Positions 1 to 46,304 of a DNA stretch of 46,304 bases are shown here, piece after piece (the stretch's first letter is position 1; every line of letters begins with the position of its first letter). The position numbers and the translations under genes are program-made. Location of the stretch: positions 1 to 46,304 of the forward strand of contig VXQZ01000055.1 in the NCBI GenBank assembly GCA_009838735.1, written 5' to 3'. The notes beneath the pieces are model-generated. The model was not told where the DNA came from. It worked only from the letters and a program-made list of their open reading frames with translations, and searched no databases. Origin of the DNA: Chloroflexota bacterium. Lineage in GTDB: Bacteria; Chloroflexota; Dehalococcoidia; Bin125.

Positions 1-12
1 GTAAAAGAGACC

Positions 13-55
13 GGGCCCCCTCTCCCCGAGGGAGAGGGCTGGGGTGAGGGCCCTC
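13..55 (+). repeat. Dispersed GC-rich palindromic repeat, copy A
   Basis: A C/T-rich run (CCCCCTCTCCCC) is followed by its complement (GGGAGAGGG) and then GGGGTGAGGGCCCTC, so the element can fold into a hairpin. Related copies lie at 15350-15396, 26401-26458 and 27482-27568, always between genes. It resembles REP-type intergenic repeats. No transposase is visible nearby. Confidence 0.75.
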
Positions 56-114
56 GCACCCACACGCAGACCACCCCCCAGCGCATCCACCGACACACTC
101 CAACCCGCCCATAT

Positions 115-134
115 CGAACATATGTACCTACAAT
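115..134 (+). promoter_or_regulatory. Candidate LexA (SOS) box abutting a -10 element
   Basis: Bases 115-128 read CGAACATATGTACC. This matches 13 of 14 positions of the Gram-positive LexA/DinR consensus CGAACRNRYGTTYC; the mismatch is A at position 126. TACAAT, a five-of-six match to TATAAT, follows at 129-134, so a bound repressor would cover the promoter. No clear -35 is seen. The downstream gene starts at 173. That LexA controls it is an inference. Confidence 0.5.
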
Positions 135-172
135 AGGCCCCACAACAACCAGTTCGAACAGGAGCTTCTCTC

Positions 173-493
173 ATGTCCGCTATCACCCACGCCCACGCCT
201 ACCTCCCCTCAGGCAACAAGTCCAACAACCCACCCCTCGCCCTCAACCCCAGAGCCATCCTCAGCCAACTCCAGCACTTCGCCACCAACGGACCGAAGTA
301 CATCCAGTTCCAGGCCACCCGCTCCCTCGCCCGCATCGTCGGACTCTTCGACCGCACCAGCGACGCCATCCGAGAACTCGGCTTCGGCCCCGCCGACGAC
401 CAGACTGAACCCAATCAGCCGGATCAGCCAGAAGAGTTCAGGCTCCTCACCAGCGAAGACGAAATCACCGAGGAAGATGACGACTACCCCTAA
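173..493 (+). CDS. Small acidic-tailed protein of unknown function, possibly SOS-regulated
   Basis: This 106-residue protein has no recognised domain. Third codon positions are strongly C-biased, which supports real coding. The ATG at 173 has an AGGAGC ribosome site at 160-165. Residues 1-25 are polar and Asn/Pro-rich. Residues 28-65 could form helices with basic patches. The last 35 residues are strongly acidic, with a run EDDDYP at the end. There is no signal peptide or membrane segment, so it is probably cytoplasmic. A LexA-like box with a -10 sits about 40 bases upstream. Small SOS proteins elsewhere include division inhibitors and nuclease or recombinase modulators, but nothing in the sequence assigns it to any of these. 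Confidence 0.7.
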   Translation: MSAITHAHAYLPSGNKSNNPPLALNPRAILSQLQHFATNGPKYIQFQATRSLARIVGLFDRTSDAIRELGFGPADDQTEPNQPDQPEEFRLLTSEDEITEEDDDYP

Positions 494-513
494 TCCTCCC
501 CACCCGCGTCCCG

Positions 514-553
514 GCGCGCTCCTCAAGCGCGCTCACCAGCGCAGACGTTTTTT
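514..553 (+). terminator. Possible weak terminator after the small protein gene
   Basis: GCGCGCT (514-520) and AGCGCGC (526-532) form a 7-bp stem with a CCTCA loop. The nearest T-run (TTTTTT) comes about 15 bases later at 547-552, further than in a canonical intrinsic terminator. The rest of the 494-741 gap shows no gene. Confidence 0.3.
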
Positions 554-741
554 CCCGGACGACCGGCAGGGCCTCAGCCACCAGACCTGCTTGGCTCACC
601 TTGACCGCTCCCGTCGTGCAATTCGGGAGCCGGTCGCGCCCTCGTGTCCGCGCCCGCCCGGCAGCCGGCAATTTCCGACGGGGTGATACCATGCCCTCGC
701 CCCCTGCGTTAAACCTTGCACCAGTCCAGTAAGGCGCCTAC

Positions 742-1449
742 ATGCTGATTGACCTTCACAACCACACGTGGCCGCGCTCCCACGACTCCGTGCTCGACCC
801 GAAGGACCTCGCGATTCGCGCCAAGGAGGCAGGGCTCGACGCCATTTCGTTCACCGAGCATGACGCGCTCTGGCCGCATGACGAGGTGCAGAAGATCGCC
901 GAAGAAGTCGGGATCGTCATCATTCCCGGTTGCGAGGTCTCCACAGACCCGGGCCACATTCTCGCCTGGGGCATGGAAAAATACGTCTTCGGCATGCACC
1001 GCGTGGAGCGTCTGGCCGAGCATGTCTACGAGCGCGGCGGCGCGCTCGTCTTCGCTCATCCCTACCGGCGTCAGATCGCCTGGAAGGACAATCGCGAGGA
1101 CTGGGAGGTCGCCGTCGAACGGGCCGCCAGTAACAGCGCCATGGATCACGTCGTCGCGCTGGAGATCCTCAATGGCCGCGGCAAGGAGCGAGAGAACCGG
1201 TTCTCCGCCGACCTCGCCGCCGCCTCTGGCATGAACGGCACCGCCGGCACGGATTCCCACGCCGTGCACGACATCGGCAAGGTCGCCACATGGTTCGAGA
1301 CCGACTCCATTGAGACCTGGCAGGACCTCGTGCGCGAGCTCAAGACCGGGAACTTCTGCGCCGTCGACATGGCCACGGGCGAGGAGTTCGCGGTGCCCTC
1401 GCGGCCGCCCAAATTCAGAATTGTCGCAGCGGGCGCGGGCGGCAGCTAA
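742..1449 (+). CDS. PHP-domain metal-dependent phosphoesterase
   Basis: The 235-residue protein has the PHP motifs in order: DLHNHT (residues 4-9, the HxH pair), TEHD (about 38-41), GCEVST (about 63-68), AHPY (about 107-110) and GTDSHA (about 173-178). These residues bind the two or three metals that hydrolyse phosphoesters. It is a stand-alone PHP protein without a polymerase or HisK-specific extension, and resembles the YciV/TrpH-like group that acts on nucleotides or short RNA, though the substrate is not determined. A TAAGG-type ribosome site precedes the ATG by 8 bases. It is likely cytoplasmic. The neighbouring MaoC genes give no clear functional link. Confidence 0.85.
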   Translation: MLIDLHNHTWPRSHDSVLDPKDLAIRAKEAGLDAISFTEHDALWPHDEVQKIAEEVGIVIIPGCEVSTDPGHILAWGMEKYVFGMHRVERLAEHVYERGGALVFAHPYRRQIAWKDNREDWEVAVERAASNSAMDHVVALEILNGRGKERENRFSADLAAASGMNGTAGTDSHAVHDIGKVATWFETDSIETWQDLVRELKTGNFCAVDMATGEEFAVPSRPPKFRIVAAGAGGS

Positions 1450-1508
1450 ACTTCGCTGCGTCCCTCCCTAACAACGCGAAACTACTCCAGAGACAAGCGA
1501 GGAGCCAA

Positions 1509-2027
1509 ATGGCAGACCAGGAGTTTGAGTCGGTCGTCACCGACGAGATGAAGGCCTTGATCGGGGTCAAGGGCGAAGAAACCGTCAGCGAACTGACCAC
1601 GACCAGCGTGCGCATGTTCGCCCGCTCGGTCGGCTACGTCGACCCCGCGTTCTATGACGAAGCGGTCGCACGCGAGCGCGGTTTCCGCAGCTTGCCGGCG
1701 CCTCCGGGCTACCTGGGCACGCCGATCTTCAATCCGGCCGAGTCCGACGCCACCTTCGGCGGTCGTCGCGGCGGCGGCGGCTTCCGCTCGCCCTATCCGC
1801 TGGTCCTCAACGGCGGCACCGACATCGAGTACACCGGGGAGCAGATTTGCGCCGGCGACACGCTGACCTCAGCCACCGCGCTGGCCTCTCTGCAAGAGCG
1901 CTGGAGCGGCGCCCTTGGCGTGCCGATGCTGATCCAGGTGTCGGAAACGACCTACACCAACCAGCACGGCCAGGTGGTCGCCGTCTCGCGCGGCACCGGC
2001 ATCTCCTACCCCGCTCCCAGCGGCTGA
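1509..2027 (+). CDS. MaoC-type dehydratase, N-terminal FAS1-like hot-dog protein
   Basis: The 172-residue protein resembles the MaoC N-terminal (FAS1-like) hot-dog domain, with SVRMFARSVGYVDPAFYDE near residues 33-51 and the PAPPGYLGTPIF segment typical of this half. In two-component enoyl-CoA hydratases this subunit binds substrate, while the partner carries the catalytic Asp/His. The next gene (2101-2568) encodes a MaoC-like second half, so the pair probably forms a heteromeric enoyl-CoA hydratase or 3-hydroxyacyl dehydratase. A GAGGAG ribosome site lies just upstream of the ATG at 1509. The acyl-CoA substrate is not known. Confidence 0.8.
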   Translation: MADQEFESVVTDEMKALIGVKGEETVSELTTTSVRMFARSVGYVDPAFYDEAVARERGFRSLPAPPGYLGTPIFNPAESDATFGGRRGGGGFRSPYPLVLNGGTDIEYTGEQICAGDTLTSATALASLQERWSGALGVPMLIQVSETTYTNQHGQVVAVSRGTGISYPAPSG

Positions 2028-2066
2028 TCCAGCCGCTCATCAGTCGTAGCGGCTGATTCAGCCGTT
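2019..2066. repeat. Tandem pair of near-identical hairpins between the two MaoC genes
   Basis: AGCGGCTGATCCAGCCGCT (2019-2037) is a 7-bp stem-loop that includes the upstream stop codon. AGCGGCTGATTCAGCCGTT (2048-2066) is a near-copy 29 bases later. No T-run follows. The pair may slow ribosomes, protect the RNA 3' end, or partly terminate between the two cistrons. Confidence 0.6.
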
Positions 2067-2100
2067 CGCCTAAACTGTCAGAGACCGAAGGAGACGAGAT

Positions 2101-2568
2101 ATGTCAGACGCAGTGCCGGACCAGATCTACTTCGAGGACATCGAAGTCGGCGACAGCATTCCCGAACTCGAAAAGAGCCCGACCAGCCAGCAGCTCGTCC
2201 AGTGGGCCGCCGGCTCTGGCGACTTCTACCAGATTCACTACGACACAAGCTACGCGCAGGACACAGGGCTCGACGACATCATCGTCCACGGCGCCCTCAA
2301 GCACGCCTTCCTCGGCGAACTGCTCTGGCGGTTCGCCGGTCCCGAAGGACAGGTCAAGCGCGTGCAGTGCTCATACCGAGGCATGGACCCGGCCGCTCAG
2401 GGCCGCGAATCGGCGCAGGAAAAGAAGTTCACGCTGCGCGGTACCGTCACCCGGAAGTACACCGAGGGCGAGCGCAACATCGTTGAACTCAACATCGAGG
2501 GCGTTCGAGCCGACGGTTCGGTCAGCACCCCGGGCAACGGCGTCGTCGTTCTACCCAGCCGAGGCTAG
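2101..2568 (+). CDS. MaoC-like (R)-hydratase subunit, hot-dog fold
   Basis: The 155-residue protein matches MaoC-like hydratases. The hydratase-2-like segment lies at residues 40-70: GDFYQIHYD supplies Asp/His-type catalytic residues, and GLDDIIVHGALKHAFLG supplies the IVHG motif. It would add water to, or remove it from, a trans-2-enoyl/3-hydroxyacyl-CoA pair in the cytoplasm. An AAGGAGA ribosome site at 2088-2094 supports the ATG at 2101. It lies 73 bases after the FAS1-like partner gene, so the two are likely co-transcribed and work together, although the tandem hairpins between them could modulate the ratio. Confidence 0.82.
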   Translation: MSDAVPDQIYFEDIEVGDSIPELEKSPTSQQLVQWAAGSGDFYQIHYDTSYAQDTGLDDIIVHGALKHAFLGELLWRFAGPEGQVKRVQCSYRGMDPAAQGRESAQEKKFTLRGTVTRKYTEGERNIVELNIEGVRADGSVSTPGNGVVVLPSRG

Positions 2569-2578
2569 CCGCCTCGGC
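2558..2578. terminator. Hairpin terminator between convergent genes
   Basis: GCCGAGGC (2558-2565) and GCCTCGGC (2571-2578) form a perfect 8-bp stem with loop TAGCC. The loop contains the stop codon of the MaoC gene. The element lies between convergent genes and may stop transcription from both sides. No T-tract is visible. Confidence 0.55.
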
Positions 2579-2594
2579 CATGCTGGCCCCGGCC

Positions 2595-3161
2595 TCAAGG
2601 CGCGCTGCGGCGCTGGTACTGGCGATCCCAGAACCACTCTCGCAACACGTGCATCTGGTGAAACCGATGCGTCGCCCGCCGCACCCGCCCGCAGTCGCGG
2701 AACCCGGCCGCCGAAAACGCCCGCTGAGCCCGCACGTTCCAGTCGAGCGTATGCAGGTACACCCGCGTCAACGACGTGTTCGTGAAGATGTGGTCGACCA
2801 GCAGCCCCACCGCTTCACGGCCAAAGCCACCGTTCCAACAGGTGCGGTCGCCCAGCAGAATGCCCAACTCCGTCTCGCGGCGTTGGAAGTCGGTGTTGTA
2901 GTACATGACGTTGCCGATATGACGCGGTTCGTCAATCGTCTCGACAGCGAACGTTGATCGATACACCGGCGTAGAACGCAACTGCCAGGCGTACTGGTTC
3001 CGGTACTGCTCGTACGTCAACGGACTAACGGTGGCGGCGTCCAACTCCGCCAGCTCGACATCGGTCCGCCAGATCCAGTCCAGCCTGGCGTCGTCGAGGC
3101 GCTTGCGCCGAAGCAACACCAGCTTGCCCTCGGCGACCACGTCAGCAGGACTGGTGACCAC
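2595..3161 (-). CDS. GNAT-family N-acetyltransferase (RimJ/RimL-like)
   Basis: The 188-residue protein begins with the LVLLRRKRLDDARLDWIWR segment typical of RimJ/RimL-type GNATs. The acetyl-CoA-binding region lies near residues 110-135 (ELGILLGDRTCWNGGFGREA), followed by VYLHTLDWNVRAQRAFSAAGF at about 150, the usual last strand and helix. It would transfer an acetyl group from acetyl-CoA to an amine on a protein, antibiotic or metabolite; the acceptor cannot be told. The start is GTG at 3161, supported by GGAG 8 bases upstream. It lies downstream of the NUDIX gene on the same strand, 56 bases away. Confidence 0.82.
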   Translation of the reverse strand: MVTSPADVVAEGKLVLLRRKRLDDARLDWIWRTDVELAELDAATVSPLTYEQYRNQYAWQLRSTPVYRSTFAVETIDEPRHIGNVMYYNTDFQRRETELGILLGDRTCWNGGFGREAVGLLVDHIFTNTSLTRVYLHTLDWNVRAQRAFSAAGFRDCGRVRRATHRFHQMHVLREWFWDRQYQRRSAP

Positions 3162-3217
3162 GACAGACTCCAGGTTCGCCTCAGTCTCGGGGTATCAGAC
3201 GCAGGGTAGATCGCCGC

Positions 3218-3748
3218 TCAGGCCTGCGCCGGACCGACCCGTCGATCCAACAGCGCTGCGGCGTCCTCCAGCAACGACGCCGTATTGCGATAGCTGACCA
3301 TCCGCATCGCGTCGCCCAGTCCAACCCAGCGCACGTCGATGTGTTCGTCATCGTGGTACTCAAACGAACCGCCGGTCGGCTGCATCAGCCAGAAGTGCAC
3401 GGCCTTGTCGATGCGCGCCTCTTCGCCGCCGAACGAATAGCGCATGACGCCAATCTTCTCGTCCAACTGAACCTGTAGTCCGGTCTCCTCGGACACTTCA
3501 CGCAAGGCAGTTTCGTCCAGCTTCTCGCCATTCTCGGGCGTACCCTTGGGCAACGACCACCGCCGGGCGGGCGTCTGTACCAGCACCACCTCGACCTCAC
3601 CCGGCCGCTCCCGCTCACGCCAGACGACACCGCCGGCGCTCACTGCTATTCCCTTGCGAATCGATTTGGGTGACCTAGTGGTCCTTCGGGTTCCTGTCCG
3701 TCGTGGGCGCTCGCTGCTGCTCCGCACGCCATAACTCCTGCTCAACAT
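3218..3748 (-). CDS. NUDIX hydrolase with basic N-terminal tail
   Basis: The protein carries a complete Nudix box, GX5EX7REVSEETGL, near residues 70-92 (GTPENGEKLDETALREVSEE), preceded by WSLPKG. It would cleave a nucleoside diphosphate linked to another group, using Mg2+. The SLPKG plus short C-terminal layout resembles diadenosine polyphosphate or RNA 5'-end hydrolases, but the substrate is open. The first 35 residues are rich in Arg/Ser and may be untranslated: a GTG at 3643 has a better ribosome site (AAGGGAA) and would start the protein at VSAGGVVW. It lies between the HEAT-repeat gene and the GNAT gene on the same strand. Confidence 0.82.
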   Translation of the reverse strand: MLSRSYGVRSSSERPRRTGTRRTTRSPKSIRKGIAVSAGGVVWRERERPGEVEVVLVQTPARRWSLPKGTPENGEKLDETALREVSEETGLQVQLDEKIGVMRYSFGGEEARIDKAVHFWLMQPTGGSFEYHDDEHIDVRWVGLGDAMRMVSYRNTASLLEDAAALLDRRVGPAQA

Positions 3749-3799
3749 CAATCAACGAATTTCAATCTATCAGAGGCACCGCAGAGCTCCCGCGCGACG

Positions 3800-4798
3800 C
3801 TACTCGTTCCTCCAGCCAAACGGATCGCGAGCGGCGCCCAAATCTTGCAGGTCGTCAAGCGACGCTGCTTCCTCCAACGCTGTCTGGACCGTGGCCCGAA
3901 CGGTTGGATCGGGGTGGGTTCGAAGTTGTTGAAGTTCCTCAATTGCCTCCTCGCTGCCGATCTCGCCCAGCGCCGCTACCGCGCCCTGAATCAGTTCTTC
4001 CGACGAAGAGGGATCATCGAACAGCTCCAGCAGCATCGGCGCACCATCCTCGGAGCCGATTTCGCCGATCGCCTGGACGGCGGCCAGCCGCTCATCCTCA
4101 TCCTCGGCGACGAGCGCACCCTCGAGGACCGGCAGCCAGTACACGTCGGCGCTTCGTCCCATTGCCTGGACCGCGCCTAGGTGCAGGGCGGCCGTGTCGC
4201 TTTGAAAGGCCTCCTCGATCAATTCCGGAACCCAATCGGCGGTCACGACGCCGACAGCGGAGACGGCCGAGGCGCGCAGTTCGTCATCCTCCCGAACATC
4301 TTCGGCGATTGTGTGCAGGCAATCGACGACATCGTCGGCGTCCTCGCCCGAGGCCCATCCCAGCTCGAGGCGCATCGCGACCTCGCCAAGGGCCGTCACA
4401 GCCTCGCGACGGACATCCGAGTCTTCCTCCTCCGAGTTGGCGACCGCGAGCAACGCTTTCGTGGCCCCTCCGGTCTCACAGATCGCCAGGCCGTTCACGG
4501 CCAATGACCTCACCGCTGCGTCGTCGTCGGTGATCATCGCAGCGAACACGACGGTGAAGTCGTAGCCGCCAAACTCGGAGCCGATCCGCTGCAGCTGTTC
4601 CAGTAAGGCGAATCGGCTCATCGACTCGAGCTGAGCCAATTGTGCGGAGACCAGACCTGCCGAATCGGGCGCCAGGCGAGACACTGCGTGAAGGTCGTCA
4701 GGTTCCAGCTCGATCTGGCCCGACGCGACCGCGGCGATGACCCGCCGCAACCCATCCACCGGTTCGGCGGCGTCCTGGTGACTGATTGGTTCGCTCAT
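3800..4798 (-). CDS. HEAT-repeat protein
   Basis: The 332-residue protein is made of about eight 30-35 residue helical repeats with the HEAT/PBS-lyase pattern: DxxVRxxAVxALGEI, for example SDVRREAVTALGEVAMRLE, LAAVQAIGEIGSEDGAPML and IQGAVAALGEIGSEEAIEEL. It is very acidic. Such proteins act as scaffolds or bind partners, and no catalytic residues are visible. Its ATG (4798) shares one base with the gpsA stop codon (TGATG), so it is translationally coupled to gpsA and belongs to the cdaA-cdaR-der-plsY-gpsA run. Its role there is unknown. Confidence 0.8.
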   Translation of the reverse strand: MSEPISHQDAAEPVDGLRRVIAAVASGQIELEPDDLHAVSRLAPDSAGLVSAQLAQLESMSRFALLEQLQRIGSEFGGYDFTVVFAAMITDDDAAVRSLAVNGLAICETGGATKALLAVANSEEEDSDVRREAVTALGEVAMRLELGWASGEDADDVVDCLHTIAEDVREDDELRASAVSAVGVVTADWVPELIEEAFQSDTAALHLGAVQAMGRSADVYWLPVLEGALVAEDEDERLAAVQAIGEIGSEDGAPMLLELFDDPSSSEELIQGAVAALGEIGSEEAIEELQQLRTHPDPTVRATVQTALEEAASLDDLQDLGAARDPFGWRNE

Positions 4799-5796
4799 CA
4801 GCCTTCCACGGTCGGCGCACGTTCCATCAATACACGGATGGCTTCTCGCGGCTCCAGATCCTCGAAGAGAACCTGTGAGACCACCTGGGCGATCGGCATG
4901 TCGACCCCGAGAGCCTCGGCCACCTCCAGCACTACTCGGGTCGTCTCGACACCCTCGACGACGTGTGGATTGTCCGCCATCGCCTCAGCCAACGTCATAC
5001 CGCTCCCGATTCTCTCGCCCAGGGTCCGGTTGCGAGACCGCGGACTGCTGGCAGTGGCCAGGAGATCGCCGAGCCCGGCCAAACCGGCGAAGGTAGCCGG
5101 CGCTGCGCCCAACGACACTCCAAGTCTGGTGATCTCGGACAGCCCGCGGGTCATCAGGGCGGCGCGGGCGTTGTCGCCGACATCCATGCCCACCGCGGTA
5201 CCAACCGCAATGGCGATCACGTTCTTCAGCGCGCCGCCCAGTTCAACGCCGACCACGTCGTCGTTGGTGTAGACCCGGAAGGAGGTTGAGTTCAGGGCCT
5301 GTTGCAGTCGATCTCGATCGTCCCCATTCGCCGAAGCGACGACGGTCGTCGCCGGCAGTCCGCGCGCGACTTCCCGTGCGATGTTGGGTCCAGAAATCGA
5401 GCCAACCCGCCCATCCCGACCAGCGAGGGTCAATTCCTGCTCCAGCACCTGGGTCATCCGCAAGTGGGAGCCTCTTTCCAAACCCTTCGCCGCCGACGCA
5501 TGAACGGTATCCCCTGGAGTCAGGTTCGGGAGCACATGACGCAGGTTCTCCCTCAGTCGCTGCGACGGCGTGGCCCAGATCACAACGCGCGGAGGCGAGC
5601 CTCCCGGATTGGCGGTGAACGTGAGGCCCTCGGGCAAGGCGATTCCGGGAAGTAACCGACGATGCTCTCGAGCGGCAGATAGCTCCGCTGCCTCCTCATC
5701 GGTCCGGCACAGCACCACCGCGTCGTTTCCGGCTCGATTAGCGCAGGAGGCCAGTGTGCAGCCCCATGAGGTCGCTCCGACGACCATGACTCTCAT
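4798..5796 (-). CDS. gpsA: Glycerol-3-phosphate dehydrogenase [NAD(P)+]
   Basis: This 332-residue protein reduces dihydroxyacetone phosphate to sn-glycerol-3-phosphate, the backbone for phospholipids. The nucleotide-binding loop is VGATSWGCTLA (residues 6-16); the usual GxGxxG second glycine is Thr, a variant also met in other GpsA proteins. SGPNIAREVARGLPATTVVAS (about 138-158) and GGALKNVIAIAVG (about 187-199), with the catalytic Lys, follow. LAGLGDLLATASSPRSRNRTLG then completes the family signature. Its ATG overlaps the plsY stop (ATGA). PlsY acylates the product of GpsA, so the adjacent genes encode consecutive pathway steps. Confidence 0.95.
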   Translation of the reverse strand: MRVMVVGATSWGCTLASCANRAGNDAVVLCRTDEEAAELSAAREHRRLLPGIALPEGLTFTANPGGSPPRVVIWATPSQRLRENLRHVLPNLTPGDTVHASAAKGLERGSHLRMTQVLEQELTLAGRDGRVGSISGPNIAREVARGLPATTVVASANGDDRDRLQQALNSTSFRVYTNDDVVGVELGGALKNVIAIAVGTAVGMDVGDNARAALMTRGLSEITRLGVSLGAAPATFAGLAGLGDLLATASSPRSRNRTLGERIGSGMTLAEAMADNPHVVEGVETTRVVLEVAEALGVDMPIAQVVSQVLFEDLEPREAIRVLMERAPTVEG

Positions 5797-6410
5797 GTCG
5801 CGGTCCGACCCATCGACAGGACACGCTCTGTGCCGGAGGCGATTCTCTCGATGTTGTCCTTGTGCCCGACCAACACCAATAGCCAGGTGCCGACCGCGTA
5901 GGCGATGTAGGCGTCTGGGGCATGCCCATATGCGGCGAGCAGCGAGATGCCAATCGCCGCCGAGGTAGCGCCCGTCAGGGTCGCCAGCGACATCACCTTG
6001 ACCCGGAGCAGGATCGGCAACGCTGTGCCGAGAGCGAACAGCGCCCCCATCGGCATGATCGCGATCATCGCGCCCAGCGCTGTGGCTGCACCCCGGCCGC
6101 CGCGAAAGCCTGCGTAGAGCGGAAACTGGTGGCCCACGACCGCGGCCAGCCCGGCCACGACTTCACCGGTTGGACTGTCCCAGACGGCCATCACAATCAG
6201 GATCGGCAGGGCGCCTTTGACTGCGTCCAGGACCAGGACGGTGACCGACCAGCGCAGGCCCAGGGCGCGGAACGTATTGGTCGCGCCAGTGCGTCCGCTG
6301 CCCGAGGCCCGAATATCCTCGCCGCCCCGCCACTTGCCGATCCATAGTCCTGTTGGAACCGATCCGAGCAGATATCCGATCAGCCCGCCGACGATCCAGG
6401 CCTCAATCAC
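5793..6410 (-). CDS. plsY: Acyl-phosphate:glycerol-3-phosphate acyltransferase
   Basis: This membrane enzyme moves a fatty acyl group from acyl-phosphate to glycerol-3-phosphate, the first acylation in phospholipid synthesis. The recommended GTG start (6410) gives 205 residues, the normal PlsY length. A longer reading frame to 6482 would lie inside der. Motifs are GYLLGSVPTGLWIGK (about 12-26), IRASGSGRTGATNTFRALG (about 33-51) and GHQFPLYAGFRGGRGAATALG (about 94-114). Two usually conserved positions differ: GSGN is GSGR, and GGK is GGR. About five hydrophobic segments are present. It overlaps der by 8 bases and gpsA by 4. Confidence 0.93.
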   Translation of the reverse strand: MIEAWIVGGLIGYLLGSVPTGLWIGKWRGGEDIRASGSGRTGATNTFRALGLRWSVTVLVLDAVKGALPILIVMAVWDSPTGEVVAGLAAVVGHQFPLYAGFRGGRGAATALGAMIAIMPMGALFALGTALPILLRVKVMSLATLTGATSAAIGISLLAAYGHAPDAYIAYAVGTWLLVLVGHKDNIERIASGTERVLSMGRTAT

Positions 6411-7812
6411 GACCTCTACCCCTGTCGTCCGATTCCGACGATTCGCGACCGCGCAACACGCAGCGTAGCGGCGTGCCCTCAAATCCGAAGGACCTCCTGA
6501 TACGACCCATCAGGAAGCGTTCATAGGAGAAATGGACGGCGTCGGGGTGGTTGACGAAGAACGTAAACGCCGGCGGCGCCGCTTCGGTCTGCACTCCGTA
6601 GTAGAACCGGATCGGCTTGCCTCGATACGTGGCCGGCGGACGCTCGACCTGAGCCTGCTTGAGCATGGCATTGAGCCTCGGTGTGGGCACCCGCTGCCGT
6701 CGCGCCTCGGCAACGTGGAGCGCAGCCGCGACAACACTGTCGACAGCGTCGCCGGTCAGCGCCGAGACCCAAACGATCGGCGCCCAATTGACAAACCGGG
6801 CTCGGCCGGCCAGTTGCCGCTCGCGGCTATCGCGCAGCCCATCCTCGGCGTCGACCAGGTCCGATTTGTTCATCACGATCACGATCCCTGCGCCGTCGTC
6901 CATTGCCATGCCCAGGACATGCAGGTCCTGAGAGGTCACGCCCTCGTGCGCATCGATCACCACCGCCGTGACATCGGCCCTCCTGACTGCGGCGCCGGCG
7001 CGTCGGACGGATGCGCGTTCAATGCCGGGCGCGACCCGACCACGCCGGCGAATGCCAGCGGTGTCGACCAGGGAGACGCGCTGGCCGTCGAAGCTCAACA
7101 GCGTGTCGACTGCGTCGCGCGTCGTGCCGGGGACTTCGGAGACGATCATGCGCTCGTCGCGCAAGAGAGCGTTAACCAGCGACGACTTGCCCACATTGGG
7201 CCTGCCGACGATCGCGAGGCGGCAGGCCACGTCGTCGGCTTCGAGAGGTTCGGCGACAGCCAGGCCGCCAGTGACCTGATCGAGCAGATCGTCGATCCAG
7301 CGTCCATGATGGGCCGAGATTGCGACCGGCTCGCCGAGGCCGAGGCTGAAGAACTGAGACGCCTCGGTGGCCAGAGCATCATTGTCCGCCTTGTTCGCGC
7401 ACACCGTGACCGGTTGGACGGCCTCTCGCAAGAGCGCTGCGACATCATTGTCGGCCGGTAACGGGCCGGTCTGAACGTCAACGACAAAGACGATTGCGTC
7501 GGCTTCAGACAGCGCCTGATCAACCTGTTCGGCGACCGAGTCGGCGAAGGGACCGGTGAGCTGCTCGCCGAGCAAGCCACCCGTGTCGATGACCGAGAAA
7601 TGCTGTCCGCGCCATTCGGTGGTTGCGTAGTTGCGGTCTCGCGTTGTGCCTGGCTCGCCGCGAACGATGGCTTGCCGGCGTCGGACCAGACGATTGAACA
7701 GAGTCGACTTTCCGACGTTCGGCCGCCCAACAATCGCAATAGTCGGCAGGACATTGCCCGGGAGCGCCCGCACATCGACCTGCGGGAGATCGTCCGCCGC
7801 TTCGCTACTCAC
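6403..7812 (-). CDS. der: Ribosome-assembly GTPase Der (EngA)
   Basis: Der has two GTPase domains in tandem and a KH-like C-terminal domain, and acts in 50S subunit assembly. The first G domain shows GRPNVGKSTLFNRL, DTGG and NKAD. The second shows GRPNVGKSSLVNALL, DTAGIRR and NKSD. The KH-like part runs from about VPTPRLNAML to the C-terminus and ends with the typical FEGTPLRCVLRGR. The GTG start at 7812 overlaps the upstream stop codon (GTGAGTAG) and gives 469 residues. A longer frame to 7905 would add an Arg-rich stretch that is only the shadow of the YbbR gene. Confidence 0.95.
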   Translation of the reverse strand: MSSEAADDLPQVDVRALPGNVLPTIAIVGRPNVGKSTLFNRLVRRRQAIVRGEPGTTRDRNYATTEWRGQHFSVIDTGGLLGEQLTGPFADSVAEQVDQALSEADAIVFVVDVQTGPLPADNDVAALLREAVQPVTVCANKADNDALATEASQFFSLGLGEPVAISAHHGRWIDDLLDQVTGGLAVAEPLEADDVACRLAIVGRPNVGKSSLVNALLRDERMIVSEVPGTTRDAVDTLLSFDGQRVSLVDTAGIRRRGRVAPGIERASVRRAGAAVRRADVTAVVIDAHEGVTSQDLHVLGMAMDDGAGIVIVMNKSDLVDAEDGLRDSRERQLAGRARFVNWAPIVWVSALTGDAVDSVVAAALHVAEARRQRVPTPRLNAMLKQAQVERPPATYRGKPIRFYYGVQTEAAPPAFTFFVNHPDAVHFSYERFLMGRIRRSFGFEGTPLRCVLRGRESSESDDRGRGRD

Positions 7813-9100
7813 TCTCGTCCTCCTCCGCCGACGACTGTTCCTCGTCCGGCGACTCGTCGACTTCGGGATCCGTCGGTTCCTCTGGCTCGGGTTGCGGGAT
7901 GGCATTCAGGGTGACAGTCACTTGCGTTGGCGCAAGTTCAACCAGTTCGAGCCCTTCGGGCGGAGTCCAGCTTAGGTCGATGCGGTGTCTGCCTGTCGCA
8001 TACGATCCCAGATTGACCTGGATTGGCTCCAGGGGACCAGTGAGAGCGGAAATCAGCGCGACCGGACCACGCAGGGTGACCTGGGCCGTGAGCGGCCACG
8101 CGAAGGAGAGCTCCAGTTGTTCGCGCACCCCGAAGGTCTCGATGTCGACCGGTAACCGGACGGATGTGATCACTGGTTCCACGACGACAACGACACGTGC
8201 CGTCGTATCGGAATCCCCGGCTGGCGCAGCGCCGCCACCGAAGACCAGGGCGACCGCCGTTGCCACGTTGCCTTCGACCCCGGTGATATCGACCGGCTGG
8301 GTCAGGACCCTCACCTCGGCATCAAGCACGTCGACCGATACCAACACATCGACGGTCGCCGGCGAGACTCTCACGGAGCTCACGCGGTAGCCTTCGGCCG
8401 GAGTTCCTGTTATGTCAGGCAAGACCGAGGCGGTTCGCCGGAACAGCTCCTGGTCAATTGGCACTCGAACCTGAGCGAACCGTGGATTTACCACTACCTG
8501 TGTGACAGCGCCCCCACCAGCCGTGCGGGCCTCGAGCAGCACGCTTCGCTCGACGGACACGGTCGCGCCGCCGAGGTCGAGCCTGGCAACGAGTGAATCG
8601 ACTGCCTCCACCTCGGTGGCAATGCCCGAGACGATGGCGCTCTCGGGCAGCACTTCTGAAGCGCCCACGCGGAAACCCAGTGGCGGCGGATTGGAGGTTT
8701 CGACAACCACCGGAACCTCCCGCTCAACCGTCTCCTGGAGAATCACGACCGCGGTCTCGGGTTGAACCGCGCGAACCCGGACGTCGCCTTCCGCCGCTTC
8801 GACCCGAACCGGCAGGCTATGACGTCCGGCCGACCGATTGCGCAACGACACCGTGGCCTTGAAGTGCTCCGGACGCGCCGACTCCACATCTTCCTCTCGT
8901 CCCACAACAGTCACCGATACAGGGAGCGGGTCGCCGACGACCGCGAGGTTGGATCCAAGGTCAATCACGTCAACCTGCAAGCTGAACCCAAGGCGGGTTT
9001 CAATCTCACGATTCTCGGCGTCGGCAATCACGAACCAGACGACGAGCGCCAGGACCACCACCGTGATCAACAGGGTCGCTTCCTGTGCGGCGCGTCGCAC
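7805..9100 (-). CDS. cdaR: YbbR-domain protein, CdaR-like regulator of c-di-AMP synthesis
   Basis: The 431-residue protein has an N-terminal membrane anchor (residues 8-26, LLITVVVLALVVWFVIAD) and then an extracytoplasmic region of about four YbbR-like beta-rich repeats, seen as repeated PxSVTVxGxEEDVE... and VRVxPxxVxV patterns. The tail is Pro/Glu/Asp-rich. CdaR proteins in Firmicutes bind and modulate the membrane cyclase CdaA. Here it directly follows cdaA: its GTG (9100) is the very next base after the cdaA stop. The gene symbol rests on this adjacency and the domain, not on a close sequence match. Confidence 0.85.
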   Translation of the reverse strand: MRRAAQEATLLITVVVLALVVWFVIADAENREIETRLGFSLQVDVIDLGSNLAVVGDPLPVSVTVVGREEDVESARPEHFKATVSLRNRSAGRHSLPVRVEAAEGDVRVRAVQPETAVVILQETVEREVPVVVETSNPPPLGFRVGASEVLPESAIVSGIATEVEAVDSLVARLDLGGATVSVERSVLLEARTAGGGAVTQVVVNPRFAQVRVPIDQELFRRTASVLPDITGTPAEGYRVSSVRVSPATVDVLVSVDVLDAEVRVLTQPVDITGVEGNVATAVALVFGGGAAPAGDSDTTARVVVVVEPVITSVRLPVDIETFGVREQLELSFAWPLTAQVTLRGPVALISALTGPLEPIQVNLGSYATGRHRIDLSWTPPEGLELVELAPTQVTVTLNAIPQPEPEEPTDPEVDESPDEEQSSAEEDESE

Positions 9101-10009
9101 TCAGGAACCCGTCGCGTCTCCGCCGGCGGCCGATGTCCTGCCGGAATGCCCGTCCGATGTCCTGCCGGGTATTCGCACACCCAGACGATCGCCCCAGCGC
9201 CGCGAGTGAAGCAGTCGTGAGAGAGACGTTTCCAGCTCAGCGACGCTCAGTGGGGAGGACAGCAATCCACCGGCGGCGAGGGAGATCATTCCCGTTTCCT
9301 CGGAGATCACCACAGCAATCGCGTCGGTTTCTTCTGAGATCTGTAGCGCTGCGCGATGCCGCGTTCCCAGATGACCGCCCATCTGGCCGTTGTTCGGTCC
9401 GCGGGAGGAGAAATCTCCCGAGAGCGTGGGCAAAATAACGGCTGCGGCCACCACCTCGGACGGCCGAAGCAGCACCGCGCCATCGTGCATTGGAGAACCG
9501 GGCCAGAAGATGCTTTCCAGGAGTTCGGTCGTCGGTTCGGCGCCGAGGCGTACACCGGCCTCCGCCAACTCCTCGAGACCCGTGTCTCGTTCAAACACGA
9601 ACAGCCCGCCGACCCGCTGTTGCGAGAGTCGATGAGCGGCGGTGGCCGCCATGGGGATCATGGCCCGGTAGGGTTGCCGGCGGCTGCCCCAATGTCTCAG
9701 CCCGCCGGCCCGTCCGACGTGCTCGAACGCCCGGCGGAACTCCGGCTGGAAGACCAGGAGGACCACGATCAAGAGGACGGCGAGCGCGTTGTCGACGATC
9801 CAGTTCAACACCAACGAGTCGGCGACTCGTCCAATCACGATGATCGCGACAACCACCAACACCATTCCCCGAATGACCGACATCGCTGTCGTGCCTCGCA
9901 GCAGGCGCAGGGCCGCATAGAAGACCACCGCGATCGCGGTAACCTCCAGTGCATTGGTCCAGCTGAAGCCGCCGAAGGCCACCTCAATGTCGTTGATCAG
10001 GGCGTCCAC
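9101..10009 (-). CDS. cdaA: Diadenylate cyclase CdaA (c-di-AMP synthase)
   Basis: CdaA joins two ATP molecules into cyclic di-AMP, a second messenger for potassium, osmotic and cell-wall homeostasis. The 302-residue protein has three N-terminal membrane helices (about 20-38, 45-62 and 72-88). The DisA_N catalytic domain follows, with DGA at 176-178 (SPMHDGAVLLRP) and GTRHRAA at 215-221. A 25-residue Gly/Ser/Arg-rich tail follows. The start is GTG at 10009, as no in-frame ATG lies near. With cdaR, der, plsY and gpsA it forms a tightly packed run, which places c-di-AMP synthesis with membrane lipid synthesis. Confidence 0.94.
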   Translation of the reverse strand: MDALINDIEVAFGGFSWTNALEVTAIAVVFYAALRLLRGTTAMSVIRGMVLVVVAIIVIGRVADSLVLNWIVDNALAVLLIVVLLVFQPEFRRAFEHVGRAGGLRHWGSRRQPYRAMIPMAATAAHRLSQQRVGGLFVFERDTGLEELAEAGVRLGAEPTTELLESIFWPGSPMHDGAVLLRPSEVVAAAVILPTLSGDFSSRGPNNGQMGGHLGTRHRAALQISEETDAIAVVISEETGMISLAAGGLLSSPLSVAELETSLSRLLHSRRWGDRLGVRIPGRTSDGHSGRTSAAGGDATGS

Positions 10010-10091
10010 GACATTCGCCTCGGTTCTCTCGTCAGTCGCCGCTCAGGTCCGACGCTCGCAATGCTAGGCGAACGGCAGGTCCGTCAAGCGA

Positions 10092-11003
10092 CTAGTCAAA
10101 CAACCAGGCGAGCAAGGCCTGCTGGGCATGCAGTCGATTCTCGGCCTGGTCCAGGACCACAGATTGCGGGCCGTCGAGCACCTCGTCGGTGATCTCTTCC
10201 CCCCGATGCGCCGGTAAACAGTGCATCACGCTCGCTCCGCGCGACGCCTGCGCGACCAGCCTGGCGTCGACCTGGTAGCCCGTGAACGCCTCGAGGCGTT
10301 GCTTCGCTTGCAGTTCCTGTCCCATGGATGTCCATGTGTCGGTGTAGACCACATCGGCGCCGTCGACCGCTTCGACCGGGTCGGAGAGCAAGGAAACGGA
10401 ACCTCCAGATGCCGCAGCGCGACGCGATGCTTCGTTCACGCTCCCCTGGTCGAGTTCGTATCCCGACGGCGACGCGATTCTGATGTGCATGCCTACACTC
10501 GCCGCTGCTATTGCCAGCGAGCGCACGACGTTGTTCCCGTCGCCGACGTAGGCCAGCGTGCGGCCGGCGGTACCGCCATGCTCACGGATCGTCAGCACGT
10601 CGGCCAGCGCCTGGCATGGGTGTTCCCAATCGCTCAGCGCATTAACGACCGGGACCCCCGATGACGCAGCTAGTCGGTCGAGATTGGTCTGGTCGAACGT
10701 GCGGCAGACGATCAGGTCGCAATAGCGACCGGCCACGCCGCCCACGTCCTCGGGCGACTCTCGTTCGCCGAGGCCGACCTCGGGCGGCGACAGGTATAGC
10801 GCCCGACCGCCCAGATTGGTCACGGCGAGTTCAAACGACACGCGGGTCCTCAACGAGGGCTTCTGGAAAATCAGCAGGCCCGTCATTCCGGACAACTGCG
10901 AACCCCGGCGCTCGGCCTGCTGCTTCGTCTTCAACGCACGATCCACGACCTCGGCGATTTCCTCCGCCGAGAGATCGCAGACGCTCAATACGGAGCGAGA
11001 CAT
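10092..11003 (-). CDS. argF: Ornithine carbamoyltransferase
   Basis: The enzyme makes citrulline from ornithine and carbamoyl phosphate in arginine synthesis. The carbamoyl-phosphate loop is [11 protein letters not shown] (SxRTR), followed by [12 protein letters not shown] and DTWTSMGQE. The ornithine signature [16 protein letters not shown] near the C-terminus separates it from aspartate carbamoyltransferase. The ATG at 11003 has a strong AGGGTGG site and gives 303 residues, the family norm; a frame from 11057 would add an unsupported 18 residues. It is divergent from comEA across about 110 bases. No other arg gene is in the window. Confidence 0.94.
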
Positions 11004-11114
11004 GGCGCAACCACCCTTCAAATCCAAATGTAGCCTTGCGGATTTCGCGTTGCTCACCTGATTCGTTTAATGTCTTACCGTCCATGGGGCCAGTTCAGAT
11101 CAACCGGAGGTGAG

Positions 11115-11543
11115 ATGCCGATCAGGTTGGAGATTCGTCCACCTGGGCCGCCGAAGCGGGTCGATGGGGACGCCAGGTCTCGATGGCCAAACCTGCGGCG
11201 CAGGCCGGCAAGCTGGCTGCCGATGTTGTTCGCCGTCGCGATGGCTCTGGGCGCGCTAGGCAGTCTTGCGGTGCAGCAGTCCCAATCGCAGATCGATCCT
11301 GTCGTTCGAGCCGCTCAGTTGCCGACCGAGGCGCGCCCTGCGCTGATCGATCTGAACGCGGCAACCATTGCCGAACTTTCGACGCTTCCCGGGATCGGTG
11401 ATCGCCGGGCCGAAGCGATCGTCCTGGTCCGCTCCGAGCGACCGTTCGTTTCGCTCGCCGACCTGGTAGAACGAGGAATCTTGCGGCCGCCGGAAGCTCT
11501 GGCGATTGCGGAGTTCGCAACCGTGTATGTCTCCAGGGAGTAG
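11115..11543 (+). CDS. comEA: ComEA-like helix-hairpin-helix DNA-binding protein
   Basis: The 142-residue protein has one N-terminal membrane segment (about 32-53, SWLPMLFAVAMALGALGSLA) and a C-terminal double helix-hairpin-helix: LIDLNAATIAELSTLPGIG, then DRRAEAIVLVRSERPF, then SLADLVERG. ComEA binds incoming double-stranded DNA outside the membrane during transformation. The linker between the anchor and HhH is short (about 25 residues), and no SLBB domain is present. The ATG at 11115 follows GGAGGTGAG. comEC starts 5 bases after its stop, so the two genes form the DNA-uptake pair. Confidence 0.9.
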   Translation: MPIRLEIRPPGPPKRVDGDARSRWPNLRRRPASWLPMLFAVAMALGALGSLAVQQSQSQIDPVVRAAQLPTEARPALIDLNAATIAELSTLPGIGDRRAEAIVLVRSERPFVSLADLVERGILRPPEALAIAEFATVYVSRE

Positions 11544-11547
11544 TGCG

Positions 11548-14055
11548 GTGGCTCGGCGACTACAGGGGTTGCGGTTGCCGTACCAGCCTCCGCTGCTGCA
11601 CTGGGCGCTCGCCTTCACCGTTGGCGCGGCCCTGTCGTTGACGGGGGCGAACATCTGGGCCGTGGCGCTAGCGGTTGCCGTAGTGTGCGCGTTTGCGTTC
11701 AGTTCCGGCGCCCGGATTGACGCGGTCACAACGCGTCAACGACTGCATCTCACGCTGATCCTGCTCTCACCTGTGTTGCTGGGCGCCGGCTACTGGCGCG
11801 CCGACGAAACCCGACTGCCCGCCGACAGCCTCGCGGCGGCCGAACTGGCCGGTCAGACGGTGCGCCTCACCGGTGTGGTCGCGGAAGAGCCGCAGTTTCG
11901 CAGCACCGGCATCCGATTGCTGCTGGACGCCCAGACCATCGCGCTTGGATCAGACGGTCGCAGTGTCCGCGATCGCGTGCGGCTTCACATCCCCGATCCA
12001 CAAGCCATAAAGTTCGGAGATCGCATCGCCATCGATGCCGTGCTGACACCGACCTCGATTTCAGAGGACGAATACCTGCAATGGCTGGCAAATCAACGTA
12101 TTGCGGCCAGCGGATTGGTTCGCGCCGGAAGCCTTCGACAGCTTGGCCAGGCTGACATCGGTTGGCGGCATTCACTGGCCGCCGACGCTCGCGGGGCGCT
12201 CGATGTCAGCCTCCGCAACTCGCTACCGCCTCCGCTCTCGGGCATTGCCCAGGGGATCGTGACCGGTCGCAGCGACGCGATTGATCCCGAGTTGCGTTCC
12301 GAGCTCAACGACACCTCGCTGTCCCATCTCATCGTGATCTCCGGAAGCAATCTGACCCTGCTGATCACGATGGTGATGGCGGCATCGGCCTGGCTGGTTG
12401 GTCGGCGCGGGGCTGCGTCGCTGGCCATCCTGGCAGCCCTGTCGTACGGGACGTTGATCGGTCCCGACCCGCCGGTCCAGCGGGCGATGTGGATGGCCGT
12501 CGTATTCGCCTCGTCGCATCTGCTGGGTCGAGGCTCGTCCGCGCTATACGCCGTTGGTGCGACCGCCGCACTGATGGTCGCTCTTGAACCTCCGGTCCTG
12601 CTCGACTTGTCCTTCCAACTCACCCTGGCCGGGACGCTGGGCATCGTGATCCTGATGCCGACGATCTCACACGATTTCCTCAGCGGGCAACGGGGACTCT
12701 CAGCAGCGGTCCGCGACGCGGCCCTGGTCACCCTGGTGGCAACACTGACCACGATGCCGTTGATCGCGTTGCACTTCGAGCGTGCCTCCCTGATTGGTCT
12801 GGCGGCGAACCTGGCGGTCACACCGCTGTTCAGCTGGATCATGCTGGGTTCCGCGTTCACGGCGGTGGTTGGCCTCATGTCCGATGGTCTGGCGGCGATC
12901 ATCGCCTGGCCGCTCGCCTGGCTCCCGCTGCGTTGGCTGGTGTTCGTCGCCGAGGAGGTTGCCCAGCTTCCGGGCGCCGGCACCACCGTGCAGGGGTTCG
13001 GACACGTCCATCTCCTCCTGATCTATGCCGCCATCCTGGTCGCGTCGCTTCGAACACACCGCGAGCGGGTCGCCCGCTGGACCAGGACCTCCGACAGCAG
13101 AGATGTAGCGAAGGCCACCGCATTACTCGGCCGCATTGGACTTGAGGTGGTCCCTGAGCTCAGGGGTTGCCTCAGGCAGGTCGTCGTCTGCGGCATCGCT
13201 TCGGCCGTCGCCACGACGCTCTGGCTGTCAGCCACCAGTGAGCATGAGGACCGGCTACACGTTCACTTTCTCGATGTTGGCCAGGGAGATTCGGCCTTGC
13301 TGGTCACGCCGGCGGGAGGCTCGGTGCTGATCGACACCGGCGAGCGTTCGCACGACACCCTTGCCGCGCTGCGTTCACATCTGCCGACAAACTCTCGGCG
13401 GATCGATCTCGTCGTCATCACGCACCCGCAGTCCGACCACGGGGAGGCGTTGTGGGCCGTGCTGGAGCACTATGACGTTGGGCAGGTGTTACTCAGTGCC
13501 TACGTCGAGCGGACTGCATTCGGGCGCCGGTTGGTCGACCTGCTCGAACAACATGACATTCCCAGGATTGAGGCAGAACCCGGCAGTCAGATTGAGTTAG
13601 CGGGAGCCTCCCCGCTCACGCTCGATGTGCTCTGGCCTCCGGCTCGCGGATTGCCTGAGGAGTATCGGGACAATCCGAACTCCACCTCGATCGTGATCCG
13701 CGCGCGCTACGGCGATGCCGCGTTCCTGTTCACCGGGGACATCAACGTTGAACAGGAACTTGACCTGGTCCGGCATCCCTGCGCGAACGGTCCCCAGCCC
13801 TGCGAACTCCGCGCCGACGTGCTCAAGGTCGCCCACCAGGGCAGCCGATTCTCGTCCTCGACGCTGTTCCTCGAAACGGTCCGGCCCACGCTGGCCATTC
13901 TCAGCGCAGGCGCCGACAATCCACACGGACACCCGCACGACGAGGTCCTGACGTCGCTCGCCGCCGTCGGGGCCACGTCACTGCTTACCGCCGAACATGG
14001 CGACATCAGCCTCGCCACTGATGGCACTTCAATCAGCGTCACGACGGAGCGCTGA
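11548..14055 (+). CDS. comEC: ComEC/Rec2 DNA-uptake channel protein
   Basis: ComEC is the inner-membrane channel that brings single-stranded DNA into the cell. The chosen GTG (11548) has AGGGAG 8 bases upstream and gives 835 residues; an ATG at 11527 is an alternative inside comEA. An N-terminal DUF4131 region (about 10-190) is followed by the multi-helix Competence domain (about 215-500; GIAQGIVTGRSDAI, HLIVISGSNLTLL). A metallo-beta-lactamase domain runs from about 570: FLDVGQGDSALLV, ITHPQSDHGEAL, FTGDI and VLKVAHQGSRFSSS. Its HQGS replaces the commoner HHGS. The protein is full length with no breaks. Confidence 0.94.
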   Translation: MARRLQGLRLPYQPPLLHWALAFTVGAALSLTGANIWAVALAVAVVCAFAFSSGARIDAVTTRQRLHLTLILLSPVLLGAGYWRADETRLPADSLAAAELAGQTVRLTGVVAEEPQFRSTGIRLLLDAQTIALGSDGRSVRDRVRLHIPDPQAIKFGDRIAIDAVLTPTSISEDEYLQWLANQRIAASGLVRAGSLRQLGQADIGWRHSLAADARGALDVSLRNSLPPPLSGIAQGIVTGRSDAIDPELRSELNDTSLSHLIVISGSNLTLLITMVMAASAWLVGRRGAASLAILAALSYGTLIGPDPPVQRAMWMAVVFASSHLLGRGSSALYAVGATAALMVALEPPVLLDLSFQLTLAGTLGIVILMPTISHDFLSGQRGLSAAVRDAALVTLVATLTTMPLIALHFERASLIGLAANLAVTPLFSWIMLGSAFTAVVGLMSDGLAAIIAWPLAWLPLRWLVFVAEEVAQLPGAGTTVQGFGHVHLLLIYAAILVASLRTHRERVARWTRTSDSRDVAKATALLGRIGLEVVPELRGCLRQVVVCGIASAVATTLWLSATSEHEDRLHVHFLDVGQGDSALLVTPAGGSVLIDTGERSHDTLAALRSHLPTNSRRIDLVVITHPQSDHGEALWAVLEHYDVGQVLLSAYVERTAFGRRLVDLLEQHDIPRIEAEPGSQIELAGASPLTLDVLWPPARGLPEEYRDNPNSTSIVIRARYGDAAFLFTGDINVEQELDLVRHPCANGPQPCELRADVLKVAHQGSRFSSSTLFLETVRPTLAILSAGADNPHGHPHDEVLTSLAAVGATSLLTAEHGDISLATDGTSISVTTER

Positions 14056-14079
14056 ATCTTCGATATCGTCACAGGACGC

Positions 14080-14166
14080 GCCGGGATGGCGAAATTGGCA
14101 GACGCGGCGGACTTAAAATCCGCTGGCCGACAGGCCGTGTGGGTTCGAGCCCCTCTCCCGGCACCA
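14080..14166 (+). tRNA. tRNA-Leu (anticodon UAA)
   Basis: The acceptor GCCGGGA (14080-14086) pairs with TCCCGGC (14156-14162), followed by A and an encoded CCA (14164-14166). The anticodon stem GCGGA/TCCGC encloses loop CTTAAAA, with anticodon TAA at 14114-14116. The long variable arm and GGTTCGAGCCC T-arm fit a class II leucine tRNA. Length is 87 bases. Confidence 0.97.
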
Positions 14167-14247
14167 CTTCACACGCCGACGACCCGAAGCCCTAGACTGC
14201 GCAGCGCAACGACACATCGGCGTGTTGTGCCCAGAAAGGATGTCGCG

Positions 14248-15333
14248 ATGAAAGCCGCCGTCTTCCACGGCCCCAATCAGGATTTGACAATCGAAGACGT
14301 AGATGTCTCCAAGCCCGGCCCGCGTGAGGTATTGGTCAAGACGGCTGCCTCCGGCGTCTGCCACTCCGACCTGCACTTCGTCGAAGGTCTCTACCCCTTC
14401 CAGGCGCCCGGCATTCTCGGACACGAAGCGGCGGGAATCGTGGAGGAAGCCGGTGACCTGGTTCAACAGTTCAAGGCCGGAGACCACGTAATCATGTGTC
14501 TCTCGGTCTTCTGCGGGAACTGCTCCTACTGCCTCAGCGGCCGACCTGCCCTCTGCCGCAGCCCGGAAACCCAGCGGCGTCCGGATGAAGATCCGCGCCT
14601 GTCCTGGAACGGCAATCCCGTCGCACAGTTCGCCAATCTCTCGACCTACGCCGAGTACACACTGGTCCACGAGAACGCGCTCGTCTACGTCGACGATGAG
14701 ATGCCGCTGGACAAGGCGGCCCTGATCGGTTGCGGCGTGATGACCGGCGCCGGCGCGGCGATGAATACCGCCAAGGTCCATCACGGCAGCACCGTGGCTG
14801 TCTTTGGCGCCGGCGGCGTTGGCCTGTCGGCGATCCAAGGCGCGCGGATCGCGGGAGCGAAGCAGATCATCGCCGTCGACCTGCACGAGCACAAGCTCGC
14901 ACTGGCACGGGAGCTCGGCGCCACCCACTCGGTCGACGCCTCCACTGGCGACCCGGTCGCCCAGATCCAGGACATGACCGACGGCGAGGGCGTCGACTTC
15001 AGCTTCGAGGCGATTGGCCTCAAGACCGTCGCCGAGCAATGCTTCGCAGCGATCAAGCGCGGCGGCGTTGCCACGATCATCGGCATGGTCCCCCTCGGAC
15101 AAACGCTGGAGATCCCGGCGCACGAACTGCTCTCCGAGAAGGTGCTGCAAGGATCGAGCATGGGCAGCAACCGCTTCCGCACGGACATGCCCAACCTGGT
15201 CGACTACTACCGCCAGGGACGTCTGATGCTGGACGAGATGGTCACGGTAACGGCGCCGCTGGAGGACATCAACGAAGCCTTCCGAGCGATGAAGGCCGGC
15301 GAAGTGGCCCGAACGGTCCTGACTAGCTTCTAG
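14248..15333 (+). CDS. Zinc-dependent alcohol dehydrogenase (MDR superfamily)
   Basis: The 361-residue protein is a medium-chain dehydrogenase with catalytic zinc ligands C38 (GVCHSD), H59 (GHE) and C162 (GCGVMTG). The structural zinc site is C89, C92, C95 and C103, and the NAD(P) loop is GAGGVG (187-192). It resembles class III-like or NDMA-type alcohol dehydrogenases; the alcohol is not known. The ATG at 14248 has AGAAAGGA upstream. A longer open frame runs back through tRNA-Leu and is not credible. It sits between two tRNA genes with no partner. Confidence 0.9.
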   Translation: MKAAVFHGPNQDLTIEDVDVSKPGPREVLVKTAASGVCHSDLHFVEGLYPFQAPGILGHEAAGIVEEAGDLVQQFKAGDHVIMCLSVFCGNCSYCLSGRPALCRSPETQRRPDEDPRLSWNGNPVAQFANLSTYAEYTLVHENALVYVDDEMPLDKAALIGCGVMTGAGAAMNTAKVHHGSTVAVFGAGGVGLSAIQGARIAGAKQIIAVDLHEHKLALARELGATHSVDASTGDPVAQIQDMTDGEGVDFSFEAIGLKTVAEQCFAAIKRGGVATIIGMVPLGQTLEIPAHELLSEKVLQGSSMGSNRFRTDMPNLVDYYRQGRLMLDEMVTVTAPLEDINEAFRAMKAGEVARTVLTSF

Positions 15334-15349
15334 GTAGCCCAGCCTCTTT

Positions 15350-15396
15350 CCCTCCCCCTCTCCCTCTGGGAGAGGGCCGGGGTGAGGGCCCCCTCC
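15350..15396 (+). repeat. Dispersed palindromic repeat, copy B
   Basis: CCTCTCCCTCTGGGAGAGG followed by GCCGGGGTGAGGGCCCCCTC has the same build and orientation as the copy at 13-55. It lies just after the alcohol dehydrogenase and before tRNA-Ser. Its hairpin may also end transcription of the dehydrogenase gene. Confidence 0.75.
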
Positions 15397-15427
15397 CGAC
15401 GCGGAACGTTGATACGCTGAGCTCCGC

Positions 15428-15517
15428 GGAGGGGTGGCCGAGCGGACGAAGGCGGCGGTCTTGAAAACCGTTAGGCGTGCAAGCGTCTCGGGGGTTCGAA
15501 TCCCTCCCCCTCCGCCA
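15428..15517 (+). tRNA. tRNA-Ser (anticodon UGA)
   Basis: The acceptor GGAGGGG (15428-15434) pairs with CCCCTCC (15507-15513), followed by G and encoded CCA (15515-15517). The anticodon loop CTTGAAA holds TGA at 15462-15464. A long variable arm and GGTTCGAATCCC T-arm confirm a class II serine tRNA of 90 bases. Confidence 0.97.
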
Positions 15518-15531
15518 GATTCAATCCAGAT

Positions 15532-16155
15532 TCAGCGACCCGCGATCGCCCGCGCCACCGTCAGCACCGCCTCGACCGTGGTCGGATGCGGCAACCCGCT
15601 CCCACCCTGGTGAGCCGCCACGCGCACCATCGACGCCGTCGGCGCCACCTCGAATTGCATCGTCACCTGATCTCGCAGGACTCCGCCTACCCAGCGAGTC
15701 ACGCGATCGTTCTCGCTCAGGAGTTGCACGACCTCCGAGACGTTCGCGCCGGTGGCATCCAGCGGCCGCCAGACGAAATCACGCGACTGGCCGAAATCGG
15801 CGCTGCCGTCGCTCGGCTGCGCCTGGACCGGCGTCGCCCATCGCGACGGCCACTGCTCCGGCAGGGCCTGGCGATCGAGCGTCACATGCAACCCGGTCAC
15901 CGTGACCCGGCCCGTGTGTCCCGCGGCGTCGCCGCCGATCCGAGAGGCGATCACATATCGCAGCGGCGCCTGTTCGTCCTCGAGCTCAACCACGGCCAGC
16001 GTCCGCGAACCTCTGGCCAGCGACAACTCCTGCAGCACCCCATCTGGATCAACCGCCGGACGGCCGCTGACGCTGCGCTTGGCCAGCATGTCGATCACGG
16101 CCTTGGTCGACTCATCGTCCGGACCACGTCTGAAGAGACGTTTGAGGAAACTCAC
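15532..16155 (-). CDS. Protein of unknown function
   Basis: This 207-residue protein is not recognised. It starts with a basic amphipathic stretch (MSFLKRLFRRGPDDES), then has a mixed alpha/beta pattern with no signal peptide or membrane helix. The C-terminal third (LSENDRVTRWVGGVLRDQVTMQFEVAP) looks like two strands and a helix. The start is GTG at 16155 with GGAG 7 bases upstream, and codon use matches the neighbours. It is convergent with tRNA-Ser and divergent from the NIPSNAP-like gene, so it is probably a single-gene unit. Confidence 0.72.
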   Translation of the reverse strand: MSFLKRLFRRGPDDESTKAVIDMLAKRSVSGRPAVDPDGVLQELSLARGSRTLAVVELEDEQAPLRYVIASRIGGDAAGHTGRVTVTGLHVTLDRQALPEQWPSRWATPVQAQPSDGSADFGQSRDFVWRPLDATGANVSEVVQLLSENDRVTRWVGGVLRDQVTMQFEVAPTASMVRVAAHQGGSGLPHPTTVEAVLTVARAIAGR

Positions 16156-16230
16156 AAAGGGCTCCGAACCTGGCGTGTCAACTGCTCCATAATGTTACGC
16201 GCCGATTAGGCGCTGAATTGGAGGTAACGG

Positions 16231-16632
16231 ATGCTCGTCGTCATGCGCAGGTTCTGGATTCAGAGGGGCTCGTTCGACGAGTTCGAACGACTCAGCCGAG
16301 AAGAGATCTGGCCGCCGATTGAGGCCGCGGGCGCCCGCATCCTGGGGATGTTCCGGGCCGAGGAGCCGCACCCGAACGATGAAGTCACCGAGCCCTGTGA
16401 CATGGCCATCCTGTTGACGCAGTACACCGATCGCGACCATTGGCACGCCACGCGCGCTCGTCAGGACACCTGGCGCGGACCCGACGATGTTCGCGACAGG
16501 CTCGCCACAGGCGGTCGCGCCAGACACGAACTCACCCTGGCCACACACCCCACCTTCACCGAGCCCGTGCACGTGAAAATTGGCGGGCCCTTCTTCACCT
16601 GGAAGGAGGAGCCGATGGGGAAGGTCGAGTAG
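16231..16632 (+). CDS. NIPSNAP/EthD-like dimeric alpha+beta barrel protein
   Basis: The 133-residue protein begins LVVMRRFWIQRGSFDEFERLS and has the alternating strand-helix pattern of ferredoxin-like dimeric barrels such as NIPSNAP, EthD and Abm proteins. Members are small monooxygenases, isomerases or chaperone-like proteins; no catalytic residue can be picked out with confidence. The GGAGGTAA ribosome site at 16219-16226 strongly supports the ATG at 16231. Its last 38 bases overlap the end of the methyltransferase gene on the other strand. Confidence 0.65.
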   Translation: MLVVMRRFWIQRGSFDEFERLSREEIWPPIEAAGARILGMFRAEEPHPNDEVTEPCDMAILLTQYTDRDHWHATRARQDTWRGPDDVRDRLATGGRARHELTLATHPTFTEPVHVKIGGPFFTWKEEPMGKVE

Positions 16633-17470
16633 CGGGCTTCGTCGCTCGAAGAGAGAACATCAAGGGCAGGCGGCGGTCGGGCTTTCCCTCAATGTCGGGT
16701 AACCGCCAGATGCCTTGCTCAGTCTCAATCAGCCAGGGCAGCGCCGGATAGACGGTCCAATCCTGCTCGTGCAGGAAGTCGAGCTGCAGACCTGCCGCCA
16801 GCACGGCGGTCACAATCTCGCCGAGGCCGTGATTCCATTCGTAGGATTCCTGGTGCTCGAACGTGGCGGACGGGTCGGTGTAGTCGCCATCGCCGCTCCA
16901 GTGCAGCGGTTGCTCCGTCTCGAAGTAGGGGTAACGCAGAGGCAACTCACCCAGGGGCGCGTCGTCGTCGACCGAAAACGTGATTGGATGTACGTCCCGG
17001 ACGTACAGTTGGCCGCCGTCCTTCAGGAAACCGGCACAGACGTTCGCCCAACCGGCGATGTCCGGCAACCAGCACAGGGCGCCGATGTTCACGTACACCA
17101 GATCAAAGGTCCCCAGGCGGTCCGCCAGGACCTCGGGCGCTGCGTACAGTTCCGACTCCACAAACTCAGCATTCAAGCCTGCCCGACCGGCAATCTCGCG
17201 AGCGGTATCGACCGCTGAGGGAGCGAAGTCGACACCAACGACTTCGGCTCCCAGGCGAGCCCAGGACAAGGTGTCGAGGCCGAAGTGACACTGGAGATGT
17301 AGCAGCGACTTGCCTGCAACGTTGCCGACTTCATCGAGATCGAGTGGCAACAGCGTCGTGTTGCCCGCCAGGAATCGTTCGACGCCGTAGAACTCTGATG
17401 CAGCGTGAACCGCAACCGACTCGTCCCATCGAGCACGATTTGCGTCCAGGTAGTCGTCAGGCGATGACAC
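16595..17470 (-). CDS. Class I SAM-dependent methyltransferase
   Basis: The roughly 291-residue protein has the Rossmann methyltransferase motifs: SLLHLQCHFGLDTLSWARLG (motif I variant), GVDFAPSAVDTARE with an acidic residue for SAM ribose, and FDLVYVNIGALCWLPDIAGW (motif II). The DYLDANRARWDESV start and the later DYTDPSATFEHQESYEWNHG segment are shared with a group of methyltransferases of unknown substrate. The GTG at 17470 overlaps the serS stop by 14 bases, so the gene is probably co-translated with serS. Confidence 0.85.
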   Translation of the reverse strand: MSSPDDYLDANRARWDESVAVHAASEFYGVERFLAGNTTLLPLDLDEVGNVAGKSLLHLQCHFGLDTLSWARLGAEVVGVDFAPSAVDTAREIAGRAGLNAEFVESELYAAPEVLADRLGTFDLVYVNIGALCWLPDIAGWANVCAGFLKDGGQLYVRDVHPITFSVDDDAPLGELPLRYPYFETEQPLHWSGDGDYTDPSATFEHQESYEWNHGLGEIVTAVLAAGLQLDFLHEQDWTVYPALPWLIETEQGIWRLPDIEGKPDRRLPLMFSLRATKPATRPSPSAPPSR

Positions 17471-18719
17471 GAGAACCCATTCGCGAGGCCAGCACCTCGG
17501 GCAGGATGACGGAGCCGTCCGACTGTTGACCGTTCTCCAGCAGGGCGGCAACGGCTCTCGGCAAGGCCAAACCGGAACCGTTCAGGGTATGGACGAACCG
17601 CGTGCCCTTCCTGTCTTCGGGTCGATAGCGGATGTTTGCGCGCCGCGCCTGGAAATCGGTGCAATTGGAAATGCTGGACACTTCCAGCCACTCCTGCGCT
17701 CCGGGCGCCCAGATTTCGAGGTCGTAGCTGACCGAGGCGCTGAACCCGATATCGCCGCTGCAGATCTGCAGCACCCGATACTCCAGTTCCAGCCCCTGTA
17801 ACAGCGACTCCGCCGAGGCCAGCATCTCCTCAAGGGTCGACGCGGAATGCTCCGGCGTCGTGAACTGGTACATCTCAACTTTCTCAAACTGATGCACTCG
17901 CTTGATCCCGCGCACGTCTCGCCCAGCGCTCGTCTTCTCGCGCCGGAAACATGGAGTGTGCGCCGCATAGCGAATCGGCAGCTGGTTTTCCGAGAGGATC
18001 TCGTCGGCGTGCATATTGGTCAGCGGGACCTCGGCCGTCGGAACGAAGTAGTAGTCCTCTTCTTCATCTCGGTAGAGATTGTCGCGGAACTTGGGCAGTT
18101 GGCCAGAGGCGCGCATCGCGTCTTCGCGCACCATCGCCGGGACGTAGCATTCCTCGTAGCCTGCCTCACCATGGCAATCGAGGAACCAGCCGATCAACGC
18201 TCGCTGCAGTCGTGCGCCCGCGCCTCGGAGGGCGTACATCCGTGAGCCAGACATCGCGGCGGCGCGCTCGATGTCGATGATTCCGAGCTGTTCACCAAGT
18301 TCCCAGTGAGGTTTTGGTTCGAAGTCAAAGACACGCCGTTCACCCCATTCGCGGACGACCACGTTCGCAGCCTCATCGTCGCCGTCCGGGGTTTCCGCAC
18401 CGACCACGTTGGGAATCTCGGCGAGGAGTGCATTCATGGATGATTCAACCGCTCGAAGCTGTTCTTCCAGCTCGTCGATTCGTGCTGCCGATTCCCGCTG
18501 AGCCGCAATCAGTTGTTGGCGCTCGTCGTTGTCCTTGGCCTGGCCAATTGCTCGACCGGCGTTGTTCCGGGCGGCCCGTAGCTCTTCCAGTTCGACCAAC
18601 ACGCCCCGCCTTCGTTCGTCGGCCTCGATCGCCTCGTCAAGCGGAGCCTCCGCCCGGCGACGCGCCAACGATCGACGAATCGATTCCGCATCCTCCCGAA
18701 TCATCTGCGCAGAAATCAC
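17457..18719 (-). CDS. serS: Seryl-tRNA synthetase
   Basis: SerRS charges tRNA-Ser, and also tRNA-Sec in bacteria that make selenoproteins. This matters here because a selenoprotein gene lies at 23900-24442. The 420-residue protein has the N-terminal antiparallel coiled coil (about 25-105). Class II motif 2 is FRREKTSAGRDVRGIKRVHQ with downstream FEKVEMY, and motif 3 is NGSGLALPRAVAALLENGQ. Motif 3 has Leu-Pro where many SerRS have Val-Gly. The GTG start overlaps the NUDIX stop (GTGA), which links the two genes. Confidence 0.95.
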   Translation of the reverse strand: MISAQMIREDAESIRRSLARRRAEAPLDEAIEADERRRGVLVELEELRAARNNAGRAIGQAKDNDERQQLIAAQRESAARIDELEEQLRAVESSMNALLAEIPNVVGAETPDGDDEAANVVVREWGERRVFDFEPKPHWELGEQLGIIDIERAAAMSGSRMYALRGAGARLQRALIGWFLDCHGEAGYEECYVPAMVREDAMRASGQLPKFRDNLYRDEEEDYYFVPTAEVPLTNMHADEILSENQLPIRYAAHTPCFRREKTSAGRDVRGIKRVHQFEKVEMYQFTTPEHSASTLEEMLASAESLLQGLELEYRVLQICSGDIGFSASVSYDLEIWAPGAQEWLEVSSISNCTDFQARRANIRYRPEDRKGTRFVHTLNGSGLALPRAVAALLENGQQSDGSVILPEVLASRMGSRVIA

Positions 18720-19237
18720 GCTCTGTTCTCCTCGAAGTTCTTTACATGGTCGATCGCTGCCATCCCAAGCATCCGCACGTCTTCCGAGATCCGCGCCGAG
18801 ACGCCCTCAAGCGTCATCGGCGCGTTGTCCTCAAGCTGTTTCCGACTCACCCATCGCCAGGTCTCGCCTGGCGGCGCCGGTCGTTCGCTGTTCGTCGGGC
18901 GGGTGAAGTAGATCATGTCGATGTGGTGGTGGGCGTCCTCGCCACCGAATGAACGAATCGGCTCCACCATGATCGTCGCCGGGGGCGACAACTGAGGAGG
19001 GTCGGTATATTCGAACGCATCAGAGGTTGGCATGATCTCCACGGTGATGCCTGTCTCCTCCAACGCCTCACGCCTGGCCGCCTGCAATGGATCCTCGTTC
19101 GGTTCAATATGGCCGCCGGGCGGCAGCCATAGGCCAACTTTACGGTGCCAGTGCAGCAGGGTTGCGCCCTCCATCGACACAAATGTGGTCACCGTGAAGT
19201 GTCGGATACCGTCCACGCGACGTACCGTATCGCACAT
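18716..19237 (-). CDS. NUDIX hydrolase upstream of serS
   Basis: The 173-residue protein has a full Nudix box, GHIEPNEDPLQAARREALEE followed by TGI, with the flanking WLPPGG. It would hydrolyse a nucleoside-diphosphate derivative; the large acidic C-terminal half resembles NUDIX proteins of unknown substrate. The ATG at 19237 has GGAGA 8 bases upstream, inside the divergent gene. A GTG at 19216 is an alternative. A longer frame to 19441 would overlap the divergent gene completely and is rejected. It is coupled to serS by a 4-base overlap. Confidence 0.82.
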   Translation of the reverse strand: MCDTVRRVDGIRHFTVTTFVSMEGATLLHWHRKVGLWLPPGGHIEPNEDPLQAARREALEETGITVEIMPTSDAFEYTDPPQLSPPATIMVEPIRSFGGEDAHHHIDMIYFTRPTNSERPAPPGETWRWVSRKQLEDNAPMTLEGVSARISEDVRMLGMAAIDHVKNFEENRA

Positions 19238-19988
19238 GGAACTGATCTCCGCCGAGAATGGCATGTCGCCGACCTGGTCGCCCGACGGCCAACAGATCGC
19301 CTTTCTCAGCAACCGCGCCGAAGGCTGGGATCTGTACACGATGCCGGCGGGCGGAGGCGAGGCGACGCGATTGACGAGCGGCGCCACCGCCGACGATCCC
19401 GCCTGGTCGACGGACGGTCGTTGGATCGCACTCGAGCGCAATCACCGCATCGAAGCGGTCTCGCCGGATGGCAAGGAGCGCAAGGTCCTGGTCGAGGAAG
19501 CCAGCCATCCGACGTGGTCGCCGACGAACCAACTGGCTTTCGCCCGCAATTGCGACCTGTATGTTCGCGAGCCGGACGGCAATGAGCGGCTGATGCTGCG
19601 CGACGCCGATCAGCCGCACTGGTCTGCCGACGGCCGCACCATCGTGTTCACGAGGCGAGGCATCTGGGAACTCGACGTCGATTCCGGCGACCTCAGGCAG
19701 CGAACTCAAAGTCCGTCCGACGAATCGCCCTGCATCCAGTTCGACGGCGACATCGTCTTCATTCGGCATGGGCAACTCATGATCATCCACCAGGACGGCG
19801 CTATGACCGACATTTCCTATCACCCGTCTCCGGCGGGCGCGCCGGATCCGCACCCGCTGGAGATCGACACCGTCGCTTATCAGCTCCACGACGGCGGCAA
19901 CTGGGACATCGTCACGGCGTCGCTGGAACATGGCAATGTGCGCAAGTTGACGCGAGCGACCTGGACGTCGTGGAACGCGCGGTTGTGA
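19236..19988 (+). CDS. TolB-like beta-propeller protein
   Basis: The roughly 250-residue protein repeats the WD40-like TolB motif, PxWSPDGxxIAFxSxR: SPTWSPDGQQIAFLSNRAEG, DPAWSTDGRWIALERNH, HPTWSPTNQLAFARN and QPHWSADGRTIVFTRRG. About six blades can be seen. No signal peptide is present, so it may be cytoplasmic, unlike periplasmic TolB. Such propellers bind partners rather than catalyse. The ATG at 19236 has no clear ribosome site and overlaps the ATG of the divergent NUDIX gene; the message may be leaderless. Confidence 0.8.
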   Translation: MELISAENGMSPTWSPDGQQIAFLSNRAEGWDLYTMPAGGGEATRLTSGATADDPAWSTDGRWIALERNHRIEAVSPDGKERKVLVEEASHPTWSPTNQLAFARNCDLYVREPDGNERLMLRDADQPHWSADGRTIVFTRRGIWELDVDSGDLRQRTQSPSDESPCIQFDGDIVFIRHGQLMIIHQDGAMTDISYHPSPAGAPDPHPLEIDTVAYQLHDGGNWDIVTASLEHGNVRKLTRATWTSWNARL

Positions 19989-20021
19989 CTACCTGGCATC
20001 CGGCTTCGTTATCGTGACCAC

Positions 20022-20495
20022 ATGTCGCACTTTCTGATCCGGCAGGCTGCGCGCGTGATTGCCGGCAGCGCGGCGCCGCAGGTCGCCTCTCAACTGGCGC
20101 AGCGTTTGACCGCGCAGCAGACCCGGGACGAAGACCGCCGCCGCTTTCTGATCTGGCTGGCCGGGCCGTTCAAGCTCTCCCAGCCCGACGCGTATGAGCA
20201 GCTCTGGCCCCGATTGAGCGGCAACGATCAGACGATCAACGCGCTCACCGGCGTCTTCCTCGAACTCCAGGCCGCCGGCCCGAGCGCCCTGGCGGCCTGG
20301 TTTACACAACTCGCGGAGTCGGACCAACAGCACTTCGACGAGCTGATTGCCGCGATGCAGCCGAAGCAAGCGGACACGCAGCAGCTAATGAAGCAAGCCT
20401 CGAAGGAGGCCGAATCCACGTTCAGGGGCGCGGCCCGGTTCCTTGGCCGCACCTACCGCAAGACCTCCGCAGAAGCGCGCAAACGAAAGCGATAG
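20022..20495 (+). CDS. Helical protein of unknown function
   Basis: The 157-residue protein is not recognised. It appears mostly alpha-helical, rich in Ala and Gln, with a basic amphipathic N-terminus (MSHFLIRQAARVIAG) and a very basic C-terminus (GRTYRKTSAEARKRKR). No membrane helix or signal peptide is visible. It lies 33 bases after the TolB-like gene and 5 bases before the PNPOx-like gene, so all three are probably co-transcribed. The basic tail could bind nucleic acid or membrane, but this is only a suggestion. Confidence 0.7.
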   Translation: MSHFLIRQAARVIAGSAAPQVASQLAQRLTAQQTRDEDRRRFLIWLAGPFKLSQPDAYEQLWPRLSGNDQTINALTGVFLELQAAGPSALAAWFTQLAESDQQHFDELIAAMQPKQADTQQLMKQASKEAESTFRGAARFLGRTYRKTSAEARKRKR

Positions 20496-20500
20496 CCACG

Positions 20501-20995
20501 ATGCCGATGATCGATCACATCACCGACGAGCAGGCCGACCTGATCCGCAACGCCAAGGTGTTCTTTGTCGCGTCCGCCGACCCCACGTTCGGTGAGGGAC
20601 CCAACGGCGAGGGCCCGGTCAATCTGTCGCCCAAGGGCGCAGCCGACCTGCAGGTCATCGACTCACACACGATCGCCTACTTCGACTACCGCGGCAGCGG
20701 CAATGAGACCGCCCGGCACACTGCGGGCGGCGGGCCGATCACGGTGATGGTGACGTCCTTCGACGAGGACGCCGCGATTGTTAGGCTCTACGGCCACGCG
20801 GTCGCAAAGCCGCTTGAGGAGTCGATCCTGGCCGAACAGGCCGAGGCGCTCCGCGCGGTCGAGATGCCTACGCCTGAGCGGCAAGTGATCGAGATCAGCG
20901 TCGACCGCACCCAGACCTCTTGCGGCTATGGCGTGCCGCTCTACGAATACAAGGGTGATCGCTCCCAGGACGAGCGCGGCCGCCGCTACAAGTAG
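20501..20995 (+). CDS. Pyridoxamine 5'-phosphate oxidase-like flavoprotein
   Basis: The 164-residue protein fits the PNPOx-like split-barrel family, with DEQADLIRNAKVFFVASADP at the N-terminus and VNLSPKGAADLQVID in the flavin-binding strand region. Members bind FMN or F420 and reduce small substrates. The LLM genes nearby make F420 plausible, but the cofactor is not shown by sequence. The ATG at 20501 has only a weak ribosome site; a second in-frame ATG lies at 20507. Its stop codon abuts the stop of the convergent LLM gene. Confidence 0.8.
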   Translation: MPMIDHITDEQADLIRNAKVFFVASADPTFGEGPNGEGPVNLSPKGAADLQVIDSHTIAYFDYRGSGNETARHTAGGGPITVMVTSFDEDAAIVRLYGHAVAKPLEESILAEQAEALRAVEMPTPERQVIEISVDRTQTSCGYGVPLYEYKGDRSQDERGRRYK

Positions 20996-21832
20996 CTACG
21001 CGATCAGCTTCGCCAGGCGATCCAGCTCCGGCACGACCTCGTCCGCCCCTGCGTGGGGCAGACCAAAGACCACGCGGTCAACGCCGAGTCGCTCGTACTC
21101 GGGCAGCGCGTCCTCGATCGCCGGGAAAACGTTGATTGAAATCGAATCAAAGTCGCGTCCGGCCAGTTCGGCGCGCGACTTGATGTCCTGCATTGCGCGC
21201 TCAACGAAGCCAGGCGCGGGAATGTTCGGCAGCCAGCCGTCGCACCAGTCGACCACCCGCTGGCGCGCCCACTTGCTGCCGGCGCCCATCAGGATCGGTG
21301 GGTGCGGGTTCTGCACCGGCTTCGGGATCACGTGGGTGCGCGGGATGTCGACGAACTCGGAGTGATACTCGGCGATCTCCTCCGTCCACATCACCTTCAT
21401 CGCCTCGATCCGCTGCTGGGTCACCTTCCAGCGATCCTTGAAGCTGACCCCGAGCGGCTCCATTTCCTCGGCCAGCCAGCCCGCGCCGATGCCGAACTCG
21501 AAGCGACCGCCCGAAATGAAGTCGAGCGAGGCGACCTGCTTGGCCAGCGCGATCGGCTCGTGCTCCGTGACCAGGCAGATGCTGGTGCCGAGCCGAATCT
21601 CCGAGGTCGCGCCGGCCGCTGCGCCCAACGCCACGAAGGGGTCATGGAGGCGGTAGTACTGCTCGGGAAGCGAGCCATCCTCCGAGCGAGGGAACTGAGT
21701 CTCACGGTCGGCGGGCATGTGTACGTGCTCCGGCACCCAGAACGACTCAAAGCCTCGCTCTTCCGCCGCCGCCGCCAACGCCCCCGGATCCATTGCCATA
21801 TCGGTCGCAAAGATCATCACGCCGTACTTCAT
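20996..21832 (-). CDS. LLM-class (luciferase-like) flavin/F420 oxidoreductase
   Basis: The 278-residue protein is an (alpha/beta)8 barrel of the bacterial luciferase-like superfamily. Its signatures are AAAAEERGFESFWVPEHVH (about 20-38), IRLGTSICLVTEHEPIALAKQ, LDFISGGRFEFGIGAGW and HPPILMGAGSKWARQRV. It resembles the TIGR03619-type F420-dependent family. The reaction is an oxidoreduction or monooxygenation of an unknown substrate. The ATG at 21832 has AAAGGAA upstream, favoured over an ORF extension to 21862. It is divergent from the nucleoside hydrolase. Confidence 0.87.
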   Translation of the reverse strand: MKYGVMIFATDMAMDPGALAAAAEERGFESFWVPEHVHMPADRETQFPRSEDGSLPEQYYRLHDPFVALGAAAGATSEIRLGTSICLVTEHEPIALAKQVASLDFISGGRFEFGIGAGWLAEEMEPLGVSFKDRWKVTQQRIEAMKVMWTEEIAEYHSEFVDIPRTHVIPKPVQNPHPPILMGAGSKWARQRVVDWCDGWLPNIPAPGFVERAMQDIKSRAELAGRDFDSISINVFPAIEDALPEYERLGVDRVVFGLPHAGADEVVPELDRLAKLIA

Positions 21833-21906
21833 CGAGAGTTCCTTTCGAATGTGGCCGCTCAATCGACCACAGGTTACGACCTCAAGAGCACAACTAGGCT
21901 GCCAGC

Positions 21907-22839
21907 ATGCAACACCACACTCTCACTCCTCCAACTCCTCCGAGTCGAGTACCGATGGTGCTGGACACCGACACGGCCAACGAGATTGACGACCAGTTCG
22001 CGGTGGTTCATGCGCTGCTGTCGCAGGATCGCCTGCAACTGGAGGCGATCTATGCCACGTTGTTTCTGCGCCAGGGGGACTCGCCGGCTCAAGGGCTGAA
22101 CGATTCCGAAGCGGAGATTCACCGCCTGTTGGACCGCCTGGGAGTTGACGGCGGCGGACGTGTTCATCGCGGAGCGGATCGATTCCTCTCCGAGGACGTC
22201 AGCTCGGTCGCCAATGCGGCCTCGGACGATCTGATTCGACGAGCAATGGAGCCGAGGGACGGTCCGCTCTGGGTCGTGGCGATTGGGGCGCTGACCAACA
22301 TTGCCTCGGCGCTCAATGCGGCGCCGCAGATTGCCAGCCGGATTGTCATCGTCTGGCTGGGCGGACAGCCGCAACATCGCGATGACGCCAGGGAGTTCAA
22401 TCTCTATCAGGATCCCGTTGCCGCGCGCACCGTGTTCGCCAGCGGCGTTCCGCTGGTTCACATTCCCTGCTACGGCGCGGCGTCGCACCTGTTGACAAGC
22501 ACCGCGGAACTCGACGCTTACGTGCGGCCGCAGGGAGCGATTGGCGAGTACCTGAGCGACATCTTCCGCGATCACAGCGAGCAGTATCCGGGTCGATCCA
22601 AGGAGATCTGGGACCTGTCGGCAACCGGCTACGTGGTCAGCAACTCGTGGGTGCCCATTCGCAGTGTGGCGCGGCCGACTCTTTCGCAGCAGATGAAGTG
22701 GGTGGCGTCGCCGGACGACGCTCCGCTCGCCGCGTTCGCCGAGGCGCATTATGTCCAGCGCGATCCGATCTTCAACGATCTGTTTACGAAGCTGGCGGAG
22801 TTTGAGGCAGGAGAGCGAACGGCGGGTTTCGCCGAGTAA
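21907..22839 (+). CDS. Inosine/uridine-preferring nucleoside hydrolase
   Basis: The 310-residue protein has the N-terminal calcium and ribose motif DTDTANEIDDQFA (residues 20-32), the DxDxxxxxDD signature of IUNH enzymes. GPLWVVAIGALTNIASAL and VWLGGQPQ follow, and NLYQDPVAARTVF carries the conserved middle motif. These enzymes cleave N-ribosidic bonds of nucleosides for salvage. A conserved-position Asp near the C-terminus appears in KEIWDLSATGYV. The start lacks a strong ribosome site; an in-frame ATG at 21955 just before the motif is an alternative. Confidence 0.87.
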   Translation: MQHHTLTPPTPPSRVPMVLDTDTANEIDDQFAVVHALLSQDRLQLEAIYATLFLRQGDSPAQGLNDSEAEIHRLLDRLGVDGGGRVHRGADRFLSEDVSSVANAASDDLIRRAMEPRDGPLWVVAIGALTNIASALNAAPQIASRIVIVWLGGQPQHRDDAREFNLYQDPVAARTVFASGVPLVHIPCYGAASHLLTSTAELDAYVRPQGAIGEYLSDIFRDHSEQYPGRSKEIWDLSATGYVVSNSWVPIRSVARPTLSQQMKWVASPDDAPLAAFAEAHYVQRDPIFNDLFTKLAEFEAGERTAGFAE

Positions 22840-22844
22840 CGGCT

Positions 22845-23903
22845 TCAGAGCGACACTGTCACAGGTCGGGTCATGCCGCCGAAGGTCGGCATCCAGCAGG
22901 AGTGTTTGCCCGGTCCGCCGGCGACGATGATGTGAATCTCGTCCGGTTTGTCCGTGATCGGCAGCCACTCATCCGAGCTGTGCGTCGGCAGGATGCCTCC
23001 GGCCATGCGGATGTTGACTGACTCGAGGAATTCCTCGCTCAGTTTGCTGGCTGGGTAGCGGGCGTTCTCCCAGAGGTACTCCTGCACGGCCTCGCGGGTC
23101 CAGCCTTCCGATGCCACAGTCTCGGCATGCTCGGGACCGAACGCGAGTACCGGCTCGCCTTTGCCCAGGATGTTGTTGGAGCCCGCCTGACCCATGGCTC
23201 CGGCGACGGTCTGCAGAATGCCGGCGGCGGTGTTGCTGCCGTGATCCTGGATGTTGTGCGGACCCTCGCAGGCCCAGGTGGTGACGCAGCTGTCCTCGGC
23301 ATTGAACCCGCGCGTGGTCTGGAACGGCGGCCAGGGCGAGGCATCCTCGCGCTCGGTGGCGCAGAAGGCAAACTTGGCCGGTGTGCCCTGAGTGGCGCGA
23401 TCACCACGACCGGGCGTCGCCCCGGCGACATTCAGTTGAACCAGCCGGACGGCGCGCCCAATTGTCGCGTTGGAAGGAAAAGTCGGTCCGAAGCATCCGG
23501 AGCCACCGTGGATTCCGGCAGATCGGGCCGCTGGGCCTGAGGCAAGGATGAAGACCGCGCAGGGATGCGTGGTCGCGTTGATCCCGTCGAGGTTGAAGGG
23601 TGGCTGTGAAATCGCCTCGACGGCGGCAAGGATGATCGGGAACTGTTGAGGGCGGCAGCCGGCCATGACCGCGTTGATCGCGACCGCCTGAACCGTCGCC
23701 TCGCCTTGACGCGGCGAGAGCACGCCAAGCACTTCGAGCGGATCGCGGCCTGAAGATTCCAGCATGGCGTCGACGCGATCGGGCGTCGGCGGAATCAGCG
23801 GCAGGCCGTCCGACCAGCCGCGGCGCTGGCACTCCTGGGAGAAATCGAAGGGATCGGACGGCAAGGTGAAGCGGTCGGCCGCCCTGCCGCTCGCTGCGCT
23901 CAC
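22845..23903 (-). CDS. Cysteine-rich partner protein of the UGSC selenoprotein
   Basis: The 352-residue protein has no function I can name. Eight cysteines are spread along it: C25, C83, C115, C137 (GGSGCFGPTFP), C181, C206, C212 (SCVTTWACEGPHNIQDHGSN) and C336 (GKHSCWMPTFGG). Gly-rich loops around several of them could hold a redox or metal site. There is no signal peptide. Its GTG start overlaps the UGSC stop (GTGA), so it is translated together with the selenoprotein. From this coupling I infer that it is the partner or downstream acceptor; it could also carry the actual catalytic pocket. Confidence 0.8.
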   Translation of the reverse strand: MSAASGRAADRFTLPSDPFDFSQECQRRGWSDGLPLIPPTPDRVDAMLESSGRDPLEVLGVLSPRQGEATVQAVAINAVMAGCRPQQFPIILAAVEAISQPPFNLDGINATTHPCAVFILASGPAARSAGIHGGSGCFGPTFPSNATIGRAVRLVQLNVAGATPGRGDRATQGTPAKFAFCATEREDASPWPPFQTTRGFNAEDSCVTTWACEGPHNIQDHGSNTAAGILQTVAGAMGQAGSNNILGKGEPVLAFGPEHAETVASEGWTREAVQEYLWENARYPASKLSEEFLESVNIRMAGGILPTHSSDEWLPITDKPDEIHIIVAGGPGKHSCWMPTFGGMTRPVTVSL

Positions 23904-24442
23904 GAGTTCGCCTGGCCGAGCAGCGCCGCTTCGAGACGGTCGAGGACGCCGTCGTCGACATGGGCGCGGACGCGCTCGGGGCGCAATCCACCCAGTGGGT
24001 GAGGAACGATCAGGCGGTCGAGTTCAGGCAGACCGCGTTGCTCGGCTTCGAGCTGCAGCAGGTCGGTGAAGGCGGTAGTTCCGACTGTGACGGTCGGGAT
24101 ACCCATGTCTTCGAACAGGACCGAGGCGTGGACACTCCACGTCGTGCAGCTGCCTCAATCGCAGCTCCCTATCAAGAGGAAGTCGGCGCCGTTGCGCAGC
24201 GCGTCGATGGTGGAGTCCGTTGGAGGCCCGCCAACCGGTTTGCTGCCGACCACGAGGTCGCCGAGATCGTGGCGCTCGCCCAGCCGCTCGACCATGGTTT
24301 CCATCAGCAGCCGCGCATTGGCCTTGCGGTTCTCAAGGATGCCTGGTCGGAGACCGTCGAGGGAGGTCGGGCGCGGTGCGGCGGTCGCCTCGCGGACGGC
24401 GACGTGGGCGAGGGGGCTGAGGACTTCGATGGTGTCGGGCAT
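23900..24442 (-). CDS. UGSC-family selenoprotein (in-frame UGA read as selenocysteine)
   Basis: Read through one TGA at 24157-24155, the frame gives 180 residues with selenocysteine 96 in GSCDUGSCTTWSVHAS. The segments KPVGGPPTDSTIDALRNGAD before it and DMGIPTVTVGTTAFTDL after it belong together and match the UGSC family, in which U (or Cys) and Cys three residues later form a redox pair. The ATG at 24442 has a strong GGAGGTG site, and no ribosome site supports a second gene starting at 24106. A SECIS-like hairpin follows the TGA. The reaction is unknown; a thiol/selenol redox role is inferred. Sequencing error is the main alternative but would need to create both signals. Confidence 0.9.
24127..24157 (-). 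promoter_or_regulatory. Bacterial SECIS-like element for UGA recoding
   Basis: On the coding (minus) strand TGA (24157-24155) is followed by 13 bases, then CGTGGA (24141-24136), loop GTG (24135-24133) and TCCACG (24132-24127). The stem is a perfect 6 bp. The loop begins 19 bases after the TGA and starts with G. This fits the bacterial SECIS pattern bound by SelB: apical loop 16-37 bases downstream, with G in its first two positions. Confidence 0.8.
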
Positions 24443-24508
24443 ATTGTCACCTCCGCAAGGGCGAATCCGTCCTGGATTGCTTCCCTAGCCTAGTGAGTCC
24501 CGGCGGCA

Positions 24509-26116
24509 TCAACCCTCCCCGGAGCCCACGACGATGATCTCGGCGTACCCGAGGCGCTGTGGAAGTGGGTGGTAGGCGTCGTCGATGCATCGGGTCGTGA
24601 CCTCGACGCGGACACGGCCCGGAGCGGTCGGTGCACCGTACAAGTAAATGACTCTCGTCTCTCGGCCAGAAGCCTCTTGAACTCGCAGACCGTTCCAGTG
24701 TGTTCCGGCACCGACCGTGAATTTTCCGTTGTATCCATACGAGGTAGTGGTCAGAGTGCCGTCGGTGTACCTGGCGGTCACATAGCATTTCGGTTCCCGT
24801 AGAAGCTCGACGGGAGAACCTGACTGATAGGTCTGGCCGACGACGAGTTCGAATGTGCCGAGCGACTGTTCGGGCGGAATCTGTTGGTAGTCCGACGGCA
24901 ACTGTGGAGCCGGCTGGCTGAGCAGATCAAGCACCATACTCGTACGTTCGGAGACAGGCTCGACATCAAGCGGGTCTCCGACAGGGACTTGGTACTGTCC
25001 GGCAAGCTCGCGAGCGAGCTCGGCATCGAACTCCGGGGCGTATCGGTCCACAAGCATCAGGAAGGTTGCGGCAGCGCGCTCGCCGTGGCCCGGCGCGGGA
25101 TGAACCAACAGTTGCGCCAACCCCAATAGGATTCGAGTCGTTCCCGGAAACTCAATCCACATTGATCGGCCGGGATTGTGCGGCCGGTCGGTGCTATAGC
25201 GCGGCATCAGAAGCGTGACAGGTGGAGCGCGACCCGCGAAGAGATCGTCGACAACGGCGTCGATCCATGACTGCGCAGCCGCCCCGTATGCCTGATAGTC
25301 GGGCAGAAGGTCGCTTCCCGCATCCTCTAGCTCGCGCACTTCGGGATGGAGCCACACAAGCTCGTAATGCACCGTGTCGTACCAGTCGTGGAAGCGATGC
25401 CGTTCGACCTCGGAACCGGTTCCGGCCAAGGGATAGTAGAAGCTACGACCGTAGCCGCCGGTGGGCGCGCGAATGGTAACGGCATGGCGAAGCCAAAGGC
25501 CGGGATAACGGCCCACCAGAGTGACTTCGCCCCATCGATTCGGATATCCATCGCCAAGGGATTTCGGCGTGTAACCGATGTGGAGCCAATTGTCCTCGCC
25601 GTCAATCACGAATGAGCGAGGCGGAAAATAGATGGTGAAGTCAGCACGAATGACTGATTGATCATCCTCAACGATCCGGCCGGCGCCGACGCAGGGGTAC
25701 CCGTTGGCAATGATTGAGGTTTGTCCGTCACGTACCTCAATCTCACGGTCGCACGTGCCCTTGACGACGATCCGATCCTCATACGCTGTGATGTAGAACT
25801 CTGAATCGCGGATGGGCCAGACGATTGAGCTTGATCCTGCGTCGAGGAGCAGCCCACTATCGAGCAGTTCTCCCCTCAGCGTCCGAATCTCGCCTCGCTC
25901 AGCGGCCGCGCTGAGGCAGTCAGTGAAGTCTTCTGGCGACGAACTGCCAGGGATGCCTCCGAGGTAGCCGAGCCAACGCCAACTCTCGCGGTCGAAACAC
26001 CAAGCGGGAACCGGCGATTGACCTGCTCCGGACGTAGATGTCAACGCGAGACCGGCAGATAAGCCGCACAGTGCGATGATCAACAGGAACAAGCGGCGGA
26101 CAGCTGCACGATTCAT
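24509..26116 (-). CDS. Secreted protein of unknown function
   Basis: The 535-residue protein has a clear signal peptide: RRLFLLIIALCGLSAGLALTS, with likely cleavage near residue 30. No domain is recognised in the rest. It is rich in Trp, Tyr and Gly, with sections such as GRSFYYPLAGTG and HDWYDTVHYELVWLHPEVRE. Around residues 280-370 it vaguely recalls a zinc-peptidase-like scaffold (DDLFAGRAPPVTLLMPRY... FLMLVDRY), but no HExxH motif is present. The C-terminal 100 residues look beta-rich. It lies between the SelW-like gene and the UGSC gene on the same strand, and is the only exported member of that run. Confidence 0.75.
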   Translation of the reverse strand: MNRAAVRRLFLLIIALCGLSAGLALTSTSGAGQSPVPAWCFDRESWRWLGYLGGIPGSSSPEDFTDCLSAAAERGEIRTLRGELLDSGLLLDAGSSSIVWPIRDSEFYITAYEDRIVVKGTCDREIEVRDGQTSIIANGYPCVGAGRIVEDDQSVIRADFTIYFPPRSFVIDGEDNWLHIGYTPKSLGDGYPNRWGEVTLVGRYPGLWLRHAVTIRAPTGGYGRSFYYPLAGTGSEVERHRFHDWYDTVHYELVWLHPEVRELEDAGSDLLPDYQAYGAAAQSWIDAVVDDLFAGRAPPVTLLMPRYSTDRPHNPGRSMWIEFPGTTRILLGLAQLLVHPAPGHGERAAATFLMLVDRYAPEFDAELARELAGQYQVPVGDPLDVEPVSERTSMVLDLLSQPAPQLPSDYQQIPPEQSLGTFELVVGQTYQSGSPVELLREPKCYVTARYTDGTLTTTSYGYNGKFTVGAGTHWNGLRVQEASGRETRVIYLYGAPTAPGRVRVEVTTRCIDDAYHPLPQRLGYAEIIVVGSGEG

Positions 26117-26142
26117 CCGACGAGCGCTCTGTCTACCGCGCC

Positions 26143-26394
26143 CTATTCGAGGTAGGTGTAGACAAGTTCGCGGAGTTCATCCATGTCGGGGAAGCGGCCC
26201 ATGGCGGCTTTGCTGAAGACGAGGTCTCCGTTGACGGACCACTCGAACAGGCCCCTGGTGTCGGGGATGAGTTTGACGTCGGAGACGAGGTGCTGGATGT
26301 CCGTCATGAGCTCGCCGAGCATCCAGGACGTGCGGGGCCAGTAGCCGCAGTCGGCGCAGTAGACGACTTCGATGGCGATCTGCTTCTCGGACAT
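26143..26394 (-). CDS. SelW/Rdx-family thioredoxin-like protein (Cys form)
   Basis: This 83-residue protein carries the Rdx pattern IEVVYCADCGYWPRTSWML (about 8-26). Residues C13-A-D-C16 take the place of the CxxU motif of selenoprotein W, so this is a cysteine homologue. GLFEWSVNGDLVFSKAAMGRF matches the GxFEVxVxGxLVFSK block of SelW/SelT/Rdx12 proteins. A role in thiol redox reactions is inferred. The true start is ATG 26394; a frame to 26916 is a shadow. It lies in the same run as the UGSC selenoprotein. Confidence 0.85.
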   Translation of the reverse strand: MSEKQIAIEVVYCADCGYWPRTSWMLGELMTDIQHLVSDVKLIPDTRGLFEWSVNGDLVFSKAAMGRFPDMDELRELVYTYLE

Positions 26395-26400
26395 GGGTGG

Positions 26401-26458
26401 GCCCTCACTCCCCGCCTTCGCGGGGACAAGCTCTAACCCTCCCCCAGGGGGAGAGGGG
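26401..26458 (-). repeat. Dispersed palindromic repeat, copy C
   Basis: On the minus strand CCCCTCTCCCCCTGGGGGAGGG is followed by a second hairpin (TCCCCGCGAAGGCGGGGA) and GTGAGGGCCC. It fills the gap between the LLM and SelW-like genes. The terminal GAGGG lies 8-9 bases before the SelW-like start and could serve as its ribosome site. Confidence 0.7.
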
Positions 26459-26459
26459 A

Positions 26460-27458
26460 TTATCTGCCGAGGTACTGCTCGAGGCGGCGGCCGACGTCCA
26501 TGGTGTCGCCGGCGGGCAAGGGGATCATCTGCAGGTCGGCGCCGGCGTCGGAGCGGGCCTGGAGCTGCTCGGGGACCGATTCGATCGGGCCGATGACCTG
26601 GATCTCGCGGACCATGCTCTCGGAGAAGGCCATTAGTGCGCCTTCGGAATCGCGGTCGGCCCAGGCCGCTCGGGAGTCCTTGATCTCGGACTCGAAGCCG
26701 GAACGCGAGAGCATCTGCCAGTAGAAGGAACCCATGCGGTTGGTGTAGTGGAAGAGCGGCTGGCGGGCGTTGCGCCAGACCTGCTCGTCGTCGCCTTCGC
26801 CCGTGACGAAGACATTGGTGAAGGGTGCGACGGTGACCGAGTCCTCGGGCCGGTTGGCGTCGCGCGATGCGCCGGCGAGTTGCCGCTTGAGCGGCTCGAA
26901 GCCGCGTTTGGGCCAATGGATCGGGTAGATGCCGTCGGCGATCTCGCCGGTCTGCTGGATCGAACGCGGCGTGATCGCGGCGATCCAGACGGGCATGTCT
27001 TCGCGCACTGGCTCGTAGCCGAGCAAGCGGAATCCGCGCTGGAGGGTGTAGATGTCGCCCTCGTATTGCAGGCGCTGACCGCTGAGCAGCATCTTGATGA
27101 TCTCGGTGTACTCGCGGATCCGTCGCAGGGGGCGGTCGAAGTCGACGCCGTGGAATCCTTCGATGACGAGGTTGCCGGAGGATCCGAGGCCGCAGACCAT
27201 GCGACCGCCAGAGATTGTCTCCAACGTGGCGAACTCCTGGGCAATCGCCGCCGGGGAGCGGGAGAAGGTATTGAGGATGCCCGTGCCGATCTGCATCTTC
27301 TCGGTGTTGGCGGCGATCACGGTCAGCCAGGGCAGCACCGAGTGTCCCCAGGCCTCACCGGTTGAGATCATCTCGTAGCCGAGGTCTTCGGCGATCTTGA
27401 CTTTCTCAAGTGTGTCTCGCCAGTTGGCGTCGAATCCGGCCAGAATGCCGAGTCTCAT
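26460..27458 (-). CDS. LLM-class flavin/F420-dependent oxidoreductase
   Basis: The 332-residue protein is a second luciferase-like barrel with family blocks KIAEDLGYEMISTGEAWGHS, QIGTGILNTFSRSPAAIAQEF, LETISGGRMVCGLGSSG and DMPVWIAAITPRSIQQTGE. It resembles F420-dependent tetrahydromethanopterin-reductase-like members, and the substrate is unknown. The ATG at 27458 has AAGGAGA 6 bases upstream, which is better than the frame start at 27491. It differs clearly from the LLM protein at 20996-21832, so the two are not recent duplicates. It lies in the VOC-RidA-LLM-Rdx-UGSC run. Confidence 0.87.
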   Translation of the reverse strand: MRLGILAGFDANWRDTLEKVKIAEDLGYEMISTGEAWGHSVLPWLTVIAANTEKMQIGTGILNTFSRSPAAIAQEFATLETISGGRMVCGLGSSGNLVIEGFHGVDFDRPLRRIREYTEIIKMLLSGQRLQYEGDIYTLQRGFRLLGYEPVREDMPVWIAAITPRSIQQTGEIADGIYPIHWPKRGFEPLKRQLAGASRDANRPEDSVTVAPFTNVFVTGEGDDEQVWRNARQPLFHYTNRMGSFYWQMLSRSGFESEIKDSRAAWADRDSEGALMAFSESMVREIQVIGPIESVPEQLQARSDAGADLQMIPLPAGDTMDVGRRLEQYLGR

Positions 27459-27481
27459 GGTCTTCTCCTTGTGATGAGGGA

Positions 27482-27568
27482 GGGCCCTCACCGTAACCCT
27501 CTCCCAGAGGGAGAGGGGACTGACCCTCGCCCCGGCTCGCTCTTCCTTGGGGAGCGGGAGGGGTGAGG
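27482..27568. repeat. Dispersed palindromic repeats, copies D and E (head to head)
   Basis: Copy D (27482-27519, minus orientation) has GGGCCCTCACC then CCTCTCCCAGAGGGAGAGG. Copy E (27523-27568, plus orientation, more diverged) ends GGGAGGGGTGAGGGG. The two stand in opposite orientation and fill the gap between RidA and the LLM gene. Confidence 0.65.
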
Positions 27569-27571
27569 GGA

Positions 27572-28033
27572 TTACTCGATTTCAACGATCATTTCGATTT
27601 CGACCGACATGCCCATGGGCAGGGATTGCATGCCGACGGCGGAGCGGGCGTGGCGGCCGCTTTCGCCGAAGAGCTCGACCAGGAGGTCGGAGGCTCCATT
27701 GGCGACCCCGGGGTGGTTGCCGAAGTCGGGGGTGCAGTTAACCATGCAGAGCAGCTTGACGATGCGCGAGACGCGGTCGAGCGAACCGATTTCGGCGCGC
27801 AGCGATCCGAGCAACTGCACCATGACGGCGCGGGCGGCCTGATAGCCGGCGTCAACGTCGAGGTCGGCGCCGAGCTTGCCGCGGATCAATTCGCCGTCCT
27901 GGAACGGTCCGTGTCCGGACAGGTAGACGAGGTTGCCGGTGCGCACCGCCGGCACGTAGTTGGCCAGCGGCGGATTGGTGGAGAGATCGAGTCCCATCTC
28001 CAGGGCTTTGGCGTCGGCATTGTGTGCAGACAT
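27572..28033 (-). CDS. RidA/YjgF-family protein
   Basis: The 153-residue protein resembles RidA-family proteins: NYVPAVRTGNLVYLSGHGPF at the N-terminus and GRHARSAVGMQSLPMGMSVEIE at the C-terminus, with the conserved Arg that binds the substrate carboxylate. Canonical RidA hydrolyses reactive enamines and imines made by PLP enzymes. This one is longer than RidA (about 130) and closer to the Rid subgroup often encoded with catabolic oxidoreductases. The ATG at 28033 has AAGGAG. It sits between VOC and LLM genes and may detoxify or hydrolyse an intermediate of that pathway. Confidence 0.87.
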   Translation of the reverse strand: MSAHNADAKALEMGLDLSTNPPLANYVPAVRTGNLVYLSGHGPFQDGELIRGKLGADLDVDAGYQAARAVMVQLLGSLRAEIGSLDRVSRIVKLLCMVNCTPDFGNHPGVANGASDLLVELFGESGRHARSAVGMQSLPMGMSVEIEMIVEIE

Positions 28034-28084
28034 CGCACGCTCCTTGCGTTTCGGAGATCGGATCTCAGGCTATCGCAGCATTGG

Positions 28085-28474
28085 CTACGCGCCGCTGTAG
28101 GCGCGCAGCTCGATCTCGTTGCCGTCCGGATCGCGGATGTAGAGGCCGTCGGCCATGCCGCGCGCTCCGAAGAGGGCGAAGTCGGGATCGCGGACGATGT
28201 CGTAGGCGCTGGAACGACGGACTTCGTCCATGCTCTCGGCGCTGACGACCATGCAGAAATGATCGAGATTGCGGGCATTGTGATCGACGTCACCGTCGAT
28301 GAGATCGATGATGGTGTCGGCCGAGATTCGTACGGAGGGGAAGGGACACTCGCCTCGGCGCCACTCGTCGGCGCGGACGGGAGTCAGTCCGAGCATGTCG
28401 GTGTACCAGTTGAGCGAGCGTTCGACGTCCGACACGCGCAGCACGATGTGGTCCATCGCCAAGACTTCAACCAT
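28085..28474 (-). CDS. VOC (glyoxalase/dioxygenase) superfamily protein
   Basis: The 129-residue protein has the VOC fold: DHIVLRVSDVERSLNWYTDMLG at the start, the second-half histidine in LDHFCMVV, and IRDPDGNEIELR at the end. His and Glu residues in these segments bind a divalent metal in the family. Reactions include isomerisation, epimerisation and dioxygenation, and none can be singled out. The ATG at 28474 has GGAGGAACG. It is the first gene of the minus-strand run, divergent from the MoaD-like gene over a 110-base gap with an inverted repeat. Confidence 0.85.
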   Translation of the reverse strand: MVEVLAMDHIVLRVSDVERSLNWYTDMLGLTPVRADEWRRGECPFPSVRISADTIIDLIDGDVDHNARNLDHFCMVVSAESMDEVRRSSAYDIVRDPDFALFGARGMADGLYIRDPDGNEIELRAYSGA

Positions 28475-28514
28475 GTTCGTTCCTCCGTTACGTCACGAAG
28501 TAGAAAGCCATCAA

Positions 28515-28548
28515 GTCCAAGGTACCAAAGTGATGCGCAACCTTGGAC
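28515..28548. promoter_or_regulatory. Long inverted repeat in a divergent promoter region
   Basis: GTCCAAGGT (28515-28523) and ACCTTGGAC (28540-28548) form a perfect 9-bp inverted repeat with a 16-base spacer. Each arm contains TTGGAC on one strand, which could act as a -35 hexamer pointing outward toward the VOC gene and the MoaD-like gene. A regulator dimer binding here would control both. No protein can be named. Confidence 0.45.
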
Positions 28549-28585
28549 AGGCGTACTACGCTCTAACTCGTTCGGGGAGCACGCC

Positions 28586-28912
28586 ATGGTCGTTGAAGTT
28601 CGCGTCGAGGTTCATCTGGCTCGGGGATTGCGCGTTCACGTGGAGGCTCCGGACCGGGTTGTGGTGTCAGGCGCGAGCGCGCGGGAGGCGATCGACGATC
28701 TGATCCGCCTGCACCCGGCGCTCGGCAAGTTCGTGCTCGACGACGCGCGCCGGCTTCGGCGGCACGTGAACATCTTCATCAACGACGAACAGCTCTGCGA
28801 CCGCGATCAGCTGTCTGATCAGGTTTCGGACGGCGATCGGATTCACATTCTGCCGGCCGTGTCGGGCGGCACTAGCGAGGACAATCAGGGACTGAGGAGC
28901 GATCATGACTGA
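28586..28912 (+). CDS. MoaD/ThiS-like beta-grasp protein with C-terminal tail
   Basis: The 108-residue protein has the ubiquitin-like beta-grasp pattern VHLARGLRVHVEAPDRVVV... AREAIDDLIRLHPALGKFVL ... VNIFINDEQL ... LSDQVSDGDRIHILPAVSGG. MoaD and ThiS end in Gly-Gly, which is adenylated and loaded with sulfur. Here 13 residues follow the GG (TSEDNQGLRSDHD), so the tail would have to be cut off for such chemistry, or the protein acts without activation. The ATG at 28586 has GGGGAG upstream. It overlaps the propeller gene by 8 bases. Confidence 0.82.
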   Translation: MVVEVRVEVHLARGLRVHVEAPDRVVVSGASAREAIDDLIRLHPALGKFVLDDARRLRRHVNIFINDEQLCDRDQLSDQVSDGDRIHILPAVSGGTSEDNQGLRSDHD

Positions 28913-29984
28913 AGCGGGTCTGTTGGTGAGCACTCGGAAGGGGCTGCTGGTCGGTCGCAGTTCGGCCGGTCGGGTTGACTGGGAGTGGACCGGGCTCGAA
29001 TTCTCCGGCTGGGTGATCGATTACACCGTTCGCGATCCGCGCAGCGGGGCGATCTGGTGCGCAGCGCATCATGAACAGTGGGGCGCTCGTCTTCATCGGT
29101 CCGACGATGACGGCGCGACCTGGCGCGAAGCCGGGATGCCGGCATTTGCCGACGGGGAACGGTCGTTGGAGAGCATCTGGACGATCGAGCCCGGGGCGCA
29201 GGAGGGTGTCCTGTTCGCGGGCGTCATGCCGGCGGCCGTGTTCCGCTCGGATGACGACGGTGATAGCTGGCAGGAGATCGAGTCACTATCCAGTCATCCG
29301 TTCTCCGAGTACTGGATGCCCGGCGCAGCCGGATTGATGTTCCACCACCTGAATGTCGATCAGAACGACCCGGACCGGCTCGTGATTGGGGGCTCCGCCA
29401 CAGGGATTTTCGCGTCGTACGACGGCGGCGAGAGCTGGGAGTCACGCAATGCCGGGATTCGCTCCGATCACATGCCGCCCGATTTGCAGCACATGGCGCC
29501 GTGCGTTCACTCGATGTTTGCTCATCCGAAGCAGCGCGGCCGGATCTGGCAGCAGAATCACTTCGGCCAATATCGGTCGGATGACGATGGCGAAACGTGG
29601 ATCGATGTTGGCCAGGGCCTGCCCGGAGAGTTCGGCTTTGCGTCGGCGATCGATCCGGGCGATCCCGACGTGTGTTACTACATCCCGCTCGATTCCGATC
29701 AGTCGCGCATGCCGCGAGATGGCGCGCTCGCGGTGTTCCGCACGGCAGACGCGGGAAAGACCTGGGAGCGACTCTCGTCCGGACTGCCGCAGTCAGGCTT
29801 TCACCAGGGGATTTTCCGGCAGGCGCTCGGTCAGGACGGCGGCGATCCGCTCGGTCTGTACATGGGATCGAGCGGCGGCCAGCTGTATGCGTCGAACAAC
29901 GGCGGCGAGAGTTGGACACTGATCCGTTCGAACCTCGCTCCGGTTACCGCGGTGCGCGCATGGCAACTCGACGACACTGACTAG
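28905..29984 (+). CDS. BNR/Asp-box beta-propeller protein (sialidase-like fold)
   Basis: The 359-residue protein has six Asp-box motifs (SxDxGxxW): RSDDDGATW, RSDDDGDSW, SYDGGESW, RSDDDGETW, RTADAGKTW and SNNGGESW. These lie at blade turns of sialidase-like or YCF48-like propellers. The Arg triad of sialidases is not evident, so enzymatic activity is doubtful. No signal peptide is present. The start ATG (28905) lies inside the last codons of the MoaD-like gene, so the two are coupled. Such pairs appear in other genomes as I recall them, but I cannot verify this here. Confidence 0.87.
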   Translation: MTEAGLLVSTRKGLLVGRSSAGRVDWEWTGLEFSGWVIDYTVRDPRSGAIWCAAHHEQWGARLHRSDDDGATWREAGMPAFADGERSLESIWTIEPGAQEGVLFAGVMPAAVFRSDDDGDSWQEIESLSSHPFSEYWMPGAAGLMFHHLNVDQNDPDRLVIGGSATGIFASYDGGESWESRNAGIRSDHMPPDLQHMAPCVHSMFAHPKQRGRIWQQNHFGQYRSDDDGETWIDVGQGLPGEFGFASAIDPGDPDVCYYIPLDSDQSRMPRDGALAVFRTADAGKTWERLSSGLPQSGFHQGIFRQALGQDGGDPLGLYMGSSGGQLYASNNGGESWTLIRSNLAPVTAVRAWQLDDTD

Positions 29985-30011
29985 GTCGGCGCTGCCCGTA
30001 TCTTCGGGGAC

Positions 30012-30974
30012 GTGTCCAGTCAATCTCCGGTCCCGCCAGAATCGGCGCTACACCAGCCGCTGTCACCGCTTGAAGTCCGCCGGCCGCTGACGCTTCGTGC
30101 CGGAGCGCTGGCGATGCTGCTGGTCCTGCTTTGGGGCGGACAACCGGCGGCGATCAAGGCGGGTCTGGAGGAGGGCGTCGGTCCGCTGCGGCTCAGCGCG
30201 ATCCGGATGGCGTTGGGAGGCGTCGTGGTGATCGGCTATGCGATCATCACCAGGACTCCTCTGCGCCCGACCCGCAGCGAGTTGCGACCGCTCTACGGAC
30301 TGGGCGTGCTCTTTGTTGTCCAGACGATGCTGATGTACGTCGGCGCCGACAACACCAGCTCGGGTCACGCCTCGGTGCTGATCTTCTCATTCCCACTCTG
30401 GACCGCTGTACTCGGCCACCTGTTTGTCCCCGGCGACCGGATGTCGACGCGGCGAACGGGCGGGCTATTGGTCGCCTATGCGGGCGTCGTCGTCGTGTTT
30501 GTCGGAGGATTCAGCGCGCCGGGCGCGAGCGTCTGGGGTGATCTGATGACCGTGACTTCGGCGTCGCTGCTCGCGGCGCGCCAGGTCTACCTCTCCCATT
30601 TCTCGCAGAGCATTCATCCGGCCCGTCTATTGATGACGCAGTCGGTCGCGGCGGTCTTGATCTTCGGTTTGTCCGGTCTGTTCCTCGAATCCGGCGGGAT
30701 CGCCTGGAACAATGAATTCATCATTGCCCTGCTCTACCAGGGCGTGGTAATCGGCGGATTCGGATTCATCGGGAACACCTGGCTGGTCAAGCGCTACTTC
30801 CCCTCTCAGGTTTCGGCGACGATGCTGTTCGCGCCGATCTTCGGCGTGATCTTCAGCTGGGCGATCCTGGGCGAGTCGCTCGGCTACGAGGTGCTGGTCG
30901 GCGTGGTACTGCTCGTGATCGGCAGTTCGTTCGTGCAGCTGCGAAGACAACCGCAGGTCGAGTACTCGGACTAG
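30012..30974 (+). CDS. EamA/DMT-family transporter
   Basis: The 320-residue membrane protein has about ten hydrophobic helices in two EamA repeats: AMLLVLLWGGQPAAIKAGLE (first helix with the family WG motif) and, in the second half, LLAARQVYLSHFSQSIHPAR with GESLGYEVLVGVVLLVIGS at the end. These drug/metabolite transporters export amino acids, metabolites or nucleotides; the substrate is unknown. The start is GTG at 30012, with a GGGGA site unusually close; the exact start is uncertain. Its stop shares CTAG with the stop of the convergent PhyH gene. Confidence 0.88.
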   Translation: MSSQSPVPPESALHQPLSPLEVRRPLTLRAGALAMLLVLLWGGQPAAIKAGLEEGVGPLRLSAIRMALGGVVVIGYAIITRTPLRPTRSELRPLYGLGVLFVVQTMLMYVGADNTSSGHASVLIFSFPLWTAVLGHLFVPGDRMSTRRTGGLLVAYAGVVVVFVGGFSAPGASVWGDLMTVTSASLLAARQVYLSHFSQSIHPARLLMTQSVAAVLIFGLSGLFLESGGIAWNNEFIIALLYQGVVIGGFGFIGNTWLVKRYFPSQVSATMLFAPIFGVIFSWAILGESLGYEVLVGVVLLVIGSSFVQLRRQPQVEYSD

Positions 30975-31831
30975 ATCCAGTCGTCCAGACCGAGCAGCTT
31001 TCGGCCGAGCGGCGTCAACTGGGCGGGCGGAGACTCCGCTTCCTTCCTGCGGGGATCGCCCGGGAAGGCGCGCGGATGCTGGAAGGCTGGATGGATGCTC
31101 TCTCGCCATGACGCAATTCGCGCCTCGCGCAGTTCCTCGTCGGCTGGATCTGCCGGGAACATACGGACGTATTGCGCCAGCCTCGGCTTGTCCGAGAAGT
31201 TTCGGCTGTTGCCGTGGGGCAATGCAGAGTGCCAGATGATGAAATCGCCGGCGTTCGCCTCGACCTCGATTGGCGGACCAATCTGCGCGGGAAATCGCTC
31301 GTGTAGTTGCTGATGCCGCAGATCCTGATCCGAGATTCCCGCCGATACCTGCGCCGCTCGACGATGCAGACCGGGGACGCACTGGAACCCGCCCTCGCCC
31401 TGTTTCGTTTCAACCAGATAGAGCACGCCCTGGACCAGGAACGGCGTTGGCGTCTCGCGGACATCGATGTCCCAGTGGACCATGCCGTGGTGGTCGTATT
31501 CGGAATGGGCCTCGCTGGGCGGCGGCTTCAGGTTGGCGCGGTCGATGTAAACCCAGAGGTCGTTCCGGTCGAACAGCTCGCGGAAGAGTTCGTAGAGCGC
31601 CGGATTCTGGCGAACATCCCAGAGCGCCTGGTCGTGATACATCTCGACCATCCCGTTGACGCGGTGCGGGTTGCGGTACCAGTCGGAGGGATCGTTGCGG
31701 TCGAACTCGAGGAAGTTCCAGATCGCGTCGACGACGGCGTCAACCTGTTCGGGCGGAATCAGCTGTCTGACGACGAGGTAACCATTCTGGTCGAAGAATG
31801 CGCGATCAGCTTCAGAGAGGACTGGCGACAT
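30971..31831 (-). CDS. Phytanoyl-CoA dioxygenase (PhyH) family protein
   Basis: The 286-residue protein belongs to the non-heme Fe(II)/2-oxoglutarate dioxygenases. The N-terminal FFDQNGYLVVRQLIPPEQVD is typical of PhyH. The iron ligands are probably His and Asp in MVHWDID and the distal His in HSALPHGNSRNFSDKPR, where the Arg binds 2-oxoglutarate. It would hydroxylate a small organic acid or CoA ester; the substrate is not known. It follows the CMD-like gene after 5 bases and the CoA-transferase upstream of that, so it is part of a catabolic operon. Confidence 0.88.
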   Translation of the reverse strand: MSPVLSEADRAFFDQNGYLVVRQLIPPEQVDAVVDAIWNFLEFDRNDPSDWYRNPHRVNGMVEMYHDQALWDVRQNPALYELFRELFDRNDLWVYIDRANLKPPPSEAHSEYDHHGMVHWDIDVRETPTPFLVQGVLYLVETKQGEGGFQCVPGLHRRAAQVSAGISDQDLRHQQLHERFPAQIGPPIEVEANAGDFIIWHSALPHGNSRNFSDKPRLAQYVRMFPADPADEELREARIASWRESIHPAFQHPRAFPGDPRRKEAESPPAQLTPLGRKLLGLDDWI

Positions 31832-31836
31832 GCGGT

Positions 31837-32430
31837 TCAGTCCGCGAACGGCGCGTCGACGCCCGGCGGCATCCCCACGTTGAACGTGTTCAGGCCGATT
31901 GAGACGAGCGCGTAGTAGCCCATCACCGAGGCAACCTCGAACACACCGCTTTCGCCGATCATGCCCTTGAGCGTGTCGTAGGTCTCGTCCGATACGCGCT
32001 GCTTCTCAATCAGTTCACGCCCGAACTGGTAGACGGCCTGTTGGCGCTCGTCGCCGAAAAAGGGCTGTTCTCCGTCGCGGATTGCGTCGATCGCCCCCTC
32101 AGACACACCTGCGTTGACCGCCAGACGTGCGTGGGCCCAGAACTCGAAGTTGGCTCGCCAGTGACCGCCCATTGTGCAGATCGCGACCTCGAGCAGGTCG
32201 GCCGGCAGCGATGTCTGGTAGCGGATCGCGGCGCCCAGTTTCTGGATCGCATCACCAAGTTCGGGCGACTGGAACAAGGCGTTGAATGGCCCAATCAGCG
32301 CGCCGTCGGGACCAGCCAGTCCGCCGTGCTCGCGATCCGGGTTGCCTCGCGGCCCTGTGGTGATGTTGTCCCACAGCACCTGTTGGGCTTCGTCAAGATT
32401 GTCGTACGTTTGCGGTCCGAGTCGGGGCAT
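31837..32430 (-). CDS. Carboxymuconolactone decarboxylase/AhpD-like protein
   Basis: The 197-residue helical protein resembles the CMD/AhpD fold: LGAAIRYQTSLPADLLEVAI followed by CTMGGHWRANFEFWAHARLA, where CMD proteins have their active-site helix. The AhpD redox pair CxxC is absent, since only one Cys is seen in CTMGGHW, so alkyl-hydroperoxidase activity is unlikely. The ATG at 32430 follows AGGGAG with proper spacing, and a GTG at 32436 is too close. The gene starts 2 bases after the CoA-transferase stop, so it is co-translated with it. Confidence 0.82.
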   Translation of the reverse strand: MPRLGPQTYDNLDEAQQVLWDNITTGPRGNPDREHGGLAGPDGALIGPFNALFQSPELGDAIQKLGAAIRYQTSLPADLLEVAICTMGGHWRANFEFWAHARLAVNAGVSEGAIDAIRDGEQPFFGDERQQAVYQFGRELIEKQRVSDETYDTLKGMIGESGVFEVASVMGYYALVSIGLNTFNVGMPPGVDAPFAD

Positions 32431-32432
32431 GA

Positions 32433-35030
32433 TCACTCCCTGGAATCGTTGCTCGTTGCGAATGCGTTTCGAAATTGACCGGGCAGGAGCTCGTCGGGGT
32501 ATGCCGTGCCGACGAGGCCCCTGGCTTCCAGGTCCGCGACCTGATCATCCGAGTAGCCCAGCAGGTCGCAATAGATCTCGCGATTGTGCTCGCCGAGCTT
32601 GGCCGGCGGCGTTCTCAACTGGTTGGGCGTACGGCTCATGGTGAACGTGAGCCCCGGATAACGATGGGTGCCGACCCCGTCAATGGTCATCTGCTCGAAG
32701 AAGCCCACCTCGCGCAGATGCCGATCCGACAGCGCGTCGAACGGGTCGTTGAGCGGACCGGCGCAGATGCCGGCGGCCTGCAGCTTGTGGAACAGGTCTT
32801 CCTTGTTCCAGACCCTGGTTTCTTGCGCGATCAGTTCGTCGAGTGCATCAGAGTTGGCCAACCGCGCCGCCGCATGGGCGAAGCGAGTATCGAGCGGAGC
32901 ATGAGCCAGCTCCGACTGCACCGAGGCCTCGCCTGGCCCGGCGGCCAACGAGTCACACAGGGAGACGAACTCGGCGTCGGATCCGACGTCGATGGCGATC
33001 CATTGGTCATCGCCACGACAGGGATAGACGCCGTAGGGAGCGCGAATGTGGTGACTGTTGCCCTGGGACGGTGGGTTGACGCCGTTCATCGTGTACTGGA
33101 ACAGGTACTCGGCCAAGGTCGGGATGAACCCTTCATTGAGCGGCATCTCAACCTGTTGCCCCAGGCCGGTCTCCGCCCGGCGCCGGAGCGCCATCAACAC
33201 GGCGACGGCTCCCTGCACGCCGGACAACCCGTCGCTGGCCAGGGTCTCGCCGATCGCCTCGGGCCCCCGGTCCGGGTATCCACGCAGGTGCGTGTGTCCG
33301 ACCATCGCCTCGACATGCAGTCCGAACGCGCGATACGAGGAGTACGGACCATCGAGTCCAAAAGCTGGCATTCGCAGCATGACCAGCCGGGGATTGATTT
33401 CGCGTAGGACTTCCCAGGAGATGCCCGCCTTGTCCATGGTGGTCGGCACATTGTTCTCGACCAGCACATCACAATGCTTGATCAGCTCGAAGAACGCCTC
33501 GCGGCCCTCGGACGACATGATGTCGCAGGTCATCGAGCGCTTGTTCCGGGCGTGCGAGTTGAACGACGCAAATCGATTCCACGGATCGTCGCCGGGATCG
33601 GCGTCGGGATACTGAGGTTGCACGCCGATTTCGGCGCCCCGCAGCATCGTCTCGCGGGACTGGACGTTCTCCGCTCCGCGCGTGTACGGCTGGATCCGAT
33701 TGACCGGTTCCACATTGATCACGTCCGCGCCCCACTCGCCGAGCAATTGCGCGACGTGCGGCCCTGCCCAGACGACGGTGATCGCCGCGACGCGAATGCC
33801 TTCCAGCGGCAGATGCAGCGAGCTCGAAGGCCCCTCGGGCATGGGACGGCGCTGTTCCTCGAGCGGATCAGGCGGCGTCAGGTCGAGCACGACCCGGGAA
33901 TGCTCGCCGAGCCTGGGCGAACGCCTGGGGCGGGGAGGATGAGATTCACTCATTCGGAACGGGAATCCGGGGTACGGCAGCGCCGTCCCATGCCAGTGGG
34001 TGATTTCGTGCCACCAGTCACGCGAGGCAAGCTGCGGATCCTTGAGCACGTCGCGGACGGTCATCACGGCGCCGGCCAGCAGTCCGGCGGCTTGCGCCGA
34101 GGCAACCGCATCGACCTTGCTCAGGTCGGCGAGGTGCGCCTCGACGGCCTCGTCCACTCTGGCCCCGAACCCCGATCCCGGCCGCGGACCCGCCAGGAAG
34201 TCCTCATCCTCGAGCAGATCCTCGCGCTCAATCCAACGCAACAGGCGAGGCATCCGGTTGCCCGAGCCGACGATGTTCACGAACCCGTCGGCGCAGGGAT
34301 ACATGCCGAAACCGACGAGCCGGCGCGAGGGCAGCGCGCGACCGGGCGCGACGCCGCTGTACTCGGCAGCCACGAGTTGGATCGTTCGTCGATCGCGGCA
34401 TCCCGCCTGGCAGCGGTAGATGGAGATATCGATCCAGTCACCGGCCAATGGATCATCGGCGACCCGCTTGAGCGCGAGCAGGATCGCAAATGCAGCTGTT
34501 GCGCCGGCGTGATATCCGGCGTAGTGCCCGGCGACCTTGATCGGTTCGCGATCGGCGGCTCCGGTGGCATGGAGCGGGCCGCCGATCGCTTGCATCGTGA
34601 TCTCCGAACCGCGGTAGTGGCGGTAGGGCCCGGTCTGGCCATACGGAGTAATCGAGCAGAGAATCAGCTTGGGGTTGATCGCATGCAGCGTGTCCCAACT
34701 CCAGCCGGCCGTTTCCGCGTCGCCCGGGGGCAATGACTCGACCACCACATCGACGAGCTGCGCCAGGCGACGCACGGTGGCGGCGCCATCGTCGGTGTGT
34801 GGATCAAGCACGATCGACTGCTTGTTGGTATTCAAGTGCATGAACAGGCCGGAGGCCTCGGGATCAGCCTTGTTGTTGGGAAAGGGGCCGAACCGGCGCG
34901 ACGGATCGCCGCCGCGCGGCTCGGCCTTGATCACCCTAGCTCCGTAGTCGGCGAGCAGCTTCGTCGCGTACGGACCAGCGATGCCGCTGGTCAGATCGAG
35001 GACAGTGATTCCCTCCAGCGGACCGGTCAT
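32433..35030 (-). CDS. Fused tandem CaiB/BaiF family III CoA-transferase
   Basis: The 865-residue protein consists of two family III CoA-transferase domains of about 400 residues each. The first begins LEGITVLDLTSGIAGPYATK and the second LEGIRVAAITVVWAGPHVAQ. They move CoA between carboxylic acids through an aspartyl-CoA thioester. In the second domain the catalytic segment is TLASDGLSGVQGA with the Asp. In the first, the matching segment is GHYAGYHAG, where Asp appears replaced by Gly, so this half is probably inactive. Substrates are unknown. The ATG at 35030 has a GGGGAG site, and the CMD-like gene follows after 2 bases. Confidence 0.88.
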   Translation of the reverse strand: MTGPLEGITVLDLTSGIAGPYATKLLADYGARVIKAEPRGGDPSRRFGPFPNNKADPEASGLFMHLNTNKQSIVLDPHTDDGAATVRRLAQLVDVVVESLPPGDAETAGWSWDTLHAINPKLILCSITPYGQTGPYRHYRGSEITMQAIGGPLHATGAADREPIKVAGHYAGYHAGATAAFAILLALKRVADDPLAGDWIDISIYRCQAGCRDRRTIQLVAAEYSGVAPGRALPSRRLVGFGMYPCADGFVNIVGSGNRMPRLLRWIEREDLLEDEDFLAGPRPGSGFGARVDEAVEAHLADLSKVDAVASAQAAGLLAGAVMTVRDVLKDPQLASRDWWHEITHWHGTALPYPGFPFRMSESHPPRPRRSPRLGEHSRVVLDLTPPDPLEEQRRPMPEGPSSSLHLPLEGIRVAAITVVWAGPHVAQLLGEWGADVINVEPVNRIQPYTRGAENVQSRETMLRGAEIGVQPQYPDADPGDDPWNRFASFNSHARNKRSMTCDIMSSEGREAFFELIKHCDVLVENNVPTTMDKAGISWEVLREINPRLVMLRMPAFGLDGPYSSYRAFGLHVEAMVGHTHLRGYPDRGPEAIGETLASDGLSGVQGAVAVLMALRRRAETGLGQQVEMPLNEGFIPTLAEYLFQYTMNGVNPPSQGNSHHIRAPYGVYPCRGDDQWIAIDVGSDAEFVSLCDSLAAGPGEASVQSELAHAPLDTRFAHAAARLANSDALDELIAQETRVWNKEDLFHKLQAAGICAGPLNDPFDALSDRHLREVGFFEQMTIDGVGTHRYPGLTFTMSRTPNQLRTPPAKLGEHNREIYCDLLGYSDDQVADLEARGLVGTAYPDELLPGQFRNAFATSNDSRE

Positions 35031-35046
35031 ACGACTCCCCGACGAA

Positions 35047-35087
35047 GCGGCTGGTTCTCAAACGGGCATGCACACCCGTCCAGCCGC
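35047..35087. other. Bulged hairpin in the leader of the CoA-transferase gene
   Basis: GCGGCTGG (35047-35054) pairs with CCAGCCGC (35080-35087), and the inner ACGGG (35062-35066) pairs with CCCGT (35075-35079). A 7-base one-sided bulge separates the stems. It lies 17 bases upstream of the CoA-transferase start, after the acyl-CoA dehydrogenase-like gene. It could end transcription or restrain translation; no T-run follows. Confidence 0.45.
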
Positions 35088-35148
35088 TCTGATGCGGTCA
35101 TGCTAAGCCACAACTCCGAAACTGAACGAATGATGCGTGAACGCCGAG

Positions 35149-36309
35149 CTAACGGGCGCGCCGGGCAGGCAATCCGAGCATTGGACGCGCTCCTGCATCA
35201 AAGTTCCACTCCAGCGCGGCGCCATGTTGGCGAGCCGTCTGCAGATCGCGCCAGCGCCGCTCCAGGGTCCAGCTCCGGCGGGCGGCGTTCGTGCCGCTGG
35301 CGCGAAACAGACGCTCGACGGCGTCGGCGCTGGCGTGCACCGCGTGTACGTTGGCCAACCGGCACCGCGCCAACTGACTCGCATCGGGTTCGCCCGCTTC
35401 CACCGACGGCCAGGCTCGCGTCCACGCCTCCTGCACGAATGCCCGAGCCGCGGCGACCTCAGCCTGGGCTCGGGCGAAATCGAGCCGGAACCGCTCCCGC
35501 TCTCGCAGGGCCGAGCTGTCGCCTGTCGTGGCCTCGGATGCGGCATTTGCGAGATCGTCGAGCGCGCCCTGGGCGGTTCCCACGGCATGCCCGGCGTTGG
35601 CGATCCAGGCGACGAGCGAACGGTCGGGCACACGCCATTGTGGGCCTTCCGCTGCAGGTTGATCGAGCGCCGCCCAGGTGTGTCCCTGCTGGACGAACGC
35701 GTCCTCCAGTTCCCAGTCATGGCTTCCGGTTCCCTGTAGACCCATAGCGTCCCAGGTCTTGATGACCTTGCCGGCTCGTTGCGGCAGGAGTGCGAAGCGG
35801 ACCTGATCGTCGAAGTCCACGAAGGTGGCCACGATGTGCGTCGCGTGCTCCACCCCGCTGACAAAGTTCAGCCGTCCGCTCAAGCGATAGCCCGAAACGT
35901 CTGCTTGAGCGGTCGTCATCACCCGAGATGATCCGACGATTCGACATCGAGGACCACCTGGTTCCTCTCCGCCAATCATCTGACTCAGCACCGCGTTGGG
36001 CAGCCAGGCGGCCAGCAACGACACCTCGCTGGCGATCATCACGACCCACGCTGTGGACGCGTCGGCGTGCGCCAACGCTTCGATCACGTGGAAGACGACC
36101 AGCGGATGCGCCTGCTCTCCGTAGCTGCGGCCGGGGATATTCATGCGGAACAGCCCCCGGTCGGTGATGGCGTCGATCACATCGGGGGTGACGCTTCCGC
36201 GGGCCTCGATCTCGTCGGCGCAGGCGCGGATCATCGGTTCCAGCTCTCGCGCCCGGTGGACGAGCTGATGCTCCTCGTACGCCGCGAACGGGTGGTGGGC
36301 GGTGGACAT
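35149..36309 (-). CDS. Acyl-CoA dehydrogenase-fold flavoprotein, group D monooxygenase-like
   Basis: The 386-residue protein has the acyl-CoA dehydrogenase fold: an N-terminal helical part, a middle beta domain (SGRLNFVSGVEHATHIV) and a C-terminal helical part. The end contains SWTLERRWRDLQTARQHGAA, as in DszC/HpaH-type flavin-dependent monooxygenases, and the glutamate base of true acyl-CoA dehydrogenases is not evident. It would use reduced FMN or FAD to oxygenate a substrate. It lies upstream of the CoA-transferase on the same strand and divergent from the aminotransferase, across 66 bases. A reductase partner is not seen nearby. Confidence 0.82.
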   Translation of the reverse strand: MSTAHHPFAAYEEHQLVHRARELEPMIRACADEIEARGSVTPDVIDAITDRGLFRMNIPGRSYGEQAHPLVVFHVIEALAHADASTAWVVMIASEVSLLAAWLPNAVLSQMIGGEEPGGPRCRIVGSSRVMTTAQADVSGYRLSGRLNFVSGVEHATHIVATFVDFDDQVRFALLPQRAGKVIKTWDAMGLQGTGSHDWELEDAFVQQGHTWAALDQPAAEGPQWRVPDRSLVAWIANAGHAVGTAQGALDDLANAASEATTGDSSALRERERFRLDFARAQAEVAAARAFVQEAWTRAWPSVEAGEPDASQLARCRLANVHAVHASADAVERLFRASGTNAARRSWTLERRWRDLQTARQHGAALEWNFDAGARPMLGLPARRAR

Positions 36310-36375
36310 GAACGCAGGGTAGAGGCGGGCCTAGACTGCGCGACAACAGGATTCGGCGAGGGATTGAGGCACGAG

Positions 36376-37620
36376 ATGACGACTGAGCGACCACGATCTG
36401 CCGACGAAGCGCTGCGAGAGCGAGCGCGCTCAGTGATCCCCAACGGCATGTACGGACACCAGAACGCGGCAATCATGCCCAAGAACTTCCCTCAGTTCTT
36501 CGCGCGCGGCGAGGGCTCGCACCTCTGGGACGTCGACGGCAACGAGTACATCGACTACCTCTGCGCCTACGGTCCCATCCTGCTCGGCTACCAGCACCCG
36601 GCGGTCGACGAGGCGGCGGCCGAAGCGCAAGGGGCCGGCGACTGCTTCAACGGACCCTCGCCAAAGATGGTCGAACTGGCAGAGCTGTTGGTCGAGATCA
36701 CCCCGTGGGCGGACTGGGCCTGGATGGCCAAGAACGGCACGGACGCCACGGTGTACGCGGGTTCGGTCGCTCGTACGGCGACCGGGCGCAGCACGATCCT
36801 GCGCGCGCACAACGGGTACCACGGCGCCTCGCCGTCCTGGATGAACCCACAGGACATGTCCGCCCAGGCTGACGGCACGCTCGAGTACGAGTACAACGAT
36901 CTGGAGTCGGTGCGGGGAGCGGTCGACGCTGCGGAAGGCGACGCGGCCGCGATCATCGTCTCTGCGTTCAAGCATGACGTGGGCATCGACCAGGAGCTGC
37001 CGACGGTTGAGTTCGCCCGAGGCGTCCGCGAACTCTGCGACGCGAACGGCATCGTCCTGATCCTCGATGACGTTCGGGGCGGTTTCCGCATCGACATGGC
37101 CGGTAGCTGGGCGCCGCTGGGCGTCGATCCTGACCTGAGCGCCTACTGCAAGGCGATCGGCAATGGGCATCCGATCTCGGCCTTGATGGGACGCGAGAGC
37201 CTGAGCGAAGCGGTGGCCAAGACCTTTGCGACCGGTTCGTACTGGTTCTCCGCTGCGCCGATGGCCGCCGCTCAGGCCACCCTCGAGACCATGCTGGAGA
37301 CCGACGGCATCGCCCACCTCGACCGAGTCGGTAGCGCATTGCGCGCCGGCTGGCAGCAGGCAGCCGACTCGCACGGCGTCGGCATTCGCCAGACTGGTCC
37401 GGTGTCGATCCCCTTGATGCTGTTCGACGGTGACGACTTTTCGACTCGCGAAGTGCCTCGTGCGTACCGGTTCTCGGCCGAACTTGCCGATCGAGGCGTC
37501 TACCTGCACCCGGTGCACAACGGCTTCCTCTCGACGGCGCTATCAGACGAGGATGTCGCTCACACGCTCGAGGCCTCCGACGAAGCGTTCGCGGTGGTCG
37601 CAGCCGAGTTTGGCGATTAA
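36376..37620 (+). CDS. Class III PLP aminotransferase (glutamate-1-semialdehyde aminomutase-like)
   Basis: The 414-residue protein matches class III aminotransferases. It has RGEGSHLWDVDGNEYIDYLC, then HNGYHG and LILDDVRGGFRI with the Asp that contacts the PLP nitrogen. The Schiff-base lysine is K259 in AYCKAIGNGHPISALMG. It is closest in layout to glutamate-1-semialdehyde 2,1-aminomutases, but the neighbourhood is catabolic and shows no heme genes, so another amine or keto acid is likely. The ATG at 36376 follows GAGGCACGAG. Its TAA interleaves with the stop of the convergent MFS gene. Confidence 0.85.
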   Translation: MTTERPRSADEALRERARSVIPNGMYGHQNAAIMPKNFPQFFARGEGSHLWDVDGNEYIDYLCAYGPILLGYQHPAVDEAAAEAQGAGDCFNGPSPKMVELAELLVEITPWADWAWMAKNGTDATVYAGSVARTATGRSTILRAHNGYHGASPSWMNPQDMSAQADGTLEYEYNDLESVRGAVDAAEGDAAAIIVSAFKHDVGIDQELPTVEFARGVRELCDANGIVLILDDVRGGFRIDMAGSWAPLGVDPDLSAYCKAIGNGHPISALMGRESLSEAVAKTFATGSYWFSAAPMAAAQATLETMLETDGIAHLDRVGSALRAGWQQAADSHGVGIRQTGPVSIPLMLFDGDDFSTREVPRAYRFSAELADRGVYLHPVHNGFLSTALSDEDVAHTLEASDEAFAVVAAEFGD

Positions 37621-39482
37621 CGTCCGCGGCGCGGATAGAGCAACGAGAGCGCCAGGCCAACGCCGGCGCCGATCATCGCGGCTGCGACAATCGAACGCCG
37701 CAGCGAGACTGCCCCTCCGCTTCCGTTGCTTGCTTCGTCCAATGGCGGCAGCGATGGATATTGCTGACGCAGTTCCAGATCGAAGACTTGGGCGGCGCCG
37801 TTGAACGCCTGAGGGCGCTTCGGCTCCAGCACCGGGAACTCGATCACCCGATTGACCACTGGCGAGTCGGGTTCCGGCTCCGGACGCTCAACGCTGACGG
37901 CGGGTGGCAACTCGGCGCTGCGCAGGCGAATCTCCTTCATCCTCAGAATCGCCAAAACGGAAATCAGCACAATGGCGGCCGCGAGCAGGAAGTTGTCGGT
38001 GATGGCCGTCGCCACCGCAGTCTGTACTTGCGGCTCGGCCACAGCCCAGATCTCAGGCCCCAGATCCTCCACGAGACCCTCCCGGAACAGTGGATCGACC
38101 AGTTTTTCGGGTTGAATCCGCTCAACCAGGTCAGGACTCAATCGTTCCACAAGGCCGCTGGCCAGGCGCGCGTTGAAGAGCGCTCCGATCACACCAATCC
38201 CAATGACCCCGCCGACCTGCTGAAAGAACTGGTTGAAGGCCGAGACGATGCCGAGGAATTTCTGCGGCGCCGCATTCTGCGACGCGATCGACATGACCGG
38301 CATCATCAGACCCATGCCCGCGCCGAAGAGGAACATGCGACCCAGCACGCCTGGAATGGTCGTCTCGCGAGTCATCGTCGAGAGCAACAGCATCGAGCCG
38401 AGCATCATCAACGATCCGGTCGCCGCCAGGATCTTGTAGCGACCGGTTCGGGACATGATCTGTCCGGAGACGATCGACGCCGCGACCGAGACAAGGATCA
38501 TCGGTCCCATGACCAGGCCGGCCGTCGCCGCGTCGACGCCGATACCCACCTGCAGGTAGAACTGCAGATAGACGAACACGCCCATCATGCCGACGCCGAT
38601 GAAGAAGTTGACCACGGCCGCAGTCGCGATCGTGTGGATCCGGAACAGCTGCAATGGGACGATCGGCTGCTCGGCTCGTCGTTCGACCCTGATGAAGAGG
38701 AACAGGGACAACGCCGAGATCAGGAACAGCGCCAGCGTCTGCGGCGCCAGCCAGCCCCACTGGGACGCGAGGCTGAGCGCGATCAACGCCTGGATCAACG
38801 TGATCGAGAGCGTCAGCACGCCGGCCACATCGATGTTGAGCTCACGCTTCGGCGGTCGCAGCCAGGGCACCTTGAGCGCGACCACGGCAACGACCACGGG
38901 GCCGAAAATCAGCATGATCCAGAAGACCCAGCGCCAGGACAGCGTCTCGGTCAGCACCCCGCCAACCGGCGCGCCGATCAGGCTGGAGAGCGCAAAGACA
39001 CCACCGAACAGCCCAATGAACCGTCCCCGTTCGGCCGGCGCATAGAGGTCGCCCACGACCGAGAACGAGGAGGTCATCAGGATCGCCGCGCCGACGCCCT
39101 GGACGGCGCGGAACGCAATCAACTCATAGATGCCCGGCGCGAACCCGCACAGCGCCGAGCCAATCAGGAACATCGTCATGCCGGCCAGCAAGAGCGGCTT
39201 GCGGCCGAACATGTCGCCCAGCGTGCCGGCGATCGGAATCGTCACGACCTGCGCCATGATGAACGACTGGATCAGCCACGGATATAGCTCAAGGCCACCC
39301 AGATCGGACACGATCTGCGGCATTGCCGGGCTGACCACGCTCTGCTCGAGCGCAGCCAGGAACATGCCGAGCAGAGCGCCACCGATGATCAGCCGCTTCG
39401 TGCGCCTTGGGAGGTCGATTCCCAGCGGACGCTGCTCGTCGGGCGGAGACTGCAAGTCGTCCGAACTGGTCTGAATAGCCAC
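37617..39482 (-). CDS. MFS exporter, DHA2 (14-helix) family
   Basis: The 621-residue membrane protein has the DHA2 start GMFLAALEQSVVSPAMPQIV and the loop motif GTLGDMFGRKPLLLAG, then about fourteen helices. A cytoplasmic Pro-rich segment (PPAVSVERPEPEPDSP) and one more hydrophobic stretch close to the C-terminus are unusual additions. DHA2 pumps exchange protons for drugs, dyes or metabolites. The start is GTG at 39482 with no clear ribosome site. A promoter-like TTGACG and an inverted repeat lie upstream, so the message may be almost leaderless. Confidence 0.9.
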   Translation of the reverse strand: MAIQTSSDDLQSPPDEQRPLGIDLPRRTKRLIIGGALLGMFLAALEQSVVSPAMPQIVSDLGGLELYPWLIQSFIMAQVVTIPIAGTLGDMFGRKPLLLAGMTMFLIGSALCGFAPGIYELIAFRAVQGVGAAILMTSSFSVVGDLYAPAERGRFIGLFGGVFALSSLIGAPVGGVLTETLSWRWVFWIMLIFGPVVVAVVALKVPWLRPPKRELNIDVAGVLTLSITLIQALIALSLASQWGWLAPQTLALFLISALSLFLFIRVERRAEQPIVPLQLFRIHTIATAAVVNFFIGVGMMGVFVYLQFYLQVGIGVDAATAGLVMGPMILVSVAASIVSGQIMSRTGRYKILAATGSLMMLGSMLLLSTMTRETTIPGVLGRMFLFGAGMGLMMPVMSIASQNAAPQKFLGIVSAFNQFFQQVGGVIGIGVIGALFNARLASGLVERLSPDLVERIQPEKLVDPLFREGLVEDLGPEIWAVAEPQVQTAVATAITDNFLLAAAIVLISVLAILRMKEIRLRSAELPPAVSVERPEPEPDSPVVNRVIEFPVLEPKRPQAFNGAAQVFDLELRQQYPSLPPLDEASNGSGGAVSLRRSIVAAAMIGAGVGLALSLLYPRRGR

Positions 39483-39502
39483 GTAGATATGTTTCGGATG
39501 CT

Positions 39503-39527
39503 CGAACCAAACGTCAATGTACGTTCG
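39503..39527. promoter_or_regulatory. Nested inverted repeats in a divergent promoter
   Basis: CGAAC (39503-39507) and GTTCG (39523-39527) flank AACGT (39510-39514) and ACGTT (39521-39525). On the minus strand TTGACG, a -35-like hexamer, lies in the middle, about 30 bases from the MFS start. This is where a TetR- or MarR-type repressor of an exporter gene would bind. The amidohydrolase gene lies on the other side. Confidence 0.35.
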
Positions 39528-39619
39528 CCGGCAGGGTCGCTCAATCCAGCAATAGTTCGAGACGCACTGCTAACCTGATTACATCTCAAATCGCTCTCGC
39601 CGGTAGGAAGGAACACCCC

Positions 39620-40801
39620 ATGGCCGAGATGATCTGCGATCGCATCAAGGTGATCGACTCCGACACCCACGTCTCTGAACCGGAGACGCTGTGGACCGAC
39701 CGGATTTCGACCAAGAAGTGGGGCGACCTCGTGCCCCACGTGATCTTCGACCCGGAGATCAACGAAGATCGCTGGGTCATGGGCGGCAAGAAGTTCATGC
39801 CCACCGCCGGCGCTGCGATGGCCGGCTGGAAGTCGCCGCCGCCCAACCACCCGCCCAGCCTGAAGGAAGCCGACCACGGCAGTTGGGAGATTCACGAGCG
39901 CCTCGAGCGGATGGACGAGTACGGCATGTACGCCCAAGTCGTCTACCCCAATGTCGGCGGCTTCGGCTCGGGCAACTTCCTCCAGATGACCGACGACGAG
40001 CTGCGGCTCGACTGCGTCCGCGCCTACAACGACTTCCTCGTCGACTGGACTTCAGTTGAGCCCAAGCGCTTTATCCCGATCATGGCGATGCCGTTCTGGG
40101 ACACTCAGGCGTGCGTCGACGAGATGCAGCGCGCCTACGACCGCGGTCACCGCGGCGTGCTGATGACCAATCAGCCGCACACCTTCGGCCTGCCCCGCAT
40201 CACCGAGGACCACTGGGACCCGATCTGGAACCAGGCGCAGGACATGGGCCTGTCGATCAACTTCCACATCGGCTCCGGCGACCTGACCGAGCTGCGCAAC
40301 GTGACCGTCGACAACGGCCGCCAGGCCGCCTACGCCAAGTCGACCGTCAAGCTGTTCCTCGACAACTCCAACGCCGTGCTCGACATCATCCTCTCGGGCA
40401 TGTGCCACCGCTTCCCCGAGCTGAAGTTCGTCTCGGTCGAGTCGGGCGTCGGCTGGATTCCCTATCTGCTCGAGGCGATGGACTGGCAGTGGAAGAACTC
40501 CGGCTGCCTTGAAGAGCACCCGGAGATGGACTTGCTCCCCTCCGAGTACTTCAAGCGACAGTGCTACGGCTGCTTCTGGTTCGAGGAAGACTCGGTCGTC
40601 CAGGCGATCGAACAGCTCGGCTCCGAGAACTTCATGTTCGAGACCGACTTCCCCCATCCGACCTCGATGTCGCCGGGACCGAACTCGGTCGCGCGCAACC
40701 CCAAGCAGCACGTCGAGGAAGTCCTCAGCGTCCTCCCCGAGGAAGACCTCCTCAACGTCCTCCAGCGCAACGCGATGAAGGTCTACAACTTCGAGGTGTA
40801 G
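39620..40801 (+). CDS. Amidohydrolase family 2 (metal-dependent hydrolase/decarboxylase)
   Basis: The 393-residue TIM-barrel protein has VIDSDTHVSEPETLW at the start, the first metal motif being DTHVSEP where many family members have DxHxH/E. INFHIGSGD, VSVESGVGWIPYL and FETDFPHP follow, with the active-site His, Glu and Asp. It may decarboxylate or hydrolyse an aromatic or related acid. The AAGGAACACCCC site precedes the ATG at 39620. Codon choice is extremely C-ending, like the thiolase gene, which suggests high expression. A strong terminator follows. Confidence 0.88.
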   Translation: MAEMICDRIKVIDSDTHVSEPETLWTDRISTKKWGDLVPHVIFDPEINEDRWVMGGKKFMPTAGAAMAGWKSPPPNHPPSLKEADHGSWEIHERLERMDEYGMYAQVVYPNVGGFGSGNFLQMTDDELRLDCVRAYNDFLVDWTSVEPKRFIPIMAMPFWDTQACVDEMQRAYDRGHRGVLMTNQPHTFGLPRITEDHWDPIWNQAQDMGLSINFHIGSGDLTELRNVTVDNGRQAAYAKSTVKLFLDNSNAVLDIILSGMCHRFPELKFVSVESGVGWIPYLLEAMDWQWKNSGCLEEHPEMDLLPSEYFKRQCYGCFWFEEDSVVQAIEQLGSENFMFETDFPHPTSMSPGPNSVARNPKQHVEEVLSVLPEEDLLNVLQRNAMKVYNFEV

Positions 40802-40828
40802 AACCTGAATCGTCGGAAGACCAACCAC

Positions 40829-40856
40829 CGCGCCGGGCCCTCAGGGGTCCGGCGCG
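40829..40856 (+). terminator. Intrinsic terminator after the amidohydrolase gene
   Basis: CGCGCCGGGCCC (40829-40840) pairs with GGGTCCGGCGCG (40845-40856) through 12 pairs including one G-U. The loop is TCAG, and the T-rich TTGCGTTT follows. Confidence 0.8.
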
Positions 40857-40869
40857 TTGCGTTTGGTTC

Positions 40870-41217
40870 GGTGCGCGTACCGTCGGCCCCTGTCCTTCTG
40901 AATCGCCGCAGTCGCCGCCCGCGGTAATGAGTCAGGCTTGACTTCGATGCTGTGGCGTGTCCATACCGCTGCCCTCCTGGCCGACGGTGGATTGCCGGAA
41001 CTCTTGAGTTGAAGCTCGCATGGGCTCGCCTTGTCCATGTAAACCGTCTCGAGTCTCCGAGATGCACACCGCCCCAACCAACGGCGGCAACCGATCGATT
41101 TACAAATCATCATTCGTTATGGAAACTATCTGTGTGTAGGCTGCGTGTTTGCGGCAGGTTCCTCAACAGAACTCAGTTATCTCGAATCAGATTTCGCCAT
41201 GAATAGGAGTGAATGAA
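40870..41217. other. Gene-poor intergenic region
   Basis: No convincing gene is seen. An open frame at 40952-41206 (plus) has composition unlike its neighbours and no ribosome site. The last 120 bases are AT-richer (for example ATCATCATTCGTTATGGAAA) and probably hold the promoter of the binding-protein gene. No match to a known RNA family was recognised. Confidence 0.5.
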
Positions 41218-42408
41218 ATGCTTCAGAACCGATGGCGGTTGGTCAGTGTTGCGCTGGTCGGCGTGATTGGCATTGTCGCCGGCCTCGCGCTAGCAGCGGA
41301 CGGGGAGAGCGAGGTCCGGGTCGCCGCGGTTCGTCATGAGGATGGGACGGTCGAGGTTGCCGTGCAGCAGCACGGAACGGACGGCTGGGGCGAGCGTCAG
41401 CTGCCCGAATACCGGTTCTTGCCCGTGGATTCCAGCGGTGAATGGCTCGTCTCTTCGGCCGTTGGCATTGAGGCGGAGACGATCGATGCTCTGCACTGCA
41501 TCATTCATCACGGCGCGACGGGCGATCCGTTCTGGCGCCTGTTCGACGCGACGATCGCTCGACTGGCGCATCGAGTCGGCCTCACCAACATCGAGATTCA
41601 TGCCGAACCTGTGATTGAGGAGCAGGCGGCGGCGATCAGTGACTGCACCACTCGAGGGGCCACATTCATCGCGACCACCATTCCCAGCGCCGAAGAGTTG
41701 CAAGACGCCGCCAAAGCGGCGGCCGAGTCCGGCGCACACTTCATGTCCTTCAACTCGGGCGCCGAATTGGCCGGCTCGATTGGTAGCCGACATCACGTCG
41801 GGCTCAACGACACGGCCGCAGGCGAGAACGCAGGTATCCAATTCAACGCGGCCCAGGTCACTGGCGCCGTGCTCTGCGTCGTGCACGAGCCGGACAACAT
41901 CGGTCTGGCCGCCCGCTGTGACGGACTGGCTGCCGCTTACCACGGCGATGTCGAACGTCTGGAACTGTCCCTCGGCGCCCTCTCCGACAGCGCAGGCGTG
42001 ACAGCAGCGATCGCCGCGGCAGTGAGCGCAGATGACATCGGAGCCATTCTGGTTCTCAATGACGCGCTATTGAGCCCTGCAGTTACGGCGGCAGATGGCC
42101 GCGCCGTGGGCGCGGTTGCGGCAGGTAGCCCTGCGAACACTCGCGCGCTCATCCGGGGTGATTTGCTGTTCCTCGTCAATCCGGGAGTACAGGCTCAGGC
42201 GCGGGCGCTCGTGGCGACCATGCTGCTCGAGTCGAATGAGGGCGCATTTGTCGCGAGCTCCGACGTCAGCCGCTACAGCGCGCTCACGGGACCGGCCATT
42301 CATCTGATTCGTCCGCGAGTGATGACCGGCCCAATCCTGCAACGCGTCCTGAGGGAGAATCCAGAGCTGCTGAAGCAGTTGGGCATCCAGGTGAATGCAG
42401 GCGAGTAG
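41218..42408 (+). CDS. Periplasmic-binding-like protein with N-terminal module, paralogue 1
   Basis: The 396-residue protein has a signal or anchor helix (residues 8-27, LVSVALVGVIGIVAGLALAA). A small module of about 50 residues follows (SEVRVAAVRHEDGTVEVAVQ, GWGERQLP, GEWLVSS), then a type I periplasmic-binding domain starting CIIHHGATGDPFWRLFDATI. The GxxGDPFW block is typical of sugar-binding proteins (Peripla_BP_4). No permease or ATPase genes are near. The ATG at 41218 has AGGAG 8 bases upstream, and the earlier GTG (41209) overlaps that site. A paralogue starts at 44993. Confidence 0.85.
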   Translation: MLQNRWRLVSVALVGVIGIVAGLALAADGESEVRVAAVRHEDGTVEVAVQQHGTDGWGERQLPEYRFLPVDSSGEWLVSSAVGIEAETIDALHCIIHHGATGDPFWRLFDATIARLAHRVGLTNIEIHAEPVIEEQAAAISDCTTRGATFIATTIPSAEELQDAAKAAAESGAHFMSFNSGAELAGSIGSRHHVGLNDTAAGENAGIQFNAAQVTGAVLCVVHEPDNIGLAARCDGLAAAYHGDVERLELSLGALSDSAGVTAAIAAAVSADDIGAILVLNDALLSPAVTAADGRAVGAVAAGSPANTRALIRGDLLFLVNPGVQAQARALVATMLLESNEGAFVASSDVSRYSALTGPAIHLIRPRVMTGPILQRVLRENPELLKQLGIQVNAGE

Positions 42409-42411
42409 CGA

Positions 42412-42440
42412 CTGGCCGGTCCTTGAAATGGTCCGGCCAG
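42412..42440. terminator. Bidirectional hairpin terminator
   Basis: CTGGCCGG (42412-42419) pairs with CCGGCCAG (42433-42440). After a T-T mismatch two further C-G pairs continue the stem, and the loop is TTGAAAT. It lies between the stops of convergent genes (42408 and 42446). Confidence 0.7.
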
Positions 42441-42445
42441 GAGGA

Positions 42446-43348
42446 CTAGTACCAATCGAAGGGCGTGTTGGGCCGACTCGCCCAACCTTGTTGACCTAGC
42501 CGACGCATGCCCGCTGCTAGCCGCTGCATGTCTGCGCTGTAGTCCGACGGCTCGAGCTGGCGCCAACTGCCGTGTCCGGGCAGAACCCACTCAACTCTCA
42601 GCGCTGCCAACATTTCGACCGTCTCGGTCAGCGCTTCCCAGCTGTAGAACATCTGAAGCGGCGTCACGTCGAGTTCGCCTCGTCGCTGATTCCAGAGCAG
42701 CGTGTCCCCGGTGAAGAGCCAGCGATTGTCGACGTGGAAGACTAGATGTCCTTCTGTATGTCCTGGCGCAACGTGGGCGATCACTCCCGGAGCTATCTCC
42801 ACCGAGTCTCGACCGCGAACGATGTCCGTGGCCTGGGGCGCGACATGCGCTTCGGCTTCATGAATCCAGACCTGCGACCCGAAGTGGCCCGCCCAGCGGT
42901 CGTAATCCGCGACGTCGTCGCGATGGCTGAGCAGGATGTGGGCGACGCCACCCAGTGCCTCGACTCGCTCAACGAGACTGCGCTCGAAGCGCGGCGTGTC
43001 GAACATCACGTGACCGTCTGGCCTCGTGGCCAGATACGAATGCGCGCCGAACGACTTGCGTGAATTGTGACCCAGCGCCAGCAATCCGGGTGTCATCTCG
43101 TGGGGAAATGGCGGCTGTGACGGTCGTGGCATTGCCCGACGATGAACCGATTGGGTCGGACAGGCGACCGCCGCTCGCCAGAGCGCTTGCTCGTCCTCGC
43201 CGCTGACCGGCTGGCGCGCAACGTATGAACGTCCTCTGTCGTCCTGCTTGATCAGACCGGGCGCCCAGTGCCGCGCAACATCGCAGCGAATACAGCGCTC
43301 ATCCACCGACCAGTCCCCAGCTACGGATTCAGTGCCGCGCGTCGCCAT
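42446..43348 (-). CDS. Ferredoxin-like and metallo-beta-lactamase fold protein
   Basis: The 300-residue protein joins an N-terminal ferredoxin-like domain to a metallo-beta-lactamase domain. The first has three cysteines, C19, C22 and C63 (VDERCIRCDVARHW ... AVACPTQSV), so it could hold an iron-sulfur cluster with a non-Cys fourth ligand or a 3Fe cluster. The hydrolase part has LLSHRDDVADYDRWAGHFGS, GHTEGHLVFHV, FTGDTLLW and LPGHGSW. The first metal motif is SHRDDVAD instead of HxHxDH, so metal binding is altered. The ATG at 43348 is chosen because the domain begins just after it. Confidence 0.82.
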   Translation of the reverse strand: MATRGTESVAGDWSVDERCIRCDVARHWAPGLIKQDDRGRSYVARQPVSGEDEQALWRAAVACPTQSVHRRAMPRPSQPPFPHEMTPGLLALGHNSRKSFGAHSYLATRPDGHVMFDTPRFERSLVERVEALGGVAHILLSHRDDVADYDRWAGHFGSQVWIHEAEAHVAPQATDIVRGRDSVEIAPGVIAHVAPGHTEGHLVFHVDNRWLFTGDTLLWNQRRGELDVTPLQMFYSWEALTETVEMLAALRVEWVLPGHGSWRQLEPSDYSADMQRLAAGMRRLGQQGWASRPNTPFDWY

Positions 43349-43531
43349 ATCGGTGAGCCTATCGATTCGACGATTGATCTGCCCATTCTGTCGTGCCTGA
43401 TTCGCAGCCTCGTCAGGCGCCAACCACACCCTGACAGGCACATTGGTAGGCATTGCGTGCAGAGCGCTACACTGCCGGTTGAACCGCAATCAGCAGGCGC
43501 GTGGCGCGCCTCACAGAGAGGAAACTGAACG

Positions 43532-44836
43532 ATGGAAATGCAGAATGTCGTCATCGTTGACGGCGTACGCTCCGCCTTCACCCGCGGCGGACGCGGCGCC
43601 TTCACGGCGACACGGTTGGACACCATTGGCGTCCAGGTGCTCCAGGAGTTGCTCGGTCGCTACCCGCAGCTCTCCCCGACCGAGATCGAAGACGTCGGCA
43701 TGGGCTGCGTCGGCGGCGTGGCCGAGCTCGCCGGCATCGGCGCCAACCACATCGTCCGACTGGCCGGCCTGCCTGAGTCCGTCTGCACCTTCGACTCCAA
43801 CCGCCAGTGCGGCTCCTCGATGGAGACCATGCACCGCGTGGCCCAGGAGATCATGGTCGGCGCAATTGACGTCGGCATCGCGCTCGGCGTCGAGCGGATG
43901 GGCCGCCAGCTCGGCGGCGGCGGCGGCGCGGAACCGAACCGGATCACCGAGTTCAACCAGGACCGCCACCAGATGACCGAGTCGCAGCGCAACCTCGCGC
44001 CCGACCACGGCCTCGACTTCTCCGTTCCGATCCCCGACGAGATCCTCGACTCCTCGCCCGTCTGCTCGATGCTGCAGACGGCCCAGAACGTCGCCGAGAT
44101 GTACGACATCTCGCGCGAGACGCTGGACGAGTTCGCGGTCGAGTCGCACCGCAAGTACGGCGAAGCGCTGGCCAACGGCTTCTACGACGGCGAAATCGTC
44201 CCGATCGAGGTCCAGCGACCGGTCTTCGACGAAGAGGGCAACCTGCTGCTCGACGAAGAGGGCGAAACCGTCACCGTAACCGTCGACGAGGGCTACCGCC
44301 CGGGCACGAACTTCGAGGGCCTCAGCGGCCTGCGCACCGTCCGCGGCACCGTCTCGCACACGCAGAGCGAGATCCGCATCACGGCCGGCAACAGCTGCCC
44401 GACCAACGACGGCTTCACCGCCGCGCTGCTGATGAGCGAGCGCAAGGCCGACGAGCTTGGCCTCGAGCCGCTCGCCCGCATCGCCGGCTTCGGCGTCGGC
44501 GGCGTCAAGCCGCAGGTCATGGGCCTCGGTCCGATCCCGGCGACCCGCAAGGCGCTGGCCCACGCAGGCGTCGACGCCTCGCAGATCGACCGCGTCGAGT
44601 TCAACGAAGCCTTCGCCGCTCAGGTGATTCCGTCGGTCCAGGAACTGGGCATCTCGATGGACAACGTGAACGTCAACGGCGGCTCGTTGGCCATCGGTCA
44701 CCCGCTGGGCGCCACCGGCACCCGCCTGGTCACCACCGTCGCGCGCGAGCTCAAGCGCTCCGGCGGCCAGTACGGTCTGGCCACCCAGTGCATCGGCGCT
44801 GGCATGGGCATCAGCACGATCATCGAGGCCGTCTAG
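43532..44836 (+). CDS. Thiolase (acetyl-CoA acyltransferase family)
   Basis: The 434-residue enzyme either splits 3-ketoacyl-CoA with CoA or condenses acyl-CoAs. The nucleophile is C93 in NRQCGSSMET, the His is in VEFNEAFAAQ, and the C-terminal block is VNGGSLAIGHPLGATGTRLV with CIGAGMG. It is somewhat longer than the 390-residue norm because of an acidic insert near residues 230-250 (DEEGNLLLDEEGETVTV). It lacks a neighbouring fadB-type gene. Codons end in C very often, suggesting high expression. A perfect 15-bp terminator follows. Confidence 0.93.
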   Translation: MEMQNVVIVDGVRSAFTRGGRGAFTATRLDTIGVQVLQELLGRYPQLSPTEIEDVGMGCVGGVAELAGIGANHIVRLAGLPESVCTFDSNRQCGSSMETMHRVAQEIMVGAIDVGIALGVERMGRQLGGGGGAEPNRITEFNQDRHQMTESQRNLAPDHGLDFSVPIPDEILDSSPVCSMLQTAQNVAEMYDISRETLDEFAVESHRKYGEALANGFYDGEIVPIEVQRPVFDEEGNLLLDEEGETVTVTVDEGYRPGTNFEGLSGLRTVRGTVSHTQSEIRITAGNSCPTNDGFTAALLMSERKADELGLEPLARIAGFGVGGVKPQVMGLGPIPATRKALAHAGVDASQIDRVEFNEAFAAQVIPSVQELGISMDNVNVNGGSLAIGHPLGATGTRLVTTVARELKRSGGQYGLATQCIGAGMGISTIIEAV

Positions 44837-44871
44837 GGTCCATCGACCCAACCGACGACCTCAAGACACCA

Positions 44872-44905
44872 AGCAGGGGTACGGGTCGAAACCCGTACCC
44901 CTGCT
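44872..44905 (+). terminator. Strong intrinsic terminator after the thiolase gene
   Basis: AGCAGGGGTACGGGT (44872-44886) and its perfect complement (44891-44905) form a 15-bp stem closed by loop CGAA. A T-rich GCGTCTTT follows. Confidence 0.9.
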
Positions 44906-44940
44906 GCGTCTTTGCACTTCCGATCACGGGAACATAACCT

Positions 44941-44956
44941 GTTTGCGATTGCAAAC
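44941..44956. promoter_or_regulatory. Palindromic operator candidate upstream of paralogue 2
   Basis: GTTTGC (44941-44946) and GCAAAC (44951-44956) form a perfect inverted repeat around GATT, 37 bases before the binding-protein start. This looks like a LacI/GntR-type operator. Upstream of paralogue 1 only a half-site (TGTTTGCG, near 41146) is seen. Confidence 0.45.
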
Positions 44957-44992
44957 TACAGCTATTGAAGGCAATCATCCAAAGGAGCCGAG

Positions 44993-46304
<1,312 letters not shown>

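Follow-up and report, generated by a model that had tools for sequence, protein, structure and literature searches.

The UGSC family of selenoproteins has been known since 2008 and is uncharacterised: a 'UGSC-containing protein' was described in the Global Ocean Sampling study (PMC2398784), and the family is treated as long described in PMC13188914 as well. Both papers call the family probably thioredoxin-like, and the first reports its fusion to a conserved domain, 'Unknown_1', in a limited number of organisms (PMC2398784). Selenoproteins with the UGSC motif have also been reported together with a tRNA-Sec(CUA) in the Geodermatophilaceae (PMC5330540 and its reference 56). GrdB, the substrate-binding subunit in clostridial reductases, is homologous to PrdB (PMC13188914), and three papers that name both UGSC and GrdB (PMC13188914 among them) list them as separate families. 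The UGSC gene considered here lies in a stretch of 46,304 nucleotides (herein referred to as the window; contig VXQZ01000055.1 of assembly GCA_009838735.1) from a Chloroflexota bacterium of the Dehalococcoidia; the family itself being known, what the analysis adds is the gene that accompanies it and the probable link of UGSC to the GrdB/PrdB superfamily.

An earlier note, made from the letters of the window alone, had read one frame interrupted by a single TGA (24157-24155), with the UGSC signature running across the TGA, a ribosome site at the upstream start, and Sec96 and Cys99 forming a UxxC pair. Translation of 24442..23900 on the minus strand agrees on every point: the frame holds this one TGA, read-through gives LIGSCD-U-GSCTTWSVH around it (with CD-U-GSCTTW as the signature), both residues fall at the positions named, and GGAGG precedes the ATG (table 1). 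The read-through product matches the Pfam UGSC family PF24696 with 140.9 bits (gathering cut-off 25) over residues 6-164, and hence across the TGA, and its U96-G97-S98-C99 corresponds to the [UC]-G-x-C motif, of which columns 96, 97 and 99 are invariant in 46 sequences. With the known family (PF24696, NF041046, PMC2398784) it shares the U-G-S-C motif, the length, the domain limits and the occurrence of Cys homologues; it differs in belonging to a subfamily that falls under the NCBIfam cut-off, the equivalog model NF041046 giving 105 bits against a curated threshold of 125. Two of the other paralogues in the genome score below this threshold as well (118 and 105 bits), and the third (L033) reaches 153. 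Judged from its sequence, the protein is a member of the UGSC family by Pfam, motif and SECIS, though not by the stricter NCBIfam cut-off, and because of that shortfall automatic annotation may miss the subfamily and could well overlook the read-through product.

Table 1. Coordinates of the features at and around the UGSC locus, in positions of the window
Feature	Position	Strand	Remarks
LLM-class (luciferase-like) oxidoreductase gene	20996-21862	-	flanks the UGSC-partner pair
Nucleoside hydrolase gene	21907-22839	+	near the UGSC-partner pair
Partner gene	22845..23903	-	352 aa, GTG start; overlaps the UGSC stop by 4 nt (GTGA)
UGSC-family selenoprotein gene	23900..24442	-	180 codons including Sec96; read-through product matches PF24696 at E 5.9e-41
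Putative bacterial SECIS hairpin core	24127..24141	-	CGUGGA 24141-24136, loop GUG 24135-24133, UCCACG 24132-24127
Cys99 codon (UxxC partner residue)	24146..24148	-	invariant in 46 aligned homologues
In-frame TGA, predicted Sec96 codon	24155..24157	-	conserved in 14 congeneric genomes and 4 paralogues; TGA, TGC, TGT or TAG in wider homologues
Shine-Dalgarno GGAGG	24450..24454	-	7 nt 5' of the ATG; read from the sequence; variable in orthologues
Gene for a 535-aa protein, no Pfam family	24509-26116	-	directly upstream of the UGSC gene; 42% relative in the same place in a Dehalococcoidia MAG (L102), the nearest named relative of the source genome
LLM-class (luciferase-like) oxidoreductase gene	26460-27491	-	flanks the UGSC-partner pair

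The source genome (3.15 Mb, 97% complete) was searched for selA, selB, selC and selD, and all four are present: SelA (524 bits), SelB (330 bits), SelD (353 bits, its own gene containing one TGA) and a tRNA-Sec whose anticodon is UCA (68 bits). Besides the window's UGSC gene there are three others, on four contigs in all, and in each of the four genes the matching region holds a single TGA. Also encoded in the genome are five short GrdB-like proteins (L219 to L222; G000 contigs C19, C17, C10 twice and C23), whose genes each carry an in-frame TGA within the motif U-P-x-C (TPVUPFCTR, for example); counted with the UGSC genes and SelD, they bring the genome to at least 10 selenoprotein genes. A strong SelA is found in 39 of 42 UGSC-bearing genomes, which is weak evidence of association because SelA occurs in about 80% of all 400 Chloroflexota genomes sampled. 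One genome that is 98% complete (G457) has a TGA-bearing UGSC gene and no SelA match, and may reflect either a gap in the assembly or an unusual way of making selenocysteine.

Orthologues from 14 congeneric genomes (the window's and 13 further) were compared on either side of the TGA, which is kept in all 14. Mean dN/dS is 0.047 before the TGA and 0.055 after it; these near-equal values indicate that purifying selection is as strong past the TGA as before it. Codons for invariant amino acids vary synonymously at 67 of 70 positions before the TGA and, starting with codon +12, at 48 of 52, and dS is near 1 outside the hairpin, whereas codons +3 to +10, which encode the hairpin, show no synonymous change in any of the 14 species. 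Such freezing of silent sites is the footprint expected for an RNA element within a coding sequence.

The hairpin itself, described in the earlier note as perfect and as carrying a GUG loop 19 bases past the TGA, is found as described, its stem beginning 13 nt past the TGA. Folding supports it in part: it is the minimum free energy structure of the 21-nt piece (-7.6 kcal/mol, z -1.7), whereas the 40-nt context prefers another fold (z -0.2), and an Rfam scan for known SECIS families gave no match, so that thermodynamics alone would not prove the element. It is proven instead by comparison of sequences, namely by the silent-site conservation just described and by compensatory stems across phyla. 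A set of 103 distinct Sec sequences was drawn from the UGSC genes of Dehalococcoidia genomes and of 80 loci in other phyla, and in this set 95% of the cells of the six-pair core are paired, compared with a maximum of 88% in 1000 shuffles of the 3' letters among sequences and with 18-52% when the stem partners are slid. The stem types, in which both sides have changed, include CGUGGA/UCCACG, CGUGCA/UGCACG, CGAGCA/UGCUCG, CGCGGA/UCCGCG and CGGCCA/UGGCCG. A GU opens the loop in 96 of the 103; the serine codon from which it comes is AGT in 87 and AGC in none, and the GU is lost in four Cys homologues, from Sphingomonas, Binatia, Natrialba and Natronomonas.

Wider homologues carry U exactly at the position of Sec96, or C (for example, in haloarchaea and Sphingomonas), and a tree of 82 sequences requires two Sec/Cys changes. 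A homologue from Blastococcus (L118:6390-6944) has TAG at this position followed by the same hairpin, and the best tRNA-Sec match there (66.7 bits, labelled tRNA-Pyl by ARAGORN) has the anticodon CUA, in agreement with what PMC5330540 reports for the Geodermatophilaceae, the bacterial family of Blastococcus. The UAG-decoding selenoproteins of this family are the same as the window's in family, SECIS and Sec site, and differ in using UAG and tRNA-Sec(CUA) where the window has UGA; with TAG and a CUA tRNA-Sec in Blastococcus and TGA elsewhere, the position is one of selenocysteine under two codons. None of the refuting results named in the earlier note turned up, selB and selC being present and homologues continuing past the Sec position. 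From this comparative evidence the TGA at 24157-24155 is almost certainly decoded as selenocysteine, and all of the checks that were run favour the earlier note's interpretation of the gene as a UGSC-family selenoprotein.

That note did not take in the context of the gene, which has a near-obligate downstream partner and whose product, a probable relative of the Sec domain of GrdB/PrdB, does not stand alone as a redox enzyme. The terminal TGA stop of the UGSC gene overlaps the partner gene, and the TCGTGA junction between the two is kept in 13 of the 14 congeneric orthologues. Each of the UGSC genes in the genome adjoins a partner paralogue, on either side, and when loci were sought with the partner alone as query, a UGSC gene lay beside it in 74 of 80 genome loci, four of the remaining six being at or near contig ends (two partner-bearing loci, L164 and L166, have no UGSC gene within flanks of ~7 kb). 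About 35 distinct frames are UGSC-partner fusions that run through one Sec and a linker of 12-45 residues with no stop. We considered one paralogue in the source genome (contig C55) as a further fusion and rejected it, as its UGSC and partner sequences lie in different frames and the 526-aa frame is not a fusion. Like the 'Unknown_1' domain of PMC2398784, the partner is a conserved domain fused to UGSC, and the two are probably the same; unlike 'Unknown_1' as described there, from a limited number of organisms, the partner is near-universal beside UGSC. This linkage of genes makes it very probable that the partner belongs to the same enzyme as the UGSC protein.

The partner protein matches no Pfam or NCBIfam family, and searches of solved structures by sequence (single and profile) with both UGSC and partner returned nothing significant. 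Ten of its residues are invariant in 50 sequences (D32, G33, P39, A81, G82, C83, G123, G149, R150 and G199). A comparison with the pyruvoyl subunit GrdE gave 0.1%, and the reading of the partner as GrdE was rejected.

Aligned by hhalign, the profile of 46 UGSC sequences matches a GrdB-type profile at 94.9% (E 5e-8) over 70 columns, in which the Sec residues of the two coincide and the later HPLG segment is aligned, and the match still stands at 80% when both active-site columns are masked; the figure is 93% for a larger set, 83% for full-length GrdB by itself and 75% for the short GrdB-like proteins by themselves, and nine unrelated neighbour families used as controls reach at most 6.5% against the UGSC profile. 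The Pfam GrdB profile (PF07355) does not recognise the UGSC product, for which a Pfam scan gives PF24696 only. UGSC resembles GrdB (selenoprotein B of glycine reductase, PF07355) and PrdB (of D-proline reductase, TIGR04483) in having a UxxC Sec motif at the same strand-helix position followed by a conserved (H/F)PLG segment, and differs from them in being a single domain and in living in many aerobic and non-clostridial lineages. We consider it highly likely, from these profile comparisons, that UGSC is related to the Sec domain of GrdB/PrdB. In contrast to glycine reductase, the partner of UGSC is unrelated in sequence to GrdE, so that the analogy with that enzyme covers one subunit only.

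We hypothesize that the gene encodes a true UGSC selenoprotein that serves as redox subunit in a two-component, GrdB/PrdB-like enzyme with a reductive function, completed by the product of 22845-23903; this is the best explanation that we can offer and a reasonably likely one. SelB and tRNA-Sec(UCA) would read the UGA as Sec96 under the guidance of the SECIS hairpin within the coding sequence, and the product of the overlapping downstream gene would supply the second subunit. By homology with GrdB/PrdB, Sec96 would lie at the N-terminus of a helix that follows a parallel beta strand, beside Cys99, with which it would cycle between a selenolate and a selenenylsulfide, and substrate binding probably falls to the partner, whose Cys83 is invariant. 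As its likeliest reaction, the enzyme would reduce a small organic acid (or the CoA ester of one), or cleave a bond in it reductively, as part of a catabolic pathway; we infer the complex, its chemistry and its substrate, and put forward the reductive catabolic role with some hesitation.

Of the genes that recur nearby in the wider set (the first families named by Pfam, the others judged from their sequences), TctC receptors come first (19 loci), followed by short-chain dehydrogenases (16), SBP_bac_5 receptors (14), class III CoA transferases (13), acyl-CoA dehydrogenases (12) and enoyl-CoA hydratases (11); these neighbours hint at the uptake and breakdown of small organic acids. The enrichment is dominated by betaproteobacteria, in which TctC genes are abundant anyway, and the organic-acid context is for this reason a hint and no more. 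Somewhat more tentatively still, UGSC and its partner may constitute a class of selenoenzymes, two-component or fused, that has so far gone unrecognised within the GrdB/PrdB superfamily. Found in many bacterial phyla and, as Cys forms, in haloarchaea, this class would process small organic acids reductively outside clostridial amino-acid fermentation. With its partner named and its domain tied to GrdB/PrdB, what was an orphan selenoprotein becomes a two-subunit enzyme concrete enough for expression and assay, for which natural fusions offer ready-made single-chain versions.

The UxxC motif, and the thioredoxin-like character ascribed to the family in the papers cited above, could instead indicate a general thiol-disulfide oxidoreductase whose neighbour is merely co-transcribed. 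The model predicted for UGSC (pLDDT 95) folds into a regular (beta-alpha)5 sandwich in which Sec96 follows strand 88-94 and precedes helix 97-112. This arrangement argues against the thioredoxin-like fold assumed in the literature, without excluding it; among the fold matches listed for this model, thioredoxins are absent, as is GrdB (which does not exclude the GrdB kinship), and those present are generic CheY/Rossmann-like folds (Z about 9) that are uninformative on function. A generic role is further at odds with the in-frame fusions to one and the same partner and with adjacency in both gene orders, and the number of copies, at least 20 in some Dehalococcoidia genomes, suggests substrate specialisation, so that we regard a thiol-disulfide oxidoreductase as unlikely.

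Slightly less likely again is that catalysis falls to the partner, which might be a lyase or hydrolase, with Sec acting as a nucleophile or metal ligand and not as a redox centre. The confident model of the partner (pLDDT 92.7) finds no clear counterpart among solved structures and weakly resembles class I fumarase subunits and cyclic-amide hydrolases, and its invariant Asp32, Cys83 and Arg150, like the catabolic surroundings, would fit such an activity. This resemblance, however, amounts to a Foldseek TM of ~0.25, and the partner as a class I fumarase alpha subunit finds no sequence support (0.1%); it also lacks the three conserved cysteines that a cluster would need, and the UxxC pair with its invariant Cys99 favours redox chemistry. 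That the TGA is an ordinary stop or a sequencing error, leaving a 95-aa fragment of a pseudogene, has nothing beyond the standard meaning of TGA in its favour and is of negligible probability given its presence in every congeneric orthologue, the full Sec machinery, the compensatory SECIS, the equal purifying selection on either side and the frozen hairpin.

Among the findings that weigh against the proposed enzyme are the partner genes of L164 and L166 that stand without UGSC, and one homologue (L138:5029-5490) that has neither U nor C at the active site (TGEGGNPTAK). The latter still adjoins two partner genes and is possibly a non-catalytic subunit. Some Dehalococcoidia genomes (G045 and G046; for example, loci L085 and L091) have at least 22 UGSC matches, often in tandem with partner genes.
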